DNA of 64,000 nt from an uncultured Bacteroidota bacterium (GTDB taxonomy: Bacteria > Bacteroidota > Rhodothermia > Rhodothermales > Salinibacteraceae), in contig CAJXLV010000015.1 in NCBI GenBank assembly GCA_913056185.1, positions 1 to 64,000 of the forward strand. Reading direction: 5' to 3'. Each line of letters opens with the position of its first letter. The stretch's first letter is position 1. The translations under genes and the position numbers were made by a program. Under the pieces are notes generated by a model that was given only the letters and a program-made list of their open reading frames with translations, did not search any database and was not told the origin of the DNA. Shown in pieces: positions 1 through 64,000 of this stretch.

Positions 1-75
1 GCAGTCCACCGGGCAGACCTCCACGCAGTCGGTGTACTTGCAGTTGATGCAGGGCTCGGTGACGACGTACGGCAT
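1..75 (-). CDS. fdxA: Ferredoxin, 7Fe type (N-terminal part only)
   Basis: The first 25 codons of a gene that runs off the left edge, read leftwards from an ATG at 75. The visible peptide begins [17 protein letters not shown] and continues to a CPVDC motif, giving Cys at 9, 12, 17, 21 and 25. This C-x2-C-x4-C-x3-CPVDC spacing is that of FdxA-type ferredoxins carrying a 3Fe-4S and a 4Fe-4S cluster, small cytoplasmic electron carriers. The second cluster motif lies outside the window, so length and partner cannot be judged. The family call is firm; the exact subtype is inferred from the N-terminus alone. Confidence 0.9.
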
Positions 76-292
76 AGAGCAATGGGGCCGGAGCAAGAGA
101 GGGGTAGAGCGTTGCGTGGTCTCATAGTCCAGCCCGCACATGCAGTTCCGGCACCGGTGAGAGGCAGCCGGATGTCACGAGAGCGTGGAGGTATGGAGGC
201 ACAGACGCGGCGAAACGAGGAGAATGGGACGAGCAGAATGGGGAGCGGGCCTCCGGGTCGCCCAAGAATTCCCGTCTCTATAGCGGGGAGTG

Positions 293-1327
293 TCACCCTT
301 GGTCAAAGAGGTCCTGGTCGGAGGAGGAGGGGGTGCGATCGAAGTGCTGGTAGGCCCGCGGCAGAGCAATGCGGCCCCGCGGCGTGCGCTCCATAAACCC
401 TTCCTGGATGAGGTACGGCTCATAGACCTCTTCGATGGTGCCCGACTCTTCGCCCACCGAGACGGATAGGTTTTTGAGGCCGGTGGGCCCGCCGTCGAAG
501 TTGTCGATAAGCGTGAGAAGAATGCGCGTGTCCATGTCATCGAGCCCCTCCTCGTCCACGTCGAGGGCATTGAGGGCCTGATCCGCGATGGCCTTCGTGA
601 TGGTGCCCTCGCCCTCCACCTCCGCAAAATCGCGCGTGCGGCGCAGAAGCCGGTTCGCGACGCGGGGCGTGCCGCGGCTGCGACGGGCAATTTCGTAGGC
701 GCCCTCCTCCGTGGCGTCCACCCCGAGGATGCGGGCCGAGCGCTGCGTGATGGCCTGGAGCAGGTCCGCCGTGTAGTAGTCGTAGCGGAAGTCGATGCCG
801 AAGCGGGCCCGAAGCGGCGCCGTGAGAAGCCCTTTGCGGGTCGTGGCGCCCACCATCGTGAACGGCGGCAGGTCGATCTGCACCGTGCGGGCGTTGGGCC
901 CCTGGTCGATCACGATGTCGATGCGGTAGTCCTCCATCGCCGAGTACAAGTATTCCTCCACCACCGGGCTCAGGCGGTGAATCTCATCGATGAACAGCAG
1001 GTTGCCCTCCTCCAGGTTGGTGAGCACGCCCGCAATGTCGGCCGGCTTTTCGAGCACCGGTCCGCTGGAGGTGCGGATGCGCGCGCCCATCTCGTTGGCG
1101 ATGATGTGGGCAAGGGTCGTCTTGCCAAGCCCCGGCGGCCCGGAGAGCAGCACGTGGTCGAGCGTTTCGCCCCGTTGCAGCGCGGCCGTCATGAATACGT
1201 TCAGGTTTTTCTTGATCTTGGCCTGCCCCACAAACGCGTCGAGCGATTGGGGACGGAGCTGTTTCTCTACATCCGTCTCGGAGCGGCTGGCCGATGGGTC
1301 GAGGGCCTCGGACCGGGGGCTGGTCAT
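293..1327 (-). CDS. ruvB: Holliday junction branch migration DNA helicase RuvB
   Basis: AAA+ motor that, with RuvA and RuvC, drives branch migration of Holliday junctions in recombinational repair. The 344-aa product has the family length. The Walker A motif [11 protein letters not shown] lies at about residues 63-72 and Walker B with [10 protein letters not shown] at about 109-118, followed by the [18 protein letters not shown] sensor segment and the C-terminal winged-helix region ending in [10 protein letters not shown]. The open frame extends upstream to 1513, but similarity begins only after the ATG at 1327 (MTSPRSEAL), so that start is chosen. It is divergent from rpoN across a 380-bp gap. 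ruvA and ruvC are not in the window. Confidence 0.96.
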
Positions 1328-1707
1328 GGAGCGCGAGGAGATCGGGAGGGGAAACGCGGCGTGTCGTTCAAGCACGCTGGAGGCACAGGGTTTCATGGCA
1401 GCGGCGCGGCGGCACGGCGGGGAGAGCCGGCTGCCGTTCCCAAGACGCTGCGGGGCACTGGGTTCGGGCGTCCGCCCGTGTCGGCAAACTTTGGGACCGA
1501 CTGTCGGTACCAATCATCAACACGGAATAGTCTTTGCGGGAAGCCTCACACAGGCCACAGACGGCCGGTCGGCCCGCCATGTGTGTGGATGTGCCCGATG
1601 TGGCCCGTGCGCCTCCGCTCTCCATGCAGGGGTCCCTATGGAGAGATCCCCATGGAGGGGTCCCCACGCAGTGTCTCTCATGCAGTGTCAGCCACGTTCG
1701 CAGTCCC
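1328..1707. other. Divergent ruvB/rpoN intergenic region
   Basis: 380 bp without a convincing gene, between the divergent starts of ruvB and rpoN, so it should hold promoters for both. The open frames on either strand here are upstream extensions of ruvB or rpoN with no family similarity. The rpoN-proximal part contains the 28-bp-period repeat listed separately. Confidence 0.6.
1623..1693. repeat. Imperfect 28-bp-period repeat upstream of rpoN
   Basis: About two and a half imperfect units start with CATGCAGG / CATGGAGG / CATGCAGT at 1623, 1651 and 1679. The first two units share GGGGTCCC and agree at about 19 of 28 positions by eye. The repeat ends 15 bp before the rpoN ATG and may be a leader or operator structure, or merely a local duplication. 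Confidence 0.5.
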
Positions 1708-3204
1708 ATGGCCAACGCCGCGCTTGAACTTACCCAGGAGCAGAAGCTGGAGCAAAAGCTCTCGCCGCAGCAAATCCAGTACATCAAGCTGCTGCAGCTC
1801 GATACTTTTGAGCTGGAGCAGCGGATTGAGGAAGAGATGGAGGAAAATCCGCTGTTGGAGGAGGGCCTCGGCGAAGAAGAGCAGCGCGAAGAGGCCGAGA
1901 TTGAGGCCACGGCCGAGGAGATGGAAAATGAGATGGAGACGGAAGAAGAGGAGGACTTCGACGTGGAGGACCTCCTCAACAACACCGACGACCTCTACGG
2001 CTACAATGCCCAACCGGGATACCGCGGTGACGAGGAGGATCGTGACCGCCCCATGCCGTCCGACCCGACCCTCCCTGAGCAGCTCCAGGAGCAACTCTCA
2101 TTTTTGGATCTCGGCGACACCGATCAGATCATCGCCGACCAGATTATTGGGTCCATCGACGAGGACGGGTACCTGAAGCGCGAGACCGACTCGATCCTCG
2201 ACGATATTCTCTTCAACCACGGGGTCGAAGTGACCGAAGACGACGTGGAGCGGGTCCTTCGGCAGGTCCAGTCGCTCGACCCGGCAGGCATCGCCGCGCG
2301 CGACCTCCGCGAGTGCCTGCTCCTGCAGCTCCACCGCATGCCCAAAGACGTGGACGGCCGCAACACGGCCATCGCCATGCTGGAGGACCACTACGAGGCG
2401 TTTACCAAAAAGCACTTCGACACGCTCAAAACACGCCTCGACGTGGACGACCGGGAGTTGAAGAGGGCCTTCGATCTGATTCGGCAGCGCCTCGACCCCA
2501 AGCCGGGCGAGGGCGAGTTCTCGGAGGAGACCAACTACATCACGCCCGATTTTACGGTGCGGTACGTGGACGGGGAGTTCGTCATCACCCTCAACGGCCG
2601 CAATGCCCCCGACCTCCACATCTCGCGCCATTACCGCCGGATGCTGCAGAAGATCAAAACGCAGAAGGCCTCCGACGACGAGGAGGTCGACGAGGACACC
2701 GAAGAGTTTCTGAAAGACAAGTTTAGCTCGGCGCAGTGGTTTATCGATTCCATCAACCAGCGGCGGCACACCATGTATCTGGTGATGGACGCGATCGTGC
2801 AGCTGCAGGAGGACTTCTTCCGCTACGGCGAAGGCAACCTGAAGCCGATGATCTTGAAGGACGTGGCCGAGATCATCGACATGGACATCTCCACAGTGAG
2901 CCGGGTGGTGAACGGCAAGTATGTGCAGACGGAGTGGGGGGTCTACGAGTTGAAATACTTTTTCTCTGAGGGCCTGGAGACGGTGGACGGGGAGGAGGTC
3001 TCCAACAAAGAGGTGAAGGCGGAGCTGCAGCGCATTGTGGACGCGGAGGACAAGACGGATCCCATGTCGGACAGTGCGCTGGCCGATGCCCTGGAGGAGA
3101 CCGGCTTCAAGATTGCCCGGCGCACCGTCTCGAAGTACCGCAAGCAGCTGGGCATTCCGGTGGCGCGGCTGCGGCGGGAGATTGTGCTGGAGGACGACGC
3201 GTGA
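1708..3204 (+). CDS. rpoN: RNA polymerase sigma-54 factor RpoN
   Basis: Alternative sigma factor that recognises -24/-12 promoters and needs AAA+ activators. The 498-aa product shows the three expected parts. A Gln/Leu-rich region I contains LSPQQIQYIKLLQL and EEMEENPLLEE. Next comes a very acidic linker at about 50-100. The core- and DNA-binding part has a helix-turn-helix near LKDVAEIIDMDISTVSRVV and a C-terminal RpoN box read as ARRTVSKYRKQLGIP. The frame is open from 1534, but region I homology begins at the ATG at 1708 (MANAALELTQEQ), which is used as start. The long acidic linker fits a halophilic proteome (inference). Confidence 0.96.
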   Translation: MANAALELTQEQKLEQKLSPQQIQYIKLLQLDTFELEQRIEEEMEENPLLEEGLGEEEQREEAEIEATAEEMENEMETEEEEDFDVEDLLNNTDDLYGYNAQPGYRGDEEDRDRPMPSDPTLPEQLQEQLSFLDLGDTDQIIADQIIGSIDEDGYLKRETDSILDDILFNHGVEVTEDDVERVLRQVQSLDPAGIAARDLRECLLLQLHRMPKDVDGRNTAIAMLEDHYEAFTKKHFDTLKTRLDVDDRELKRAFDLIRQRLDPKPGEGEFSEETNYITPDFTVRYVDGEFVITLNGRNAPDLHISRHYRRMLQKIKTQKASDDEEVDEDTEEFLKDKFSSAQWFIDSINQRRHTMYLVMDAIVQLQEDFFRYGEGNLKPMILKDVAEIIDMDISTVSRVVNGKYVQTEWGVYELKYFFSEGLETVDGEEVSNKEVKAELQRIVDAEDKTDPMSDSALADALEETGFKIARRTVSKYRKQLGIPVARLRREIVLEDDA

Positions 3205-3291
3205 GGCGGAACGCATGACGTATGAGCGCGACGCCCAGGCGACCGGCCCCGCCGTTGCGCCCCCTGCGCCTTCCCGTTGTTGTGCGTGCCT

Positions 3292-4086
3292 TCATCGGTC
3301 GTACGAGATCGACAGGGTGAGGCCGCCCACGAGGGTCACATCGCCGCCCGTGACGAGGGGATCGAGCCCGATGCCGAGGAGAAGCCCTGGGCGCCAGCGG
3401 CGCCGGTCCAACATGAGCGAGAGGGCAGCGTGGTGGGCGCTGTCGGCCGTTTCTGCGGCGTCGGTGAGTGCGGGGCGGCCCACCACGCTGAGGCCGGTGA
3501 TCAGGCCTGCGCCGGAGCGCCACAGCTGTGCGCCATAGAGGGCCTGCCAGGCATTTGTGTCTCCGGCGGTGCTGTCTGCGTGTAGGGATCCGTACGCTGC
3601 GCCGGCGCGCAGGCGGAGGGACGTGGCCCGCCCGAGCGCCACGCGTGTGTTAAGCAGCCCGGAGAGGGCAACGGCCTCGTCCCGAAACGCCGCCGTGCGC
3701 CCCAGGTCGGCCCGCTGGCCCGCGCTGGCAGCAGCAGTGGTGGGCGCGGCGGGAAGGCGAACCCCCAGCTCAAGCAGCAGAGGGCGGCGCGTGCTACTGA
3801 GGCCCAGTCCCACGTATGGATTTCCGATGGCCGACGAGGCCGTCTCGGTGAGCTGGGCGTGGGCGATGGGGAGCTCTACCGCCAGCTCCACGGAGCTGGA
3901 GAGCGAGCGGGTGGCCGTAAGGAAGGCGGCCCCGGTGGGAAACGAGGAGGCGCCGCTCGGGTCTTCGGCGGCGAGGGCCTCAAGGGTGATTTGGTTGGGC
4001 TCGTAGGGGCGCGACCAGATGGTTTGGGCCGAGGCGGGCACGCAGAGGCTCCCCAGGAGAAGCCCCAACAACCAGAGACGGTGCAT
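3292..4086 (-). CDS. Putative exported envelope protein, outer-membrane beta-barrel-like
   Basis: No family is recognised with certainty. The 264-aa product starts with a clear signal peptide (MHRLWLLGLLLGSLCVPASA, cleavage after ASA-Q). The mature part is rich in alternating hydrophobic strands, small residues and Ser/Arg turns, and has an aromatic-poor ending near LTLSISYDR, as in small transporter-like outer-membrane proteins. The upstream open frame to 4233 lacks a signal sequence, so the ATG at 4086 is chosen. It is convergent with rpoN (87-bp gap) and divergent from the aminotransferase. A beta-barrel fold is inferred from composition; a function cannot be given. Confidence 0.6.
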   Translation of the reverse strand: MHRLWLLGLLLGSLCVPASAQTIWSRPYEPNQITLEALAAEDPSGASSFPTGAAFLTATRSLSSSVELAVELPIAHAQLTETASSAIGNPYVGLGLSSTRRPLLLELGVRLPAAPTTAAASAGQRADLGRTAAFRDEAVALSGLLNTRVALGRATSLRLRAGAAYGSLHADSTAGDTNAWQALYGAQLWRSGAGLITGLSVVGRPALTDAAETADSAHHAALSLMLDRRRWRPGLLLGIGLDPLVTGGDVTLVGGLTLSISYDR

Positions 4087-4396
4087 CGGGGGGATGGGCA
4101 GAATACGAATGGGGGAAGATGAAAGCCGGGGGCGGCCCGTGGGGCATCGTTTTGGGAGCGGCGGCGAAAGGTCGGTTGCAGACCACACAGTGAACCGGTC
4201 CGTGGTGGTCTGCCGTCCGCGGGCCGTGTCCATCGCCGCAGTGTATGTATGCTCTGTTCTTTGTGGTATACATGGAAGCCGTCACATCTCTTGGGCGCAA
4301 GTCGCGGCGCGGTGCGGCCTGCATCTTTCTCCGGGCTGTTGTACGTTGTCGCATGAAATTCAACCAACCACTCCTCCCTCACCGGTCCGAAGAGCC
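4087..4396. other. Divergent intergenic region with an ATGTAT/ATACAT inverted repeat
   Basis: 310 bp between two divergent genes, with no supported ORF. An inverted repeat ATGTAT-N17-ATACAT at 4245-4250 and 4268-4273 could be an operator or a weak hairpin. No strong sigma-70 box pair was recognised. Confidence 0.4.
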
Positions 4397-5923
4397 ATGA
4401 TCGAACCGGCATCAATGTCGCACATCCTCTCTCTCGGCTCCCGCGCGGAGCGCAAAGACCGCCTGGAGGCCCTCCGCGGGGCGTTCACGGGACTCGATAC
4501 CGAGTACCCGCTCGCCGATGGCACCCGTGCGCCTCGCACCTATCTCGACAGTGCAGCGTCCACCCTCCGCTGCACGGTGGCCGACGACATTGTGGCGCGG
4601 GCGCTCCGGCACTACGCCAATACGCACTCCACGCTCCACGCCGGGGCCCGCATCATGACGCATCTCTACGAGCAGGCGCACGCCATCGTGGAGGCGTTCG
4701 TTGGGGCCTCCGACGCCTACACCTCCATCTTTACGGGCAGCGGCGTCACCGGCGGCCTCAACCGCATGGCCCGGACGCTCGCCGAGCGGCGCCCGAACCG
4801 CGACGTCGTGATTGCTACGATGATGGAACACCACGCCAACGACCTGCCGCACCGCAAGCACGTGGGCGAGGTGGTGCACGTGCCGCTGGAAAAAGATCCG
4901 GACGGAGAAGCGGGGCGCGTCGACCTGGAGGCCCTCCAGGCGGCGATCGATGCGCACGCCGACCGCCTCAATTACGTGGCCATCACTGCGGTCTCCAACG
5001 TTACTGGCATCGCCAATCCGGTGCATGAGGTGGCGCGGCGGGCCCACGCGGCCGGCGCCCTCTGCGTGGTCGATGCGGCACAGTCTGCCGCCCACGCCCC
5101 CCTGCGGGTGACGGGCACGGGCGATGCGGACGCGATCGACGTGCTCTGCATGAGCGGCCACAAGATCTACGCGCCCGGCAGCCCCGGCGTCATCGTGGCG
5201 CGGAAGGCCCTCTTCGAGGGGGTGGAGCCGCAGGAGGTGGGCGGTGGCATTGTGGATCGGGTGGAGACTGGCGCCTACGAGATTACGGACGCGCTGCCGG
5301 AGCGGGAGGAGGCGGGCACGCCCAACTTGCCCGGCGCCCTGCGCCTCGCCGCCACACTGCAGCTCCTGGGCCGCATCGGCATGGACCTCGTGGAAGAAGA
5401 CGAGCGCGCCCTCACGCAGTATGCCCTGGAGCGCTTCGCGGCCGTGGACGGCCTCACCCTCTACGGCTCGCACCGCCTGGAGGTCGCCGAGCGGATCGGG
5501 GTGATTGCGTTCAATCTGGACGACCTGCCGCACGGGCTCGTCGCCGCGGCCCTAAACGATTACTTTGGCGTGGCCGTGCGCAACGCGTGCTTCTGCGCGC
5601 AGCCGTTTGTGCGCCAGCTCCTGGGGCGGCGGGGCCCGCAGGGGGACGGCGCGCCCTCCGAGACATGCGGCCCCGATGCCTGCGGGCCGAGCACGCAGCC
5701 CGGTATGGTGCGGGCCTCCCTGGGGCTCTACAACACCGAGGCCGATGTGGACCGGGCAGTGGAGGCCCTCGCCGACGTGGCCGAGCGGCCCGACTGGTAT
5801 CGCCAGCGGTACCGGCCCGTGCGCAACGGCAGCGGCGACTGGGTCCACTGCGACTTCGAGCACCCCCCCGAGGCGGAGATGGACCTGCGCGGCGCCGTCG
5901 ATGCGTGGCTCCGTACGATTTAA
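4397..5923 (+). CDS. Class V aminotransferase (cysteine desulfurase/selenocysteine lyase-like)
   Basis: PLP-dependent fold-type I enzyme of the NifS/SufS/CsdA-like group. The 508-aa product has TYLDSAASTL near the N-terminus, the cofactor segment VDAAQSAAH, and SGHKIYAPGSPGVIV, whose Lys is the Schiff-base residue. The C-terminal domain contains RASLGLYNTEADVDR. The frame opens at 4019 inside the neighbouring gene region; the ATG at 4397 (MIEPASMSH) or 4415 is a more sensible start. It is about 100 residues longer than SufS, with an insertion around the Cys-rich part NACFCAQPFVRQLL and DACGPS. The substrate is unknown; no suf or isc genes are adjacent. Confidence 0.85.
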   Translation: MIEPASMSHILSLGSRAERKDRLEALRGAFTGLDTEYPLADGTRAPRTYLDSAASTLRCTVADDIVARALRHYANTHSTLHAGARIMTHLYEQAHAIVEAFVGASDAYTSIFTGSGVTGGLNRMARTLAERRPNRDVVIATMMEHHANDLPHRKHVGEVVHVPLEKDPDGEAGRVDLEALQAAIDAHADRLNYVAITAVSNVTGIANPVHEVARRAHAAGALCVVDAAQSAAHAPLRVTGTGDADAIDVLCMSGHKIYAPGSPGVIVARKALFEGVEPQEVGGGIVDRVETGAYEITDALPEREEAGTPNLPGALRLAATLQLLGRIGMDLVEEDERALTQYALERFAAVDGLTLYGSHRLEVAERIGVIAFNLDDLPHGLVAAALNDYFGVAVRNACFCAQPFVRQLLGRRGPQGDGAPSETCGPDACGPSTQPGMVRASLGLYNTEADVDRAVEALADVAERPDWYRQRYRPVRNGSGDWVHCDFEHPPEAEMDLRGAVDAWLRTI

Positions 5924-5982
5924 GCCGCCGAGGCCTCGCGACGATCATCTGCCCGTGGGGCCGCGCAGGACCGCGTCGTGGA

Positions 5983-8103
5983 TCACGCAGCGGCCTCCGC
6001 CGCCGTATCCGCCACGACGTCCTCCTGGACGTTGTTCGGCATGGCTTCGTAGTGACTAAATTTCGTGTGGTGCAGGCCGCGGCCCTGTGTGAGCGAGCGC
6101 AGGGTGGTGGAGTACTGGTGGAGCTCCGCTTCTGGCACGTCCGCCGTAATTTTTTGGAGGGGCCCCTGCGTGTCGATGCCCTGCACGCGGCCGCGCCGGG
6201 TGTTGAGATCGCTGATGATGTCGCCGGTGTAGTCGTCGGGGGTCGTAATCGTGACCGTATGGATGGGCTCCAGCAGCACCGGATGGGCCTTCTGGAAGGC
6301 CCGCCGGAAGCACTCGAACGAGGCGCGCTTGAAAGCGGCTTCGTTGGAGTCAACCGGGTGCATGCCCCCGTCGTAGATCACGACGCGCACGTCGCCCACC
6401 GGGAAGCCGGCGACGGGGCCCTCTTCCATGGTGGCGAGCACGCCCTTCTGGATGGACGAGAAGAACTTATTCATGTCGATGACGCCTCCCACAATGGCGT
6501 TCACGAAGTGCACCTCGGCGTCCCACTCCGTCGTGACCACCTCCTCGCCCCGGACGTCCACCGAGTCGGGCGGGTGGAAGTCGCCGTCGTGCGGCTCCAC
6601 CAGCATCGAGAGGTCGGCAAACTCGCCCGCGCCCCCGGACTGCTTCTTGTGGCGGTACTGGGCGGTGGCGCGGGTTTGGATCGCTTCGCGGTAGGAGATG
6701 CGAGGCCGCACAAACTCGACGTCGACCCCGGCCTGCCGCTCCAGCCGGCCCTTGGCAATCTGCAGGTGCATCTCTCCGAGCCCGCTCAGGGTGAGTTGGT
6801 TGAGCAGCGCGTCGTGATTGAAGACGAGAGACGGGTCCTCGTCGGTAATCTGATGAAGGCCCTGGGCCAGGTTGTCCTCCTGCCCGTCCTGCACCGGACG
6901 CACGGCCATGCGATAGCGGGGGCGAGGAAACTGAATGGGAGGAATGGCGCGGCCGGAGCCCTCGGGGCGGAGCGTGTCGTTTGTGTGGGTGTCGTCGAGC
7001 TTCACGAGCGCTCCCAGGTCGCCGGCGACAAGGCGGGGGACTTGGTTGCGCTCCTCGCCGTTGAGTTGGTAAATCTGACCGATGCGCTCGGTGGTGCCGG
7101 TGGTGGCGTTTTCGAGATCTTGCCCCGACGCAATGGTGCCGTCGAAGGCGCGAACGTAAGAGTACTCGCCGACATGCTCCTGCGCCATGGTGCGGTACAC
7201 AAACGCCAACGGATCGCCGTCGGGGGCGGCCCGCACCTCACGGCCGCCTTCCGTTTCGACCAGGCGGCTGGCGGGAGAGGGGCACACGCCCGTAATGAAG
7301 TCGAGAAGGCACCCCACGCCGACCGTTTCTGTGGCGCTGGTAACAAACACGGGATAGAGGGCCCGGTCAATCATGGCGGCACGGAGTCCGTTTCGCATCT
7401 GGCGCTCCGTCAGCTCGCCCTGCTCGAAATACGTTTCCATCAGTCGGTCGTCGCTTGCGGCGATGTCCTCCACCAGCGTTTCGTGGAGCTCCGCCGCCCG
7501 GTCCGCGAACGCGTCGTCGATGGGCTGCTCGTCCGGCTCGGCGTGGCCCTCGGGGTAGTAGAGTTGGCGCTGGCGCAGCACGTCCACCACGGTGCGGGTG
7601 CCGTCGCCAGCCGGAATTTGCACGACCGTGGCGCCCCGCCCAAAGCGGTCTTCGATCTCGTCGACGAGGGTGGAGAAGTCGGCACTGGCGTGGTCGATGT
7701 GGTTGAGCACAAACAGGGACGGGGTGCCCATTTGCTCGCCGTAGCCCCAGGCCATCTCCGTCCCTACCTCCACGCCCGCGCGGGCGTCCATCACGTACAC
7801 GGCGGTGTCGGCCACGCGCATCGACGCGATCACCTCGCTGGCAAAGTCGGGGTAGCCCGGAGTGTCCAGGATGTTCACCTTCGTGTCGTTCCACTCGGCG
7901 TGGAGCAGCGTGGCGAAGATGGACATCTGCCGCTCCTTCTCGCTCGCGTGGTAGTCGCTCTGGGTGGTGCCCTCCGGCACGGAGCCGGCCCGGTCCAGGG
8001 CGCCGCTCGCGTAGAGCATGGCCTCGGAGAGGGCCGTTTTGCCGCTTCCCTGGTGGCCCACCAGGGCGATGTTTCGGATCTGATTGGGGGTGGAAACTGT
8101 CAT
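5983..8103 (-). CDS. Elongation factor G-like translational GTPase (divergent paralogue)
   Basis: A 706-aa protein with the EF-G domain order: GTPase domain, domain II, and domains III-V with a C-terminal FSHYEAMPNNVQE segment. The P-loop reads GHQGSGKT (16-23) rather than GHVDHGKT. G3 is DTPGY (80-84). G4 is NHID (134-137), where canonical EF-G has NKxD. These features place it with the EF-G-like subfamily found beside the main fusA in several phyla, not with the str-operon EF-G. Start ATG at 8103; it converges on the aminotransferase (59-bp gap) and is divergent from the DUF411 gene. Its role (translocation, recycling or stress) cannot be told from sequence. Confidence 0.9.
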   Translation of the reverse strand: MTVSTPNQIRNIALVGHQGSGKTALSEAMLYASGALDRAGSVPEGTTQSDYHASEKERQMSIFATLLHAEWNDTKVNILDTPGYPDFASEVIASMRVADTAVYVMDARAGVEVGTEMAWGYGEQMGTPSLFVLNHIDHASADFSTLVDEIEDRFGRGATVVQIPAGDGTRTVVDVLRQRQLYYPEGHAEPDEQPIDDAFADRAAELHETLVEDIAASDDRLMETYFEQGELTERQMRNGLRAAMIDRALYPVFVTSATETVGVGCLLDFITGVCPSPASRLVETEGGREVRAAPDGDPLAFVYRTMAQEHVGEYSYVRAFDGTIASGQDLENATTGTTERIGQIYQLNGEERNQVPRLVAGDLGALVKLDDTHTNDTLRPEGSGRAIPPIQFPRPRYRMAVRPVQDGQEDNLAQGLHQITDEDPSLVFNHDALLNQLTLSGLGEMHLQIAKGRLERQAGVDVEFVRPRISYREAIQTRATAQYRHKKQSGGAGEFADLSMLVEPHDGDFHPPDSVDVRGEEVVTTEWDAEVHFVNAIVGGVIDMNKFFSSIQKGVLATMEEGPVAGFPVGDVRVVIYDGGMHPVDSNEAAFKRASFECFRRAFQKAHPVLLEPIHTVTITTPDDYTGDIISDLNTRRGRVQGIDTQGPLQKITADVPEAELHQYSTTLRSLTQGRGLHHTKFSHYEAMPNNVQEDVVADTAAEAAA

Positions 8104-8183
8104 CGGTCCGGCGGGATGGATGAGCAGAGACGAAGGGCGTCTCGGTGGGCCGGAACCGCCTGCGCTTGGCCCACCTCGTTACC

Positions 8184-8193
8184 GTAAATTTAC
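8184..8193. promoter_or_regulatory. GTAAATTTAC palindrome between divergent genes
   Basis: A perfect 10-bp AT-rich palindrome in a GC-rich divergent spacer between the EF-G-like gene and the DUF411 gene. A near copy, GTAAATTAAC, lies at 39980-39989 just upstream of ftsX. It may be the -10/-7 element of promoters in this organism or a small operator; this is inference from position and composition only. Confidence 0.3.
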
Positions 8194-8354
8194 AGACGAG
8201 GCGGCGGGAATCAAAGCGCTTGTTCCAGGGAGTGGGGCCCTGGGGAGCCGCGACGAAAACGGCGAGGCGGCGGGGAGGAGAGAAGAGAAACATGGGGCTC
8301 TGGGGCGGGTTTTCAGGGTCCACGGTTGCTCCTCACAGTCGCATCATCTGTTCC

Positions 8355-8846
8355 ATGGCGCTCGCTCCGTCCACGTGGTCCTCCCACCTGAAAGCCTTTG
8401 GAGGCGGCATCGTACTGGCCCTGCTTGGCCTTGGGGCATACATGCAGTTTGGGGCCGGTCCAGACCTGCCCACCGTCACGGTGTACAACAGTCCCACGTG
8501 CAATTGCTGCTCGAAGTGGGCAGATCACATGCGTGCTCAGGGCTTCCCCGTGGAGGTCAAATCGGAGTTCAACCTGCGGCCCGTAAAGCGCAAGCTGGGG
8601 GTGCCGGGCCCCCTGGCATCGTGCCACACGGCCGTGGTGAACGACTACGTGCTGGAGGGGCACGTGCCGGCGGAGGATGTGAAAGCTCTTCTGCAAAACA
8701 CCCCTGCGGTGCGGGGGCTGAGCGTGCCGGGGATGCCGGTGGGGTCGCCGGGCATGGAGCGGGGAACGCGTGTGGAGCCGTACGAGGTGGTGGCCTTCAC
8801 CGCCGCGGGCGATACCAGCGTCGTCGCAAAATACGGACCCGAGTAA
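8355..8846 (+). CDS. DUF411 family putative metal-binding protein
   Basis: A 163-aa protein with one N-terminal membrane segment (about residues 17-32, GIVLALLGLGAYMQF), so the rest is probably periplasmic and anchored. The DUF411 signature is clear: TVYNSPTCNCCSKWADHM, with Cys at 49, 51 and 52, then SCHTAVVNDYVLEGHVPAEDV and the Gly/Met-rich VPGMPVGSPGME. Members often sit near copper-resistance genes and are thought to bind metal; no copper genes adjoin here. The ATG at 8355 (MALAPSTW) is preferred over earlier in-frame starts because similarity and the membrane helix begin there. Confidence 0.85.
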   Translation: MALAPSTWSSHLKAFGGGIVLALLGLGAYMQFGAGPDLPTVTVYNSPTCNCCSKWADHMRAQGFPVEVKSEFNLRPVKRKLGVPGPLASCHTAVVNDYVLEGHVPAEDVKALLQNTPAVRGLSVPGMPVGSPGMERGTRVEPYEVVAFTAAGDTSVVAKYGPE

Positions 8847-8906
8847 TCGCTCCCCGGCACGAAGGGCCTGTGCGTTCGAGTGCTCCTTTCTCCCTGTCCC
8901 TCGACG

Positions 8907-9545
8907 ATGAATCCTCTCCGAACGACCGCCTTGCGGGTGCTGGCGCTGAGCCTGTGGATGGGACTGTTGGCGGCCTGTGGGGGCCAGACGGACGGTCCCA
9001 GTTCGTACACGCAGTCTGTCATGCAGGACCGCGTGCAGCGCGACATGCGCATGCGGGAGAAAGAAAGCGTCGTTCCGGTGCGGCGCCGCGATGCCTTCCA
9101 AGGTCTCGATCACTACCCGGTGGACCGCACCTATCGCTATGTGGTGCCGCTGGAGCGATCCGCATCGTTGGACACCGTGATGATGGCCGAAAGCACAGGC
9201 GGGGTGCGGCCGCAGGTACAGATTGGCACGGTCACGGTGCCGCTGCCCGGCGGACCGACGGATCTTCTGGTGTTCCGGGGCGAAGGAGACGACCCCCGTG
9301 GCCGTCGATGGATTCCGTTTGCGGACTCCACCAACCAGTTTGCGACCTATAGGGGCGGGCGCTACGTAGACTTGAAGCCAGCAGGACCGGACTCCGTGGT
9401 GGTGGATTTCAACCGGGCGTACAATCCCACCTGTGCGTACAACCCCGATTTTGCGTGCCCGCTGCCCCCGCCCGAGAATCGCCTTCGGCAGCCCGTGTCG
9501 GCTGGGGAGCGTCGCCCCATCTTCCGGCCGTCCACGGCGCAGTAG
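8907..9545 (+). CDS. DUF1684 family lipoprotein
   Basis: A 212-aa lipoprotein: MNPLRTTALRVLALSLWMGL followed by the lipobox LAAC. The C-terminal two thirds match what is known of DUF1684, with WIPFADSTNQFATYRGGRYVD, then DFNRAYNPTCAYN and CPLPPPENRL, a compact conserved block. The biochemical role of DUF1684 is not established. The start ATG at 8907 is chosen because it gives the signal peptide. It follows the DUF411 gene by 60 bp on the same strand, so the two envelope proteins may be co-transcribed. A TPP-riboswitch transcription unit follows downstream. Confidence 0.88.
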   Translation: MNPLRTTALRVLALSLWMGLLAACGGQTDGPSSYTQSVMQDRVQRDMRMREKESVVPVRRRDAFQGLDHYPVDRTYRYVVPLERSASLDTVMMAESTGGVRPQVQIGTVTVPLPGGPTDLLVFRGEGDDPRGRRWIPFADSTNQFATYRGGRYVDLKPAGPDSVVVDFNRAYNPTCAYNPDFACPLPPPENRLRQPVSAGERRPIFRPSTAQ

Positions 9546-9564
9546 CGTCGCCGCTGGGCGCTGG

Positions 9565-9593
9565 TTGACGGTCTCGGCCCGTAGAGATACATT
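9565..9593 (+). promoter_or_regulatory. Sigma-70-like promoter ahead of the riboswitch
   Basis: TTGACG (9565-9570) and TACATT (9588-9593) are separated by 17 bp, a near-consensus housekeeping box pair. The predicted transcript would start near 9600, directly before the riboswitch aptamer. Bacteroidota promoters usually deviate from this consensus, so the match is notable but unproven. Confidence 0.5.
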
Positions 9594-9612
9594 ACTATTC
9601 CCTTTTTGTAAA

Positions 9613-9695
9613 GGCCAGGGGTGCCCCGCCGGATCGGCGCGGGCTGAGAGACACCCTCCGAACCTGATCCGGTTCGCACCGGCGCAGGAAGCGTC
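9613..9695 (+). promoter_or_regulatory. TPP riboswitch (THI element)
   Basis: The conserved core is easy to read: GGGGTGCC at about 9619-9626, the pyrimidine-sensor part GGCTGAGAG (9642-9650), ACACCCTCCGAACCTGATCC (9651-9670) and the distal helix ending ACCGGCGCAGGAAG. The arrangement of the invariant CTGAGA and ACC..GAACCTGAT blocks is diagnostic for thiamine-pyrophosphate aptamers. It lies about 90 bp before the SDR start codon, so it should repress that gene when TPP is high. The expression platform (terminator versus start-site sequestering) is not obvious; no long T-run follows. Confidence 0.92.
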
Positions 9696-9781
9696 TTCGC
9701 ACGTCGGCATCGGTGTGCAGGGACAAGCTTCGCCCTTGGCTTCGCATCCGTATGTTTCCCGAAGCCACCCCTCCGTCCACC

Positions 9782-10546
9782 ATGCTCGATCTGGACCAGC
9801 AACTTGTTGTGATTACCGGGGCCAGCCGCGGCCTCGGCGCCGCCCTCGCCCGTGCGTTTGGACGCGAGGGCGCTCGCGTCGTTGTCAATTACTACCAGAG
9901 CCGCGACCGCGCGGAGGCGCTGTCGGCGGAGATTGGCGCACGCGCCCTGGCCGTGCAGGCCGATGTGCGCTCGGCCGAGGCCGTGACGGCGATGGTGCGC
10001 ACCGCCGCCGACCACTTCGACCGCCCGGTGACAACCGCGGTCCACAATGCCCTCGTCGACTACCGATTCGACGCCGAAGCCCGTGAGACGGTCGACACTA
10101 TTCACTGGGACGACTACCACGCGCAGCTGGAGGGCTCGGTACAGGGGGCGCTTCACCTGCTGAAGGCCTGCCTGCCGGGCATGCGCACGATGGAAACGGG
10201 CCGCTTCATCGGCATTGGGTCCAACCTGGTGCAGGACCCTGCTGTCCCCTATCACGACTACACGACCGGCAAGGCGGCACTCCTGGGCTTTGTGCGAAAT
10301 GTGGCCCAAGAGCTTGGAGGCGAAGGCATTACTGCAAATTTGGTCTCCGGTGGACTGCTCGACCGCACCGATGCCAGCGCTGCTACGTCGGACGCCGTGT
10401 TTGACATCATCAAACAAAACACCCCGCGCGGCACCGTCACCACTCCGCAAGAGGTGGCGGACGCAGTGCTCTTTTTTGCCTCCCCGTGGGCCCGGGCCGT
10501 TACGGGCCAGACCCTGATTGTGGACGGCGGGCTCGTTATGCAGTAG
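9782..10546 (+). CDS. Riboswitch-controlled short-chain dehydrogenase/reductase
   Basis: A 254-aa classical SDR. It has the NAD(P)-binding TGASRGLG (12-19), the structural Asn in VHNALVD, a catalytic Ser in IGIGSN, the YxxxK pair as YTTGK, and a C-terminal VTGQTLIVDGG. By sequence it resembles 3-oxoacyl-ACP reductases (FabG-like). The TPP riboswitch directly upstream places it in the thiamine regulon; from memory, an SDR called oarX has been predicted in thiamine regulons of other bacteria, which would fit. The substrate is unknown. The start ATG at 9782 is where SDR similarity begins; 9752 is an alternative. tsaB follows after 57 bp. Confidence 0.88.
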   Translation: MLDLDQQLVVITGASRGLGAALARAFGREGARVVVNYYQSRDRAEALSAEIGARALAVQADVRSAEAVTAMVRTAADHFDRPVTTAVHNALVDYRFDAEARETVDTIHWDDYHAQLEGSVQGALHLLKACLPGMRTMETGRFIGIGSNLVQDPAVPYHDYTTGKAALLGFVRNVAQELGGEGITANLVSGGLLDRTDASAATSDAVFDIIKQNTPRGTVTTPQEVADAVLFFASPWARAVTGQTLIVDGGLVMQ

Positions 10547-10603
10547 CCCCGGTCCCGTCGCTTGTTGCGTCCGTCACGACTTTTCTCACAGTCCCCGGTC
10601 CCC

Positions 10604-11308
10604 GTGTCCCTACTTGCCCTGGAAACGGCCACCTCCACCTGCGGCGTTGCCCTGCTTCAGGGCGACACCGTGCTCGCGGAGATGCACCTGCACCGGCCGC
10701 GCGTCCACGCCGAACGCCTGACGCCCCTCGTGGAGGCCCTCCTTGCACAGGCCGAGGTGGAGCTGGGGGCGCTCGACGCGGTCGCCGTATCGAGAGGGCC
10801 GGGCTCCTACACTGGGCTTCGAATTGGTGCAAGCACAGCGAAGGGCTGGGCGCTGGCGGCAAAGGTCCCGCTTGTGGGCGTATCCACCCTGGCGGCCTAC
10901 GCTGCATCGGTGCGCCCCATCGCCGCGCCCGGCGACGTGGTGTGTGCCCTGCTCGATGCGCGCCGGGACGAGGTCTATGCCGGTGCCTACCGGCGCACCC
11001 CTACGGGAATGCATGAGCATGCGCCGGTGCAGGCGCTGCCGGTTGCAGCCCTGCCCGCGTGGCTGGGGGCGGTCGACGGGCAGCTGTGGGGCGTGGGCGA
11101 CGGCGGGGAAAAAGCGCGAGAGGTCCTCGCCGCCACGCACGATGCTTTTTCCCTTGTGCCTGCCGATGCACATCCGCCCTCGGCGGCCTGGGTTGCCCGG
11201 TGCGCCCAGCAGCGCCTCGCAACCGATACGACCGACGACGTGGCAACCTTCGAACCGTTGTACGTGAAAGACGTGCACGCAACCCCTGCCCCTTCGCCTT
11301 TTGCCTGA
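10604..11308 (+). CDS. tsaB: tRNA threonylcarbamoyladenosine biosynthesis protein TsaB
   Basis: Inactive-paralogue partner of TsaD in forming the t6A37 modification of ANN-decoding tRNAs. The 234-aa product has the N-terminal LLALETATSTCGVALL, then LDAVAVSRGPGSYTGLRIG and ALLDARRDEVYAG, all typical of TsaB (ASKHA fold). No ATG precedes the conserved N-terminus; the GTG at 10604 is chosen because the family starts right before the LALETA strand. It follows the SDR on the same strand with no terminator visible between them, so it may fall partly under riboswitch control (inference). Confidence 0.9.
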   Translation: MSLLALETATSTCGVALLQGDTVLAEMHLHRPRVHAERLTPLVEALLAQAEVELGALDAVAVSRGPGSYTGLRIGASTAKGWALAAKVPLVGVSTLAAYAASVRPIAAPGDVVCALLDARRDEVYAGAYRRTPTGMHEHAPVQALPVAALPAWLGAVDGQLWGVGDGGEKAREVLAATHDAFSLVPADAHPPSAAWVARCAQQRLATDTTDDVATFEPLYVKDVHATPAPSPFA

Positions 11309-11414
11309 GAGCTGGGGGGCACGTTGGGCAGTCGCCCGGCATTTGCACTCCTCGTTCGAGCCTCGTTGGTTGAGTTTCTCCGCGTTCTCCCCGTACATCC
11401 CCGCGTACCGCATT

Positions 11415-12266
11415 ATGCCTTGGTTTCGGCGTGAGAAGGCCGGCATCCGCACCACCCGCGAAGAGCAAAATGAAATGCCAGAAGGGCAGTGGGTGAAATG
11501 CCCGGATACTGGCGAAATTACCAATCGCCGCGAGCTGGAAAACAACCTGCTGGTCTTTCCCAGCTCCGGCTACCACTTCGGCATGAAGACCCACCAGTAC
11601 TTCGATTTTCTGTTCGACGACGGAGCGTACGACCTCCACGATACAGACCTCCGCTCCGTGGATGCACTCGACTTCGAAGACCGAAAGCCCTACGCCCAGC
11701 GGCTGGAGCGTGCCGTGGAGAAGACGGGGCAGAACGAGGCCGCACAGGCGGCAACCGGCACCCTGGGGGGGCATCCGGTCTCAATGGCCGGCATGGACTT
11801 TAGCTTTATCGGCGGATCGATGGGGTCCGTGGTGGGGGAGATCGTGGCGCGGGCCATCAAGCGCGCCTATACCGAACAGATGCCGCTTATCACCATCGCG
11901 CAGAGCGGCGGCGCCCGCATGATGGAGGGCGCACTCAGCCTCATGCAGATGGCGAAAACGAGCGCCCACCTCACGCGCCTCGATGAGGCCGGGCTGCCGT
12001 TTATCTCTATTCTTACCCATCCCACCACCGGCGGGGTCACGGCCTCTTTTGCCATGCTGGGCGATATTCACATTGCTGAACCGGACGCCCTCATCGGCTT
12101 TGCCGGGCCGCGTGTCATCCGGGAAACCATTGGTTCGGACCTTCCGGAAGGCTTCCAAAAGTCTGAGTTTTTGCAAGAGCACGGCTTTGTGGACATGATT
12201 GTGGACCGTCGGCGCATGCGGCAACGGGTGATTCAGTTGCTTGACCTTATTCTTGAGACGGAGTGA
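11415..12266 (+). CDS. accD: Acetyl-CoA carboxylase carboxyltransferase subunit beta, degenerate zinc ribbon
   Basis: Beta half of the carboxyltransferase that transfers CO2 from biotin to acetyl-CoA, giving malonyl-CoA for fatty acid synthesis. The 283-aa product has the crotonase-fold core with FSFIGGSMGSVVGE, ITIAQSGGARMMEG and HPTTGGVTASFAMLGD. Oddity: the N-terminal zinc ribbon of E. coli AccD uses C27, C30, C46 and C49. Here the equally spaced residues are C29, T32, F48 and S51, so three of the four zinc ligands are missing. The start ATG at 11415 (MPWFRREK) matches the family start. accA is not in the window. Confidence 0.93.
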   Translation: MPWFRREKAGIRTTREEQNEMPEGQWVKCPDTGEITNRRELENNLLVFPSSGYHFGMKTHQYFDFLFDDGAYDLHDTDLRSVDALDFEDRKPYAQRLERAVEKTGQNEAAQAATGTLGGHPVSMAGMDFSFIGGSMGSVVGEIVARAIKRAYTEQMPLITIAQSGGARMMEGALSLMQMAKTSAHLTRLDEAGLPFISILTHPTTGGVTASFAMLGDIHIAEPDALIGFAGPRVIRETIGSDLPEGFQKSEFLQEHGFVDMIVDRRRMRQRVIQLLDLILETE

Positions 12267-12280
12267 GGGGGCGCCTGGGG

Positions 12281-12304
12281 GGGCACCCGCTGTTGCGAGT
12301 GCCC
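12281..12304 (+). terminator. Weak hairpin after accD
   Basis: GGGCAC-N12-GTGCCC forms a perfect 6-bp stem 14 bp after the accD stop. There is no T-run behind it, so termination activity is uncertain. Confidence 0.3.
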
Positions 12305-12450
12305 AGACGTAACGTTGTGTGAAGGAATGATGATGCCGCGCGGCGTCTTGAGGGCGCTTTGAAACCCGACCGGCGCACGTAGTTACCATGGGCTGTCTCT
12401 CACCAAAGTTTTCTTCTCCGATTCCTCCGGACTTTACACCCACACGCCTC

Positions 12451-14844
12451 ATGTATCGACTCTTCTCGCTTCTCGCCCTCACGCTTGGCCTGGTCATCGG
12501 GAGTGGCCCCGCCATTGCACAAACTGCCGCCACCGGCACCGTGGCCCAAATGAACGGATTTAGCCGGGCGCTGGCGGTGGAGTCCGACCGCGTTTTTGTA
12601 GGCGAGCCGCAAAACATCCACACGCCCGGTCGGGTGTACGTCTTCGATCAGGAGGGCGATGCGTGGTCGGAAACGGCGTACTTGGAAGCCAGTGACGGCG
12701 ACGTGGGCGACGGCTTCGGCTCGTCGCTGGACGCGTCTGGCGAGCACGTCGTTGTGGGCGCGCCGTCGGCCAACGCAGCCTACCTGTTCCGCTCCGGGGC
12801 CGAGGGCTGGACCCAAGAGGCACTTCTCACGAGCGCGGACAGCGTATCGAGCTTTGGCCAGAGTGTATTGCTCGATGGCAACCGGCTGTACGTTGGCACC
12901 GCCTCCACGGTCGTTGCGACGGAGGACGACACGCTGACCTCGGGTGCGGTGCACGTGTACGAGAAGGCATCCGACGGGGCGTGGGCAGAGACAGCGGTGC
13001 TCCGCAGTGAGAAGGCGGGCGCGGAGTCGGGCTTTGGCAGCGCCCTGCTTGCCTGGAACGACCACCTGCTCGTAGCCGCGCCGAAGCATGAAAGCGGCGC
13101 TGTGGTGGCGTTCCGTGCCGGGGCCGATGGATGGACAGAGGCGCAGACGGTGACGGCCGATGGCCTTAGCAGCAGCGCGGAGTTTGGCAGCGCCCTGCAG
13201 GCCGTGGACGGCCAGGTGCTGGTGGGGGCCCCGCGGGCGAACGACGCGACAGGCGCGGCCTATCGCCTCACGTTTGACGCCGAAGCAGGGGCGTGGACCG
13301 TGGACGGACGCCTGCTCCCGTTCGACGGCACGTCGCGACACCTGTTCGGGTATGCGTTTGCGTACGACGGGTCGGACCTGTGGGTGGGGGCGCCGGGGGC
13401 GGACAACCGCACTGGGGCGCTGTACCGCTACAGCTACCAGGACGGTGCCTGGAGCGGCGCGACCCGCGTCTCGCACCCGACGGCCGAGGCGGGGAACGGC
13501 GTAGGGGCTACGCTCGCGGGCAGTGCCTCCATTGTGGCGACGGGCCTGCCGGGCGATGATCACGGCGCCGGCACGATGGGCCTTTACGCGATGACGGAGG
13601 GCGATTGGGTGCAAGACGCCCCCCTGGCCCCATCGATGGGCTCCGTCCTAACGGCCCTTACCGGCGAAGAGCGGAGCTGTGCGGAGGGCACCGCCGCGCA
13701 GTTCTCCTGCGAAAAGGTAGACATGAAGTCCTTCCTCCCGATCAAGGCGATCGGCGGCGAGCGCGGCATCAACCTCAACGACATCTGGGGCTGGACCGAC
13801 CCCAAGACTGGGACTGAGTACGCGCTCGTGGGGCGCACGGACGGCACTTCGTTTGTGGATGTGAGCGACCCGATGAACCCGGTCTACGTTGGCGAGCTGC
13901 CGCTTACGGACGGCGCCCGCATCAACTCGTGGCGCGATGTGAAGGTGTACAAGAACCACGCCTTTGTGGTGGCGGACAACGCCAAGGACCACGGCATGCA
14001 GGTGTTCGACCTGACGCGCCTCCGCGACGTGGCGAGCGCCGAGATGCCGAAGACCTTCGATCACGACGTTCTGTACGACAAGGTCAACAGCGTCCACAAC
14101 ATCGTCATCAATCAGGAATCGGGCTACGCCTACGCCGTGGGCAGCAGCGGCGGCGGCGAAACGTGCGGCGGTGGGCTCCACATGATCAACATCCAGGACC
14201 CCACGAACCCGACCTTCGAGGGGTGCTTTGCGGACCCGTCCACGGGCCGCTCCGGCACGGGCTACAGTCACGACGCGCAGTGCGTGATGTACGAGGGCCC
14301 GGATGCAGAATACCAGGGCCGGGAGATTTGCGTCGGCTCTAACGAGACGGCCATCAGCGTGGCGGACGTGACCAACAAAGACAGCACCTATGCCGTCTCG
14401 ACGGCTTCGTACCCGGATTACGGCTACGTGCACCAGGGCTGGTTCGGTGAAAACCAGCGCTACTTCTACCAGAACGATGAGCTGGACGAGGCGCAGGGCA
14501 AGGCGGAGCACACCCGCACCCTCGTGTGGGACATGAAGGATCTCGATAACCCGTCGCTGGTCAACCAGCTGGCCCTGCCCGAGAAGTCGATCGACCACAA
14601 CCTGTACGTGGAGGGGGGGCTCATGTACCAGTCCAACTACAAAAGCGGCCTTCGCATTCTGGACATGAGCAGTCCCACGGAGCCAAAGGAGGTCGCTCAC
14701 TTCGACACGCAGCCCTACGATGACAACGGGCCGGGCTTCCAGGGGAGCTGGAGCAACTACCCGTACTTCGACAGCGGAATTGTCGTGGTCTCGAGCATTG
14801 GGGAAGGGCTCTTTGTGCTGGAGAAGCCGAAGCAAGAGCTCTAA
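12451..14844 (+). CDS. Exported choice-of-anchor B family protein with N-terminal FG-GAP-type propeller
   Basis: A 797-aa exported protein: signal peptide MYRLFSLLALTLGLVIG... ending at AIAQ. Residues about 35-400 hold six or seven repeats with FGSSLDASGEHVVVGAPS-like blocks (GFGSAL, EFGSAL, LFGYAF followed by VGAP), i.e. a beta-propeller of the hemolysin/FG-GAP type. The second half has the choice-of-anchor B signature: GINLNDIWGWTDPKTGTEYA, SWRDVKVYKNHAFVV, SVHNIVIN, YSHDAQCV and IDHNLYVEGGLMYQSNY. No C-terminal sorting domain is evident; the protein ends at LFVLEKPKQEL. A strong terminator follows. The role is unknown, probably surface binding. Confidence 0.82.
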   Translation: MYRLFSLLALTLGLVIGSGPAIAQTAATGTVAQMNGFSRALAVESDRVFVGEPQNIHTPGRVYVFDQEGDAWSETAYLEASDGDVGDGFGSSLDASGEHVVVGAPSANAAYLFRSGAEGWTQEALLTSADSVSSFGQSVLLDGNRLYVGTASTVVATEDDTLTSGAVHVYEKASDGAWAETAVLRSEKAGAESGFGSALLAWNDHLLVAAPKHESGAVVAFRAGADGWTEAQTVTADGLSSSAEFGSALQAVDGQVLVGAPRANDATGAAYRLTFDAEAGAWTVDGRLLPFDGTSRHLFGYAFAYDGSDLWVGAPGADNRTGALYRYSYQDGAWSGATRVSHPTAEAGNGVGATLAGSASIVATGLPGDDHGAGTMGLYAMTEGDWVQDAPLAPSMGSVLTALTGEERSCAEGTAAQFSCEKVDMKSFLPIKAIGGERGINLNDIWGWTDPKTGTEYALVGRTDGTSFVDVSDPMNPVYVGELPLTDGARINSWRDVKVYKNHAFVVADNAKDHGMQVFDLTRLRDVASAEMPKTFDHDVLYDKVNSVHNIVINQESGYAYAVGSSGGGETCGGGLHMINIQDPTNPTFEGCFADPSTGRSGTGYSHDAQCVMYEGPDAEYQGREICVGSNETAISVADVTNKDSTYAVSTASYPDYGYVHQGWFGENQRYFYQNDELDEAQGKAEHTRTLVWDMKDLDNPSLVNQLALPEKSIDHNLYVEGGLMYQSNYKSGLRILDMSSPTEPKEVAHFDTQPYDDNGPGFQGSWSNYPYFDSGIVVVSSIGEGLFVLEKPKQEL

Positions 14845-14874
14845 TCGCTCGGGCCCGCCGCTACGTGTGACCAG

Positions 14875-14912
14875 GGACGGGGGCGAAGAACAGCCCCCGT
14901 CCTGTTTTCTTT
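14875..14912 (+). terminator. Strong rho-independent terminator
   Basis: A perfect 10-bp stem GGACGGGGGC / GCCCCCGTCC with an 8-nt loop, followed by TGTTTTCTTT, 30 bp after the stop of the choice-of-anchor B gene. It separates that gene from the next propeller gene. Confidence 0.9.
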
Positions 14913-15015
14913 GCATCCAGGGCCAGGTGGCGGGGCAAGAGAACCGAGGAGGCTTCAGGGAAAAAAGGGGCTTCAGAGAAAAACAGTTCGCCAAACTGCT
15001 TTCCAACCGTTCATC

Positions 15016-16089
15016 ATGCTCTCCATGCGACGACTTCTTTCACTGCTTCTCATGTGCGCTGGGCTCGTCCTGTGGCACCCGGCGGCCGGGCAGGCCCCAA
15101 GCCCCCGGCTGTACGTGTGTAACCAGGGAGAGGCCACCGTGTCCGTGATCGACATGGACGCCCAGGCGGTCACCGAGACCGTAGATTTGACAGAACGGGG
15201 GTTCTCTGAGAATGCGAAGCCGCACCACGTGGTCGCAGAGCCGGACGGCAGCCACTGGTACGTGACCCTCATTGGGGCGAACACCATTTTGAAGTTCAAC
15301 CAAGAGAATGAGATTGTCGACCGGTTGGACGGGTTCGAGGTGCCGGGGCTCCTCTCCCTTGATCCAGCGAAGGATGTGCTCTACGCCGGCCGCTCGATGA
15401 GTGCCGTCAATCCCCCGAAAAGCCTGGGCATGATTGATCGGTCCAGCATGGAAGTCACGACACGGGTGAACACGTTCTTTCCGCGCCCTCATCCGCTGGC
15501 GGTCACGCCAAACGGGAAACACGCGTTTATCGCGAGCCTGGCCACGAATCAATTCATGGGCGTCGATACCGAGACGCAGGACACCGAGCTGACTCGACTT
15601 GAGGGCGCCGCGCAAACACCTGTGCAGTTTGCCATGACCCCGGACGGCTCGCGCATGATCGTGGGTGGGCAGAAGACCGGTCAGTTGCTCATTTTCGATA
15701 CATCCCAAGCCCCGTCGCTCTCCGTGGTGGACACCCTGCAGGTCGGGCAGCAGCCCTGGCACCCCGTCATCAGTCGCCAGAGCGGTCTCGCGTACGTCCC
15801 GAACAAAATGTCGAACTCCATCAGCGTCGTGGACGTGCGCGGTGCATCGGTGGTCGCCACCATTCGCGGCAACGGCCTCGCTCAGCCGCACGGCGCGGCC
15901 CTGTCGCCGGACGGCCGGCACCTCTTCGTGTCCAACAACAACCGGGAGGGCACCTACGCCCCAAGTGGCGAAAAGGGAACGGTAACGGTGATCGACACGC
16001 AGACCCGCGAAATTGTGAAGGTCATTGAGGTGGGGGCGTATCCCAGCGGCATTGGCACCTGGGGCGGGCAGCAGCCCCTGGCGATGTGA
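15016..16089 (+). CDS. Exported YVTN-type beta-propeller protein
   Basis: A 357-aa exported protein with a signal peptide (MRRLLSLLLMCAGLVLWHPA, cleavage near AAGQA). The mature part is built of about seven 40-residue YVTN/lactonase-like repeats: RLYVCNQGEATVSVIDMDAQ, GLAYVPNKMSNSISVVDVRG, and PDGRHLFVSNNNREG with VTVIDTQTREIVKVIEVG. Such seven-bladed propellers are found in surface and periplasmic proteins; catalytic residues are not evident and no function can be assigned. Two close ATGs (15016 and 15025) are both plausible. It is the second of three tandem propeller genes. Confidence 0.8.
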   Translation: MLSMRRLLSLLLMCAGLVLWHPAAGQAPSPRLYVCNQGEATVSVIDMDAQAVTETVDLTERGFSENAKPHHVVAEPDGSHWYVTLIGANTILKFNQENEIVDRLDGFEVPGLLSLDPAKDVLYAGRSMSAVNPPKSLGMIDRSSMEVTTRVNTFFPRPHPLAVTPNGKHAFIASLATNQFMGVDTETQDTELTRLEGAAQTPVQFAMTPDGSRMIVGGQKTGQLLIFDTSQAPSLSVVDTLQVGQQPWHPVISRQSGLAYVPNKMSNSISVVDVRGASVVATIRGNGLAQPHGAALSPDGRHLFVSNNNREGTYAPSGEKGTVTVIDTQTREIVKVIEVGAYPSGIGTWGGQQPLAM

Positions 16090-16137
16090 GTAGAACGCAC
16101 ACCGTCCGCCGTCGTCGTTGACGATCCTCCGCCTTTC

Positions 16138-17970
16138 ATGCTTCGTTCGTTCGCCGTCCTCGCTTGTGCCCTGGGGCTCGTTCTTGCGGGGTGTGCCGGT
16201 TCGCCCCGTACCGATCGCGCCCCTGAGACGGCCGCGTCGGCCACCTTCCCGGACGATTATCGCCGAGTGGTCGCTCCCTCGTTCCCTGTGTTCGATGCCA
16301 GCGGCACGCCGGTCTCGAATCCGTTCTACGGCGGCTTCAATGCGCCTCGTCCTCAGTTTGTGGACATCGACGGGGACGACGACGCGGACCTGTTTGTGCA
16401 GGAGCGGCCGGGCCAGATCTCGTTCTTCGAGCACGTCTCCCAGGGCGACTCCTCCCGCCTCGTCTGGCGCACGGACAACTATCGCGATCTCGACATCGGC
16501 GAGTGGTACCGGTTTGCGGATCTCGATCAGGACGGTGCGGTGGACCTCCTCACGGAACAGCCCTACAGCCACATCCGCGCCTACCGGAACGTAGGCACGG
16601 CCACCGACGCTGCCTTTGAGCTGTTCGCCGATACCCTGCGCACTCCGTCCGGGGAGCCGATCTTCTCGGATCGGCAGAACATTCCCAACGTGACCGACCT
16701 CGGTTGTAACGGGCGGCTGGACCTCTTCCTGGGAAAGCTGGACGGGTCGATTACCCGGTACGAAGCGACGGACAGCACGGGCATGCCGGTCTTTGCCCAC
16801 ATGACTGATGACTTCGAAGGCATCAAGATTGTCGGGGGCACTGGCCAGAAGGGGCCGTCCCTGCATGGGGCCAATACCCTCACATTTGCCGATGTGGACG
16901 GGGACGGCGACTCCGACTTGTTCTGGGGGGATTTCTTTGAGCCGGGCCTGCTCTTGATCGAGAACACCGGCTCCTGCCGTAACCCGGTGCTCAGTGGTGC
17001 CCCGGAGCGATTCCCGCTGGCAAACCCTCTGCTCACCAGTGGATACAACGCCCCGGCCCTGACCGACTGGACGGGCAACGGGGAGGTTGATTTGTTCGTG
17101 GGGGTGCTCGGGGGATCCAATGATGCGAATGCAAGCCTGGCGGACAATTTCTACTTCTTCGAGCGTACGGAGGGCCGCTATACGCTCCGCACCCGGCAGT
17201 TTGTGGGCGGGCTGGATGTGGGCAGTGAAAGCACTGTGGCGCTCGGCGACATAAATGCGGACGGACAGGCGGAGGCCCTGCTGGCCAACAAGATCGATCC
17301 GAGGAAGGGCCGGACGTCGCTCGTGTATCCGCTCACGCAGTCTGCCTCGGGGGAGGGCCTCCGATTGGGGGCGGCCCTCGACCTTCCTGATGCGTATCAT
17401 TACGCACCGGCCCTGGCTGACCTCACGGGCGATGGGGCAGCCGACTTGGTGCTTGGCACCTGGCAGGGCGATTTGTCGTATCACCAAAACCAGGGCGCGG
17501 GTGCTTTTGAGGCCCAGGACGGGCCGCTGGAGGGCCTGTCCGGGGGCACCAATGTCGTTCCTGCGCTCGGGGATCTTACGGGCGATGGGCGGATCGATCT
17601 GGTGCGCGGCACAGCCAGTGGCGTGGTGACCCTGCACCCCAATACGGGCACCCCTGAGGCCCCGCGCTTTGCCCCGGCTACCGATACCCTCGCCACGGTC
17701 GGCTCCCGCGCCGCCCCTGCCCTGCACGACGTGAACGGCGACGGGCGACTTGATCTGGTCATCGGGACGGCACAGGAGCTGCGTGTGGCGTACAACCGCG
17801 GCTCGGCGTCGGCCCCTGCGTTTGGGACGCCCCAAGCGGCATCGCTCCGGGGCGTGCCGCGCCGCCCCACGCCTGCGCTCGGAGACGTGACCGGCGACGG
17901 CCGAATGGAGCTGCTGCTGGGAGGGCAGGGCGGAGGCCTACGACTCTTTCAGCCTCCGTCCGCGCCCTGA
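16138..17970 (+). CDS. FG-GAP/VCBS-repeat lipoprotein
   Basis: A 610-aa lipoprotein: MLRSFAVLACALGLVLAGC gives a lipobox LAGC. The mature part carries many FG-GAP/VCBS calcium-binding-type repeats, recognisable by D-x-D-x-D-G loops: QFVDIDGDDDADLFVQE, RFADLDQDGAVDLLTE, FADVDGDGDSDLFWGD, ALGDINADGQAEALLA and ALGDVTGDGRMELLLG. These suggest a calcium-stabilised beta-propeller on the cell surface. It starts 48 bp after the YVTN gene, so the two are probably one transcript. Its stop is only 9 bp from the stop of the convergent small acidic gene. Ligand and role are unknown. Confidence 0.82.
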   Translation: MLRSFAVLACALGLVLAGCAGSPRTDRAPETAASATFPDDYRRVVAPSFPVFDASGTPVSNPFYGGFNAPRPQFVDIDGDDDADLFVQERPGQISFFEHVSQGDSSRLVWRTDNYRDLDIGEWYRFADLDQDGAVDLLTEQPYSHIRAYRNVGTATDAAFELFADTLRTPSGEPIFSDRQNIPNVTDLGCNGRLDLFLGKLDGSITRYEATDSTGMPVFAHMTDDFEGIKIVGGTGQKGPSLHGANTLTFADVDGDGDSDLFWGDFFEPGLLLIENTGSCRNPVLSGAPERFPLANPLLTSGYNAPALTDWTGNGEVDLFVGVLGGSNDANASLADNFYFFERTEGRYTLRTRQFVGGLDVGSESTVALGDINADGQAEALLANKIDPRKGRTSLVYPLTQSASGEGLRLGAALDLPDAYHYAPALADLTGDGAADLVLGTWQGDLSYHQNQGAGAFEAQDGPLEGLSGGTNVVPALGDLTGDGRIDLVRGTASGVVTLHPNTGTPEAPRFAPATDTLATVGSRAAPALHDVNGDGRLDLVIGTAQELRVAYNRGSASAPAFGTPQAASLRGVPRRPTPALGDVTGDGRMELLLGGQGGGLRLFQPPSAP

Positions 17971-17979
17971 TCGCAGGCG

Positions 17980-18363
17980 TCACCAAATCCAAGTCCGGGC
18001 CCGCTGAAAGAGCGACGTTGAGGACGACGTTGACGACGGAGCGCGGGGACTGCTGTCTGCGGCCGAGTTGCTGTCGGCCGAGTTGGTGTCGGCTGGGTTG
18101 CTGTCGGCTGAGTCGCTGTCGTTGAGGGCCTCGTTGAGAGCCTTCAGGTTCATGTGAAAGCGCTGCACCAGCTGTGCGCGCGTCTCCGTGGAGAGCGACT
18201 CGTACGCCCCCCCGCGCAACGCCTCCAGCGCCCGCCGGTGGTGCGTGCGGGCCTGCCGGAGCTCGTCCGGGGGCCGCGCCTCAAGTTCTTCCACGAGTGT
18301 CTCGTAGTCGTTGGGGCGATCGCTGAGGGGAAGCGGGGTTGAGGGAAATGGTCGTGTAGCCAT
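17980..18363 (-). CDS. Small hypothetical protein with Asp/Ser/Asn repeats
   Basis: No family recognised. The 127-aa product has a helical middle (YETLVEELEARPPDELRQAR, then RRALEALRGGAYESLSTE), followed by a low-complexity stretch of DSADSNPADTNSAD repeats encoded by a 15-bp tandem repeat, and a short tail ending RARTWIW. No signal peptide or membrane helix is visible. The ATG at 18363 (MATRPFPS) is preferred to 18456 because the upstream part looks non-coding. It converges on the VCBS lipoprotein gene with 9 bp between stops. Coding status is likely but not proven. Confidence 0.55.
   Translation of the reverse strand: MATRPFPSTPLPLSDRPNDYETLVEELEARPPDELRQARTHHRRALEALRGGAYESLSTETRAQLVQRFHMNLKALNEALNDSDSADSNPADTNSADSNSAADSSPRAPSSTSSSTSLFQRARTWIW
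18067..18126. repeat. 15-bp tandem repeat, four units
   Basis: Units start GTTGCTGTCGGCCGA, GTTGGTGTCGGCTGG, GTTGCTGTCGGCTGA and GTCGCTGTCGTTGAG. Being 15 bp, each unit encodes five residues (S-N/T-S/P-A-D-like) on the minus strand, so copy-number change would keep frame. Confidence 0.85.
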
Positions 18364-18668
18364 CGGGGAAGCGTCGATGTGGCAAGGGACGCGAAAAGAA
18401 GGGGCCCGCAGATGTATCGATTGAATCGGGAAACCCCATCTTGGAACCGCTTCCAAAAAATAAAGAGCGTAGGTGTGGGTTGTGTCAGAACCCCGTCAAG
18501 ATTTTGAGACGAGTCGGGGAAGGGGGACGCGAGTCCACACGGGAGACAGCAGACACGACGGCCTTGAAACGTTTGTTGCTCCCTTCGCAACCCGAGCTCG
18601 CACCGAGGATTTGAGCAGCATGACTACCAACATTTCCCGACCTTCCCAACCCGACCGGTGTCCATTCT
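18364..18668. other. Gene-free region upstream of uvrB
   Basis: 305 bp between the divergent small acidic gene and uvrB. No ORF, RNA or repeat was recognised. An SOS-type box for uvrB was looked for, but no convincing palindrome was found. Confidence 0.5.
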
Positions 18669-20735
18669 ATGACCGAAGTGCTCGACCACCCGGACGCGTT
18701 CCGGCTTGAGTCCGATTTTGAGCCGATGGGCGATCAGCCCCAGGCCATCCGCGAGCTGGTAGAAGGCATCGAGCGTGGGGACGACTACCAGACCCTGCTG
18801 GGAGCAACGGGGACCGGCAAGACATTCTCCGTGGCCAACGTCATCGAGGAGGTGAACAAGCCGACGCTCGTCATGAGCCACAACAAGACGTTGGCGGCAC
18901 AGCTCTACGGGGAGCTGAAGCAGTTTTTCCCCGAGAACGCCGTCGAGTACTTTATCTCCTACTACGACTACTACCAGCCCGAGTCGTACATCGTCCCGTC
19001 CGATACATACATCGAAAAGGATGTGGCGATCAACGATCGGATTGAACGGCTGCGACTGCGCGCCACCTCTGAGCTTGTCAGTGGGCGCGATGATGTGATC
19101 GTGGTGGCCAGCGTGTCCTGCATCTACGGCCTCGGCTCCCCGGCGGAGTTCCGGAAGGAAATTTTGCCGATCCACCGTGGGCTCGAGGTGGAGCGCAACG
19201 ACCTGCTCCGCCGCTTCATCGATCTGTTCTACGAACGCAACGACATCGAATTTGAACCGGGCACCTTCCGGGTGCGGGGCGACGTGGTGGACATCTTTCC
19301 GGCGTACCGGGAGGCCCGGGCGCTCCGCATTGAGTTTTGGGGGGATGAGATTGACCGGCTGGCGATCATTGAGCCGCAGAGCGGACGCGAGCTTGAGGCC
19401 CTCGACCGGTTTACGCTCTATCCCGCCCAGATCTTTGTTACTCCGGAAGATCGCCTGGAGCAGGCCATTGGGGACATCAAAGAAGAGCTGCGCTGGCGCC
19501 TGGCGGTGCTACGCGAGGAGGGCAAGATGGTAGAGGCCCAGCGCCTGGAGCAGCGCACCATGTTCGACATTGAGATGATGCAAGAGGTCGGCTACTGCTC
19601 CGGCATCGAGAACTACTCGCGCCATCTGACGGGGCGGGAGCCGGGCGAGCGGCCGTACTGCCTGCTCGATTACTTCCCGGAGGATTTTCTGCTGGTGGTG
19701 GACGAGAGCCACGTCACCATCCCGCAGGTGCGGGCCATGTACAACGGCGACCGCCAGCGCAAGCTGAAGCTGGTAGAGCACGGCTTCCGCCTGCCGTCGG
19801 CCCTCGACAACCGACCGCTCACCTTTGAAGAGTTTGAAGCGCTGACGCCGCAGACCCTTTTCATGAGCGCCACGCCCGCCGACTATGAGCTGCAGCAGAG
19901 CGGTGGGGTGTTTGTGGAACAGGTGGTGCGTCCCACCGGCATTCCGGATCCTGAGATCGACGTACGTCCCACGACGACGCAGGTCGATGATCTGATGGAA
20001 GAGGTCCGCAAGCGCTCGGAGCGGGGTGAGCGTGTGCTCGTGACTACGCTCACCAAGCGCATGACGGAAGACCTGGCCGACTATCTTGACAGCTACGGCG
20101 TGGACGTGCGCTGGATGCACTCCGATATTGATGCGCTCGAACGGGTCGACATCATCCGTGGGCTGCGCCTCGGGGAGTACGACGTGCTGGTGGGGGTGAA
20201 CCTCTTGCGCGAGGGGCTCGACCTCCCGGAGGTGTCGCTGGTCGCCATCCTCGATGCCGACCAGCAAGGCTTTTTGCGCTCGGAGACATCGCTGATCCAG
20301 ACGGCGGGGCGCGCGGCTCGCAACATCCGCGGCCAGGTGATCCTTTACGCCGACGAGATTACCGATGCGATGCGGAAGATGATGAATGAGACCGACCGGC
20401 GCCGACAGCGACAGCTCGCCTACAACGAGGAGCATGACGTAACGCCTGAGCCGATTAAGAAGTCGCCCGATGAGATTAAGATGGGCACGGCCATTGCTGA
20501 TGAGAAAAATGACGGGGACGAGAGCGGTGCGCGGCAGCACTATGGCCGCCCGGAGCAGCTCTCTGCCGAGGTGGCGGATCCGGTGGTGGAATACCTCTCG
20601 GAGGACCAAAAGCGAGATCTCGTGGCGCAGATGCGCGAAGAGATGGAAGAAGCGGCTGAGAATCTTGACTTTGAGCGAGCGGCGGAGCTCCGCGACAGCA
20701 TCGAAGAGCTGGAGGCGGAGTTGGGGGAGGGGTAG
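18669..20735 (+). CDS. uvrB: Excinuclease ABC subunit UvrB
   Basis: Damage-verifying helicase-like subunit of nucleotide excision repair; it takes over from UvrA and recruits UvrC. The 688-aa product is full length. It has the P-loop GATGTGKT (45-52), the beta-hairpin [30 protein letters not shown], helicase motifs [17 protein letters not shown] and QTAGRAARN, and a C-terminal UVR motif (about 650-688, with [17 protein letters not shown]) that contacts UvrC. The ATG at 18669 gives the family N-terminus [18 protein letters not shown] spacer of about 205 bp leads to rpmE. Confidence 0.97.
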
Positions 20736-20940
20736 CTGGTGCGCTGGAGACGGGGACGTGGGGCCCGCCCCCCGGAGAGCGTCGAGGAGCGAGGGAGGCC
20801 AGAAGAGGGGACTGCCTGTCGTGTCCGACGCAGACGCAGATGGACGAGAAGCCCTTGCTCCTTCTTCACGCAACGCGCCGCCCCGGCCCGAAACCTCGCG
20901 GGGCGCCTGCCGTGTACCCGGATCGACGCTCACACCCCGA

Positions 20941-21207
20941 ATGCACCCCAAAATCAGTCGCATCGCCATGAAAGACGGCCTGCATCCCGAGTACTCGGAG
21001 GTAACCATCACGCTTGCGGACGGAAGCGAGATCACGACCCGCTCCACGATGGACCAGGAAGAGTACGAATCGGAGGTAGACTCTTCCAACCATCCGTTCT
21101 ACACCGGCCGTCGTCAGTTTGTGGACACCGCCGGTCGTGTTGAGAAATTCAACCGCCGGTACGGCCTCAATCAGGACGATGACGAGGAAGAGGACGACGA
21201 CGCGTAG
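20941..21207 (+). CDS. rpmE: 50S ribosomal protein L31, cysteine-free form
   Basis: Large-subunit ribosomal protein. The 88-aa product shows the L31 pattern GLHPEYSEVTITLADGSEI, TTRST, NHPFYTGRRQFVDTAGRVEK and FNRRYG. The zinc-binding Cys residues of the C+ form are absent, so this is a C-minus L31, the kind used when zinc is scarce. The C-terminus adds a run of about 12 Asp/Glu residues (QDDDEEEDDDA). The start is ATG 20941 or, giving a 79-aa protein closer to the usual N-terminus, ATG 20968. A clear terminator follows. Confidence 0.92.
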   Translation: MHPKISRIAMKDGLHPEYSEVTITLADGSEITTRSTMDQEEYESEVDSSNHPFYTGRRQFVDTAGRVEKFNRRYGLNQDDDEEEDDDA

Positions 21208-21238
21208 CCGCTCGTCCACATTCGGACTGATGTTCAGG

Positions 21239-21272
21239 GGCCACCTGTGCCGAGCGGGTGGCCTTTTTGTTT
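21239..21272 (+). terminator. Rho-independent terminator after rpmE
   Basis: The stem GGCCACC / GGTGGCC with a 10-11 nt loop is followed by TTTTTGTTTT, 32 bp after the rpmE stop. Confidence 0.9.
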
Positions 21273-21370
21273 TGCCTCAGAATGTTGAACGTTCTCTGAT
21301 GGGATGGGGCGAGGAGAACGCAAACCAACAACGCTCCCCCGTTCAACACGCCCACCTTTCCACAAGACCC

Positions 21371-22714
21371 ATGAGTGAGCTCAATCCTGTTTCACTGATC
21401 GCCGCGAAGCGAGACGGCCAGGCGCTGTCCGATGCGGAGCTGAAGGGCCTGATCGACGCGTACACACAGGGCACGGTGCCGGACTACCAGATGAGTGCGT
21501 TTCTGATGGCGGCGTACCTCAACGGCCTGTCGGCGACGGAGGCGGCAGCGCTCACCGATGCCATGCTGGCCTCGGGCACGCACATCGACCTGTCGGACGT
21601 GCCCGGCACCAAGGTGGGCAAGCATTCGACGGGGGGAGTGGGGGACAAGGTGTCGCCCATTCTGGTGCCGCTTGTAGCGAGCTGTGGCGTGCCCGTGGCC
21701 AAGCTGAGCGGGCGCGGGCTGGGCCACACCGGGGGCACGCTCGACAAGCTGGAGGCCATTCCGGGGTTTCGTACCGACTTGAGTGTGGAGCAGTACCGGG
21801 AGCAGGTGGCCTCGGTGGGGGGGGTCATCTCGGGGCAGACCGGAGAGGTCGCCCCGGCCGACAAGAAGCTGTACGCGCTGCGCGATGTGACGGCGACGGT
21901 GGAGTCGATCCCTCTGATTGCGGCCTCCATCATGAGCAAGAAGCTGGCGGAAGGCAACGATGCCCTTGTGCTGGATGTAAAGTGCGGCCGCGGTGCCTTT
22001 ATGAAAACCGAGCCTGAGGCCCGTCGCCTCGCCGAAACGCTTGTCGGCATTGCCGCCCGTCACGACACGCCGGGGGTGGCGGTTCTCACGAACATGGACG
22101 TCCCCCTGGGGCGGGCCGTGGGCAACGGGCCGGAGATCCGCGAGGTCATCGAGTGCCTTCGTGGGGAGCACGAAGAATCGGCCCTGATGCAGGTGGTCTA
22201 TCGCCTGGCGGGGGAGATGAGTGCCCTGGGCGGGGTCGCGGAGACGCCGGCCGAGGGCATCGCGGCGGCGCGCGCCGCGGTTGAGCGGGGGGACGCCCTG
22301 GAGCGGTTTCGGCGCCTCGTTGCGGCACAGGGCGGCGAGGTCTCTGTGCTCGATGCCTCGGACACGCCCCCCCACGGGGCCCCCGTCGCAGACGTGCCGG
22401 TGCCCGCCGGAGCGGAGGGGTACGTGGCTGATCTGGATGCGTACGCCATTGGGGAGGCGGCCATGCGCCTGGGCGCCGGGCGCCAGGCCAAAGAGGAGCC
22501 GGTAGACCCTGTGGCGGGCCTATCGGGGCTCAAGAAACCGGGCGATGCGGTGGCCCCCGGCGACGTGCTGGCCCGTCTCCACACCGGCGGCACGCCCAAC
22601 ATAGAAGCCGTGAAGGAACGCGTGCAGCGCGCATACACCTTTTCCGAGAGTGCGCCCCCGTCCGCCCCCGCCGTCTACGCACGTCACACCCAGGCAGGAT
22701 GGACGTCCCTCTGA
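21371..22714 (+). CDS. Pyrimidine-nucleoside (thymidine) phosphorylase
   Basis: Reversible phosphorolysis of pyrimidine nucleosides to base and (deoxy)ribose 1-phosphate in nucleoside salvage. The 447-aa product has the family length and fold: the N-terminal helical domain with YQMSAFLMAAYLNGLS, the phosphate-binding KHSTGGVGDKVS, the signature KLSGRGLGHTGGTLDKLE, and the C-terminal PYNP domain with RLHTGGTPNIEAV. The start ATG at 21371 (MSELNPVSLI) gives the family N-terminus. Sequence alone does not tell DeoA from Pdp specificity, so no gene symbol is given. It follows the rpmE terminator as a separate unit. Confidence 0.93.
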   Translation: MSELNPVSLIAAKRDGQALSDAELKGLIDAYTQGTVPDYQMSAFLMAAYLNGLSATEAAALTDAMLASGTHIDLSDVPGTKVGKHSTGGVGDKVSPILVPLVASCGVPVAKLSGRGLGHTGGTLDKLEAIPGFRTDLSVEQYREQVASVGGVISGQTGEVAPADKKLYALRDVTATVESIPLIAASIMSKKLAEGNDALVLDVKCGRGAFMKTEPEARRLAETLVGIAARHDTPGVAVLTNMDVPLGRAVGNGPEIREVIECLRGEHEESALMQVVYRLAGEMSALGGVAETPAEGIAAARAAVERGDALERFRRLVAAQGGEVSVLDASDTPPHGAPVADVPVPAGAEGYVADLDAYAIGEAAMRLGAGRQAKEEPVDPVAGLSGLKKPGDAVAPGDVLARLHTGGTPNIEAVKERVQRAYTFSESAPPSAPAVYARHTQAGWTSL

Positions 22715-22854
22715 AGGGGGCGTGGGGCGTACGCATCGCCATCCGCCCCTCGTGGCCCGCCCTGTCGCAACGAACGCGGGCCGTGTAACAATTCGGCGTC
22801 GGGCAAAGTATATGAACTGCACACCAATTGTCTCCCCGATCGTCCCTGCCCGCT

Positions 22855-23634
22855 ATGTCCATTTGGTCCCGCTTTAAGCGTGCAATAAAATCCCTCTTCG
22901 GCGGCGCCGTGTCAGCGATGGAGGATCCCCGCACCATCCTGGAGCAGAACATCCGGGAACTGAACGACCAGGTGCCAGAAATGAACGAAAACATCGCCAC
23001 GGTAAAGGCGAACAAAATCATGCTGGAGAAAGAGGTGGCCAAGACCCAAGACCGTGTGGAAGAGCTGACCAGTCGCATCCGCACGGCCCTACAGTCCGAC
23101 CGCGAAGACATTGCCCGGAAGTATGCCAAGCGGTTGGAGGACCAGAAAGAGAGCCTGGAGCGTACCCAAGAGCAACTGAAAGGCGCCGAGCGGGCCTACG
23201 AGAAGGCCCTGAAGGTCAAAAAAGCTTTCATGCGGGAGAAGGAGAAGAAGATTCAAGAGGCGAAAGACGCCCTCCGCCAACACGAGCGGGCCCAGTGGCA
23301 GGCCGAGATTGCCGACACCATGGAGCAGTTTGAGGTGTCGGGCCTCGACCAGACGCACGACGAAATGGTGCGCCAGCTCGACGAAGAGTCGGCCAAGAAC
23401 CAAGCGCGCATGGAGATGGCGCTCGACTCGGTGGATACGGAAGCGATGCAGATCGAAGAAGACGCCGAAGAGCTTCGCGCCCAGCAGGTGGTCGATGAGT
23501 TTAAGGCCGAAATGGGGATGGAGGAGAAGACGCGGGCCGACGACGAGACCGAAGAAACGATTGATCTGCCCGAAGGCGAGGAACGAGAAGAGCCGTCGAA
23601 GACCATCGGCCAGCAGCGCAGCACGTCGGAGTAA
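22855..23634 (+). CDS. pspA: PspA/IM30 (Vipp1) family membrane-stress protein
   Basis: Peripheral inner-membrane ESCRT-III-like protein that oligomerises on stressed membranes. The 259-aa product starts with an amphipathic helix (MSIWSRFKRAIKSLFGG), followed by long charged coiled coils (for example EDPRTILEQNIRELNDQVPE and RAYEKALKVKKAFMREKEKK), as in the family. Beyond the family core there is a strongly acidic tail of about 45 residues ending SKTIGQQRSTSE. The ATG at 22855 gives the helix; an upstream TTG does not. It heads a likely three-gene operon with the next two coiled-coil genes. A CCCCC-GCTTA-GGGGG hairpin lies at 23665-23679, without a T-run. Confidence 0.9.
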   Translation: MSIWSRFKRAIKSLFGGAVSAMEDPRTILEQNIRELNDQVPEMNENIATVKANKIMLEKEVAKTQDRVEELTSRIRTALQSDREDIARKYAKRLEDQKESLERTQEQLKGAERAYEKALKVKKAFMREKEKKIQEAKDALRQHERAQWQAEIADTMEQFEVSGLDQTHDEMVRQLDEESAKNQARMEMALDSVDTEAMQIEEDAEELRAQQVVDEFKAEMGMEEKTRADDETEETIDLPEGEEREEPSKTIGQQRSTSE

Positions 23635-23729
23635 TCAGCATTGGGTTGCGACTGCCTGTCCGAGCCCCCGCTTAGGGGGGAATGTGTGCGCCCTGGTTCG
23701 CTCCCTGCATCCTGATCCGCGCCCGCGCC

Positions 23730-24194
23730 ATGACTGACGACGAATTCCAACACATCAAGGAGGAAGAAAAGAACCATCTCCGTGCCCAAAAACGCCTCCA
23801 GCGCACGCTCGAGGCGCTGAAGCAGCGCACGGAGGGGGAAGGCGTTGTGCAGCAGATGAAGCGGGGAGCCGCGCGGTTGCTCGACGAGACCGAATCCCTT
23901 GTCGACGCGTTGCGCCGAACCGTGGTCCAGGATCAGGCCCGCTTTGAAGTCGCCCTCGACGACGAAAGGCCGGAGGCGGACGCCCTTCGCGAGGCCGAAG
24001 AAGCGCTTCGGGAAGAGCGGGCCGAAGCGCTTGTGCGCCGAATGAAGGCCGAAGAAGAGAAGGCGGCTCGGTCTCGTCCGTCCATCTCCGAAGACGACAA
24101 GGCGTCCGACGAGCGGCCCGACTCCCCCCCGGCGCAAGAGGGCCCCGACAAGACCATTGGTCGCATGGGGGATCTCCGCTCCGAGGAGTCCTGA
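23730..24194 (+). CDS. Acidic coiled-coil protein next to PspA
   Basis: No known family recognised. The 154-aa product is almost entirely charged helix (EEKNHLRAQKRLQRTLEAL, VQQMKRGAARLLDETESL and REAEEALREERAEALVRR), with no signal peptide or membrane span. It ends in a disordered acidic tail, PPAQEGPDKTIGRMGDLRSE. The KTIG motif near the end also occurs at the end of the PspA upstream (SKTIGQQ), suggesting a shared C-terminal interaction motif or a PspA-derived origin. The start ATG at 23730 is the first sensible one, 95 bp after pspA; the membrane-protein gene follows after 52 bp. Confidence 0.7.
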   Translation: MTDDEFQHIKEEEKNHLRAQKRLQRTLEALKQRTEGEGVVQQMKRGAARLLDETESLVDALRRTVVQDQARFEVALDDERPEADALREAEEALREERAEALVRRMKAEEEKAARSRPSISEDDKASDERPDSPPAQEGPDKTIGRMGDLRSEES

Positions 24195-24246
24195 GCGGCC
24201 CTTCTCGCGTGTCGCATCCAGCCTCTCATGTACCGCGCCCCATTCC

Positions 24247-25185
24247 ATGGACGACATCAACTACACCAAGGAGGCTCTCTTCAACACCTGGAACCTCGTG
24301 TTCCTTATTGCCACCGTGGCTGTAGCGGCGGCGCTTGGTGTGGTAGGAGCGCTGCCCACCTGGCTGCCCGAACTGATCCTGGTGGTGGGGGGCGGCGCCG
24401 AGCTGGTGTACCTGGGCGTGATGCCCCGCCACAAGCGGTTCCGGCGGTACATCCGTGCCGAGAAGCGGGCGGAACAGCACCAGGCCCCCTCGCAGCGCGA
24501 AATCTTCAGCCAGCTTCGGAACCAGAGCCAGCGGCGCTACGCCAAGCTGCGCAAGCTGAAGGACCAGATCCAGGCCAACTACCAAAAGCTCAGCTACGCC
24601 TCGCAGGGCATTCTTACCAGCCACGTCGACAAGATCGATGGGCTGCTCGACTCGTACCTCGATCTCCTGCACCAGCGAGAGCGGTACCGGGACTTCATGG
24701 AGAGCGCGACAGAAAAGCGCATCCTGGACGACATCGAGGCACTGAAAAAAGACATGGCGGACGACCCCGATCGCGTACGGGCGGTGAAGGAGCGGCGGCT
24801 GAAGGTGCTGGAGCGGCGCCTGGCCCGCTTCCGCAAGGCGCATGAGAACCTGGAAATCATTGGGGCACAACTCAGTACCATCGAGGATGTCGTGCGTTAC
24901 ATCCACGAGCAGTCGTGGACCCTGCAAAACCCCGAGGAGGTGACGGCCCAGCTGGATACGCTCATGCGAGAGGTGGAGGAAACACAGAGCTCCATCCGCG
25001 AAATTGAAGATGTGTTCGCGGCGCCGTCCGACTATATCGGCGAGGAGGACGAAGACCTGGAGGCGCTCGATGCAGAGCTGGATGCCGCGGCGGAGGGAGC
25101 TCTTGGTCCGACGGGGGACGAGGACGCGTCAACCGAGGAGCGCTCCGCCCGCTCCCGCGCACGCGAGTCGCGGCAGAGATCCTGA
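24247..25185 (+). CDS. Membrane protein with two N-terminal helices and a coiled-coil domain
   Basis: Family not recognised. The 312-aa product has two close transmembrane segments (about residues 15-36, WNLVFLIATVAVAAALGVVG, and 38-57, LPELILVVGGGAELVYLGV), then a cytoplasmic-looking helical region of about 200 residues with Arg/Lys-rich heptads (SQRRYAKLRKLKDQIQANYQ), and an acidic, then Arg-rich tail. Topology and context (third gene after pspA) suggest a membrane anchor or partner for the PspA system, by analogy with PspB/PspC or LiaF, but there is no sequence similarity to those. The start ATG at 24247 follows the previous stop by 52 bp. It converges on a hypothetical gene. Confidence 0.72.
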   Translation: MDDINYTKEALFNTWNLVFLIATVAVAAALGVVGALPTWLPELILVVGGGAELVYLGVMPRHKRFRRYIRAEKRAEQHQAPSQREIFSQLRNQSQRRYAKLRKLKDQIQANYQKLSYASQGILTSHVDKIDGLLDSYLDLLHQRERYRDFMESATEKRILDDIEALKKDMADDPDRVRAVKERRLKVLERRLARFRKAHENLEIIGAQLSTIEDVVRYIHEQSWTLQNPEEVTAQLDTLMREVEETQSSIREIEDVFAAPSDYIGEEDEDLEALDAELDAAAEGALGPTGDEDASTEERSARSRARESRQRS

Positions 25186-25234
25186 AAAAGCGCCGGGGTC
25201 CCCCGGCCGAAGCACCACAGCAGAAGGACGGGCG

Positions 25235-25840
25235 CTACGAAGAGTTCGTCGTCGTGCCGTCCCCCGATGCCATCGGCGGCTCGCCGCGGCGTCCGTACGC
25301 CAGGACCAGCTTAAGGTGGGCGACGGCCGGGGCGACCAGCTCCAGCGACTCAAGGCGTTCTTGGGGCATTTCGGGGAGGCGCGGTGGGCTCACCCGGCCC
25401 ATCCACAACTCCATGGCGTCTTGCATGGCGTGCGGCCCCGGAAACTGCCCGCTCGGCAGGTGGGTGGCATAAAACGCGCGCTTGTTCTCCAGGCGCTCGT
25501 GCACCTCTTCGGCGACCCCTGCCAGCTCCGGGTGTTCGTCGGCCACCATGGCCTTGCCGATCAGGTAATTGCGGTAGGTGAAAGGCGTATCCAGAAGGGC
25601 CTCCACAATGGGCGAGACAAGCGCCTCTTCGTCCGCCAGGCCCACCTCCGCAGCGCGGGCGGTGGCAACCGATACGAGAGAGAGCGTCTCTTCCGCGATC
25701 AGTTCAGGGTCGCTCCCCTCCATGTCGCCCACACTCTGCAGCACCGCGTGGGTCAGGTCTTGGGTGAGGCCCAAAACGCCGACGGTAGCAAACGACGTGA
25801 ACCGAGCCACACGAGCGCTGGGAGGGAAGGCGTCGGGCAT
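25235..25840 (-). CDS. Hypothetical helical protein
   Basis: Not recognised. The 201-aa product is mainly alpha-helical by composition, with LIAEETLSLVSVATARAAEV, LVSPIVEALLDTPFTYRNYL and HAMQDAMELWMGRVSPPRLP; no signal peptide or transmembrane helix is evident. The start ATG at 25840 (MPDAFPPSAR) is chosen because codons further upstream read as Arg/Cys-rich non-coding sequence. Its stop lies 49 bp from the convergent PspA-operon end. moaC lies upstream in the same direction (124-bp gap). No functional statement is possible. Confidence 0.65.
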   Translation of the reverse strand: MPDAFPPSARVARFTSFATVGVLGLTQDLTHAVLQSVGDMEGSDPELIAEETLSLVSVATARAAEVGLADEEALVSPIVEALLDTPFTYRNYLIGKAMVADEHPELAGVAEEVHERLENKRAFYATHLPSGQFPGPHAMQDAMELWMGRVSPPRLPEMPQERLESLELVAPAVAHLKLVLAYGRRGEPPMASGDGTTTNSS

Positions 25841-25964
25841 GAGGGGAGAGGCATTGGGAAGAGATCGAGCGGATGGAGAGGGCCCCCGCGCATGGGAGCA
25901 GGCCCTGGCGCATTGCAGATGCGCGAGAGAACAGGCCCCTCTTCGGATGCATCCGGGGGAGACG

Positions 25965-26465
25965 TCAGGACACGCTCTCCGATTCACTTTTCCAGTTGCC
26001 ACTCTGCCCCCCCGTCTTGGCCCGCAGGTGCACGTCGCCGATTTGGATGTCCTTCGTGACCGACTTGCACATGTCGTAAATTGTAAGTGCCGCAATAGAG
26101 ACCGCCGTCAGCGCCTCCATTTCCACCCCCGTGACGCCGAAGGTTTTTGCAAAGGCGCGGATGTCGATGGCCTGCTCCTCAGCATCGAACGTGAAATCCA
26201 CCTCGACTCCATTGATTGTCACGTCGTGGCAGAGGGGAATGAGCTTGTCCGTTTGCTTCGCGCCCATAATCCCGGCAATTTGAGCCGTGGTGAGTACATC
26301 TCCTTTCTCGATGTCGTGATTGCGAACGCGCCGGAAGGCCTCCTCGCCAAGGTACACGCGCCCGGCGGCCACGGCAGTGCGAGCAGAGTCCGGCTTTCGG
26401 GAGGCATCCATCATGTGGACGCCTCCTTGGGCCTCCGGCGGGGTAAGCGTAGAAGAGTCAGCCAT
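25965..26465 (-). CDS. moaC: Cyclic pyranopterin monophosphate synthase MoaC
   Basis: Molybdenum-cofactor enzyme that converts the MoaA product (3',8-cyclo-GTP) to cyclic pyranopterin monophosphate. The 166-aa product has the family length. It shows MMDASRKPDSARTAVAAGRV, KQTDKLIPLCHDVTINGVEV, and GVEMEALTAVSIAALTIYDM followed by the catalytic-Lys region CKSVTKD. The start ATG at 26465 gives the standard N-terminus; open sequence further upstream is not conserved. No moaA, moeA or molybdoenzyme gene lies nearby, so the pathway is split over the genome or incomplete here. Confidence 0.95.
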   Translation of the reverse strand: MADSSTLTPPEAQGGVHMMDASRKPDSARTAVAAGRVYLGEEAFRRVRNHDIEKGDVLTTAQIAGIMGAKQTDKLIPLCHDVTINGVEVDFTFDAEEQAIDIRAFAKTFGVTGVEMEALTAVSIAALTIYDMCKSVTKDIQIGDVHLRAKTGGQSGNWKSESESVS

Positions 26466-26584
26466 CGGTGGAGTGGGGCAGTGTGGGAAAGGAGGCAGTG
26501 TGGGGAACGTAGCCGGGGAGAACCCGCCTTCTGGAATCGGGCGGGTGCTTCTTGGTTTCGATGAAAGGCCGTGAATGCGACGGC

Positions 26585-28213
26585 TCAGGCGGGGGGCCAC
26601 GACGGATGCGTGTACGTCGGTTCTCCGCCCAGATAGGTGGCCCGGACGGAGAGGGTCGGAATTTGTGCCGCCGGCACTGTCAAGAGATCGTCCGACAGAA
26701 CGGCAAAGTCGGCCCGTTTTCCCGGGGTGATCGAGCCCACTTCGTCTTCCTGAAACGCTGCGTAGGCGGCGCCCTGCGTGTACGCGTGGAGGGCGGTGCG
26801 GCGGTGGAGCGGAGCGGCCAGCGGGGAGGTGTCGGGGGAGGGAAGGGACGGCGGAGCGACGGCGGCGAAAAATCCACGGAGCGGAGAAATGGGGTCCACC
26901 GGGGCGTCCGATCCAAAGGCGAGGGGCGCTCCGGCGTTCTGTAGTGCGGCCCACGCGTACGCGCGAGACAGGCGCTCGGGCCCGAGCCGGTCGAGGGCCC
27001 ACGCCTGGTCGCTACGGGCAAACCCGGGTTGCACGGAGGCCACAATGCCCAGGTCTTCCAGGCGGGCCCGGTCGCGGGGATGCATCACCTGAGCGTGTTC
27101 GATGCGTGGGCGACGAAGCGGACGCGTGCCGGTGCGCGCCGCTGCCGCATAGGCATCCAGCACAAAGCGGTTTGCCCGGTCGCCGATGGCGTGTGTATTG
27201 ACCTGAAAGCCCGCGTCCACCACAGCCGTCACCGCTTCCCGAAAGTCCTCCGCGTCGTGCAGCAGCAGCCCACGGTTGTCGGGGGCGTCGGCGTACGGCT
27301 CCAGCAGCGCAGCGCCCCGGCTGCCCAGCGCCCCATCCGCAAAGAACTTTACCGATTCGACCGTGAGGCGCCCGGACGGATGGTGAAGCGGGCCCGCGTC
27401 GCAGAAATGAGCGAACGCCTCGGCCCGCCCGTCCATCATCGCGTACATGCGGAGCGGAAACCGGCCATCCTCGATGCGGCGACGGAATCGTCGGATGCCC
27501 GCGAGGTCCACCCCCGCGTCGTGAAGGCCCGTGAGGCCGTGGCGGGCCGTATGGTCGAGCGCCGTCGACAACGCCCGGTCCAGCCGCGCGTCGTCCGGCG
27601 GCGGGATGTGGTCCTCGACCAGGGCCATGGCCGCATCGATCAGTACGCCCGTGGGGCGCCCGGCCTCGTCCCGACAGATGCGCCCGCCCGCGGGAGCGTC
27701 CATCGCCGCGAGCCGATCGAGCCCCACCGTTGCCTCCAGGGCCGCCGTGTTGGCCCAGCCGGCGTGCACGTCCGTGCGGGTGAGCCACACCGGCCGCTGG
27801 GGAAAGGCCCCGTCCAGCGCGGCACGAGTGGGAAATTCAGGCGTCTCCCACGCGGTTTGGTCCCAGCCGTGGCCCCGGAGCCACCCTGCATCGCCCGGTC
27901 TTTCTTCCTGGACGAACGCGCGCAGCCGACGGATCACATCGGCCGGGGAGGAGGTGCCCGCAAGGTCGGCCCGGCAGAGCGACAGGCCGAGCGCGTGGAG
28001 GTGGGCGTGCGCGTCAATGAAGCCGGGGACGATGGTGTGCCCCTCAGCGTCCAGCCGCGGCGCCTCCGGGGCAGCCGACAGAAGCGACTCGGTCGCCCCC
28101 ACCGCCGCAAAGGTCCCCTCCCGCACGCCAAAGGCGGTGGCCGTGGGGGCCCGTGCGTCCATGGTGTGCACCCGTGCGTTGTGCACGAGCAGATCAAGGG
28201 GTGCGGTAGACAT
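26585..28213 (-). CDS. Amidohydrolase family protein (YtcJ-like)
   Basis: Zinc-dependent hydrolase of the amidohydrolase superfamily, YtcJ/N-substituted formamide deformylase-like group; physiological substrates of this group are mostly unknown. The 542-aa product has the N-terminal LLVHNARVHTMD strand, the metal-binding GFIDAHAHLHALG, WLRGHGWDQTAWE, then HAIGDRANR and IEHAQVMHPRD with further metal ligands, AFGSDAPVDPISP with the catalytic Asp, and ITPGKRADFAVLSDD near the end. The start is ATG 28213 or 28222. No signal peptide is seen, so it is probably cytoplasmic. It is divergent from gltB. Confidence 0.88.
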   Translation of the reverse strand: MSTAPLDLLVHNARVHTMDARAPTATAFGVREGTFAAVGATESLLSAAPEAPRLDAEGHTIVPGFIDAHAHLHALGLSLCRADLAGTSSPADVIRRLRAFVQEERPGDAGWLRGHGWDQTAWETPEFPTRAALDGAFPQRPVWLTRTDVHAGWANTAALEATVGLDRLAAMDAPAGGRICRDEAGRPTGVLIDAAMALVEDHIPPPDDARLDRALSTALDHTARHGLTGLHDAGVDLAGIRRFRRRIEDGRFPLRMYAMMDGRAEAFAHFCDAGPLHHPSGRLTVESVKFFADGALGSRGAALLEPYADAPDNRGLLLHDAEDFREAVTAVVDAGFQVNTHAIGDRANRFVLDAYAAAARTGTRPLRRPRIEHAQVMHPRDRARLEDLGIVASVQPGFARSDQAWALDRLGPERLSRAYAWAALQNAGAPLAFGSDAPVDPISPLRGFFAAVAPPSLPSPDTSPLAAPLHRRTALHAYTQGAAYAAFQEDEVGSITPGKRADFAVLSDDLLTVPAAQIPTLSVRATYLGGEPTYTHPSWPPA

Positions 28214-28461
28214 AGAATCCATCAGGAGATGAAGGTAGAAAATGTCACTCCCCGCGTGCACGCGGAGGTTGCCAAAAAAACATAGTTGTTAAAAAGTCGT
28301 GACTGGAAGCGCTTTGCACTACACAAAAATTTGATGATCACGATGTCTTCATGCATCTATGTCAGTCCCTCTTAACAAAACTTCCGAGAAACCACCCGAT
28401 GCGTGCTCTCAGCGCGGGGGCAGTCCCCTGCAGGCCGGGCACGTCGGAACCTGCTGTTGAT

Positions 28462-31400
28462 ATGGGACATCCCACCTCTTCTCCGTTCCGTCCTCTTCCC
28501 GGACGTTCACAACTTGGTCCCGACCGGGAGCGATCCAACTGCGGCGTTGGGGTCCTGATGAATCTGGACGGCACGGCCCGACACGCCATGATTGAGGACG
28601 GCCTTCAGGTTCTCAAAAACCTGGATCATCGCGGCGCACGTGGGGCAGAGCCCAATACGGGCGACGGGGCAGGGATGCTCCTCCAAAAGCCCCACGAGTT
28701 CTTCCGCCAGGTGGTCTCGGGCCTGCCCGCGGCGGAGCGGTACGGCGTCGGGCAGTTCTTCCTTCCGGCGGACCCCGACGTGCAACCTGCCCTGCGCCGC
28801 GTCATCGACCAGGTGGTGCGGGACGAAGGATTCGAGCCGATCGCGTGGCGCGACGTGCCCACCGATGCGAGCGACCTGGGGCCGACGGCCCGGGCCACGG
28901 AGCCGGATGTGTGGCAGCTCTTTGTGACGCCTACGTCTCCCGGTGCCCCCCGCACCCTCGACGCCCAACTCTTCGTGCTGCGCCGCCGCATCGAGCGCAC
29001 CGTGGCCGGCTCCGACCTGCCCGACCACGAAACGTTTTACGTCTGCTCGCTCGACCGCCGCAAAATTGTTTACAAAGGGCTTCTCACCAATGCGCAGGTG
29101 GGCACCTACTTCCCCGAACTGCACGACGAGCGGGTGCAATCCAGCCTGGCCCTGGTGCACTCGCGCTTCTCCACAAACACCCTGGGCGCCTGGCGCCTCG
29201 CCCACCCGTACCGCAACGTCGTTCACAACGGCGAGGTGAACACCCTGCGCGGCAATCTGAACTGGATGCGCGCCCGCAGCCCGCTTCTCGACACCGACGC
29301 CTTTGGCACCGACCTGGACCGCCTCCGTCCGTTCGTCACCGAAGCGCAGAGCGACACCGCGGTGCTCGACAATGTGCTGGAGCTGCTCGTAGAAAGCGGC
29401 CGGTCGCTCCCGCACGCCCTCCGCATGCTCATCCCTGAGGCCTGGGACAAGGACGAGCAGATGGCCCCCGCCCGCCGCGCCTGGTACGAGTACCACTCGA
29501 CCCTCGTCGAGCCCTGGGACGGCCCGCTGCTCGTTGCGTTTACGGACGGGGACAGCGTGGGCGCAGTGCTCGATCGCAACGGCCTGCGCCCGTGTCGCTA
29601 CTGGGTGACGCACGACGATCGCCTCGTGATGGCCAGCGAGGCAGGAGTGCTTGACCTCCCGCCCGAACAGATCAAGCGCAAGGACCGCCTCCAGCCCGGC
29701 CAGCTCTTCCTCGCCGACGCCGAGGAGGGACGCATCGTCCCGGAAGAAGAGGTCTTCGATCGCCTTACGGACGACCGGTACGCCCGCTGGCTCGAAGAAC
29801 ACCGCGTCCGCCTCCGCACCCTCGTCTCCGCAGCGTCCGGCGCCGACGACGCCCCGGCCGCCCCCAACCGCCCCTGGAACGGCGCCCCCAACGCCCTTCC
29901 GCGTCGCCAGCGCGCCGTGGGCTACACCCGCGAGCACGTGCGTCGCCTCCTCGCGCCAATGGTGGAAGACGGCAAAGACCCCGTGGGGGCCATGGGCGAC
30001 GACACCCCACCCGCCGTCTTGTCCGACCAAAACAAGACGCTTTTCACCTACTTCAAGCAGCTGTTTGCGCAGGTCTCCAACCCGCCCCTCGACTACATCC
30101 GCGAGGAACGGGTTACGTCGCTGAAGAGCCACATCGGTCGCACCCGCAACCTCCTCACCGAGAGCCCCGCGCACTGCCGCCAGCTCCACCTCGACTCGCC
30201 CATCCTCAGCGACGCGGAGCGCGAGGCGCTGCACCACCTCGACTCGAAGGGGCTCCAACCCACCTCCATCGACATCACCTTCGGGCACGAGGGCTCGGTG
30301 CAGACGGCCCTCGACCGCGTGCGCCGCGCCGCCCGCGCCGCCGTACACGACGGCCACACCCTTCTCTGCCTGTCCGACCGCGCACTTGGCCCCGAGCGCC
30401 TTCCCCTCCCGAGTCTGCTCGCCGTGGGCGCGGTGCACCACGATCTGATCCGCCGCGGCCAGCGGCCCCACGCTGCAATCATCCTCGAAAGCGCCCAGCC
30501 CTGCGCCGTCCATCACATCTGCACCCTCCTCGGCTACGGCGCCGACGCCCTGCACCCGTACCTCGCGTACGCCACCGTGCGCGACCTGGCCCCCCGCATC
30601 GACGATGGACCCGCCCCCGCGGCTGCCGTAGACCGCTACGTAAACGCGCTGGAGCAGGGCCTGCTGAAGGTGATGGCCAAGATGGGCATCTCCACGCTCG
30701 AAAGCTACAAGGGCGCGCAGGTGTTTGAGGCCGTGGGGCTGGATGCGGACCTCGTAGACGAGTTCTTCTTTGGGACGCCCAGCCGCATCGACGGGGCGGG
30801 GCTGGACGAGCTTGAGGCCGATGTGCGCGAGCGCCACCGGGCGGCGTTCGACGTGTCGCTGCCCGGCACCGCCCCGCTGGAAACGGGCGGCGACCTCTAC
30901 TGGCGCCGCGACGGGGAGCACCACCAGTGGAACCCCCAAACCATCGGGCGCCTGCAGCACGCCGTGCGCCAACACGACGCGGCGGCGTACGAGGACTTTG
31001 CCGCCCGCATCAACGAGCAAGAAAACAAGCACCAGACGCTTCGGGGCCTGCTCGCGTTTGATCCCGATCCGGATGCGGCCGTTCCCATCGCGGAGGTCGA
31101 GCCCGCCTCCTCCATCGTCCAGCGCTTCTACACCTCATCGATGTCCCTGGGCTCCCTCAGCCCCGAGGCCCACGAGACGCTCGCCATTGCCATGAACCGC
31201 CTCGGGGCCAAGGCCAGCACCGGCGAAGGGGGCGAGCAGGTGGAGCGGTTCGGCACGGAGCGCGAATGCGCGATCAAGCAGGTGGCCAGTGGGCGCTTTG
31301 GGGTAACCAGCACGTACCTCCAAAACGCCGACCACATCGAGATCAAGATGGCGCAGGGGTCCAAGCCCGGCGAGGGCGGCCACCTGCCGGGCGGCAAGGT

Positions 31401-33030
31401 GAACGAGCTGATCGCGGACACGCGCTACACCACGCCGGGGGTTTCTCTCATCTCGCCCCCGCCGCACCACGACATCTACTCGATCGAGGACCTCGCGCAG
31501 CTCATCCACGACCTCAAGAACGCCAACCCGGAGGCCGATGTGCACGTGAAGCTGGTCTCGGCCGCCGGCATCGGCGTCATTGCGGCCGGCGTGGCCAAGG
31601 CCAAGGCCGACGCGGTGCTCATCAGCGGGCAATCGGGGGGCACGGGTGCCTCGCCCAAGACGTCGATCAAGTCGGCGGGCCTGCCCTGGGAGCTGGGCGT
31701 GTCGGAGGCGCAGCGCGTGCTGCTGGACAACGACCTCCGCTCGCGCATCCGTGTCCGCATCGACGGCGGGCTGAAGACGGGGCGCGACGTGGCGGTGGCG
31801 GCACTGATGGGGGGCGAGGAGTTTGGGTTTGGCACCGCCGCGCTGGTGTGCCTGGGCTGCATCATGCTCCGCAAGTGCCACTGCAATACCTGCTCGGTGG
31901 GCATTGCCACGCAAGACCCGGAGCTGCGCAAAAAGTTTGTGGGGCAGCCCGAGCACGTTATGCGCTACATGCACTTCGTCGCGGAAGAGCTGCGGCACAT
32001 CATGGCGCGGATCGGCGTCCGCACGGTGGACGCCATGGTGGGCCGCACCGATCTGCTGCGTCCCCGCGATACCGACCACCCCCGTGCGCGGCGGCTCAAC
32101 CTCCAGCCGCTCCTGCAGCGCCCCGATAGCGACGACGATTCCCGCAAGACGACGGAGCAAGACCACGGGCTGGCGGAGGCGCTCGACCATGCCCTCATTG
32201 CCGAGGCGCAGCCCGCCCTCGACGACCAGGCGCCGGTCCACCTCCGGCACTCCATCACCAATCGCCACCGCTCGGTGGGCGCGCTCCTCAGCGGGGCCGT
32301 CACCGACCGCTACGGCCCGGAGGGGCTGCCCGACGCGACGATTCGGGTCGACCTGGACGGGGTGGCGGGGCAGAGCTTCGGGGCGTTTCTGGCGTCCGGC
32401 CTCACGCTGCGCCTCACGGGCGAGGCCAACGACTACGTGGGCAAGGGCCTCTCCGGCGGGCGCCTGGTGCTGCGCACGCCCGAGGCGGCAGGCTACGCGG
32501 CCGCCGAAAACATTCTGCTGGGCAACGTGGCGCTCTACGGCGCCACCCGCGGCGAGGCGTTCTTCAACGGACAGGCGGGCGAGCGCTTTGCCGTGCGCAA
32601 CTCCGGCGTAATGGCCGTGGTGGAGGGCGTGGGCGACCACGGCTGCGAATACATGACCGGGGGTGTGGTGGTGGTGCTCGGCAGTACGGGTCGCAACTTT
32701 GGCGCGGGCATGAGCGGCGGCGAGGCGTACGTGCTGGATGAAGACGGCACGCTCGACCAGTCGGTAAACCGCGATATGGTGCGCCTGGAGCCCCTCACGG
32801 ATGCCCGCGACCGGCGGCTTGCCCGCCGCCTCCTCGAGCGGCATCACCACTACACCGGCAGTGCCAAGGCCGAACGCGTACTGGCCGACTGGGAACAGGT
32901 CGTCGATCGGTTTCGCAAGGTCATGCCCATTGCCTTTGCCCAACAGGTGGAGGAGCACCTGCAGAAGGGCGAGGACATTCGGCCCTCCGTGCCTCCATCG
33001 CCTGGGGAGCCCGCTCCCGTTGCTGCCTGA
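28462..33030 (+). CDS. gltB: Glutamate synthase (NADPH) large subunit
   Basis: Converts glutamine plus 2-oxoglutarate to two glutamates, the second step of the GS-GOGAT ammonia assimilation route. The 1522-aa product has the full domain series. The glutaminase domain starts at Cys27 (SNCGVGVLM) after a 26-residue propeptide. The FMN synthase domain contains GSKPGEGGHLPGGKV and LISGQSGGTGASPKTS. The 3Fe-4S cysteines are C1133, C1139 and C1144 in CIMLRKCHCNTCSVGIATQ. The C-terminal glycine-rich beta-helix contains GANDYVGKGLSGGRL-like repeats. The ATG at 28462 is chosen over 28351 because it leaves a family-sized propeptide. gltD follows after an unusual 406-bp gap. Confidence 0.96.
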   Translation: MGHPTSSPFRPLPGRSQLGPDRERSNCGVGVLMNLDGTARHAMIEDGLQVLKNLDHRGARGAEPNTGDGAGMLLQKPHEFFRQVVSGLPAAERYGVGQFFLPADPDVQPALRRVIDQVVRDEGFEPIAWRDVPTDASDLGPTARATEPDVWQLFVTPTSPGAPRTLDAQLFVLRRRIERTVAGSDLPDHETFYVCSLDRRKIVYKGLLTNAQVGTYFPELHDERVQSSLALVHSRFSTNTLGAWRLAHPYRNVVHNGEVNTLRGNLNWMRARSPLLDTDAFGTDLDRLRPFVTEAQSDTAVLDNVLELLVESGRSLPHALRMLIPEAWDKDEQMAPARRAWYEYHSTLVEPWDGPLLVAFTDGDSVGAVLDRNGLRPCRYWVTHDDRLVMASEAGVLDLPPEQIKRKDRLQPGQLFLADAEEGRIVPEEEVFDRLTDDRYARWLEEHRVRLRTLVSAASGADDAPAAPNRPWNGAPNALPRRQRAVGYTREHVRRLLAPMVEDGKDPVGAMGDDTPPAVLSDQNKTLFTYFKQLFAQVSNPPLDYIREERVTSLKSHIGRTRNLLTESPAHCRQLHLDSPILSDAEREALHHLDSKGLQPTSIDITFGHEGSVQTALDRVRRAARAAVHDGHTLLCLSDRALGPERLPLPSLLAVGAVHHDLIRRGQRPHAAIILESAQPCAVHHICTLLGYGADALHPYLAYATVRDLAPRIDDGPAPAAAVDRYVNALEQGLLKVMAKMGISTLESYKGAQVFEAVGLDADLVDEFFFGTPSRIDGAGLDELEADVRERHRAAFDVSLPGTAPLETGGDLYWRRDGEHHQWNPQTIGRLQHAVRQHDAAAYEDFAARINEQENKHQTLRGLLAFDPDPDAAVPIAEVEPASSIVQRFYTSSMSLGSLSPEAHETLAIAMNRLGAKASTGEGGEQVERFGTERECAIKQVASGRFGVTSTYLQNADHIEIKMAQGSKPGEGGHLPGGKVNELIADTRYTTPGVSLISPPPHHDIYSIEDLAQLIHDLKNANPEADVHVKLVSAAGIGVIAAGVAKAKADAVLISGQSGGTGASPKTSIKSAGLPWELGVSEAQRVLLDNDLRSRIRVRIDGGLKTGRDVAVAALMGGEEFGFGTAALVCLGCIMLRKCHCNTCSVGIATQDPELRKKFVGQPEHVMRYMHFVAEELRHIMARIGVRTVDAMVGRTDLLRPRDTDHPRARRLNLQPLLQRPDSDDDSRKTTEQDHGLAEALDHALIAEAQPALDDQAPVHLRHSITNRHRSVGALLSGAVTDRYGPEGLPDATIRVDLDGVAGQSFGAFLASGLTLRLTGEANDYVGKGLSGGRLVLRTPEAAGYAAAENILLGNVALYGATRGEAFFNGQAGERFAVRNSGVMAVVEGVGDHGCEYMTGGVVVVLGSTGRNFGAGMSGGEAYVLDEDGTLDQSVNRDMVRLEPLTDARDRRLARRLLERHHHYTGSAKAERVLADWEQVVDRFRKVMPIAFAQQVEEHLQKGEDIRPSVPPSPGEPAPVAA

Positions 33031-33436
33031 TTCGGGATGCGTCTCGTTACGGGGCGCACATCTCGGATTGCGCATTGTCGTGCCGGGGCGTTGGTGAACG
33101 TACGCAATGCGATCCGCTCACGGAGACGTCGGCCGTGGTCGGGTCCCAGCGCTCATTCCGGGCGACACGTTCAAAACCTGTTTGGCGAGACCTCTACGGC
33201 CTGCGACGTCGTGGATCTCGTGCAAAATGGCTTCTGCATTCGCCTGGTAGTTCCACGACAAGGCGCATTTGAGCGCCATTGTGCAACGTCGCCCACTGTG
33301 TCACGTCGCCCACTGCGTTTCGGCTCCGAATCTGCTCCCCAAGCAGGTTCTCAGCGCCTAACCGTCCCACATTCAGCGCGAGACGCACACCACGCTCGAT
33401 AAGACCCCATCCTCCGCTCACCGATTCCGCGCCATC
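33031..33436. other. Gene-free 406-bp spacer between gltB and gltD
   Basis: Longer than expected inside a gltBD unit. It contains a direct duplication CGTCGCCCACTG at 33287-33298 and 33304-33315. Its minus strand can be read as peptide-like (for example CALSWNYQANAEAILHEIHD near 33200-33260), but no start, family or conserved motif was recognised. It may be a decayed gene or insertion, or simply a long leader of gltD. Confidence 0.4.
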
Positions 33437-34912
33437 ATGCCAAGAGAACATCACCCCGACGGCTACCTGCAGCACGCCCGCCAACCCATCGGCAAGCGCA
33501 ACCCCACGGAGCGCACGGCCGACTCGGACGAAATCTGGAAGCCCGACTGGAGCCCGCAGGCCCTGCAGGACCAGGGCGAGCGCTGCGTGGACTGCGGCGT
33601 GCCCACCTGCATGAGCGGCTGTCCCATCGGCAACCGCATCCCCGAATGGAACGACCTGGTGCACCGCAGCGACTGGAAGGAGGCGCTGGAGCAGCTCCAC
33701 GCCACGAACAACTTCCCGGAGTTTACCGGCTACACGTGCCCCGCGCCCTGCGAGGATGCCTGCGTGCTGGCCGTGAACGATGACGCCGTGGCGATCAAAA
33801 GCATCGAGCGCGCCATCGTGGACAAAGGGTGGGAGGAGGGCTGGATTCAGCCAGAGCCGCCCGCCGTGCGCACTGGGCACCGCGTGGCCGTTGTGGGCAG
33901 TGGACCCGCCGGACTGGCCGCGGCCCAGCAGCTGAACCGCGCCGGGCACCGCGTCACTGTCTACGAGCGCGACCAAGCCCCGGGGGGCCTCATGACGTAC
34001 GGCATTCCGGACTTCAAATTTGCCCGGCGCCGCGTGGACCAGCGCGTGGCACAGCTCCGGGAGGAGGGCATCTCGTTTGTGACGGGGACGGAGGTGGGCA
34101 CGGATGTGCGGGCCGACGCCCTGCAGGAGGCCTACGACGCAACGTGCCTCGCCCTCGGCGCCCAGCGGCACCGCGAGCTGCCGGTGCCGGGCACCGAGCT
34201 GGCGGGCGTGCTCCCGGCCATGGACTACCTCACCGAGGAAAACCGCCGCCAGGCCGGGCAGTCGCTGCGCCGGGGCGTGAGTGCGGCGGGCAAGAATGTG
34301 GTGGTGCTGGGCGGGGGCGACACGGGGGCCGATTGTGTGGGCACGGCCCACCGCCAGGGCGCCCGGCAGGTGGTGCAGATCGCCATCAACAACAAGCCCT
34401 CCAAAGACCGCGCGCCGGACAATCCGTGGCCGGAGGCGGCGCAGGTCTACGAAAAAACCTACGCGCAGAAGGAGGGCGGCGAAGAACAGTTTGCCATCAA
34501 CACCCAGGCGCTGGTGGACCTGGACGGCGACGGCCACGTCGATGAACTGCGGGCCGAACAGGTGGACTGGACCTACGAAAAGGGGCGCCGGGCGGACAAG
34601 ACGGTGCTCGACCCGGACCTCCGCATCCCCGCGGACCTGGTGCTCGTGGCGATTGGCTTCACCGGTCCCGATACGCATCCGTTTGCGGACTGCGGGGTGG
34701 CGCGCGCGGACGACGGAACGGTTGCGACGGACGAGTGCCTGCGGACGGGCGCGGAGGGCGTGTTTGCGGCCGGAGACTCGCGGCGCGGCGCGTCGCTGGT
34801 GGTGTGGGCCATTGGCGAGGGGCGCGATGCGGCCCGCCAGATCGACCGCTACCTTACGGGCCGCTCCGATCTGCCTGCCAGCCTGCAGACCTCGAACCCC
34901 CCGTTGGGGTAG
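33437..34912 (+). CDS. gltD: Glutamate synthase small subunit
   Basis: FAD subunit that feeds NADPH electrons to GltB. The 491-aa product has the N-terminal double 4Fe-4S region with RCVDCGVPTCMSGCPIGNRI and TCPAPCEDACVLAVN. The FAD fold VAVVGSGPAGLAAAQQL follows near 145-165, then GGLMTYGIPDFKF, the NADPH fold VVVLGGGDTGADCVGTA near 290, and a C-terminal second FAD contact VFAAGDSRRGASLVVWAI. Length is typical (about 490). The start ATG at 33437 fits the family N-terminus. It lies downstream of gltB on the same strand; dtd converges on it after 21 bp. Confidence 0.96.
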   Translation: MPREHHPDGYLQHARQPIGKRNPTERTADSDEIWKPDWSPQALQDQGERCVDCGVPTCMSGCPIGNRIPEWNDLVHRSDWKEALEQLHATNNFPEFTGYTCPAPCEDACVLAVNDDAVAIKSIERAIVDKGWEEGWIQPEPPAVRTGHRVAVVGSGPAGLAAAQQLNRAGHRVTVYERDQAPGGLMTYGIPDFKFARRRVDQRVAQLREEGISFVTGTEVGTDVRADALQEAYDATCLALGAQRHRELPVPGTELAGVLPAMDYLTEENRRQAGQSLRRGVSAAGKNVVVLGGGDTGADCVGTAHRQGARQVVQIAINNKPSKDRAPDNPWPEAAQVYEKTYAQKEGGEEQFAINTQALVDLDGDGHVDELRAEQVDWTYEKGRRADKTVLDPDLRIPADLVLVAIGFTGPDTHPFADCGVARADDGTVATDECLRTGAEGVFAAGDSRRGASLVVWAIGEGRDAARQIDRYLTGRSDLPASLQTSNPPLG

Positions 34913-34933
34913 ACAGGGAGAGAGAGCGGGAGG

Positions 34934-35410
34934 TCAGGCACCTGCGCCTCCCTCCGTCTCCTCCTCGGCCCGCCGCTCCACCCACAGCGTCACGGGGCCG
35001 TCGTTGGTGAGGCGCACGTCCATCAGGGCCCCAAACGTGCCAGTGGGCACCTCCTGCCCGAGGTGATTTTCGAGCGCCTCCACGAACCGAAGGTACAGCC
35101 GGTCGGCCTGGTCCGGGGGCGCGGCCTCGGTGAAGGACGGGCGGTGCCCCTGGCTCGTATCGCCGTAGAGCGTGAACTGCGGCACTACCAGCGCCTCGCC
35201 CCCCGTATCGAGCAGCGACGTGTCCATCTTGCCGTCCGCGTCGGGAAAGACGCGCAGGTGGGCACACTTGCGGGCGCACCAGTCGGCCTCGGCCTGCGTA
35301 TCGTCCGTGTGCACGCCGAGCAGAATAAGCAGGCCGTCGTCGATGGCGCCCACGGTGGCACCGTCCACCTCGACGGCCGCGTCCGAGACGCGCTGAACCA
35401 AAGCAACCAT
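34934..35410 (-). CDS. dtd: D-aminoacyl-tRNA deacylase
   Basis: Hydrolyses D-aminoacyl-tRNAs (and Gly-tRNAAla), preventing D-residue misuse. The 158-aa product starts MVALVQRVSDAAVEVDG and has LLILLGVHTDDTQAEADW, the conserved VPQFTLYGDTSQGHRPSF (canonical SQ-x2-L-x4..GxRPSF) and GALMDVRLTNDGPVTLW with the NxGPVT signature. The canonical SQFTLYG reads PQFTLYG here. The start ATG at 35410 is at the conserved N-terminus. It converges on gltD (21 bp). Confidence 0.94.
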   Translation of the reverse strand: MVALVQRVSDAAVEVDGATVGAIDDGLLILLGVHTDDTQAEADWCARKCAHLRVFPDADGKMDTSLLDTGGEALVVPQFTLYGDTSQGHRPSFTEAAPPDQADRLYLRFVEALENHLGQEVPTGTFGALMDVRLTNDGPVTLWVERRAEEETEGGAGA

Positions 35411-35712
35411 GAAGCAGGGGGGAGAGTAATCCAGGAATAGGGAGTCGCACGACACGAAGCGTCGCACGCGGCCGGCGCGCTGCGATGCACCGAACCAGAG
35501 ACTGCGACGTCTACGATGGTCAGAAGTTCGGCTGGGGCCGGAGGGCGAGGCGTGTGCCGCAGGCGTGGGGGTGGCGGCAGGGCCGTGTTGGCATTTCGGA
35601 CTGCCAATGGGTAGGTTCGCACATGTCCTCATGTACGTCCTCCCCAAATGCCCTTTCCAGAGAGCCTTCGTCAGAGAAAGGTTCGCTCTCCCGGTCCGCA
35701 CTGCTCACGGCT
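35411..35712. other. Divergent spacer between dtd and a lipoprotein gene
   Basis: 302 bp. In-frame upstream starts for the lipoprotein exist (for example 35623) but lack a signal peptide. No RNA, terminator or clear promoter was recognised. Confidence 0.4.
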
Positions 35713-36510
35713 ATGCACAGACGCCTGCTCGGCCTCACGTTGCTTCTGGGACTCCTCGGTGTGGGGGCGTGTAGCAGCCCGCCCACGCTACAAAAAACAA
35801 CGATGACTCAGCCTCCGTCCGTCGATGGGGCCCTAAACGAATGGGGCGGCGGTCTGTCCGTGGTCGAAGACGGGGTGTCGATGAGCGCGGCGCCCACCGA
35901 CAGCCTGCTCTACGTGGCGGCCGTCATCTCGGACCCAGCCCTGATCCGCGCTGTGGCCCGGCATGGGCTGCTTCTGTGGGTGGACCCAACAGCGGCCCGT
36001 GCCTCCACCTACGGCTTGCAGTACCCCATCGGCCTCTCGGCGCAGCGCCGGGCCCGTAGTCGCCGCGCCGCGTCCGCCCCGCCGGGCCCCCGTTCTTCGA
36101 GGTCGCGCCTGGACCAACTGCTGCCCTCGGACCTGGCGGTGATTCGGAACGACACGATCCGTCACCGTAGGCCCAGCCGCCTCGTCTCTGCCCTAAAGGC
36201 CCGCGCCACGCTCGACACCGGCGTTCTGATCTACGAAGTGGGCATTCCGCTCCAGGGAGGCCCCCAAGACGCGGAGGCAGCGACGTACGGCCTTCGGACG
36301 CCCCTGAATGGTTCCCTTTCGTTGGGTCTCCAAACGCCGAACTCGACAGACATCGACCTGAAAGAGCAGACGGGAACCGGCATTCCATCCGTAACCGGAT
36401 CCGGGCGGCGCCCCTCCCCACAGGGACGGCAACGACAGCAGGCGTCGGCCCGGCGGACGGCCTCGCTGGATCTCTGGGTAACGGTTCCGGAGACGGGGCC
36501 TCACCGGTAA
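35713..36510 (+). CDS. Lipoprotein with a CBM9/DOMON-like domain
   Basis: A 265-aa lipoprotein: MHRRLLGLTLLLGLLGVGAC gives lipobox VGAC. Residues about 35-110 resemble the start of carbohydrate-binding module 9/DOMON-like domains (PPSVDGALNEWGGGLSVVED, then DSLLYVAAVISDPALI and LLLWVDPTAA). The remainder is Arg/Ser-rich with no recognised motif. The next gene has a similar module, so the two may share a ligand or a duplicated domain. The ATG at 35713 is chosen for the signal sequence. Carbohydrate binding is an inference from fold resemblance only; a heme-binding DOMON role is an alternative. Confidence 0.65.
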   Translation: MHRRLLGLTLLLGLLGVGACSSPPTLQKTTMTQPPSVDGALNEWGGGLSVVEDGVSMSAAPTDSLLYVAAVISDPALIRAVARHGLLLWVDPTAARASTYGLQYPIGLSAQRRARSRRAASAPPGPRSSRSRLDQLLPSDLAVIRNDTIRHRRPSRLVSALKARATLDTGVLIYEVGIPLQGGPQDAEAATYGLRTPLNGSLSLGLQTPNSTDIDLKEQTGTGIPSVTGSGRRPSPQGRQRQQASARRTASLDLWVTVPETGPHR

Positions 36511-36608
36511 TCGCACGCTCCGGAGTCCACACGGGCGCTCCGGTCTTGAACCCCGCCCGCGCTGCCCACCATCCCGATCGCGTTCCTCCCGATCCTTCCG
36601 ATTCTGCC

Positions 36609-38168
36609 ATGCGCCTACAGCCCTTCCTGTTCACCGTCTTCGCACTCCTGCTGACCACTGGGGGCTGCGGCGGGGCAGGGGACATCGAGCCCAACGAGTC
36701 GTCGTCCGATCCGTCCACTGAGGCCGACGCCTATCCGTCGCAGCCGGCCCGCATCTACGTGGACGAGTCGGCGGACGATTGGGACTCTCTGTCGGTCCGA
36801 GCAGTGGACCCGGACGGGCAGGCGACAAACATCCAGCGCCTCTGGGTGGCGCACAGCCAGGACCGGTTGTTTCTGCACATGGTCGTGCAGCCGGCGCTCA
36901 ACCTGCAGGAGGGCAATGACCTGACGCTCTATCTGGATACGGACAACGATCCGTCCACGGGCACGCAGGCGCTGGGGCTGGGCGCAGAGCTGACCTGGAC
37001 CTTCGGCGAGCGCTCCGGAAAGATGGTTCGGAACGGGGCTGAGCAGGAGGTCTCCCACGCAGACATTGGACTGACCACGCTTCCCACGGTCCGGAGCGAT
37101 ACGTTTGAGGTGGCGCTCGATCGGTCGGCGGCGCCGGGAGGGACGCCGCTTTTTGCGGGAGATAGTCTTCGGATTGCCCTGTCGAGCCCGGGTGATCGTT
37201 TGCCGAACGCCAATGGCGGGCTCGGGTACGCGCTGACGGCATCCGAGGTGCCTCTGGCGGCGCCGGGCATTGAGCGCCCACCCGCGTCGGCGCTGCGGCT
37301 TCTGTCCTACAACTCCGTCAACAACTTCGACCGCAACCGAAGTGCCATCTTCGACCCGGAGCGCCAGCCCAGCTACCGGCGCATCTTTGCGGCGGTATCG
37401 CCCGACGTGATTGCCTTCCAGGAAGTATACAGCGAGAGTGCTGCGGAGACCGAGGCGGTGGCGGAGTCGGAACTGGGGCTATCGGACGCGTGGACGTGGG
37501 CGAAGCACGGGGCTGATCTGGTGTTGGGCAGCCGCTTCCCCATTCTCGACTCCGAACCCATCCCGGGCTACGAGTCGAACCGAAGTGCGGCCTTCCTGCT
37601 CGACGCAGACGCCGCCCTTGGCAGCCCCCTCCTCGTTATCAACATGCACCCGCCGTGCTGCAATTTCGGCCCCGACGAGGACGACCCGTCCCGCAACGCG
37701 CAGCGGCAGCAGGTGGTGGACAATGTGGTCGCGTTCCTCCGGGATCTGAAGCAGGGCGAGGGCCCCTTTGCCCTCCCTGAAAATACCCCGATCGTCGTGA
37801 TGGGGGACATGAACTTTGTCGGCGAGGCCCAACAGCCGCGCACGCTGCGCACGGGACAGATTGTCAATACGGACCGCTTTGGCCCACCGGCGCCGCCGGA
37901 CTGGGATGGGTCCTCGCTGCTCGATACAGCCCCGCGCCAGGTCGCGTCGCCCCTGCACACCACGTGGGTGGACATGGACAGCTCGTTCCCGCCCGGGCGC
38001 CTCGACTACGCGTTCGTTACGGACAGTGTGCTGGAGGTGGTGCACGAGTTTGTGCTGCATACGCCTGCCATGCCCGCAGACCTGCGCGATACGTACGGGC
38101 TGCGTGCTTCCGACACCCCCACCGCCTCCGATCACCTCCCTGTTGTCCTCGATGTGGCGCCGCGGTAG
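36609..38168 (+). CDS. Lipoprotein: CBM9/DOMON-like module plus endonuclease/exonuclease/phosphatase domain
   Basis: A 519-aa lipoprotein: MRLQPFLFTVFALLLTTGGC gives lipobox TGGC. Residues about 45-215 form a DOMON/CBM9-like beta domain (RLWVAHSQDRLFLHMVVQPA, NDLTLYLDTDNDPSTGTQ). From about 230 it is an EEP-superfamily hydrolase: LRLLSYNSVNN, VIAFQEVYSES with the metal Glu, LLVINMHPPCC, VVMGDMNFVG with the catalytic D-x-N, and SDHLPVVLDV with the terminal SDH. All catalytic motifs are present, so it is likely an active surface phosphodiesterase or nuclease; the substrate is unknown. The start ATG at 36609 is 98 bp after the previous lipoprotein gene. Confidence 0.85.
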   Translation: MRLQPFLFTVFALLLTTGGCGGAGDIEPNESSSDPSTEADAYPSQPARIYVDESADDWDSLSVRAVDPDGQATNIQRLWVAHSQDRLFLHMVVQPALNLQEGNDLTLYLDTDNDPSTGTQALGLGAELTWTFGERSGKMVRNGAEQEVSHADIGLTTLPTVRSDTFEVALDRSAAPGGTPLFAGDSLRIALSSPGDRLPNANGGLGYALTASEVPLAAPGIERPPASALRLLSYNSVNNFDRNRSAIFDPERQPSYRRIFAAVSPDVIAFQEVYSESAAETEAVAESELGLSDAWTWAKHGADLVLGSRFPILDSEPIPGYESNRSAAFLLDADAALGSPLLVINMHPPCCNFGPDEDDPSRNAQRQQVVDNVVAFLRDLKQGEGPFALPENTPIVVMGDMNFVGEAQQPRTLRTGQIVNTDRFGPPAPPDWDGSSLLDTAPRQVASPLHTTWVDMDSSFPPGRLDYAFVTDSVLEVVHEFVLHTPAMPADLRDTYGLRASDTPTASDHLPVVLDVAPR

Positions 38169-38381
38169 CACCGAACGGAACGCTCCGCCCGTCAAATCTG
38201 CAACTGCCTGCCACGACGGCAGACGAGCCGTGTCGGATTTGCGGACGAGGCTGCCTGCAGCACGGCTGGTACGCCTCTTGAGGCATCGGAAAAGTGCATT
38301 GTCGGAGCCAGGTCGGGGGAGGAGCCCCGGCTGGCTCCCATTCGTGCTCTTTCTGAACCAACAGGTCCCGAGGTGATTCCC

Positions 38382-38819
38382 ATGACACAGCTCACCCGCC
38401 GATCCCCCAACCGAACGCTCCGCGACCTACAGCGAGAGGTGGACAGCCTCTTCGACCAGTTCTTTGGTCGGAGTGACGATGGCGACGCATCCGCTGTGTG
38501 GTCGCCCCGCACGGACCTCTCGGAGACGGACGATGCCTACCGCATTCGACTGGATGTGCCGGGAATGCGGACGGACGACATCTCGATCAATCTCCAGAAC
38601 AACACGCTGACCGTTCGCGGCGACCGGTCCGCTGAACGCACGGAAGACGAGGAGGAGTACGTGCGTGTGGAGCGGGCCTTTGGCACCTTTCACCGCACCT
38701 TCTCCCTGCCTGATGCGGTGGACCCGGACAATGTAGAGGCCTCCTACGACGAGGGGGTGCTGACAATTCACATTCCGAAGACAGAAGAAAGTACGCGCCG
38801 TACGATCGAGATCGAGTAG
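38382..38819 (+). CDS. Small heat shock protein Hsp20
   Basis: ATP-independent chaperone holding unfolding proteins. The 145-aa product has a short N-terminal helix (TLRDLQREVDSLFDQFFG), an alpha-crystallin domain at about 38-135 (PRTDLSETDDAYRIRLDVPG, NNTLTVRGDRSAE, RAFGTFHRTFSLPDAVD, EASYDEGVLTIHIPK), and a short IEIE tail. The ATG at 38382 is used instead of the GTG at 38373. It is monocistronic: a strong terminator follows 46 bp downstream. The 213-bp upstream region shows no clear CIRCE or ROSE-type element. Confidence 0.95.
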   Translation: MTQLTRRSPNRTLRDLQREVDSLFDQFFGRSDDGDASAVWSPRTDLSETDDAYRIRLDVPGMRTDDISINLQNNTLTVRGDRSAERTEDEEEYVRVERAFGTFHRTFSLPDAVDPDNVEASYDEGVLTIHIPKTEESTRRTIEIE

Positions 38820-38865
38820 TCCGCCGGTAGGTCCGTCTTGTCGGTCTGTTGTGTGGGTCCCGTTC

Positions 38866-38906
38866 CCGCCCGGCCGGTTTGCTTCCGGTCGGGCGGTTTT
38901 TGTTTT
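38866..38906 (+). terminator. Rho-independent terminator after hsp20
   Basis: A 12-bp stem CCGCCCGGCCGG / CCGGTCGGGCGG (one G-T pair) with a 7-nt loop, followed by TTTTTGTTTT. Confidence 0.92.
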
Positions 38907-39004
38907 GGGGGAGCACGTACAAGGGGCGGCGGCAGGGCGCAGGAACGGACCGGGGCGGCAGGCGTGCGAACGCCGTCGGTTTTTCTCTCCACATCTTCAG
39001 TTCT

Positions 39005-39850
39005 ATGGCCTTCCGTGTTGCGTTCCAGGGAGAGCCGGGCGCATACAGCGAGGAAGCGGTGCAGCGGCTCTTCGGAGACGCCGCCCCGCAGGCACATCCC
39101 ACCTTTGAGGCTGTGTTTGAGGCGGTGGAGACAGGCGCGACACAGCGGGCCGTGGTGCCAATCGAGAACGCGGTGTTCGGCAGCGTGCGCGTCAACTACG
39201 ACCACTTGCGCACCCATGCGGTCCGGATCGTTGGAGAGTTTCAACTGCGCATCCATCACTGCCTGATGGCTCCGGAGGGGGCCTCGCTGGATGGGCTGGA
39301 GGTGGTGCGCTCTCACCAGCAGGCGCTCGGGCAGTGTCGGGGGTGGCTTCGCACGCATCTTCCGCACGTGACCCCCGAGGCTACGCCGGACACCGCGGGC
39401 GCGGCACGGGCCGTGGCGGACGCCGGGACTTCTGCCGTCGCAGCGGTGGCCTCCCGCCGCGCCGCCGACCGGTACGGGCTGTCGGTCCTGGCCGACGGTC
39501 TTCAAGACGACGCGGAGAACTTTACCCGCTTCCTTGCGCTTGCGGCCGAGGAGGCTGAGGCCTCCATCGTGGGCACAGGGCGGCCCAAAACGTCGCTGAC
39601 GTTTGTGCTGCAGGAAAATGTGCCCGGGGCCCTCTTCAAGAGCCTTGCGGTCTTTGCGCTGCGCGAACTGGACCTGGCCAAGATTGAGAGCCGTCCGCTG
39701 GTGGGGCACCCTGGCCGGTACCGCTTCTTTCTGGACGTGTACGGGAGCGCCTGGGACGAGCCGGTGGCACGCGCCCTGGATCACCTGCGCGAGCTCACAC
39801 AGGAGGTGCAGGTGCTGGGCTCATACCCCGAAGGCACGACGGCGGACTGA
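39005..39850 (+). CDS. pheA: Prephenate dehydratase
   Basis: Forms phenylpyruvate from prephenate in phenylalanine synthesis. The 281-aa monofunctional product has the PDT domain with VAFQGEPGAYSEEAV, AVVPIENAVFGSVR and the catalytic TRF motif in ENFTRFLAL, then an ACT regulatory domain with PGALFKSLAVFALRELDL and the Phe-binding ESRP motif (KIESRPLVG). No chorismate mutase domain is fused. The ATG at 39005 gives the standard N-terminus. It lies after the hsp20 terminator, so it has its own promoter; ftsX follows 161 bp downstream. Confidence 0.95.
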   Translation: MAFRVAFQGEPGAYSEEAVQRLFGDAAPQAHPTFEAVFEAVETGATQRAVVPIENAVFGSVRVNYDHLRTHAVRIVGEFQLRIHHCLMAPEGASLDGLEVVRSHQQALGQCRGWLRTHLPHVTPEATPDTAGAARAVADAGTSAVAAVASRRAADRYGLSVLADGLQDDAENFTRFLALAAEEAEASIVGTGRPKTSLTFVLQENVPGALFKSLAVFALRELDLAKIESRPLVGHPGRYRFFLDVYGSAWDEPVARALDHLRELTQEVQVLGSYPEGTTAD

Positions 39851-40011
39851 GCGCTTCGGGGCTCGTTCGAGGCGGCCCCAGTGAGGGGGGCTCCAACTCT
39901 TCCGCGTTGCTTCCGTCACTGGCCCAGGGCGCATGCGCCGAATCGGCCCCGGTCGGTTTCCCTTTTCGGAGCCGCCTTCGTAAATTAACGGCCCGTTGCT
40001 CCTCTCCAGAC

Positions 40012-40899
40012 GTGTGCCACGCCGTGCTTCCGTATTTCGTCCGGGAAGGCCTTGCAAACCTCCGCCGCACAACCTTTTCCGCTGTGGCGTCAACGGGGGC
40101 CATTGCCGTGGCGCTGATCCTGGTGGGCACGTTTGGGCTCGTGGGGTACGAGGCCTCGGTCGTGTCCGACAAGCTGCGGGCCCAGGCCGGGCAGATGGAG
40201 GTCTTCATTCAGCAGGATGCCCCCGACACGGTGCAGGAGGCGCTCCATGCTCGCGTGCAGACCCTGCCGAGCGTGGCGGCGGCCGAGTTTATTTCCCACG
40301 AGGAGGCGGCCCAAATCTTCCGGCGCGAGTTTGGGGAGGGGGCTGCGGCCTTTGAGGACCCCACCTTTCTTCCCGCGTCCATCAAGGTCAAGATGACGCC
40401 GCGGCATGCCCACCCGGACAGCATGGCCCACGTGGCGGACCGCGTGACGGAGTGGCGAGGCGTGGAAGAGGTGGTGCTCAATCAGGATCTCCTCGTGCGC
40501 ATTTCCCAAAACCGACGCGTCGTCCACACGGTGGGCCTTGTGCTGGGCGGCATTGTGGTGCTTACGGCGTTCTTTCTGGTGGTGAACACCATCCGACTCA
40601 CGATTTACGCCCGGCGCCTGCTCATTCGCACCATGAAGCTCGTCGGGGCGACGGATCGCTTTGTCCGGCGTCCGTTTCTGGTGGAGGGCATCGTACAGGG
40701 GGGGCTCGGAGGCGCCGTCGCCGGGGGGGTGGTGTGGGGACTCTATCGCCTGTTCCTTCAGCAGATCGACCCGGCTCCTTTGTCTGCTCAGGCGGAGGTT
40801 GGGCTGGTGGGTGGGCTGCTGGGGGCGGGCATTCTGCTTGGGGGGATCGGGGCGTACGTTGCCGCACGGCGATTTATCCAGACCATTGAGCTCCACTGA
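40012..40899 (+). CDS. ftsX: Cell division protein FtsX (permease-like)
   Basis: Integral-membrane partner of the ATPase FtsE; the complex activates cell-wall hydrolases at the septum. The 295-aa product has the FtsX plan. A short cytoplasmic N-terminus (YFVREGLANLRRTTFSAVAS) precedes TM1. An extracytoplasmic loop (about 60-180) contains VFIQQDAPDTVQEALHARV and LPASIKVKM. TM2-4 follow from about 190, with the coupling segment TIYARRLLIRTMKLVGATDR. No ATG is available; GTG 40012 or GTG 40024 (LPYFVREG) are the likely starts. The AT-rich GTAAATTAAC at 39980 may be part of its promoter. ftsE is not adjacent. Confidence 0.92.
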   Translation: MCHAVLPYFVREGLANLRRTTFSAVASTGAIAVALILVGTFGLVGYEASVVSDKLRAQAGQMEVFIQQDAPDTVQEALHARVQTLPSVAAAEFISHEEAAQIFRREFGEGAAAFEDPTFLPASIKVKMTPRHAHPDSMAHVADRVTEWRGVEEVVLNQDLLVRISQNRRVVHTVGLVLGGIVVLTAFFLVVNTIRLTIYARRLLIRTMKLVGATDRFVRRPFLVEGIVQGGLGGAVAGGVVWGLYRLFLQQIDPAPLSAQAEVGLVGGLLGAGILLGGIGAYVAARRFIQTIELH

Positions 40900-41094
40900 C
40901 CGCACGGCTCTTTTCAACTCTCCACAGTAAGTATTGAGTAAATATTGGGTAGGGCGCGAGAAGGGCCTGAACCTGTCGGTTCATAGACTCCCGGCTGTAG
41001 CCGGCCTGCTTGGCGATGTGACATCGCCGGTAGACCCTTCTCGTGGTTCCGCATCGCGGAACCCTATCAAGATCCATCTGCTACTGATGGTACC

Positions 41095-41315
41095 ATGACA
41101 CACGACATCAAGCGCACATCCCGATACCGCCTGTTCCTGAACGAGGCGCAGAAATCAGAACTTGTCCGTACGTTTGGGGCAGTCGGTGGGTGTACAACTG
41201 GGCGCTTGAGACGAAGGCAACGGCATACTGCCAGGATGAAGAGTCGGTTTCGTTTGCATTATTGAGTAGAGCGCGAGAAGAGCACCCTACAAGCACCCGC
41301 GTCGCAGCGCAGTAA
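41095..41315 (+). pseudogene. Truncated, frameshifted tnpB (OrfB) remnant
   Basis: The ATG at 41095 opens MTHDIKRTSRYRLFLNEAQK and SELVRTFGAV, the N-terminal beta strand and helix of TnpB RNA-guided nucleases (usual form RYRLyPt..Q...l). At about 41185 the frame must shift to continue as WVYNWALETKATAYCQDEES, the next conserved TnpB block. That frame ends at a TAA at 41313-41315. Roughly 300 C-terminal residues, including the RuvC catalytic acids and zinc finger, are missing. It is a non-functional fragment, but the outer element ends are still recognisable. Confidence 0.8.
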
Positions 41316-41346
41316 AGGTCCCGCGCTTCAGCCGGGGGCGACGTCA
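41260..41346 (+). mobile_element. Miniature left-end/right-end element nested in tnpB
   Basis: A fresh left-end motif TATTGAGTAGAGCGCGAG (from 41260) lies inside the shifted tnpB frame and is followed within about 60 bp by the right-end hairpin ending GCCGGGGGCGACGTCAA. Left and right ends abut without a transposase, as in the 51.85-kb copy. It could be a separate MITE/PATE-type insertion into tnpB, or a deletion product of the larger element. Confidence 0.55.
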
Positions 41347-41370
41347 ATCTCACAGTCGTGATTGAGGCTC

Positions 41371-42381
41371 ATGAATGGTTCTCGTTTCCTCTTCCTCTCG
41401 CTACTCGCCCTTGTCGGCATCGGGGGACTTCTCGTCGCCTGTCAGCGCACTGGGGATTCGGACATCGCGCGGACGAAGGAAGGGGTCATGCGGCTCGGCT
41501 CCGTTGAAGTCGTCGACACGGTCGCCCGAGCCGTGGCCCCGACGGATCGCCCTCTCGCCTTCGAAGGATTGCGCGGCTTGGTGCACCTGAGGGGGACCGA
41601 CCAGACGACTGCGGACCTCGCGTTTGTGCGCCGGGGGCGAGGGGCCTCGCGGGCCGACGGCCAGTCGGTCCTGGATGGCATCTCGATTACCGAAAGTGGC
41701 ACGGAGGCTGAGTACACGTATACCCTGACGGCCGACGATGACAACTATGCCGTCGTTGATATTCGGGGCGAGGTCCCTCGCTCGGCCGCCCTTCAGATCG
41801 ACCGGTTGAGCGGGGCGGTCCACATTGAAGACGTGGAAGGGGCCCTGACCGTGGACCACCAGCACGGCGACGTAAATGTGCAGGGCGCCGCAGCGCCGGT
41901 CGAAACGACCATCCAAAACGGCGACGTGCAGGTCCTCTTCCAATCCGTCCCGGCCGACGGAGATATACTGCTGAAGACGTCCAACGGGGACCTCCACCTC
42001 GCCCTCCCGCCTGACGCCTCGGCCCAAATTGATGCCGAAACCGATGCCGGCACGATCCGGACGCAGGGCCTGACTTTCACCGCCGAGCAATTTGCCCCCA
42101 TCAACGCTGGCGCGCGCTACGAAGCACAGCTGGGGAAGGGCGGACCCACCATCGAATTGCGCACCCAGAACGGATCGATCACCCTCCGGGCGGTGGCACC
42201 AACGCAGACCGATCCCGCTGATACGACCGAGGCGCCGGCCATAGTCCCGAGTACGGATACGACCGTGGCGCCGCAGCCGGACACCGTGGAGAACCCCCCC
42301 GACACGCGGAAAGCCCCCGACACAACGACCGTTTCCGATACGACCCGCGGCGACACGACCGCGGCCGATACGATCTTCTAA
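41371..42381 (+). CDS. DUF4097-type beta-strand-repeat lipoprotein
   Basis: A 336-aa lipoprotein: MNGSRFLFLSLLALVGIGGL, then lipobox LVAC. The mature part shows the repeating beta-helix pattern of DUF4097 (putative adhesin) proteins: LQIDRLSGAVHIEDVEGALT, VDHQHGDVNVQGAAAPVETT, IQNGDVQVLFQSVPADGDI, KTSNGDLHLALPPDASAQID, and IELRTQNGSITLR. The last 55 residues are a Thr/Asp/Pro-rich tail (DTT repeats) without structure, perhaps a linker or surface stalk. The start ATG at 41371 lies only 25 bp after the right end of the transposon remnant, so its promoter may lie inside that element. Confidence 0.78.
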   Translation: MNGSRFLFLSLLALVGIGGLLVACQRTGDSDIARTKEGVMRLGSVEVVDTVARAVAPTDRPLAFEGLRGLVHLRGTDQTTADLAFVRRGRGASRADGQSVLDGISITESGTEAEYTYTLTADDDNYAVVDIRGEVPRSAALQIDRLSGAVHIEDVEGALTVDHQHGDVNVQGAAAPVETTIQNGDVQVLFQSVPADGDILLKTSNGDLHLALPPDASAQIDAETDAGTIRTQGLTFTAEQFAPINAGARYEAQLGKGGPTIELRTQNGSITLRAVAPTQTDPADTTEAPAIVPSTDTTVAPQPDTVENPPDTRKAPDTTTVSDTTRGDTTAADTIF

Positions 42382-42469
42382 CGTCTGGCCATGTGCGCCA
42401 GGCGCCCTGCAAAGCCTCCTTTCAGACGCGGAGTCTGTCGCCGGTCAATGGCCCGCCCAGCCCCGTTGG

Positions 42470-43735
42470 CTACGGAGCCTGCGGCACGTCCGGCGCCTCG
42501 ATGGGCTGTAGCGACGTGCCGTACTGCTCGTTGATGGTGCCGATGAGTTGGTTCGTCACAACCCGGTGTGCGGCGGCGCTGGGATGGATGCCGTCGAGGC
42601 TGAAGAACGGCCCGAATGGCTCATCCGAGTCACGGTCGGGAAACTTCGGAATGAGGTCGTTCGTGGGGTCCGGGTCGTCATCATCGTTGGTGTAGAGGGC
42701 GGCAAAGATGTCGTTGGGGTCAAAGAAGGCGAGGCCCCGCTGCTGCGCCTGTTGCTGGATGATGGCGTTGTACTGCTGCACCGTTCCGGCCAGGGTGGAA
42801 ACCTCGTTGAGAGTCAGGGCGGGCGTGCCAGCGGCCTGGCAGTCCAACGTGACGGGTTGTCCCGGATTTTGGAGGGCCTGACCGATCAGGCCAAACCCGT
42901 AGTCGATGGGAACGAGAGGGGTGAGACCGGTACCGGGATCCTGGGTGTCGCAACTCGACGCCACATCGAAGTTTGGCGGGAACTGCCCCTGCTCCTCTAA
43001 AGCAGCGTAGACGGGCCCGGGAGAAAAGAACGGGGTGAAGGCGACGTTCGACACGCCGATCAGTACGCCGCCCTCCAGGCTGCCGCCGGAGGTAAGCTGA
43101 TCCAGCATGCCCGTGTACTGCTCCCCAAACTCACTGGGAGGGGTTACGTTGGCCGTGCCGTTGAGAGCGGGCCCAAGCACATTGTTGTTGCCAATCCAGA
43201 CGGTGGCAAACGTGGGGTTGGCCGCCAGGGCGGCCTGGGCCTGCGTCTGCCCGCCAAGAATGAACTGGGTGAGCGGGTTGGCAGAGGGCGTGTCGTTGCT
43301 CGTGATGTCAATCACCTCTGCGTTCGGCACCGCCACGTTGTTCACGCGGGGGGGGACCTGTTCGCTCCGGAGGGCACAGGTGGTGCTGTCCGTTTGGGAC
43401 GGACGCTGAGGGGCGGGGATGCCGCTCTCGTTGAAAAACTGTTCGAACGGCGGCGGGCAGCCGGGCGTGGCCAGCTCCGGCACTCCGAATGGGGTCTGCA
43501 TCTGCTCGGCAAGCCGCACGGCAAACGAGGCCGACTGGGTCTGGCTGTTGATGCCGCCCGACTGAAACCCGGCGGTGATGCTGTTGCCCAGGGCCACGTA
43601 GCTGTTGAAGAGGTCGGCTTGGATCTCCGGGGCCGTGAGCGACTCATCGTCGCACCCGGAGAGCAGAGGCACAGTCAGGGCCAGCAGCAGGGCCGCAGCG
43701 GCCGAGAGAGAATGGGGGAGGCGAGGGGCCGTCAT
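42470..43735 (-). CDS. SGNH/GDSL hydrolase-like lipoprotein
   Basis: A 421-aa lipoprotein: signal peptide with lipobox LSGC at about 25-28. Block I of the SGNH fold reads YVALGNSITAGFQSGGI, with Ser52 in GNS where the classical motif is GDS. The Gly/Asn blocks follow as WIGNNN, and block V is DGIHPSAAAH with the Asp-His pair near residue 390. This is typical of esterase/lipase-like exported proteins in the phylum. The substrate is unproven. The start at 43735 is 6 bp downstream of the FadL-type gene stop, so the two form a tight operon: a surface lipase-like enzyme with a fatty-acid porin. Confidence 0.82.
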   Translation of the reverse strand: MTAPRLPHSLSAAAALLLALTVPLLSGCDDESLTAPEIQADLFNSYVALGNSITAGFQSGGINSQTQSASFAVRLAEQMQTPFGVPELATPGCPPPFEQFFNESGIPAPQRPSQTDSTTCALRSEQVPPRVNNVAVPNAEVIDITSNDTPSANPLTQFILGGQTQAQAALAANPTFATVWIGNNNVLGPALNGTANVTPPSEFGEQYTGMLDQLTSGGSLEGGVLIGVSNVAFTPFFSPGPVYAALEEQGQFPPNFDVASSCDTQDPGTGLTPLVPIDYGFGLIGQALQNPGQPVTLDCQAAGTPALTLNEVSTLAGTVQQYNAIIQQQAQQRGLAFFDPNDIFAALYTNDDDDPDPTNDLIPKFPDRDSDEPFGPFFSLDGIHPSAAAHRVVTNQLIGTINEQYGTSLQPIEAPDVPQAP

Positions 43736-43741
43736 TGTGGC

Positions 43742-45238
43742 TCAGAGGTAGAATGTGAGGGTCGTGCCGAAGAGGTTGGCGCCAAATCCGTAGACGCCCT
43801 GGTTGAGGTCGGTCGTCACCGGTTCGTTGGGGAGGGCGCCCCGCACCCGTCCGCGCCGGTCGTTTTGCAGGAGGGCCTGGTAGGAGACGTTGACCTCGGT
43901 GCGATCGGAGGGCTGCCAGCCAAACCCAATTGTAATCTGGTTGCGGTCCGACTCCGGCAGCAGCGGGGTGACCACCTCGTCCGGGGCGGCGGCCGTGTTG
44001 TAGAGGTAGCCCAGGCGAGCCGTAAAGGTGCGAGAGAGGTCCACCTCCGCCCCAAGCCGCACGGCATGGGTGTTTTCGTAGTTTTCTTCGCGGACCTGCC
44101 TGGGAAGGGTTTCGAACTCCAGCGGGATCTCGTCGAAAGCCGACCAGCCCGTGAGCTGGTAGTCGGCCAGAAGAAGCACGCTCTCCGTGGCCTGCACGCT
44201 GACGCCGGCGACGAGCTGGAACGGGAAGGTGATTTCGGTCTCAACGTCCTGGCTTACCAGCTGCCCACCGGAGAACTGCCCCTGAAGAAGTCCGTCGATG
44301 GGGGTGCCGGCTGGGACGATCGTTTGCCCGCCCAGGGTCAGGTCCGTGGGCACCTGCAGCCCCGTTTGGATCTGCGTGAAATCGGCCTCTCCGTCGTAGG
44401 TGACGGTAATGGGAGTCGTGAAGCGAGCGCCGAACGAAATCCGGTCGGTGGCCTGGTAGGAGAGCCCAATGTTTGCTCCAATTCCAAGATCGTTCGAGGA
44501 TTCCAGCGACGAGCGGGCAAAGGCCGTGTGGAAGGGGATGCCGAGTTGAGAAAAGCGGAGAGGCGTGCTGGGGGCCTCACTCGTGGGGTCGGGGACGGGC
44601 TCGCCTGTTTGGGGGTTTCGCACCGCTTGCTGAGACAGGTCCAACAGCTGGTTCAGCTCCACCGACGAGATGGCGAGGACGGGGCCGCCGCCCACCTGCA
44701 ACGTTGGGGTGACCTGGTAGGCGACCGTGGGCTGCACGTAGATGCTCTGGATGCGGTTTTCGAAGCCTTCGAACGCGCCGTCGAAGTAGCGTCCGTCCGA
44801 GAGGCGGGTGGGCCAGTTGGTCTCCAGGCCGAACGGCACGTACGTCCCGAGTCCCAGCCCAATGCGATCGGTGAGGCCGTAAGTGACGTAGGCGTGCGGG
44901 ACAGGAATCGGGTCGTTTTCGAGGTCGACCTCTGCGCCCCGGTACGGCGGCTGCACGGCGTAGTCGTACGTGAATTCGCCGGTTGCGTCAATCATCGTCG
45001 CCCCGAGGGAGGCCGTCACACCGTCGGTGCCGGCAATGTGAGCGGGGTTGAAGTAGATCGAGGAGCCATCCCCACACCCCTGGGCCACGGCAGCTCCGGC
45101 CCGCGCCATCACGCAGGTGCCTTGTTCGTAGACCCCGAAGCCCTGGGCGGTGACCGTCCCGGGCAGCGAGAGGCCGAGGGCCAGCACCGCGGCAAAGAGA
45201 CAAGAGCGCAGCCAGGTGGACAAAGCGGAGGGAGACAT
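43742..45238 (-). CDS. OmpP1/FadL family outer-membrane transporter
   Basis: Outer-membrane beta-barrel for uptake of long-chain fatty acids or other hydrophobics. The 498-aa product has a signal peptide (SCLFAAVLALGLSLPGTVTA, cleavage before QGFGVYEQG). Next is the family signature AGAAVAQGCGDGSSIYFNPA, with the NPA block of the N-terminal hatch. Repeated barrel strands such as LGIGANIGLSYQATDRISFG and FTARLGYLYNTA lead to a terminal FGTTLTFYL ending in an aromatic-Leu C-terminus. The ATG at 45238 is chosen for its signal peptide. It is the upstream member of a two-gene operon with the SGNH lipoprotein. Confidence 0.9.
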   Translation of the reverse strand: MSPSALSTWLRSCLFAAVLALGLSLPGTVTAQGFGVYEQGTCVMARAGAAVAQGCGDGSSIYFNPAHIAGTDGVTASLGATMIDATGEFTYDYAVQPPYRGAEVDLENDPIPVPHAYVTYGLTDRIGLGLGTYVPFGLETNWPTRLSDGRYFDGAFEGFENRIQSIYVQPTVAYQVTPTLQVGGGPVLAISSVELNQLLDLSQQAVRNPQTGEPVPDPTSEAPSTPLRFSQLGIPFHTAFARSSLESSNDLGIGANIGLSYQATDRISFGARFTTPITVTYDGEADFTQIQTGLQVPTDLTLGGQTIVPAGTPIDGLLQGQFSGGQLVSQDVETEITFPFQLVAGVSVQATESVLLLADYQLTGWSAFDEIPLEFETLPRQVREENYENTHAVRLGAEVDLSRTFTARLGYLYNTAAAPDEVVTPLLPESDRNQITIGFGWQPSDRTEVNVSYQALLQNDRRGRVRGALPNEPVTTDLNQGVYGFGANLFGTTLTFYL

Positions 45239-45507
45239 GGAGAAAACAGGGCTGGGAAAGGGACGCCGTGAACGAACACATCCCCGCCCGAAGTCCTTCT
45301 CAGCGGCGTGTATGGGCGGAAGCGCTCCCAACGACGGCATGGGTCCATCGGAACGGACGAGCCGCTGGGCGGAACGGGGCAAGGATGGAAGCAGGTCGTA
45401 GGGTACGCTTAAAAGTGTATTAACAGCGCGGCCAAAATACAACGCCACTGCGAACCTTTCATCCATTTCGAGGGGTATGGGGATTGCCGCTTGCGACGTG
45501 GCCGCCG

Positions 45508-46248
45508 TTACGACCGAGACGAGGGCGGTCCCCATGCCCGTCGGTACAGGGCAACGGAGGTTTCGGGAGTGAGGTAGACGTGTGCCGGGGAGGCCGAGTC
45601 GAGGAGTTGCCCGGCCGTTCCGTAGACCGAGGCTGCATCCAGGGTGATGTGGTGGGCACGGACGGGGCAGAGGGCGGCCTTGGAGCGGGTCACTCGGGCC
45701 CGCCAGAGGCGCCCGTGCCGGTTGGTCCCAAAGCGCCAGGACGGACGCAGGAAGAGCGACGAGGAGGCCTCTGGAGGGGGAGACGCAGCGGACGTCTCGT
45801 CGCCCTCCACGCGCACCCGCTGTTCGCGCCCGTCCGAGTCAAATCGGTACGTTACTTCCCGGCGGTCCGATTGCGTGCGGCAGAGCGGCTGCATCGACGT
45901 GACCGCGACCGGCTCGCCGTACAGCCAGCGTGCGCTCCACGCGAGGCGTCGGCGGGAGGCGTGCGTCTGCACCGTCCAGGTTCCGTAGGCGGAGGGGGCC
46001 TGAGCCGGGTGGACATGTGCGCGCAGCTCCACCACCGGGGCTCGGCGAAGCCGCAGTACAGAGCGCCCGAGGCCCTGTATGTCCGTAAGCTCCACCCCCA
46101 CGAGGCTCAGAAACGCGGTTCCGTCGCGCGTGACGGGCACGAGGGCATCGGGCAAGAGAGAGCGGACAGGGGAGGGGGGCACGGCATACACCGCGATTGC
46201 CCGGTTACGGGCCGTCGCCCGCAGGAGGCACAACGAGGAGGATGGCAT
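45508..46248 (-). CDS. DUF2071 family protein (YqjF-like)
   Basis: A 246-aa soluble protein without signal peptide. It fits DUF2071/COG3361, with VPVTRDGTAFLSLVGVELTD near 40 (the acetoacetate-decarboxylase-like beta strand), VVELRAHVHPAQAPSAYGTW, RYRFDSDGR-like strands and LRPSWRFGTNRHGRLWRARV. Family members have an acetoacetate decarboxylase-like fold but no established activity; the catalytic Lys is not obvious here. The start ATG is at 46248. It runs in the same direction as rpoD upstream and FadL downstream (269-bp spacer), probably as its own unit. Confidence 0.7.
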   Translation of the reverse strand: MPSSSLCLLRATARNRAIAVYAVPPSPVRSLLPDALVPVTRDGTAFLSLVGVELTDIQGLGRSVLRLRRAPVVELRAHVHPAQAPSAYGTWTVQTHASRRRLAWSARWLYGEPVAVTSMQPLCRTQSDRREVTYRFDSDGREQRVRVEGDETSAASPPPEASSSLFLRPSWRFGTNRHGRLWRARVTRSKAALCPVRAHHITLDAASVYGTAGQLLDSASPAHVYLTPETSVALYRRAWGPPSSRS

Positions 46249-46403
46249 AAGTGCGATCTGGTTCAGGCGGGCGCACGTTCATCACAGACGCAACCCCCGC
46301 CGCTGTGGGAGCCCTGTACGCAAACGGGCGCATCTCGACGACCGATCGAGACGCGCCCGAAGCGCTTGACGCAGAATAGAGAAGAAGCGAGGACGTATCA
46401 GTC

Positions 46404-47243
46404 TTAGTCGGTGTGTGGCTGGAGGTCCTGGCGGCTGTGGCGCTGGCGCAGCTTGCGGAGGGCCTTCTCCTTGATCTGACGAACGCGCTCCCGGGTCAGG
46501 TCAAACCGCTTGCCAATCTCTTCGAGCGTCAGCGGATGCTCGCGCCCGATGCCAAAGTAGAGGCGCGTGATTTCTGCCTCGCGGTCGTGCAGGGCACTGA
46601 GGGCCCGTTCGATGTCGATCTTGACCGACTCGGAGAGCATTTCCTCGTCCGGCGAGTCGCTCTCTTCGTCCGGCAGCACATCGAGAAGGCTGTTGTCGTC
46701 CTCCTCGTTGAAGGGGGCGTCCATCGACAGATGGCGACTGGTGTGCTTCATCGCCTCGCGCACCTTTTTCACATCGATCTCCAGCTCCTCCGCCAGCTCT
46801 TCGATGTTCGGCTTTCGGTCGAGGTCCTGCTGGAGGCGGGCGCTGGCCTTGCGAATCTTGGAAATGGTGCCGATGCGGTTGAGCGGGAGGCGCACCACGC
46901 GGCTCTGCTCGGCGAGGGCCTGCAGGATCGCCTGGCGAATCCACCAGACTGCGTAGGAGATGAACTTAAAGCCGCGCGTTTCATCGAACCGCTTGGCCGC
47001 CTTAATGAGGCCGTAGTTGCCTTCGTTGATCAGGTCGGCAAGCGACAGGCCCTGTCCCTGGTATTTCTTCGCTACTGACACGACGAAGCGAAGGTTGGCC
47101 CGGCACAAATGATGAAGGGCCTCCTCATCCCCGTCTTTGATGCGGCGGGCCAGCTCCACCTCTTCCTCCGGCTCCAGGAGGTCAATCTTCCCGATTTCCT
47201 GGAGGTACTGGTCCAGCATCCGTTGTTCACGAGAAACTTGCAT
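46404..47243 (-). CDS. rpoD: Primary sigma factor RpoD/SigA, short Bacteroidota type
   Basis: Housekeeping sigma-70. The 279-aa product lacks region 1.1 and begins at region 1.2 ([20 protein letters not shown]). It has region 2 with [20 protein letters not shown] and [20 protein letters not shown] (-10 recognition), region 3, and region 4.2 [20 protein letters not shown] (-35 recognition). An acidic [20 protein letters not shown] linker lies between 3 and 4. Length and missing region 1.1 are typical of Bacteroidota primary sigmas. The ATG at 47243 is the conserved start; 47303 adds an unconserved extension. Confidence 0.95.
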
Positions 47244-47468
47244 ATGGTCCTGTCGGGGTGTCGGTGATGGGCGATAGCGAGAGTGAAGGCGGCAGGCCCC
47301 CAACGGCGGCCGGAGGGCCGAGACAAATGGCTTGCGCCGAGGGCCGAAGGACCCTGAAGGCCTCCGGCGGCAAGCCCCGATGTGTGTGAGTTGCGTTGCG
47401 TCGAGTCACCACGAGCGATCGAAGGCGTTGTTCCAGATGCAGCGGCTCATGCGGTGTTTGAGGCGGGG

Positions 47469-49013
47469 CTACGGCGTGGAGGCCCCCGCTGCGTCCCGCA
47501 CGGCGTCGGCCACCTCCCGCGTTGCGCTCATGCGGGGCACCTTGGTCTGCCCGCTAATCTCGTCGTGAGTCGCCTGCAGCCACGCGTAGAAGGTGCCCTC
47601 AGGCAGCGACGAGACCTGTGGGCCGGCCAGGGCGTCCCCTTCGCGCCGGATGTAGTAGTGTCGGTTGACGTCCTGGAGGGAGGCGTCCAGCGCCCGTTCG
47701 AATGCGTCGAGGGTGTGGGGGGGGTGCTCAAATTCAATGAGCCACTCGTGCCCGGGCTGTCGGTGAGGGGCGGAGGGCAGCGGCGCCACGTGGTAGTCCG
47801 CCACGTGCGCACCGGTGGCCTCACAGGCCTCTCGCAGCGCCGCGCGCACTTCGTCGCCGTAGAGTGCCTCGCCGTACTCGTCGATCATGTCGCTGGTGCG
47901 GCCCACCACGGCAATCTTGTGCGGAAACGTTTGCGTAAACCGAATCACGTCGCCCACCTCGTAGCTCCAGAGGCCGCTGCAGGAGGTTACGTGCAGGGAA
48001 TAGCGCACGCCGGGCTCCACGTCCGCGACGGTATGGCGCGTGGGGGACGTGTGCCCGCGCTCGTCGAGAGGCACAAACTCGTAGAAGAGCCCATTGTCCA
48101 GGTGGAGCAGCATGGCGGGGTCGTCCAGCGCATTCTGGAACGAGAAGAACCCTTCGGACGCCCCGTACGTCTCCACAAAATCGATGTCGTGTCCGATTTT
48201 GTCTTCGATTAGGTCGCGGTATGAACGCAGGGCCACGCCGCCCGAAATAAACACCTGCAGGTTGGGCCACACCTCGCCCACGGTGGTGGCGGTGTCGTCG
48301 TGACGCTCATTGTGGAGGTCAATCAGCAGGTCGAACAGGTTAAGCGCCCAGGTGGGCACCATCACCAGCAGGCGGATGTCGGCGTCCACCGTACGCTCGG
48401 CCACCGCGCGCAGCTTCTTCTCCCAACTGGGCAGGAACGTGATGTCGTTGGGGACCGCCTGGAAGAGCGTGCGGAAGAAGCCGGGGGCGTTCTCCGCAAG
48501 GATGCCGCTGACCTCCCCCGCTTTGGTCCCGGGATAATTGGGGTCTTCCTCGACGCGCCCGGGCAGGGTGAGGTGGGGGCCTGCGAAGAATTGAGGGTTG
48601 AGGGTTTCTTTGAGGTAGTTGAGGCCGGTGCCGACGCTGAAGGCACGGTTTTTGGCGATGGTCGCGTCGCTGACGGGGATCACCTTGCCGTCGGACACGG
48701 TGCCGCTGGAGACGGCAAAGTTGGTGACGGTGCCCGGCCAGAGCACATCGGAGGTGCCTTCGCGCATGCGCCGCACATCGTCGGCGATGTCGGCGTACCC
48801 GTGGAGGGGAACGCGAGACTGGTAGGCCGAGACCACGTCCGCCGCGTCTGCAATGTCGCCAAACCCGTAGGCACGGCCCCATTCGGTGTCGGCGGCTTGG
48901 GTGAGCAGGCGGCGCAGCACGGCCTGCTGCGTGGCAACGGGGCGGGCTTTAAAGGCGCGCACCCGCCGGAGGGGGCCAATCCATTGCAGCGCAGAACGGG
49001 CCAGTTCGTTCAT
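47469..49013 (-). CDS. GH3-family acyl-adenylate/amido synthetase-like protein
   Basis: A 514-aa protein of the GH3 (auxin-responsive promoter) family in the ANL-like adenylating superfamily; plant members conjugate amino acids to hormones, while bacterial roles are mostly unknown. Visible blocks are NFAVSSGTVSDGKVIPVSD (ATP-loop motif), VFISGGVALRSYRDLI, FVETYGASEGFFSFQN (motif II-like), PGVRYSLHVTSCSGLWSYEV followed by GDVIRFT, and HEWLIEFEHPP in the C-terminal lobe. The ATG at 49013 (MNELARSAL) is the family start. It is divergent from folP (192-bp spacer); rpoD lies 225 bp downstream. Confidence 0.88.
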   Translation of the reverse strand: MNELARSALQWIGPLRRVRAFKARPVATQQAVLRRLLTQAADTEWGRAYGFGDIADAADVVSAYQSRVPLHGYADIADDVRRMREGTSDVLWPGTVTNFAVSSGTVSDGKVIPVSDATIAKNRAFSVGTGLNYLKETLNPQFFAGPHLTLPGRVEEDPNYPGTKAGEVSGILAENAPGFFRTLFQAVPNDITFLPSWEKKLRAVAERTVDADIRLLVMVPTWALNLFDLLIDLHNERHDDTATTVGEVWPNLQVFISGGVALRSYRDLIEDKIGHDIDFVETYGASEGFFSFQNALDDPAMLLHLDNGLFYEFVPLDERGHTSPTRHTVADVEPGVRYSLHVTSCSGLWSYEVGDVIRFTQTFPHKIAVVGRTSDMIDEYGEALYGDEVRAALREACEATGAHVADYHVAPLPSAPHRQPGHEWLIEFEHPPHTLDAFERALDASLQDVNRHYYIRREGDALAGPQVSSLPEGTFYAWLQATHDEISGQTKVPRMSATREVADAVRDAAGASTP

Positions 49014-49205
49014 GGACGAAGAAGCAGGTGGGAAGCAACGAATCCAACGGGGCAATCAATGCCGGGCGGTGGGCCCCGGCCCAAATTTTCTACAAATACA
49101 GCGCGGGGATCTCATTCCAGCACCGCTTTGTGTATACCTTGCCGCATTACATGTTCGCCCTGCGGCGCTGCCGCGTGCTGCTTCGTCCAACGACTCCTCC
49201 CGCCT

Positions 49206-50138
49206 ATGCCCGCTCCCGCCAGCATTCGTGCGTCGCTCCCCTTTGCCGACTCCTTCCCACGCACTCCGTTTCAGGTCGGCACGGGGGCACACGCGCTGGA
49301 CTGCCGCCCGGGGCGGCCCGACGACGACTCCGCTGCGCACGTGATGGGCATTCTCAACGTGACTCCCGATTCATTCTCGGATGGTGGCGAGTACGTTACG
49401 GTGGAGACGGCCGTTTCGCGAGCGGCCGAAATGCTCAGTGAAGGGGCCTCCATCATCGACGTGGGCGGGGAGTCCACGCGGCCCGGTGCCGACCCGGTCG
49501 GCCCGGCGGAGGAACGCGATCGTGTCGTCCCGGTGGTTGACGCGATTACGGAGGCGTTTCCGGACGCGCTTGTTTCGATTGACACCTACAAGCCGGAGGT
49601 GGCGCGGGCGGCGCTCCGTGCGGGCGCTCACATCGTCAATGACGTGACGGGCCTGCGCCGTGGGCCCGACATGGCGCTGGTGGCGGCCGAGCACGACGCG
49701 CCCCTGGTGCTGATGCATTCGGCGGGGGCACCGGGCGACTTGACGCGTCCCCGCGACTACGACGATGTGACCGCGGCGGTGCGCGAGGCGCTCGCACAGG
49801 CTGTGGACACGGCCCGAGAGGCCGGCGTGCCGCGCGTTATTGTCGATCCGGGGTTTGGCTTTGGCAAGTCGGACGCCGAGAACCTTCGCCTGTTGAACAC
49901 TGTGGATGCCCTGCTGGCGCTGGAGTGCCCAATTCTGGTGGGGGTCTCTCGCAAAAGCACCATTGGGCGCACCCTGGGCACGCCCGAGGCGCCGGTGCCC
50001 GTCGACGAGCGCCTCTACGGCTCGCTGGGGGCCACGGCCGCGGCGGTGCTGCGCGGGGCTGCCCTGGTGCGGGCACACGACGTGGCGCCGACGGTCGATA
50101 TGCTGACGGTTCTCGGGGCCGCGCTCCAGCGCTCGTAG
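49206..50138 (+). CDS. folP: Dihydropteroate synthase
   Basis: Condenses p-aminobenzoate with the pterin pyrophosphate in folate synthesis; the sulfonamide target. The 310-aa product has the TIM-barrel motifs MGILNVTPDSFSDGG (47-61), IIDVGGESTRPGADPV, LVSIDTYKPEVARAAL, HIVNDVTGLR, APLVLMHSAGAPGDL, VIVDPGFGFGKSDAENLRLL and ILVGVSRKSTIG. The N-terminus before residue 40 is a short extension. The start ATG at 49206 fits the family. cdaA follows after 58 bp and then pcm, a likely operon; folP next to cdaA is a common arrangement in the phylum. Confidence 0.96.
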   Translation: MPAPASIRASLPFADSFPRTPFQVGTGAHALDCRPGRPDDDSAAHVMGILNVTPDSFSDGGEYVTVETAVSRAAEMLSEGASIIDVGGESTRPGADPVGPAEERDRVVPVVDAITEAFPDALVSIDTYKPEVARAALRAGAHIVNDVTGLRRGPDMALVAAEHDAPLVLMHSAGAPGDLTRPRDYDDVTAAVREALAQAVDTAREAGVPRVIVDPGFGFGKSDAENLRLLNTVDALLALECPILVGVSRKSTIGRTLGTPEAPVPVDERLYGSLGATAAAVLRGAALVRAHDVAPTVDMLTVLGAALQRS

Positions 50139-50196
50139 CGCACGGCACCGCGAGGCGGTCCCCTCGTCCGATTTCTGCATCCGGCCCCTCTTCACC

Positions 50197-50997
50197 ATGA
50201 AGATCTTCGAGATCATTGGGTTCGGGGTGGGCGACGCGATTGAGATCCTCGTCGTCGCCTACATCTTGTACCAGCTGTACCGCCTGATGCGGGGCACCAT
50301 TGCGGTGCAGATTGCGCTCGGGCTGGGGGCGCTGTTCCTGATCCAGTTCGTGGTGCAGCTGGCCGACATGACGGTGCTTACCACCGTCTTCAGCTACTTC
50401 AACCAGGTGTTCGTGCTGGCGGTAATCATCATCTTCCAGCCCGAGATTCGTCGCCTGCTGCTGCTACTGGGCAAAAACCCCATTGTGCGCCGCTTCGTGG
50501 CCTCCAGCAACCAGGATGAGGTGGTGGACGAGACGGTAGCGGCGGTGGAGGAGATGAGCAAGAGGCACATCGGGGCGCTCATGGCGTTTCAGCGCAGCAC
50601 GGGCCTCCGCAGCTACGTGGAAACCGGGAAGCTGCTGCAGGCGGAGGTCTCGCGCGACCTGCTCCTGGCCCTCTTCTACGGCCAAAATCCGCTCCACGAC
50701 GGTGCCGTCATCATCCACAACCGCCGCGTGGAGGCCGCCCGGTGCATCCTGCCGGTGTCCACGAGCATGAAGCTGAGTCCGCAGTTGGGCCTGCGCCACC
50801 GCGCCGCCGTGGGCCTGACGGAGCAGACGGATGCCTTCGTGGTGGTTGTGTCCGAAGAGACGGGCGACATCAGCGTCTCGCGCAACGGGGCGCTCATCTC
50901 CAACATCACCCCGGAGGAGCTGCGGACGTACCTGACAAGTGCCCTTACCGGCCAGCCCACCTCGCAAACGAGCGCCCGTGCGTCCGTAGCGGCCTGA
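50197..50997 (+). CDS. cdaA: Diadenylate cyclase CdaA (c-di-AMP synthase)
   Basis: Makes c-di-AMP from two ATP; this messenger controls osmolyte and potassium transport and cell-wall homeostasis. The 266-aa product has three N-terminal transmembrane segments (about 12-30, 35-55 and 65-82) and a DAC domain with the catalytic DGA (168-170 in NPLHDGAVIIHNRRVEAARC) and RHR (200-202 in LGLRHRAAVGLTEQTDA). Length and topology are those of CdaA rather than DisA or CdaS. The start ATG at 50197 is unambiguous. A Gln/Thr/Ser tail ends the protein. No CdaR regulator gene is adjacent. Confidence 0.96.
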   Translation: MKIFEIIGFGVGDAIEILVVAYILYQLYRLMRGTIAVQIALGLGALFLIQFVVQLADMTVLTTVFSYFNQVFVLAVIIIFQPEIRRLLLLLGKNPIVRRFVASSNQDEVVDETVAAVEEMSKRHIGALMAFQRSTGLRSYVETGKLLQAEVSRDLLLALFYGQNPLHDGAVIIHNRRVEAARCILPVSTSMKLSPQLGLRHRAAVGLTEQTDAFVVVVSEETGDISVSRNGALISNITPEELRTYLTSALTGQPTSQTSARASVAA

Positions 50998-51041
50998 GCG
51001 CCGCCTGTCCATCTGTTCGTGTTCTGTTGTTTGTGCCCCGT

Positions 51042-51764
51042 ATGCCCATGGCTGCTTCCCCCAATTCGGAGTCCTCCACCGCCCCCCGCTACCGCCGGCG
51101 CCGCGAGCAACTCGTGGAGGCGCTCCGTGCGCGCGGAATCCATGACGAGCGCGTGCTTGCAGCCATCGGGCGGGTGCATCGCCACGCGTTTGTGGATCCC
51201 GCCCTGCGCGACCGCGCCTACGAAGACGAGGCCCTGCCCATCGGGCTCAACCAGACCATCTCTCAGCCCTTCACGGTGGCGTACCAAACGTCGCTCCTGG
51301 AGGTGCAGGCCCACGACCGCATTCTGGAAGTGGGCACGGGAAGCGGCTATCAGGCCGCGGTGCTGTGCGAGATGGGCGCCCGCGTCTTCTCGGTGGAGCG
51401 GCATGAGGCGCTGCTTGCTCGGGCCCGCCGCGTGTTGGGGACGCTGGGCCATGACGTACGTACCCGCCTCGGCGATGGGCGAGAGGGCTGGCCGGCTTTT
51501 GCCCCGTACGACGGAATTGTGGTGACGGCAGGAGCGCCGGACATCCCCGCGCCTCTGCTGCGCCAGCTCCGCGAGCCTGCCGCCGAGGGCAAGGCGGGCG
51601 GCACGCTTGTCATTCCGGTGGGGGGGAGCGGCGGGCAGACCATGACGCGCATCACTCGCACCGGCACGGGTCCGCACGACTACGAGCGAGAAGAATTCCA
51701 CTCGTTTCGGTTTGTGCCGTTGGTGAGTGAGGAGGGAGACGACTCGTCAACGACCCCCGACTAA
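51042..51764 (+). CDS. pcm: Protein-L-isoaspartate O-methyltransferase
   Basis: Repairs isoaspartyl damage in proteins using S-adenosylmethionine. The 240-aa product has the PCMT motifs QLVEALRARGIHDERVLAAI, ALPIGLNQTISQPFTVAYQT, the SAM site ILEVGTGSGYQAAVLCEMG, VRTRLGDGREGWPAFAPYD with VVTAGAPDIP, and GGTLVIPVGGSGGQTMTRI. The start is ATG 51042 or 51048. Oddity: the last residues (SSTTPD-stop) are encoded inside a CCCCCGAC..GATCGGGGG hairpin that looks like part of a transposon remnant, so the 3' end of the gene may have been replaced by insertion. Confidence 0.94.
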   Translation: MPMAASPNSESSTAPRYRRRREQLVEALRARGIHDERVLAAIGRVHRHAFVDPALRDRAYEDEALPIGLNQTISQPFTVAYQTSLLEVQAHDRILEVGTGSGYQAAVLCEMGARVFSVERHEALLARARRVLGTLGHDVRTRLGDGREGWPAFAPYDGIVVTAGAPDIPAPLLRQLREPAAEGKAGGTLVIPVGGSGGQTMTRITRTGTGPHDYEREEFHSFRFVPLVSEEGDDSSTTPD

Positions 51765-51908
51765 AGATCGGGGGCTTGTAGCTGCCCTCCCCGCAGGGTT
51801 CAGCCACGGACCCTCGGGCGCTACCTTGAAGCGTCATGCGTCGTTAGAGTATTGAGGACGCGCGAAGGAGCAGTACTCCCTCCGGCGTTCGCCGGGGGAG
51901 AAGTCAAG
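51753..51908 (+). mobile_element. IS200/IS605-type end sequences (miniature element) after pcm
   Basis: Starts with an inverted repeat CCCCCGA-N7-TCGGGGG (51755-51775) covering the pcm stop codon. A left-end motif TATTGAGGACGCGCGAAGG begins at 51850, and a right-end hairpin CTCCGGCGTTCGCCGGGGG then AGAAGTCAAG ends at about 51908. The right end matches the one at 41.34 kb (GCCGGGGG..GA.GTCAA). No coding sequence lies between. Its form is that of a PATE/MITE-like derivative. Confidence 0.7.
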
Positions 51909-52005
51909 GGATCCTGTCTCCGTCCCCGAGGTGAATGGGAACGAAACGTATACCACAGCCTCGTCGAGAGGCCCTGGAGAGCAAGCAGATCCATGCCCGG
52001 TGGAT

Positions 52006-52590
52006 CTACGGCGTAGGCAGGCGGTCGAGGAGCCAGTCCACGTGGCGGGTTCGCATGGTCCGTGCCGCGGCCGCCGGGTCGGAGTCGGCACTGAACTCGG
52101 CCCAGCGCTCGTTCATGTGGGCGGCGTCCAGCGCTGCCTGCACCGGCGCAGGGTGCGTGCAGGCGTGGAGGGTGAGCACCTGGGCCGCATCGGGCTCGCC
52201 GTGGGGCAGCCCCAGCGCTACGGCAAGCATGGCCGTGTCGGAGGTATCGCGGCGGACGCGGGCCCAGGCATCGGCGTCGTCGCGCTGCGCTGCGGCCCAG
52301 AGGCGGCCTGTGGCCGTGTGCGGCGGTGCGCTGGCTCCCCCCACCCACCGAGCGCACCTGCGCGCAAACCGGCGGAGCAGAGCTGGCGAGTGCTCCCGGT
52401 GAAAGTGCTTCACCAAGGGCGGCCGCGGATCGGTCTCCGGCGGGCATTCGCGGCCTGTTTCACGATCCACCACGAGGGCCCGCTGTGCGCGGCTGTCGAA
52501 GATGTAGTAGTATCGATCCACGCTGGCGTCGGAAATCATACCGGGCACGAGGCTGAAGGAGAAGGCATTGTCTGCGAGAATCCGGCGCAT
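52006..52590 (-). CDS. Hypothetical protein
   Basis: Not recognised. The 194-aa product starts MRRILADNAFSFSLVPGMIS and DASVDRYYYIFDSRAQRALV, a beta-rich N-terminus, followed by an Arg/Ala-rich helical part (LLRRFARRCARWVGGASAPP, DAWARVRRDTSDTAMLAVAL) and a C-terminal HVDWLLDRLPTP. No signal peptide or membrane helix. The ATG at 52590 is chosen because upstream codons lose the pattern. It is divergent from the S41 protease (194-bp spacer). It is probably real given its frame composition; the function is unknown. Confidence 0.6.
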   Translation of the reverse strand: MRRILADNAFSFSLVPGMISDASVDRYYYIFDSRAQRALVVDRETGRECPPETDPRPPLVKHFHREHSPALLRRFARRCARWVGGASAPPHTATGRLWAAAQRDDADAWARVRRDTSDTAMLAVALGLPHGEPDAAQVLTLHACTHPAPVQAALDAAHMNERWAEFSADSDPAAAARTMRTRHVDWLLDRLPTP

Positions 52591-52784
52591 CTCTGGTAAG
52601 CACCCGCCCCGTAAACGTTCGCAGTGTTCGGAGGGCGTTGCAAAATTCTGCAACAAAGCCGGCGTAGGCAAATATCACCGAAGTGTATACGCACCGTTCA
52701 CTGTGGTGGCGTGCCCATGCCCATCGCATTCGCGCTGGGGCTCACAATCCACCGTCGCTCGATCCTGCGTTCTCCAACGATCTT

Positions 52785-54464
52785 ATGAAGCGTCTCAGCA
52801 AGTATCACATTCTCCCGGCAGTGCTCCTGATTGCCTTCGGCGCTGTACTTGGGGTCCAGCTTGACGCCTACCTCTCCGACGATGATTTGGGAGAGCAACT
52901 GAGCAAAATGCGCCGGGCCTTCGTGGTGATCAACCAGAAGTACGTAGACCCCTTGCAGGCCAGTGCCGTCGCTGCAGAGGGGGTGGAGGGGATGATCAAA
53001 AGCCTGGACCCGCACTCCACGTACATCCCTGCCGACCGGGCGGAGGACGTGAAGGACCAGTACCAGGGCTCCTTCGGAGGCATCGGCATTGTTTTTGAGG
53101 TGCCCAACGACACGGCGCGTGTCATCTCGCCGGTCGCGGGCGGGCCGAGTGAAGAGGTGGGCGTGATGGCGGGCGACCGCATTGTGGGCATTGAGGACTC
53201 CAGTGCCCTGGGCCTCTCGTCCAGCGAGATCCAGAACCGCCTTAAGGGCGAGATCGACACGGAGGTGCAGATGACCGTGTACCGCCCCACGATGAATGAC
53301 CGAATGACGTTCACCATTACGCGGGCCAAAATTGAGACGCAGTCCGTGCGGTCGCCCTACATGGTGGACGATAAGACGGGCTACATCAGCATCAACCGCT
53401 TCACCATGAAGACGCACGACGAGTTTCGGCAAGCGGCGAAGAAGCTGCTTGGGCAGGGCATGGAGCGGCTCGTGCTGGACCTGCGCGGCAACCCGGGTGG
53501 GGTGATGCGCACCTCCTGGCAGATTGCCAACGAGATGCTGGGCAAGAACATGACGATTGTGGAGACGAAGGGCCGCAGCGACCGGATGAACCGCACGATC
53601 AATGCCCAGGCGGGCGGCCTGCTCCGGGATCAGCCCATCATTGTACTCGTGAACCGCGGCTCGGCCTCGGCGAGCGAAATCTTGACGGGGGCGCTGCAGG
53701 ACCACGACCGCGCGTTCATCGTGGGGCGGCGTACGTTCGGGAAGGGGCTCATTCAGAAGCAGTTTGACCTTGGGGACAAGAGCGTGCTCCAGATGACGGT
53801 GGGGCGCTACTACACGCCGGTGGGGCGCCTCATCCAGTCGCCCTACGAGCGTGGAAACAGCAAAGACTACTACAAGCAGAAATTCTCGACCATCAATCAG
53901 GCCACCTATCACCTCAACGAGTACCGGGAGAGCATTCCCGATTCGCTGGCCTACGAGACCGATCACGGCCGCACGGTCTTTGGCGGCGGGGGCATTCTGC
54001 CCGACTACGTGGTGCAGCCGGACACGACGGCGCTGACGCATCTCGTGCGTAGCGGCCTCGACTATGCCTTTGCGCGCAAGTGGTTTACGACCCACGAAAC
54101 GGAGCTTCGCAGCCGCTGGCAGGAGCGCCCCGATGCCTTCAAGGCCTCCTACGAGGTCTCCGACAAGATGCTCGATGAGTTCTGGGCCTTTGCCGAGAAG
54201 CAGGGGGTACGGGTGACGGAAACCCCGGACTCGGTGGACGTGTCCGACCGCGTCTACTCGATGGCCACGGCGCGCAGTCAGCAGCCGTTTGTCGCGACGC
54301 GGGTGAAGGGGTACCTGGCCCGGCTGATGTACGGCCGTGGCGTGGCCCGCCCGATTCTGAACCAGGCCGACCCGGTCTTTCAGGAGGCGCTCTCGCTATG
54401 GTCCTCGTCGCGAGAGCTGGCGGCGTACCACATGGGCCCTTCCTCTACGGTGCCGCAGAACTAA
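52785..54464 (+). CDS. S41 family carboxy-terminal processing protease
   Basis: Membrane-anchored periplasmic Ser/Lys protease of the CtpA/Prc type. The 559-aa product has an N-terminal signal anchor (about 8-27, HILPAVLLIAFGAVLGVQLD), a helical region, and a PDZ domain (about 92-180, SFGGIGIVFEVPNDTARVIS). The protease core contains NRGSASASEILTGALQDHDR with the catalytic Ser and VGRRTFGKGLIQ with the catalytic Lys near 320. A C-terminal helical extension of about 180 residues follows. The start ATG at 52785 gives the anchor. A candidate terminator lies about 70 bp after the stop. Confidence 0.93.
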   Translation: MKRLSKYHILPAVLLIAFGAVLGVQLDAYLSDDDLGEQLSKMRRAFVVINQKYVDPLQASAVAAEGVEGMIKSLDPHSTYIPADRAEDVKDQYQGSFGGIGIVFEVPNDTARVISPVAGGPSEEVGVMAGDRIVGIEDSSALGLSSSEIQNRLKGEIDTEVQMTVYRPTMNDRMTFTITRAKIETQSVRSPYMVDDKTGYISINRFTMKTHDEFRQAAKKLLGQGMERLVLDLRGNPGGVMRTSWQIANEMLGKNMTIVETKGRSDRMNRTINAQAGGLLRDQPIIVLVNRGSASASEILTGALQDHDRAFIVGRRTFGKGLIQKQFDLGDKSVLQMTVGRYYTPVGRLIQSPYERGNSKDYYKQKFSTINQATYHLNEYRESIPDSLAYETDHGRTVFGGGGILPDYVVQPDTTALTHLVRSGLDYAFARKWFTTHETELRSRWQERPDAFKASYEVSDKMLDEFWAFAEKQGVRVTETPDSVDVSDRVYSMATARSQQPFVATRVKGYLARLMYGRGVARPILNQADPVFQEALSLWSSSRELAAYHMGPSSTVPQN

Positions 54465-54535
54465 GGGCGATATGGCGTTCTGAATGGAGCGGGGGATGAT
54501 TCAGGCCCTTGCCGACCCGGCCTTTTCTGTCGACG

Positions 54536-54570
54536 CGACCCGGTGTGGCCCTCCGCGCCGGGTCGTTTGT
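54536..54570 (+). terminator. Candidate terminator after the S41 protease gene
   Basis: The stem CGACCCGG / CCGGGTCG with a 14-nt loop is followed by a short TTTGT. The T-tract is weak. Confidence 0.5.
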
Positions 54571-54660
54571 CGTGAAGGGGCGGACGGGCGAAGAGACGCG
54601 CCGAGGGAGGCTGCAAAGCCGCCGCGTGGCACCCCGATCCGCATCCGCGCCGGCAGAGCG

Positions 54661-57609
54661 CTACGTCGTGGGCGAGCGCCCGTTCGAAGGGACCTGCGGA
54701 CCGGTGTTGCCAAGGGCCTGCCACAGCAGCTCGGCCGGGTGGTGGGCCGTGCGGGGGGTGGTGTCTTTGATCTGGGAGCGGCAGGAGAAGCCCGGCGCCG
54801 CAATCTGCGTGTCCGGTGCCGTCTCGCGGACGGCGGGCGCGAGGCGCAGCTCGGCCATCTGCTTCGAGACGCCGACGTGCTCCGCTTCGTACCCGAAGGC
54901 GCCGGCCATGCCGCAGCAGCCTGCGTCGACGGCGTCCACCTCGTAGCCCGCCAGCGCCAGCGCCTTCTCCGTGTCGTCGGTGCCCACGAGGGCCTTCTGG
55001 TGGCAGTGGCCGTGCAGCAGTACGCGGCCGGCCTGGGGACGCCACGTCACGTCTTCAAACGCGCCCTCCCCGGAGCGCTCGGCCATGTATTCGGTGAAGG
55101 TGTACGCCTGCTCCGCCACCGTCTCGGCCCGCGGGTCGTCTGGCAGGAGGTCGAGAAACTCGTCGCGCAGGGTGAGGATGGAGCTCGGCTCCAGGCCCAC
55201 GATGGGCACCTCCTGCCGGGCGATGGAGACGAGCGCCTCGACGGTCTGCCGGGCGCGCGCTCGGGCCTGCGGCACGAGGCCCTTTGACAGCAGCGTGCGC
55301 GCACTTCCCACGGAGGCCGACGGCAGTTCCACGCGGTGCCCGGTGGCCCACAGCACCTGCGTGGCGGCCTGGAGGGGAGCGGGCGTGTGGTACGCGTTGA
55401 AGGCGTCGGGAAAGAGCACGACCCGTGGGCCGGTAGCGGGGCCCTGGTTCTCGTTCGTGGCAAACCACTGCGCAAAAGTCTGCCGGGCGAACGGGGGCAG
55501 CGGCCGCTCGGCGCTGATGCCCAGCATGGCCTCGCCCAGCGTGCGGAGGGCCGACTGCCTGCTCGCCCAGTTGACGAGCGACGCCAGCGGCGTGCCGCTG
55601 ATCCAGCGCGCCGCGTCGGGCTGATGCGCGAAGAGGCGCGTGCGGAGCGGCATCGTGTTGTCGTCCCAGTAGTGGTGCAGCCACTCCGTCTTGATCTTGG
55701 CCATGTCCACGTTCGACGGGCACTCCGTCTTGCACGCCTTGCACTGGATGCAAAGGTCCATCACCTCGTGCATGTCATCGCCCGTCATGGCATCCTCCGA
55801 GAGGTCGCCCGCCAGGGCGCTGCGGAGGGCGTTGGCGCGGCCGCGGGTGGAGTCCGGCTCCTCGCGGGTGGCCATGAAGCTGGGGCACATGGTGCCCGCC
55901 CGTAGCTTGCGGCACGCGCCGTTCCCGTTGCACTTCTCGATGGCGCCCGTAAAGCCACCGTCTTCCGAGAAATCAAGCTCCGTGCGGAACGGAACCGTAT
56001 CGTACTCCGGCCCCATCCGGAGATTCTCGTCCATGGGCGGGGCGTCCACCACCCGGCCGGGGTTGAGGGTGCGCTCGGGGTCGAAGAGCGCCTTCGTTTC
56101 GCGGCAGAGTTCGTAGAGGTCCTCCCCGAGGAGTTCGGGATTGGCCCAGCCGCGGGCGATGCCGTCGCCGTGCTCCGAGGACACAACCCCGCCGTACTTT
56201 TTGACGAGGTCGAGGGATTCTTTGGCGATTTGCGTCATCTTTTCCACCTCCGCCTCGTCCTTCGTATTGACGAACGGCCGCACGTGCAGGCAGCCGGCGG
56301 AGGCGTGGGCGTAGTACGCGGCGCGGGTATCGGTCGCGTCTACAAACGCGGACAGCTCGTCGATGTAGTCCGCCAGGTTGTCGACCGGCACCGAGGCGTC
56401 CTCAATGAAGGCCCACGGCTTGTAGTCGCCCTCTACGCCCATCAGCAGGCCGAGGCCCTCCTTGCGAATGGACCAGACGTTTTTAATGGCGTCGGGCTCA
56501 GTGACGCGGACGGTGGTGTAGCCCCGGTTCGCGTCGGCCATCTTTTGCTCGAGCGCGTCGAGGCGGTCGGCAATTTCCGCGTCGGAGTCGCCGAAGTATT
56601 CGGTGATGAGGACGCCCCCGGGCGTGCCCTCCAGAAACGTGAGCCGCTCGGCGTAGCCAGGCGTCTGCAGGGTGCGCTCGATGGCCACACCGTCGAACAG
56701 CTCTACGGCGGAGGGATCGGTGTCCAGCACCGTCGTGACGGCCCGCAGCGCCTCGTTGCGCGACGCGAAGTGGACCACGCCGAGGCCCGTGGTGGCGGGC
56801 TTCTCCACGAGGTCGAACGTCAGTTCGGTGGTGACCGCCAGCGTCCCTTCGCTGCCGCAGAGCAGCTTTGCCAGATTCGGTTCGTCCTCCAGCAGGGTCT
56901 CCAGGCGGTAGCCGTTGTTGCGGCGCCAGTGGCTCGGCGTGTCCGTTTCGATGGTCTCGCGCCCGCCGTCGGCCAGGAGCGCCTGCAGGCCGCGGTAAAC
57001 GGCCCCCTCCAGCCCGTCGTCACGCATCTTTTCCTGCCAGGTGGCGTGGTCGGTGGGGCCGACGGTCGTCCGGGTGCCGTCGGCGAGAAGAATCTCCGCT
57101 TCGCGCACGTGCCGGATGAAGTTGCCGTAGGCGATGGAGTGGGTGCCGGTGGAGTTGTTGGCGAGCATGCCGCCGAGGGTGGCGCGGTTGCCGCTTGCGG
57201 GGTCGGGGCCCACCATGAGCCCGTGCTCGGCGGCCGCCCGGTTCATCTCAGAGAGCGTGACGCCCGGCTCCACGCGCGCCGTCTGCGCCTCGGGGTCAAT
57301 CTCGAGGATGCGGTTGAGGTGATTGCTGAAGTCGATCACCAGGGCCTCGTTGACGCCCTGCCCGGCCAGCGAGGACCCGCCGCCGCGGGGCAGCACGGAA
57401 AAGCCGCGTGCGTGCGCCACCTCCAGGGCCGCCTGTACGTCCGCTGCGGTCTTGGGGATGAGGACGCCGAGCGGCTCCACGGCGTACATGCTGGCGTCTG
57501 TGGCGTAGAGCGCCCGCATCATCTCGCCGGTGTGAAGGTCGCCCGCGATGCGGGGCTCGAGCCGGTCGTGGAGAACGTGCGAGGGGGCGTCGGTCTGTGT
57601 CGTTGGCAT
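54661..57609 (-). CDS. FAD-binding and (Fe-S)-binding oxidoreductase (D-lactate dehydrogenase-like fusion)
   Basis: A 982-aa fusion of a GlcD/Dld-type flavoprotein with a GlpC/CCG-type iron-sulfur protein; relatives oxidise D-lactate, glycolate or D-2-hydroxyglutarate and pass electrons to quinones. The first half has the FAD_binding_4 fold (VLPRGGGSSLAGQGVNEALV, ASGNRATLGGMLANNSTGTH, SEGTLAVTTE) and the FAD-oxidase C domain ending SEHGDGIARGW and FDPERTLNPG. The second half has CIQCKACKTECPSNVDMAKI (4Fe-4S), a less regular CNGNGACRK..MCPSF site, and CHQKAL and GCCGMAGAFG from the CCG domain. The ATG at 57609 fits; no signal peptide is seen. The substrate is unproven. Confidence 0.9.
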   Translation of the reverse strand: MPTTQTDAPSHVLHDRLEPRIAGDLHTGEMMRALYATDASMYAVEPLGVLIPKTAADVQAALEVAHARGFSVLPRGGGSSLAGQGVNEALVIDFSNHLNRILEIDPEAQTARVEPGVTLSEMNRAAAEHGLMVGPDPASGNRATLGGMLANNSTGTHSIAYGNFIRHVREAEILLADGTRTTVGPTDHATWQEKMRDDGLEGAVYRGLQALLADGGRETIETDTPSHWRRNNGYRLETLLEDEPNLAKLLCGSEGTLAVTTELTFDLVEKPATTGLGVVHFASRNEALRAVTTVLDTDPSAVELFDGVAIERTLQTPGYAERLTFLEGTPGGVLITEYFGDSDAEIADRLDALEQKMADANRGYTTVRVTEPDAIKNVWSIRKEGLGLLMGVEGDYKPWAFIEDASVPVDNLADYIDELSAFVDATDTRAAYYAHASAGCLHVRPFVNTKDEAEVEKMTQIAKESLDLVKKYGGVVSSEHGDGIARGWANPELLGEDLYELCRETKALFDPERTLNPGRVVDAPPMDENLRMGPEYDTVPFRTELDFSEDGGFTGAIEKCNGNGACRKLRAGTMCPSFMATREEPDSTRGRANALRSALAGDLSEDAMTGDDMHEVMDLCIQCKACKTECPSNVDMAKIKTEWLHHYWDDNTMPLRTRLFAHQPDAARWISGTPLASLVNWASRQSALRTLGEAMLGISAERPLPPFARQTFAQWFATNENQGPATGPRVVLFPDAFNAYHTPAPLQAATQVLWATGHRVELPSASVGSARTLLSKGLVPQARARARQTVEALVSIARQEVPIVGLEPSSILTLRDEFLDLLPDDPRAETVAEQAYTFTEYMAERSGEGAFEDVTWRPQAGRVLLHGHCHQKALVGTDDTEKALALAGYEVDAVDAGCCGMAGAFGYEAEHVGVSKQMAELRLAPAVRETAPDTQIAAPGFSCRSQIKDTTPRTAHHPAELLWQALGNTGPQVPSNGRSPTT

Positions 57610-57730
57610 CGCGTTTTGGGGATCGGGATGGGCGTTGGAGGGCGGAGCGTGCGGGCGAGGAAGAGCCGGTGCGCAACCCCCCGCGACGAAACGCAACACG
57701 AAAGATGCAACACGAAAGACGCAGTGCGGA

Positions 57731-59128
57731 CTACACCTCCAGCACACTGCCCCAGTCCGGGCGGTGGACGGCCATCTCGGGGTGGTCCGCCTCGATGTGC
57801 TCGGCCATCCAGGCGCGGGCCTCCGGATCGCCGTGGACGAGCAGCACCTGCTCGGGGGCGAGGCGCTCTACGATGGAGAGGAGGTCCTGCCGGTCGCTGT
57901 GGCCGGAGAAGCGGAAGCGCTCCACCGTGCAGTGAACCGGCTGCGGGCCGTGCCCGTCGGCCAGCATCACCGGGGCGCCGGGCTCGTCGCTGCGGGCAGC
58001 ATCGAGCAGGCGACGGGCAGGGGTGCCGTCGGCCGGGTGCCCCACCAGCAGCACGCCGTCCTCTTCGTTTTCCACCATGCGGCGGGCGAGGACGTTGGAC
58101 AGCGTGGGTTCGAACATCATGCCGCTACTGACCACCATGATGCCGGGGCCGTCCAGGATTTCGCGCTTGGCCTCCGCCTCGTACGGCACCCGGTGTTGCT
58201 CCACGCCAAAGACCTGGTCGTCGGGGTTGACGCGGGGCGTGGTGGTGCGGGTGTCGTCGTAGATTTCCGCGATGGCCCGCATGGAGCCGGCGGTGTAAAT
58301 GGGCACGTCCATCGGGATCGCGCCCTCGCGCTTGAGCTGACCCAGGAGCACGAGGATCTCCTGCGCCCGCCCCATCACAAAGACGGGGATGAGGGCCGTG
58401 CCCCCACGCGCAAGCACCTGGGCAAGCGTCTCTCGAAAGCGGGTCCGCTCCTCCGGGCGGCTGGTTTGCTCGGGGGCGGCCTCGGCGCCGTGGGTCGTTT
58501 CCAGGATCAGCACGTCGGTGCTGTCCGGGTATTCTCCCCCGCGGATAATCGTTTGGGGGTGCATGTTGGTGTCGCTGGTGTAAAAGACGCGCCGCTCGCG
58601 GCCCCACTCCTGGAACGTGAACTCCACCCCTACGGAGCCCAGGATGTGCCCGGCCGTGTAAAAACGACCCGTGACGGAGGAAGCGCCCTTGGGGCCGGTA
58701 AGGTCGAAGGGCACCTCCAGGTCGTGCGTGAGGTACAGGTGTTCGAGGGCGTCGAGGTCGTCTTCTGTGAAGAGCGGCGGCTCCGTGGTTTCGCCGCGGT
58801 CGAGGCGCTTTTGCTGGAGGCGTGCAGAGGAGGGGAGCAAAAAGCTGAGCAGCCGCTTCGTCGCGTCGGTCATGTGCGCCATCACGTGCGGGAAGTGCTG
58901 CACCAGCACCGGCAGGCCGCCCATGTGGTCGTGGTGAGCGTGAGTGATAAGGGCATGGTCAACGTAGCCGTCGGCCCGCTCGTTCACCCAATTGAAGCGC
59001 GGCAGCGAGTCGGTGCCGCTGCGCTGCGGGTCGGTGCCGGCGTCCAGGACAAGGCCCGTGCCGTTGAGGTCGAGGTAGTGGCAGCTGGCACCGATGCCGT
59101 CGGTGTCGCCGAGGGGCAAAAATTTCAT
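57731..59128 (-). CDS. Metallo-beta-lactamase/beta-CASP RNase-like protein
   Basis: A 465-aa member of the MBL-beta-CASP group with the RNA-specificity motif (CPSF73/YSH1-like), usually zinc-dependent exo- or endoribonucleases. Metal motifs are HAHHDHMGG (63-71), GHILGSVGVEF, a TSDTNMHPQT Asp ligand, ETTHGAE, the beta-CASP part (FVMGRAQEILVLLGQL, VVSSGMMF) and the C-terminal HSDRQDLL and VHGDPEA of the RMMBL motif. It is a paralogue type, not RNase J (no extra C-terminal domain). The start ATG at 59128 (MKFLPLGDTDGIG) is at the family N-terminus. It lies 121 bp upstream of the FAD/Fe-S gene in the same direction. Confidence 0.9.
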   Translation of the reverse strand: MKFLPLGDTDGIGASCHYLDLNGTGLVLDAGTDPQRSGTDSLPRFNWVNERADGYVDHALITHAHHDHMGGLPVLVQHFPHVMAHMTDATKRLLSFLLPSSARLQQKRLDRGETTEPPLFTEDDLDALEHLYLTHDLEVPFDLTGPKGASSVTGRFYTAGHILGSVGVEFTFQEWGRERRVFYTSDTNMHPQTIIRGGEYPDSTDVLILETTHGAEAAPEQTSRPEERTRFRETLAQVLARGGTALIPVFVMGRAQEILVLLGQLKREGAIPMDVPIYTAGSMRAIAEIYDDTRTTTPRVNPDDQVFGVEQHRVPYEAEAKREILDGPGIMVVSSGMMFEPTLSNVLARRMVENEEDGVLLVGHPADGTPARRLLDAARSDEPGAPVMLADGHGPQPVHCTVERFRFSGHSDRQDLLSIVERLAPEQVLLVHGDPEARAWMAEHIEADHPEMAVHRPDWGSVLEV

Positions 59129-59823
59129 GGAGGGCGTGTGGACAGGTGTCGTCGGAGGGAAGGTGGGTGCTTGCGTGGCGTCGCTGCGGAGAAGGGCGCG
59201 AGCCTGGAGGCTTGCCTGCCGGTGGTGCCAGGGCGCTGTTCGGGCGAGGAGGGCCCTGTGGGCAGGGAACAGGAGGGCTCCGGGGACGGCGCACAAAAAA
59301 GGTTGTAAATACGGAAGTGTCCCAACGGACGATTCGGGGCGGAGTTTGCGGAGAAGACACCGCGGATGGGGAGAGAACTGTTGTTTTACAGTATTGGGTA
59401 GAGCACGAGAAGAGCACTCTGAACGCACTCGGTCGCTTCGCTCCGAGCGCAACAACGGGCTCGTGCTCGTCCTCGCGCGAGTTCGCCCTGCTCATTTGCG
59501 GGGCATGAACCTGTGGGCCCGGGAGACTCTTTTCGTTAGAAAAAATGAACACTACTGATTTTGGGAGAGAAACATACGTCTACCGAGTTGTGCGTTTGTG
59601 GGTTTTGCGTTGCGCATTCACGCCGATGAGGGCAGACCCCGTCCGCCCCCCACCCTGATCGCGGGTTCCAGAGGGGGCGGTTTGCCGACCTGCTTATTTT
59701 TCGTTGAGAGCACAGGTCCATTCCAGGTCCTGTGGCGGAAAGGCGTGATATCAACGGCGCTGGTTGGTAGGTTTTCGATACTACCGTCTCGTCTGTCCGC
59801 TTCTTATTGGCCTTTCGCCGCTT
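59129..59823. other. Gene-free divergent spacer, 695 bp
   Basis: Between the beta-CASP gene and the GlmU-like gene. It holds an isolated transposon left end (listed separately). An AT-richer stretch at about 59295-59320 (AAAAAAGGTTGTAAATACGG) may carry the promoter of the beta-CASP gene on the minus strand. No coding sequence was accepted here. Confidence 0.5.
59392..59530 (+). mobile_element. Solitary IS200/IS605-type left end
   Basis: TATTGGGTAGAGCACGAG at 59392 continues GAAGAGCACTC; it agrees with the copy at 41260 at nearly every position. A second conserved part, GAACCTGTGGGCCCG (59507) followed by GACTC (59525), corresponds to the GAACC-TGTC-GGTTC..GACTC block of the other copies, but the hairpin has decayed. 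No right end or tnpB follows. Confidence 0.7.
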
Positions 59824-61113
59824 ATGCATCTCTGTCTTTTCGAGGACGCCCAGGTGCCGGGCCTTCGTCCCCTCGTGGAATCCCGCGCCGCGTACGCCCT
59901 TCGGCTGGGCGGCCGCACCCTCTTCCAAACCGCCAACGACGCGTTCGTCCCCATCGGGGTGGCGCTGCATGCCCGTCCGCTGGTGGCCGACGTGACGCGC
60001 CAGCGGTACCCGGCGGCGTCCGTCAACGCGCTGCCAGACGGGGCCGACGTGCTGTTTTTGAACGGGCGGTACGTGGCGGCGGGCGGGACGGCGCAGCAGC
60101 GGCTGGCGGCGGTGCCGGACCGGGACGACGCCCGGGCCTTCGTGCAGGGCGAGACCCTGGTTGCCGCGTGGGTGCCCGACGCCGCGACCACACTGCCCGA
60201 CGATGTGCTGGCCCGCCCCGCCCTTACGGCCGAGGCGTTCGGCGACCTGCCGGTGTCGGAGCTCGCGGAGGCTACGCTGGTGCGGCGCCCCTGGGATCTG
60301 CTCACCACGCTGCGCCCGGCCCTCGCGCGCGACGTCGAGTCTCGCTTCGGAACCTCCGTTTCGGTCCCGATCGCCGATCGGCCGCACGCCGCGGTCCACG
60401 ATGGGGTGACGGGAGTGCACCCCGAACGGATTCACTTTGGCAGCGAGGCGACGGTAAAGCCGGGAGCCATTCTGAACGCCGAGGACGGGCCCATTTACAT
60501 CGGCCCGGAGGCCACGATTCACGAGCAGGCCGTAGTGCGCGGGCCGTGCATCCTCGGCCCGAAGACACAGGTGAAGGGGGGAGCCAACATCGAGGGCACC
60601 GCCACCGGTCCCTGGTGCAAACTCGCGGGGGAGGTGCACGACACGATCCTGCAGGGCTACACCAACAAGAGCCATCCCGGCTTCCTGGGACATGCCGTGC
60701 TCGGGCGCTGGTGCAACCTGGGGGCCGATACGAACAACTCCAACCTCAAGAACGATTACGGCGAGGTGTCGGCCTACGCGCCGGACGAGGCGCGCTTTGT
60801 GGGCACGGGGCGCCAGTTCGCGGGCCTCTTCATGGGCGACCATTCAAAAAGCGGGATCAACACCATGTTCAACACCGGCACGGTGGTGGGGACGAATTGC
60901 AACCTGTACGGGGGGGGCTTCCCGCCGCGCTACGTGCCGCCTTTCTCGTGGGGCGGGGCCGAGGGCCTGACTACGTACCGGCTCGACAAGGCCTGCGCGG
61001 TGGCGGAGCACGTCATGGCCCGTCGCGATACGGACTTTACCGCCGCGGACCGCTCCCTGCTCCACCGCCTCTTCGACCGCACGGAGGAGGAGCGGGCGGC
61101 GCATCACGGCTGA
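59824..61113 (+). CDS. GlmU-like putative sugar nucleotidyltransferase with left-handed beta-helix
   Basis: A 429-aa two-domain protein of the Bacteroidota GlmU-like group. The N-terminal half (about 1-200, MHLCLFEDAQVPGLRPLVES, RAAYALRLGG, NALPDGADVLFLNGRYV) is the divergent nucleotidyltransferase-like part. The C-terminal half is a hexapeptide-repeat beta-helix with IHFGSEATVKPGAILNAEDG, IYIGPEATIHEQAVVRGPCI, GFLGHAVLGRWCNLGADTNN and SNLKNDYGEVSAY, close to the acetyltransferase domain of GlmU. The classic G-x-G-T-R-M loop of NTP transferases was not seen, so the activity is uncertain. The start ATG at 59824 is at the conserved MHLCLFED. Confidence 0.85.
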   Translation: MHLCLFEDAQVPGLRPLVESRAAYALRLGGRTLFQTANDAFVPIGVALHARPLVADVTRQRYPAASVNALPDGADVLFLNGRYVAAGGTAQQRLAAVPDRDDARAFVQGETLVAAWVPDAATTLPDDVLARPALTAEAFGDLPVSELAEATLVRRPWDLLTTLRPALARDVESRFGTSVSVPIADRPHAAVHDGVTGVHPERIHFGSEATVKPGAILNAEDGPIYIGPEATIHEQAVVRGPCILGPKTQVKGGANIEGTATGPWCKLAGEVHDTILQGYTNKSHPGFLGHAVLGRWCNLGADTNNSNLKNDYGEVSAYAPDEARFVGTGRQFAGLFMGDHSKSGINTMFNTGTVVGTNCNLYGGGFPPRYVPPFSWGGAEGLTTYRLDKACAVAEHVMARRDTDFTAADRSLLHRLFDRTEEERAAHHG

Positions 61114-61169
61114 CGCAGCAGTGGGGCTCGCGTGGGTCTGGGGCGCCTCCGTCGGAAGCCAGGGGACGA

Positions 61170-61799
61170 TCAGAGCGCCTGCACGAGGAACCACCCGTAG
61201 AAGGCTTCGGCAAGCAGCGCCGGGAGCAGGTAGGCAAAGTGGTAGCGCGACACGCCGTCCTGGGTGTCGTACACCCCAAACCTCCGTCCAAAACTGAGCA
61301 GGGGCACGAGGCCGACCAGGACGGCGAGGCCGAGGTCCCAGAGCGGCCCCCACGGGTCCGTCTGGTCGGCGGCGGGGTGAGACACTGTGCGGACCTGCCC
61401 GAAGAGGGGCGTGCGGATGACCCGAAGCGTGTCGCGTTCGGCGATGTGGCGCCCCAGGCGCGGGCTCACCGTCACCGTGCCGGCACAGCCGAGGCGCGTG
61501 GTGAAGAGAAGGCGCCGCCCCGCGTCGCCGCGTGTCTCCAGGCAACCGGGGCGATCCGGCCAGCCCACGGCCACGTCGACGGCCGTTGGTCCCAGCCAGC
61601 GGGCGTTGACGGTGCTGCGGTAGGCGAGCCCCACCTCGGAGGAGCCCGGCAGGCCCACGTCCACCGCCAGCAGTAGGCTCAGGAGCACGGTGGGCACGGC
61701 GAGAACCTGGATGCCACGGATTGCCCACTGCGCCAGTTCGCGGCGGCCCGCCGCGCCGTCGTAGCGTCGGCCCCGGTGCCGCGGGTCGCGACGGGTCAT
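61170..61799 (-). CDS. Hypothetical membrane protein coupled to a phosphoesterase gene
   Basis: Not recognised. The 209-aa product has an N-terminal transmembrane segment (about 26-47, GIQVLAVPTVLLSLLLAVDV), an exposed beta-rich middle of about 90 residues (GLAYRSTVNARWLGPTAVDV, CAGTVTVSPRLGRHIAERDT), and two C-terminal transmembrane segments (DLGLAVLVGLVPLLSFG and AYLLPALLAEAFYGWFLVQA). Its start ATG overlaps the stop of the phosphoesterase gene as ATGA (61796-61799), so the two are probably translationally coupled. The upstream extension of this frame is only the shadow of that gene. Confidence 0.65.
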   Translation of the reverse strand: MTRRDPRHRGRRYDGAAGRRELAQWAIRGIQVLAVPTVLLSLLLAVDVGLPGSSEVGLAYRSTVNARWLGPTAVDVAVGWPDRPGCLETRGDAGRRLLFTTRLGCAGTVTVSPRLGRHIAERDTLRVIRTPLFGQVRTVSHPAADQTDPWGPLWDLGLAVLVGLVPLLSFGRRFGVYDTQDGVSRYHFAYLLPALLAEAFYGWFLVQAL

Positions 61800-62323
61800 G
61801 ACGCAGCAGGGGACGAGGACGGGGACGCGTCGGCATCGAGGTGGATGACCGTTGCCTCCGTGGCCCGGCCGTCCTCCAGGGTGAGGCGGAGGCACGTCTT
61901 TTTCTGATGGAGGCCCTGTTGGCCCGCAGCGCCGGGGTTGACGAACAGCATGTTGCCGAGGGCCTCCACACGCTCGACCTGCAGGATGTGGCTGTGCCCA
62001 CACACGAAAAGATCCGGCGTGTTGGCGCGCAGTTTCTCGCCCATGCCCTGCTGCCACCGGCCGGGCCGCCCGGCGATGTGCGTCATCCACACGTCAAGCC
62101 CCTCGACACGGAGCCGCTGGTGCTCCGGGGTGCGCCGACGAACAGACGTATCGTCGACGTTTCCCCATACGGCCGTGACCGGGGCCACCGCCTCCAGTCC
62201 ATCCAGGATTGCCGGGTCGCCAACGTCGCCGGCGTGCAGAATCCGGTTCACTCCCGCCAGGTCCTCGGCCAGACGAGGGTGAAAATAGCCGTGCGTATCC
62301 GACACAATGCCGAGGGTGGTCAC
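61796..62323 (-). CDS. YfcE/MJ0936-family metallophosphoesterase
   Basis: Small calcineurin-like phosphodiesterase. The 175-aa product begins MTTLGIVSDTHGYFHP, with the Asp-x-His metal ligands, then ILHAGDVGDPAILDGLEAV (GD), VWGNVDD (GN-x-D), MTHIAGRPG with a TH ligand, and LFVCGHSHILQVERVEALG (GHSH) ahead of FVNPGAAG. All five family motifs are present. No ATG precedes the conserved N-terminus closely; GTG 62323 is taken, since the frame further up (to 62467) runs into a 14-bp tandem repeat. The 3' end overlaps the membrane-protein gene by 4 bp. Confidence 0.9.
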   Translation of the reverse strand: MTTLGIVSDTHGYFHPRLAEDLAGVNRILHAGDVGDPAILDGLEAVAPVTAVWGNVDDTSVRRRTPEHQRLRVEGLDVWMTHIAGRPGRWQQGMGEKLRANTPDLFVCGHSHILQVERVEALGNMLFVNPGAAGQQGLHQKKTCLRLTLEDGRATEATVIHLDADASPSSSPAAS

Positions 62324-62390
62324 AGGTTGAGCGAGGAAAGGTCCGGGATGGAGAAGAGAACGGTCCTGGCGGGCCAGAGCGTGGGCGGTA

Positions 62391-62432
62391 ATGCGCGATT
62401 TATGATGCGCGATTCGTGATGCGCGATTTATG
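62391..62432. repeat. 14-bp tandem repeat, three units
   Basis: ATGCGCGATTTATG, ATGCGCGATTCGTG and ATGCGCGATTTATG are directly adjacent. They lie about 70 bp upstream of the phosphoesterase start in a 461-bp gene-free spacer (62324-62784). Confidence 0.9.
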
Positions 62433-62590
62433 ACACCAGGAGTGCCTCCGCGCGCCTTGCGTTTCACGCCTCAACGCACGAAGCAGCAGGCGTACCCAAG
62501 CCTCCCCGGCCGAAGCAAAGAAGGATCTCGGGGCGAACGACCCGACAGGTTCTGGGTCTGAGTAGCCGGTGTGATGGCACCACCCGCACA

Positions 62591-62620
62591 CCAACCATCC
62601 GCATGCCAACTACCCGCATG
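62591..62620. repeat. 15-bp tandem duplication
   Basis: CCAACCATCCGCATG is followed directly by CCAACTACCCGCATG, with a degenerate third copy just before (CACCCGCACA at 62581). It is in the same spacer as the 14-bp repeat; the rest of 62324-62784 shows no gene or RNA. Minus-strand reading gives short MRVVG-like repeats without a plausible gene. Confidence 0.8.
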
Positions 62621-62784
62621 CCGAGGGTGTTCGCGCATGCGCCCCCCATCGCGGATGTGTAATCCGCCGAGGGATTGATCGCTGCTGGGGCAAAGACTCC
62701 CTCAACTCGTCTCGTTGAAGCGTGAGAGGGCGGGCAAACCGCCCTGCGCGACATGACGATGCGCACCGTTGCTTTGCCGACTAC

Positions 62785-63465
62785 TTAAAGCGCAGCTGTC
62801 TCGCCCGCCCCGAAGACGCGCGTGCTGTAGCCAGCGTCCGCAAACGCATCCTCAAACGCATCCAGATCCGTCTCGAGCGGCGGGAAGGTATCGTAGTGCA
62901 GCGGCACCACGAGGTCGGGGTCGATCATCTCGGCCGTATGGAGCGCGCCGTAGATGCCCATCGTAAACACGTCGCCAATGGGCGCAAGCATCACGTCCAC
63001 TTCCCAGAGGTCGCTGATCCACTTCATCTCTGCGAAGGGGGCGGTGTCGCCGGTGTTGTAAATGACCGTGTCGTCTACCTGGAGTACAAAGCCACCGGCC
63101 ATGCCTCCGTACGAGCCGTCCGGAAAGGAGGAGCTGTGGCGCGCATGCGTCGCCTCCACGTAGCCCCACTCAAAGTCCTGGCTTCCTCCTTCATTCAGTG
63201 GCTGGATCGCATCGTGACCGAATTCCTGCTGCACATGCTGAGTGATCTCGAAGTTGCTGATCACAAGCGGACTGCTGTGTGCCAGAACCGCCTCCGTGTC
63301 CGAAAAGTGATCAAAGTGGGCGTGGGTAATCAACAGTACGTCTGGGTCCAGCGTAGCCGGGTCGGTTTCGGTATGTGGGTTCTCCGCGAAGAAAGGATCG
63401 AAGAGAAGCGTGGTGTCTCCGGTCCGGAGCTGAAAGGTGGAATGCCCGAAGTAGGTGAGGTCCAT
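62785..63465 (-). CDS. UPF0173 metal-dependent hydrolase (metallo-beta-lactamase fold)
   Basis: A 226-aa protein of the UPF0173/YtkL group (RNase Z-like beta-lactamase fold, activity not settled). It starts MDLTYFGHSTFQLRTGDTTL and LFDPFFAENPHT, then the metal motif HAHFDH (48-53), DFEWGYVEATHARHSSSF, ADGFVL-like strands (MAGGFVLQVDDTVIYNTGDT with the bridging Asp), LAPIGDVFTMG and VPLHYDTFPPL. The length is typical. The ATG at 63465 is at the conserved start; codons upstream enter the transposon remnant. It is divergent from nothing visible: the right 535 bp hold only remnant sequence. Confidence 0.92.
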   Translation of the reverse strand: MDLTYFGHSTFQLRTGDTTLLFDPFFAENPHTETDPATLDPDVLLITHAHFDHFSDTEAVLAHSSPLVISNFEITQHVQQEFGHDAIQPLNEGGSQDFEWGYVEATHARHSSSFPDGSYGGMAGGFVLQVDDTVIYNTGDTAPFAEMKWISDLWEVDVMLAPIGDVFTMGIYGALHTAEMIDPDLVVPLHYDTFPPLETDLDAFEDAFADAGYSTRVFGAGETAAL

Positions 63466-63578
63466 AAGGAGGAAGAGAAGCGTGGTGAGGTCAGCAAAGG
63501 CGAAAGGATGTTTGCAGTAGAACGGATCTTGGCACCTGCCCTGTTTCACGCCGGGGGAAGAGGCGGCGGGCGATATAA

Positions 63579-64000
63579 TATTGAGTGAGCGCGAGAGCCG
63601 TAAAACTCCCGGATTCACGGAGCGGTTGCTCCTTGGGCGATATGAACTTGTCGGTTCGGGGACTCTCTTGCCAGCCCCAACGAAACAGCGTGCCACGTTG
63701 ACGATGTCGCTCAACGTCACGCCGATACCCAGGGGGGACACAGGTTTCGAGTAACAGTTTTCGGGCATCTGTACCGTCGGGCTGACGGGAGCGTCCGTGC
63801 GCAGACATTTCTGCGCAGGTCAATGCCTACGGAGGGCACGGAAGACGTCGGTCCGCCTCTGCTCAGAGCGGCAGCTCCAGAGCACGCGAATGATCGAAGC
63901 CGGTCCTGTGAAACCGGACGTCTTTTCCGTGAGGAAGAATCCGTGAGGAAAACTCCCCCGCGCTTTGCCCCGGAGGGGTCCTCTTCGTGCAGCCGGGGGA
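63579..64000 (+). mobile_element. Degenerate IS200/IS605-type element reaching the window edge
   Basis: The left-end motif TATTGAGTGAGCGCGAGAG begins at 63579. GAACTTGTCGGTTC follows at 63644-63657, then GACTC (63661-63665), matching the copies at 40.97 and 59.5 kb. The following 300 bp have no intact frame; the stretch 63800-63960 can be read as the tail of a basic protein but cannot be identified. CCGTGAGGAA is duplicated near 63928 and 63941. The last bases, CAGCCGGGGGA, equal the start of the right-end motif seen at 41.34 and 51.9 kb, so the right end probably lies just outside the window. Confidence 0.7.

Follow-up and report, generated by a model that had tools for sequence, protein, structure and literature searches.

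The window analysed here, a 64,000-nucleotide stretch of Bacteroidota DNA, harbours three consecutive genes on one strand: pspA and two genes whose products are referred to below as P2 and P3 (Table 1). The window is Salinibacter-like, with the nearest relatives of P3 located on contigs from Salinibacter, Salinivenus and related MAGs (63-85% identity). A first-pass annotation had described three genes lying in one direction, and the coordinates agree, with intergenic gaps of 95 bp between pspA and P2 and 52 bp between P2 and P3. Among 68 non-redundant loci from relatives, the corresponding median gaps are 12 bp and 10.5 bp and, in 23 of the loci examined, P2 and P3 overlap; co-transcription is therefore likely in these relatives. 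A promoter and terminator scan of the plus strand returned no terminator-like site between the three genes and no promoter, an outcome that is uninformative although compatible with a single transcript. The conserved upstream neighbour, PyNP, is not considered part of the module and is retained in the module-loss lineages G317 and G380 described below. On the other side, a 286-aa reading frame at 25235-26095 on the minus strand faces the cassette and has no Pfam match.

Table 1. Features of the pspA-P2-P3 locus (window coordinates)
Feature	Position	Strand	Basis
Pyrimidine nucleoside phosphorylase (PyNP), conserved upstream neighbour	21380-22714	+	Pfam, synteny
pspA, divergent Rhodothermia-type PspA/IM30 (ESCRT-III superfamily), 259 aa	22855-23634	+	Pfam PF04012, E 1.2e-19
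KTIG motif, PspA residues 249-252, within the acidic C-terminal tail	23599-23610	+	Read from sequence
P2, half-PspA paralogue, 154 aa	23730-24194	+	Family-to-family hhalign
KTIG motif in the P2 tail, residues 141-144	24150-24161	+	Kept in 64/65 orthologues
P3, membrane-anchored helical protein, 312 aa	24247-25185	+	No family match
Two predicted TM helices of P3, residues 14-33 and 39-61	24286-24429	+	AlphaFold2 helices, hydrophobic sequence

The pspA product is the sole PspA_IM30 protein of the genome and matches the profile over its whole domain (residues 2-219; 71.2 bits against a cut-off of 33.9). All Rhodothermia PspA proteins are divergent, scoring profile E-values of about 1e-12 to 1e-22, those of other Bacteroidota classes falling mostly between 1e-32 and 1e-55.

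Conservation of the cassette and the nature of its partners

The order and orientation of pspA and P3 are the same in 68/68 non-redundant loci, and P2 lies between them in 65; in the other three, P3 directly follows pspA. This regularity argues that the arrangement is not due to chance. A single-sequence search recovered P3 in 62 of 247 genomes of the phylum, comprising every member of the class sampled and none outside it, whilst a profile search recovered it in 98/395, made up of 97 of the 99 Rhodothermia genomes and one outsider, G280. The order of the triad is thus conserved across the class Rhodothermia and is not confined to one species, and this distribution supports the earlier suggestion of a membrane module in which PspA is paired with a coiled-coil protein anchored in the membrane. 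In two loci, L071 (genome G065; split into 100 and 197 aa) and L063 (G104; one TAA), P3 is broken by a stop, possibly reflecting sequencing errors or fresh decay.

P2 had been put forward as a soluble adaptor resembling none of the known partners. Comparison of the P2 family with the Rhodothermia PspA family, made after trimming the KTIG tails, gave an hhalign probability of 99.2 (E 6.5e-19) over PspA columns 96-255, reversed-sequence controls reaching probabilities of 0.2-0.3. The two families have in common the signatures E[AV]RL[ED]xA[LM]DS and QxKxEMG. As judged by this profile comparison, P2 duplicates the C-terminal half of PspA, and the idea of an unrelated, independent adaptor is rejected. 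It spans the equivalent of late α2/α3 to α5 plus the tail, and lacks α0 and most of the α1-α2 hairpin; alignment is to the C-terminal half only, so that the complete PspA core (α0 and the α1-α2 hairpin) is not present. Among the matches listed for the 42 members of the P2 family, none is to the PspA_IM30 profile and, within the reach of profile-level comparison, none is to Snf7 (Pfam); searches of Pfam, NCBIfam and the PDB gave no convincing match for P2. The AlphaFold2 model of P2 is a single helix (residues 3-114; pTM 0.43), and a Foldseek search with it returned no matches, although a model consisting of one long helix says little.

P2 therefore does resemble a known protein, PspA itself, unlike P3, which matched no family in Pfam, NCBIfam or the PDB. 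The AlphaFold2 model of P3 (mean pLDDT 87.3, pTM 0.71) contains two N-terminal hydrophobic helices, at residues 14-33 and 39-61, with long helices after them. Conserved across the family are an N-terminal INYTKEAF..WNL segment, the two TM helices and the cytoplasmic helical region. A relationship to SLATT-type 2TM effectors was considered and set aside (E 0.21 only). It has also been considered whether P3 could itself be a divergent Snf7/ESCRT-III protein, or a membrane-anchored, BAR-like curvature scaffold. Ravi et al. 2024 (PMC11237479) place a Snf7 homologue in such a neighbourhood and describe, in other settings, Snf7 homologues that have a TM segment; in addition, VIA-align superposes P3 on BAR/F-BAR domains with Z of about 10-10.8 over 160-180 residues. 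However, a Z of 10 lies inside the helical-bundle background, which reaches about 13, the comparison of P3 with the PspA profile gave a probability of 0.0, the best Foldseek match was insignificant (E 0.2), and there was no PDB match and no Snf7 (Pfam) match among those listed for 36 P3 family members, a search with profile-level reach. Kinship of P3 with PspA or Snf7 thus lacks profile-level support, and the reading of P3 as either a divergent Snf7/ESCRT-III protein or a BAR-like scaffold is considered quite improbable.

The shared KTIG tail

PspA ends in SKTIGQQRSTSE and P2 in DKTIGRMGDLRSEES, both containing KTIG, which confirms the similar acidic tails reported in the first-pass annotation. 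A K[TS][ILVM]G motif close to the C-terminal end is present in 61/68 PspA and 64/65 P2 proteins, against a shuffled-tail background of 1.2% and 0.7%; neither the PspA core nor P3 ever contains it, and some P2 proteins carry two copies. Counted by locus, at least one tail motif is present in 67 of 68 (58 in both proteins, six in P2 only and three in PspA only), the exception being L009. PspA proteins from other classes, in which the ATPase described below was not found, lack the motif (0/30). The divergent PspA of G280 ends in KKEIGPQ, a possible variant of it.

A pattern scan for KTIG[R/K] tails in the Salinibacter ruber-like genome G147 yielded seven matches and, besides PspA and P2, no supported gene ending in such a tail. 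One of the others is internal to a longer FtsA-like protein, two lie in open frames of 191 and 38 codons that are unsupported as genes, and the remaining two are on the minus strand with no gene assigned. Beyond an acidic linker, P3 proteins tend to terminate in a basic sequence of the S-R-V-[RK]-E type (25150-25182 in the window, and in orthologues). These ends are similar in style to PspA ends (QRT.SE), possibly constituting a second shared short motif.

A double-AAA+ ATPase with the same distribution

In G280, whose assembly is fragmented (420 contigs, 3% contamination), the P3 homologue is directly upstream of a gene whose 614-aa product carries a C-terminal AAA domain. Relatives of this protein were present in all seven Rhodothermia genomes first tested and, at E <= 1e-40, the ATPase was found in exactly the same 98/395 genomes of the phylum as P3 and in no other. 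In Balneolales the genes follow one another on one strand in the order pspA-P2-P3-ech-corC-AAA, with the ATPase gene located beyond two intervening genes; in the loci examined these encode an enoyl-CoA hydratase (ech) and a CNNM/CorC-type transporter (corC; e.g. L046:5877-8014). In Rhodothermales the ATPase gene is unlinked to the cassette, and it stands apart in about half of the class; in the genome studied here it is on another contig (G000:C6:18845-20542, minus strand). Two further features of G280 are recorded. Its ATPase gene overlaps the start of a gene for a 236-aa coiled-coil protein (L127:7702-8412, plus strand), possibly a further partner, of which no relative was found in Rhodothermia loci. 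It also has a second P3 paralogue (L145; G280:C17:281-1183, minus strand), 47% identical to the first and located at the end of a contig, where no partner is recognisable next to it.

The nearest characterised relatives of the ATPase are VAT and Cdc48. Across 41 sequences the second AAA domain conserves Walker A (GPVGTGKT), Walker B (VMIDEAD), an aromatic pore loop (QWQGVTEG) and the arginine-finger region (RPDLMPxDLKRQGR), whilst the first is degenerate, without recognisable Walker motifs. A dedicated AAA+ ATPase accompanies an ESCRT-III polymer subunit in the same genomes, and in Balneolales in the same gene cluster. It is not a Vps4-family ATPase with an N-terminal MIT domain, however, as it has a two-domain, Cdc48/VAT-like organisation and gave no match to MIT. 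Because of this, PspA, P2, P3 and the ATPase do not constitute a Vps4 ESCRT system, but the set may work in a similar way.

As the co-occurrence mostly reflects one class-wide inheritance, the independent information resides in about three losses and one occurrence outside the class, and two of the three loss cases are in small genomes. In G380, PyNP, ech and corC are kept in order, and pspA, P2, P3 and the ATPase gene are gone. G317 has kept PyNP, pspA, ech and corC and lost P2 and P3; all that is left of its ATPase is a remnant, following corC, of the last 69 aa (residues 502-570), and its PspA ends without KTIG. In a tree of PyNP and CorC the two genomes fall in different parts of Balneolales and are not sister lineages: G317 is placed with the L038-L071 group with a support of 1.0, and the grouping of G380 with L052 is probably due to long-branch attraction. 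The third case, L009 (genome G395), keeps P3 and has no P2; the ATPase gave no match at E <= 1e-30, although this is a MAG of unspecified completeness and a gap may explain the absence. Its PspA ends in DPSTGTTDKQETTSG, compared with EPSKTIGKQRTKSE in relatives, and has no KTIG. Thus, where the ATPase has been lost (in L009, apparently) yet PspA retained, the KTIG of the PspA tail has also been lost. Conversely, in family f11 (G018 and G073) P2 alone has been lost, the ATPase is kept and PspA retains KTVG, and therefore the tail tracks the ATPase rather than P2. On sequence evidence that hinges on a single MAG, in which P3 is kept and KTIG is absent, the tail also appears to track the ATPase better than P3.

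These losses bear on whether the ATPase belongs with the cassette at all. Mere synteny with corC is countered by co-loss that spares corC and ech. A broader objection is that the locus is an ordinary PSP-type envelope-stress operon, in which PspA homo-oligomers would act on a lineage-specific anchor, P2 would be a regulatory decoy or cap, and the ATPase would be co-inherited for unrelated reasons. PspA by itself is enough to remodel membranes in vitro (PMC11746142) and half of the class has the ATPase gene unlinked to the cassette, both of which accord with such an operon. It sits poorly with the independent co-loss of P2, P3 and the ATPase around the intervening ech and corC, and with the identical phyletic profiles and the adjacency of P3 and the ATPase gene in G280; we regard it as unlikely. 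On the same evidence, namely the 98/395 identity of P3 and the ATPase, the Balneolales cluster, the G280 adjacency and the coordinated losses, PspA, P2, P3 and the ATPase quite probably form one functional unit; counting against this are the unlinked ATPase gene of Rhodothermales and the two unrelated genes that intervene in Balneolales.

A proposed remodelling machine

We propose that the cassette and the Cdc48-like AAA+ ATPase form a bacterial membrane-remodelling module of the ESCRT-III type, with the KTIG tails serving as a MIM-like handle, a reading given somewhat better than an even chance. In this scheme PspA would be the membrane-bound ESCRT-III polymer. P2, which is without the membrane-inserting α0, would co-assemble with PspA, modifying or capping the polymer and adding extra tails, and P3 would tether the assembly to the cytoplasmic membrane. 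The double-AAA ATPase, with its first domain inactive and its second active, would extract or exchange subunits, much as Vps4 acts on ESCRT-III. For this ATPase the K[TS][ILVM]G tails carried by PspA and P2 would be a short recognition motif, functionally equivalent to the ESCRT-III MIM.

The module is well supported; that the tail is its handle, we infer. This last part of the proposal is put forward because of the loss pattern and the conserved pore loop, by analogy with Vps4 and MIM motifs, and counting against it are the lack of an MIT match in the ATPase and several PspA proteins that have lost KTIG but whose P2 retains it. Recognition of the tails by the ATPase is accordingly proposed only tentatively, at a little below an even chance. 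The tails could instead bind P3, acting as a membrane receptor that recruits PspA/P2 polymers, with the ATPase operating through another contact. P3 is always adjacent, pspA directly precedes it in the three loci without P2, and P3 and the KTIG tail were lost together in G317, all consistent with a receptor; L009, although a single MAG, retains P3 yet has neither KTIG nor P2 nor, apparently, the ATPase, and this alternative is judged somewhat unlikely. Unfoldases typically take hold of short tails borne on flexible acidic linkers. The tails described here fit this pattern, and the second AAA domain is of the Cdc48/VAT type, so that the ATPase might be a housekeeping unfoldase preventing aggregation of P3 or of the PspA polymer, in a quality-control role and not one of active remodelling. 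Alone, this accounts neither for the same tail on P2 nor for the loss of P2 with the ATPase in three lineages, and it is very improbable. The fullest form of the remodelling proposal, namely that Rhodothermia possess a complete ESCRT-III/AAA+ machine in which a Cdc48-derived ATPase recognises the tail of PspA and of half-PspA and P3 is the membrane receptor, is more doubtful and falls short of an even chance.

Relation to known systems

The cassette had been proposed as a possibly undescribed module. In part this no longer holds, as Ravi et al. 2024 (PMC11237479) report that PspA and Snf7 are accompanied in Bacteroidetes by one more coiled-coil gene (CBH24266.1), a triad that is very probably this cassette in Salinibacter ruber M8. 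The identification is based on numbering and spacing: in S. ruber M8, HslVU corresponds to CBH24765/CBH24767 (PMC3989265), which puts CBH24266 in the same number block, and in G147 hslU lies 578 kb downstream of P3, corresponding to about 500 genes at about 1.16 kb per gene, as would be expected of this cassette. Like the present cassette, the triad groups pspA with an ESCRT-III-like gene and a further coiled-coil gene in one neighbourhood. It occupies one sentence of that paper, the main text of which says nothing about a half-PspA origin, the KTIG tail, anchoring in the membrane, conservation across the class or a tie to an AAA+ ATPase. What is new here is the tie of the Cdc48-like double-AAA+ ATPase to the cassette. 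The same paper describes a PspA-associated double-AAA protein with an inactive first domain (e.g. AEY64321.1) and proposes ATP-dependent membrane remodelling. That protein likewise has two AAA domains of which the first is inactive, but was recognised from gene neighbourhoods in other clades, whereas an identical phyletic profile, joint loss and a candidate recognition tail are available here. The main text of Popp et al. 2022 (PMC9239133) mentions neither Rhodothermia nor Balneolales.

In common with the classical PSP (PspFABC) and Lia systems, the cassette has PspA as a membrane effector and a membrane-protein partner in the operon. It differs in that it contains no homologue of PspB, PspC, PspF, LiaF or LiaI, P2 and P3 being different proteins; the earlier observation that neither partner resembles PspB, PspC or LiaF holds, as no such family is among the matches listed for P2 or P3.

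How the bacterial relatives of ESCRT-III, PspA and Vipp1, are disassembled is an open question on which this system bears. According to Liu et al. 2021 (PMC8281802), PspA/Vipp1 have no established Vps4-equivalent ATPase, and Makarova et al. 2024 describe ESCRT systems that contain Vps4 as restricted to archaea and eukaryotes. The class-wide set presented here, which offers a named ATPase, a named motif of four residues and lineages that act as natural loss mutants, allows the question to be tested directly on a small number of purified proteins. The resemblance to archaeal and eukaryotic ESCRT-III with Vps4/CdvC lies in a superfamily polymer with a cognate AAA+ ATPase, paralogous subunits and a short C-terminal motif. 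In contrast, the ATPase is here Cdc48/VAT-like, its first domain is dead and a search for an MIT domain gave no match, the system is bacterial, and it has an extra, membrane-anchored component in P3. The tie between cassette and ATPase across the genomes compared suggests that a two-part machine resembling archaeal and eukaryotic ESCRT-III/Vps4 operates in some bacteria and, if the proposal is correct, it would represent an independently reached bacterial counterpart of the Vps4-MIM relation, thought to be limited to archaea and eukaryotes.
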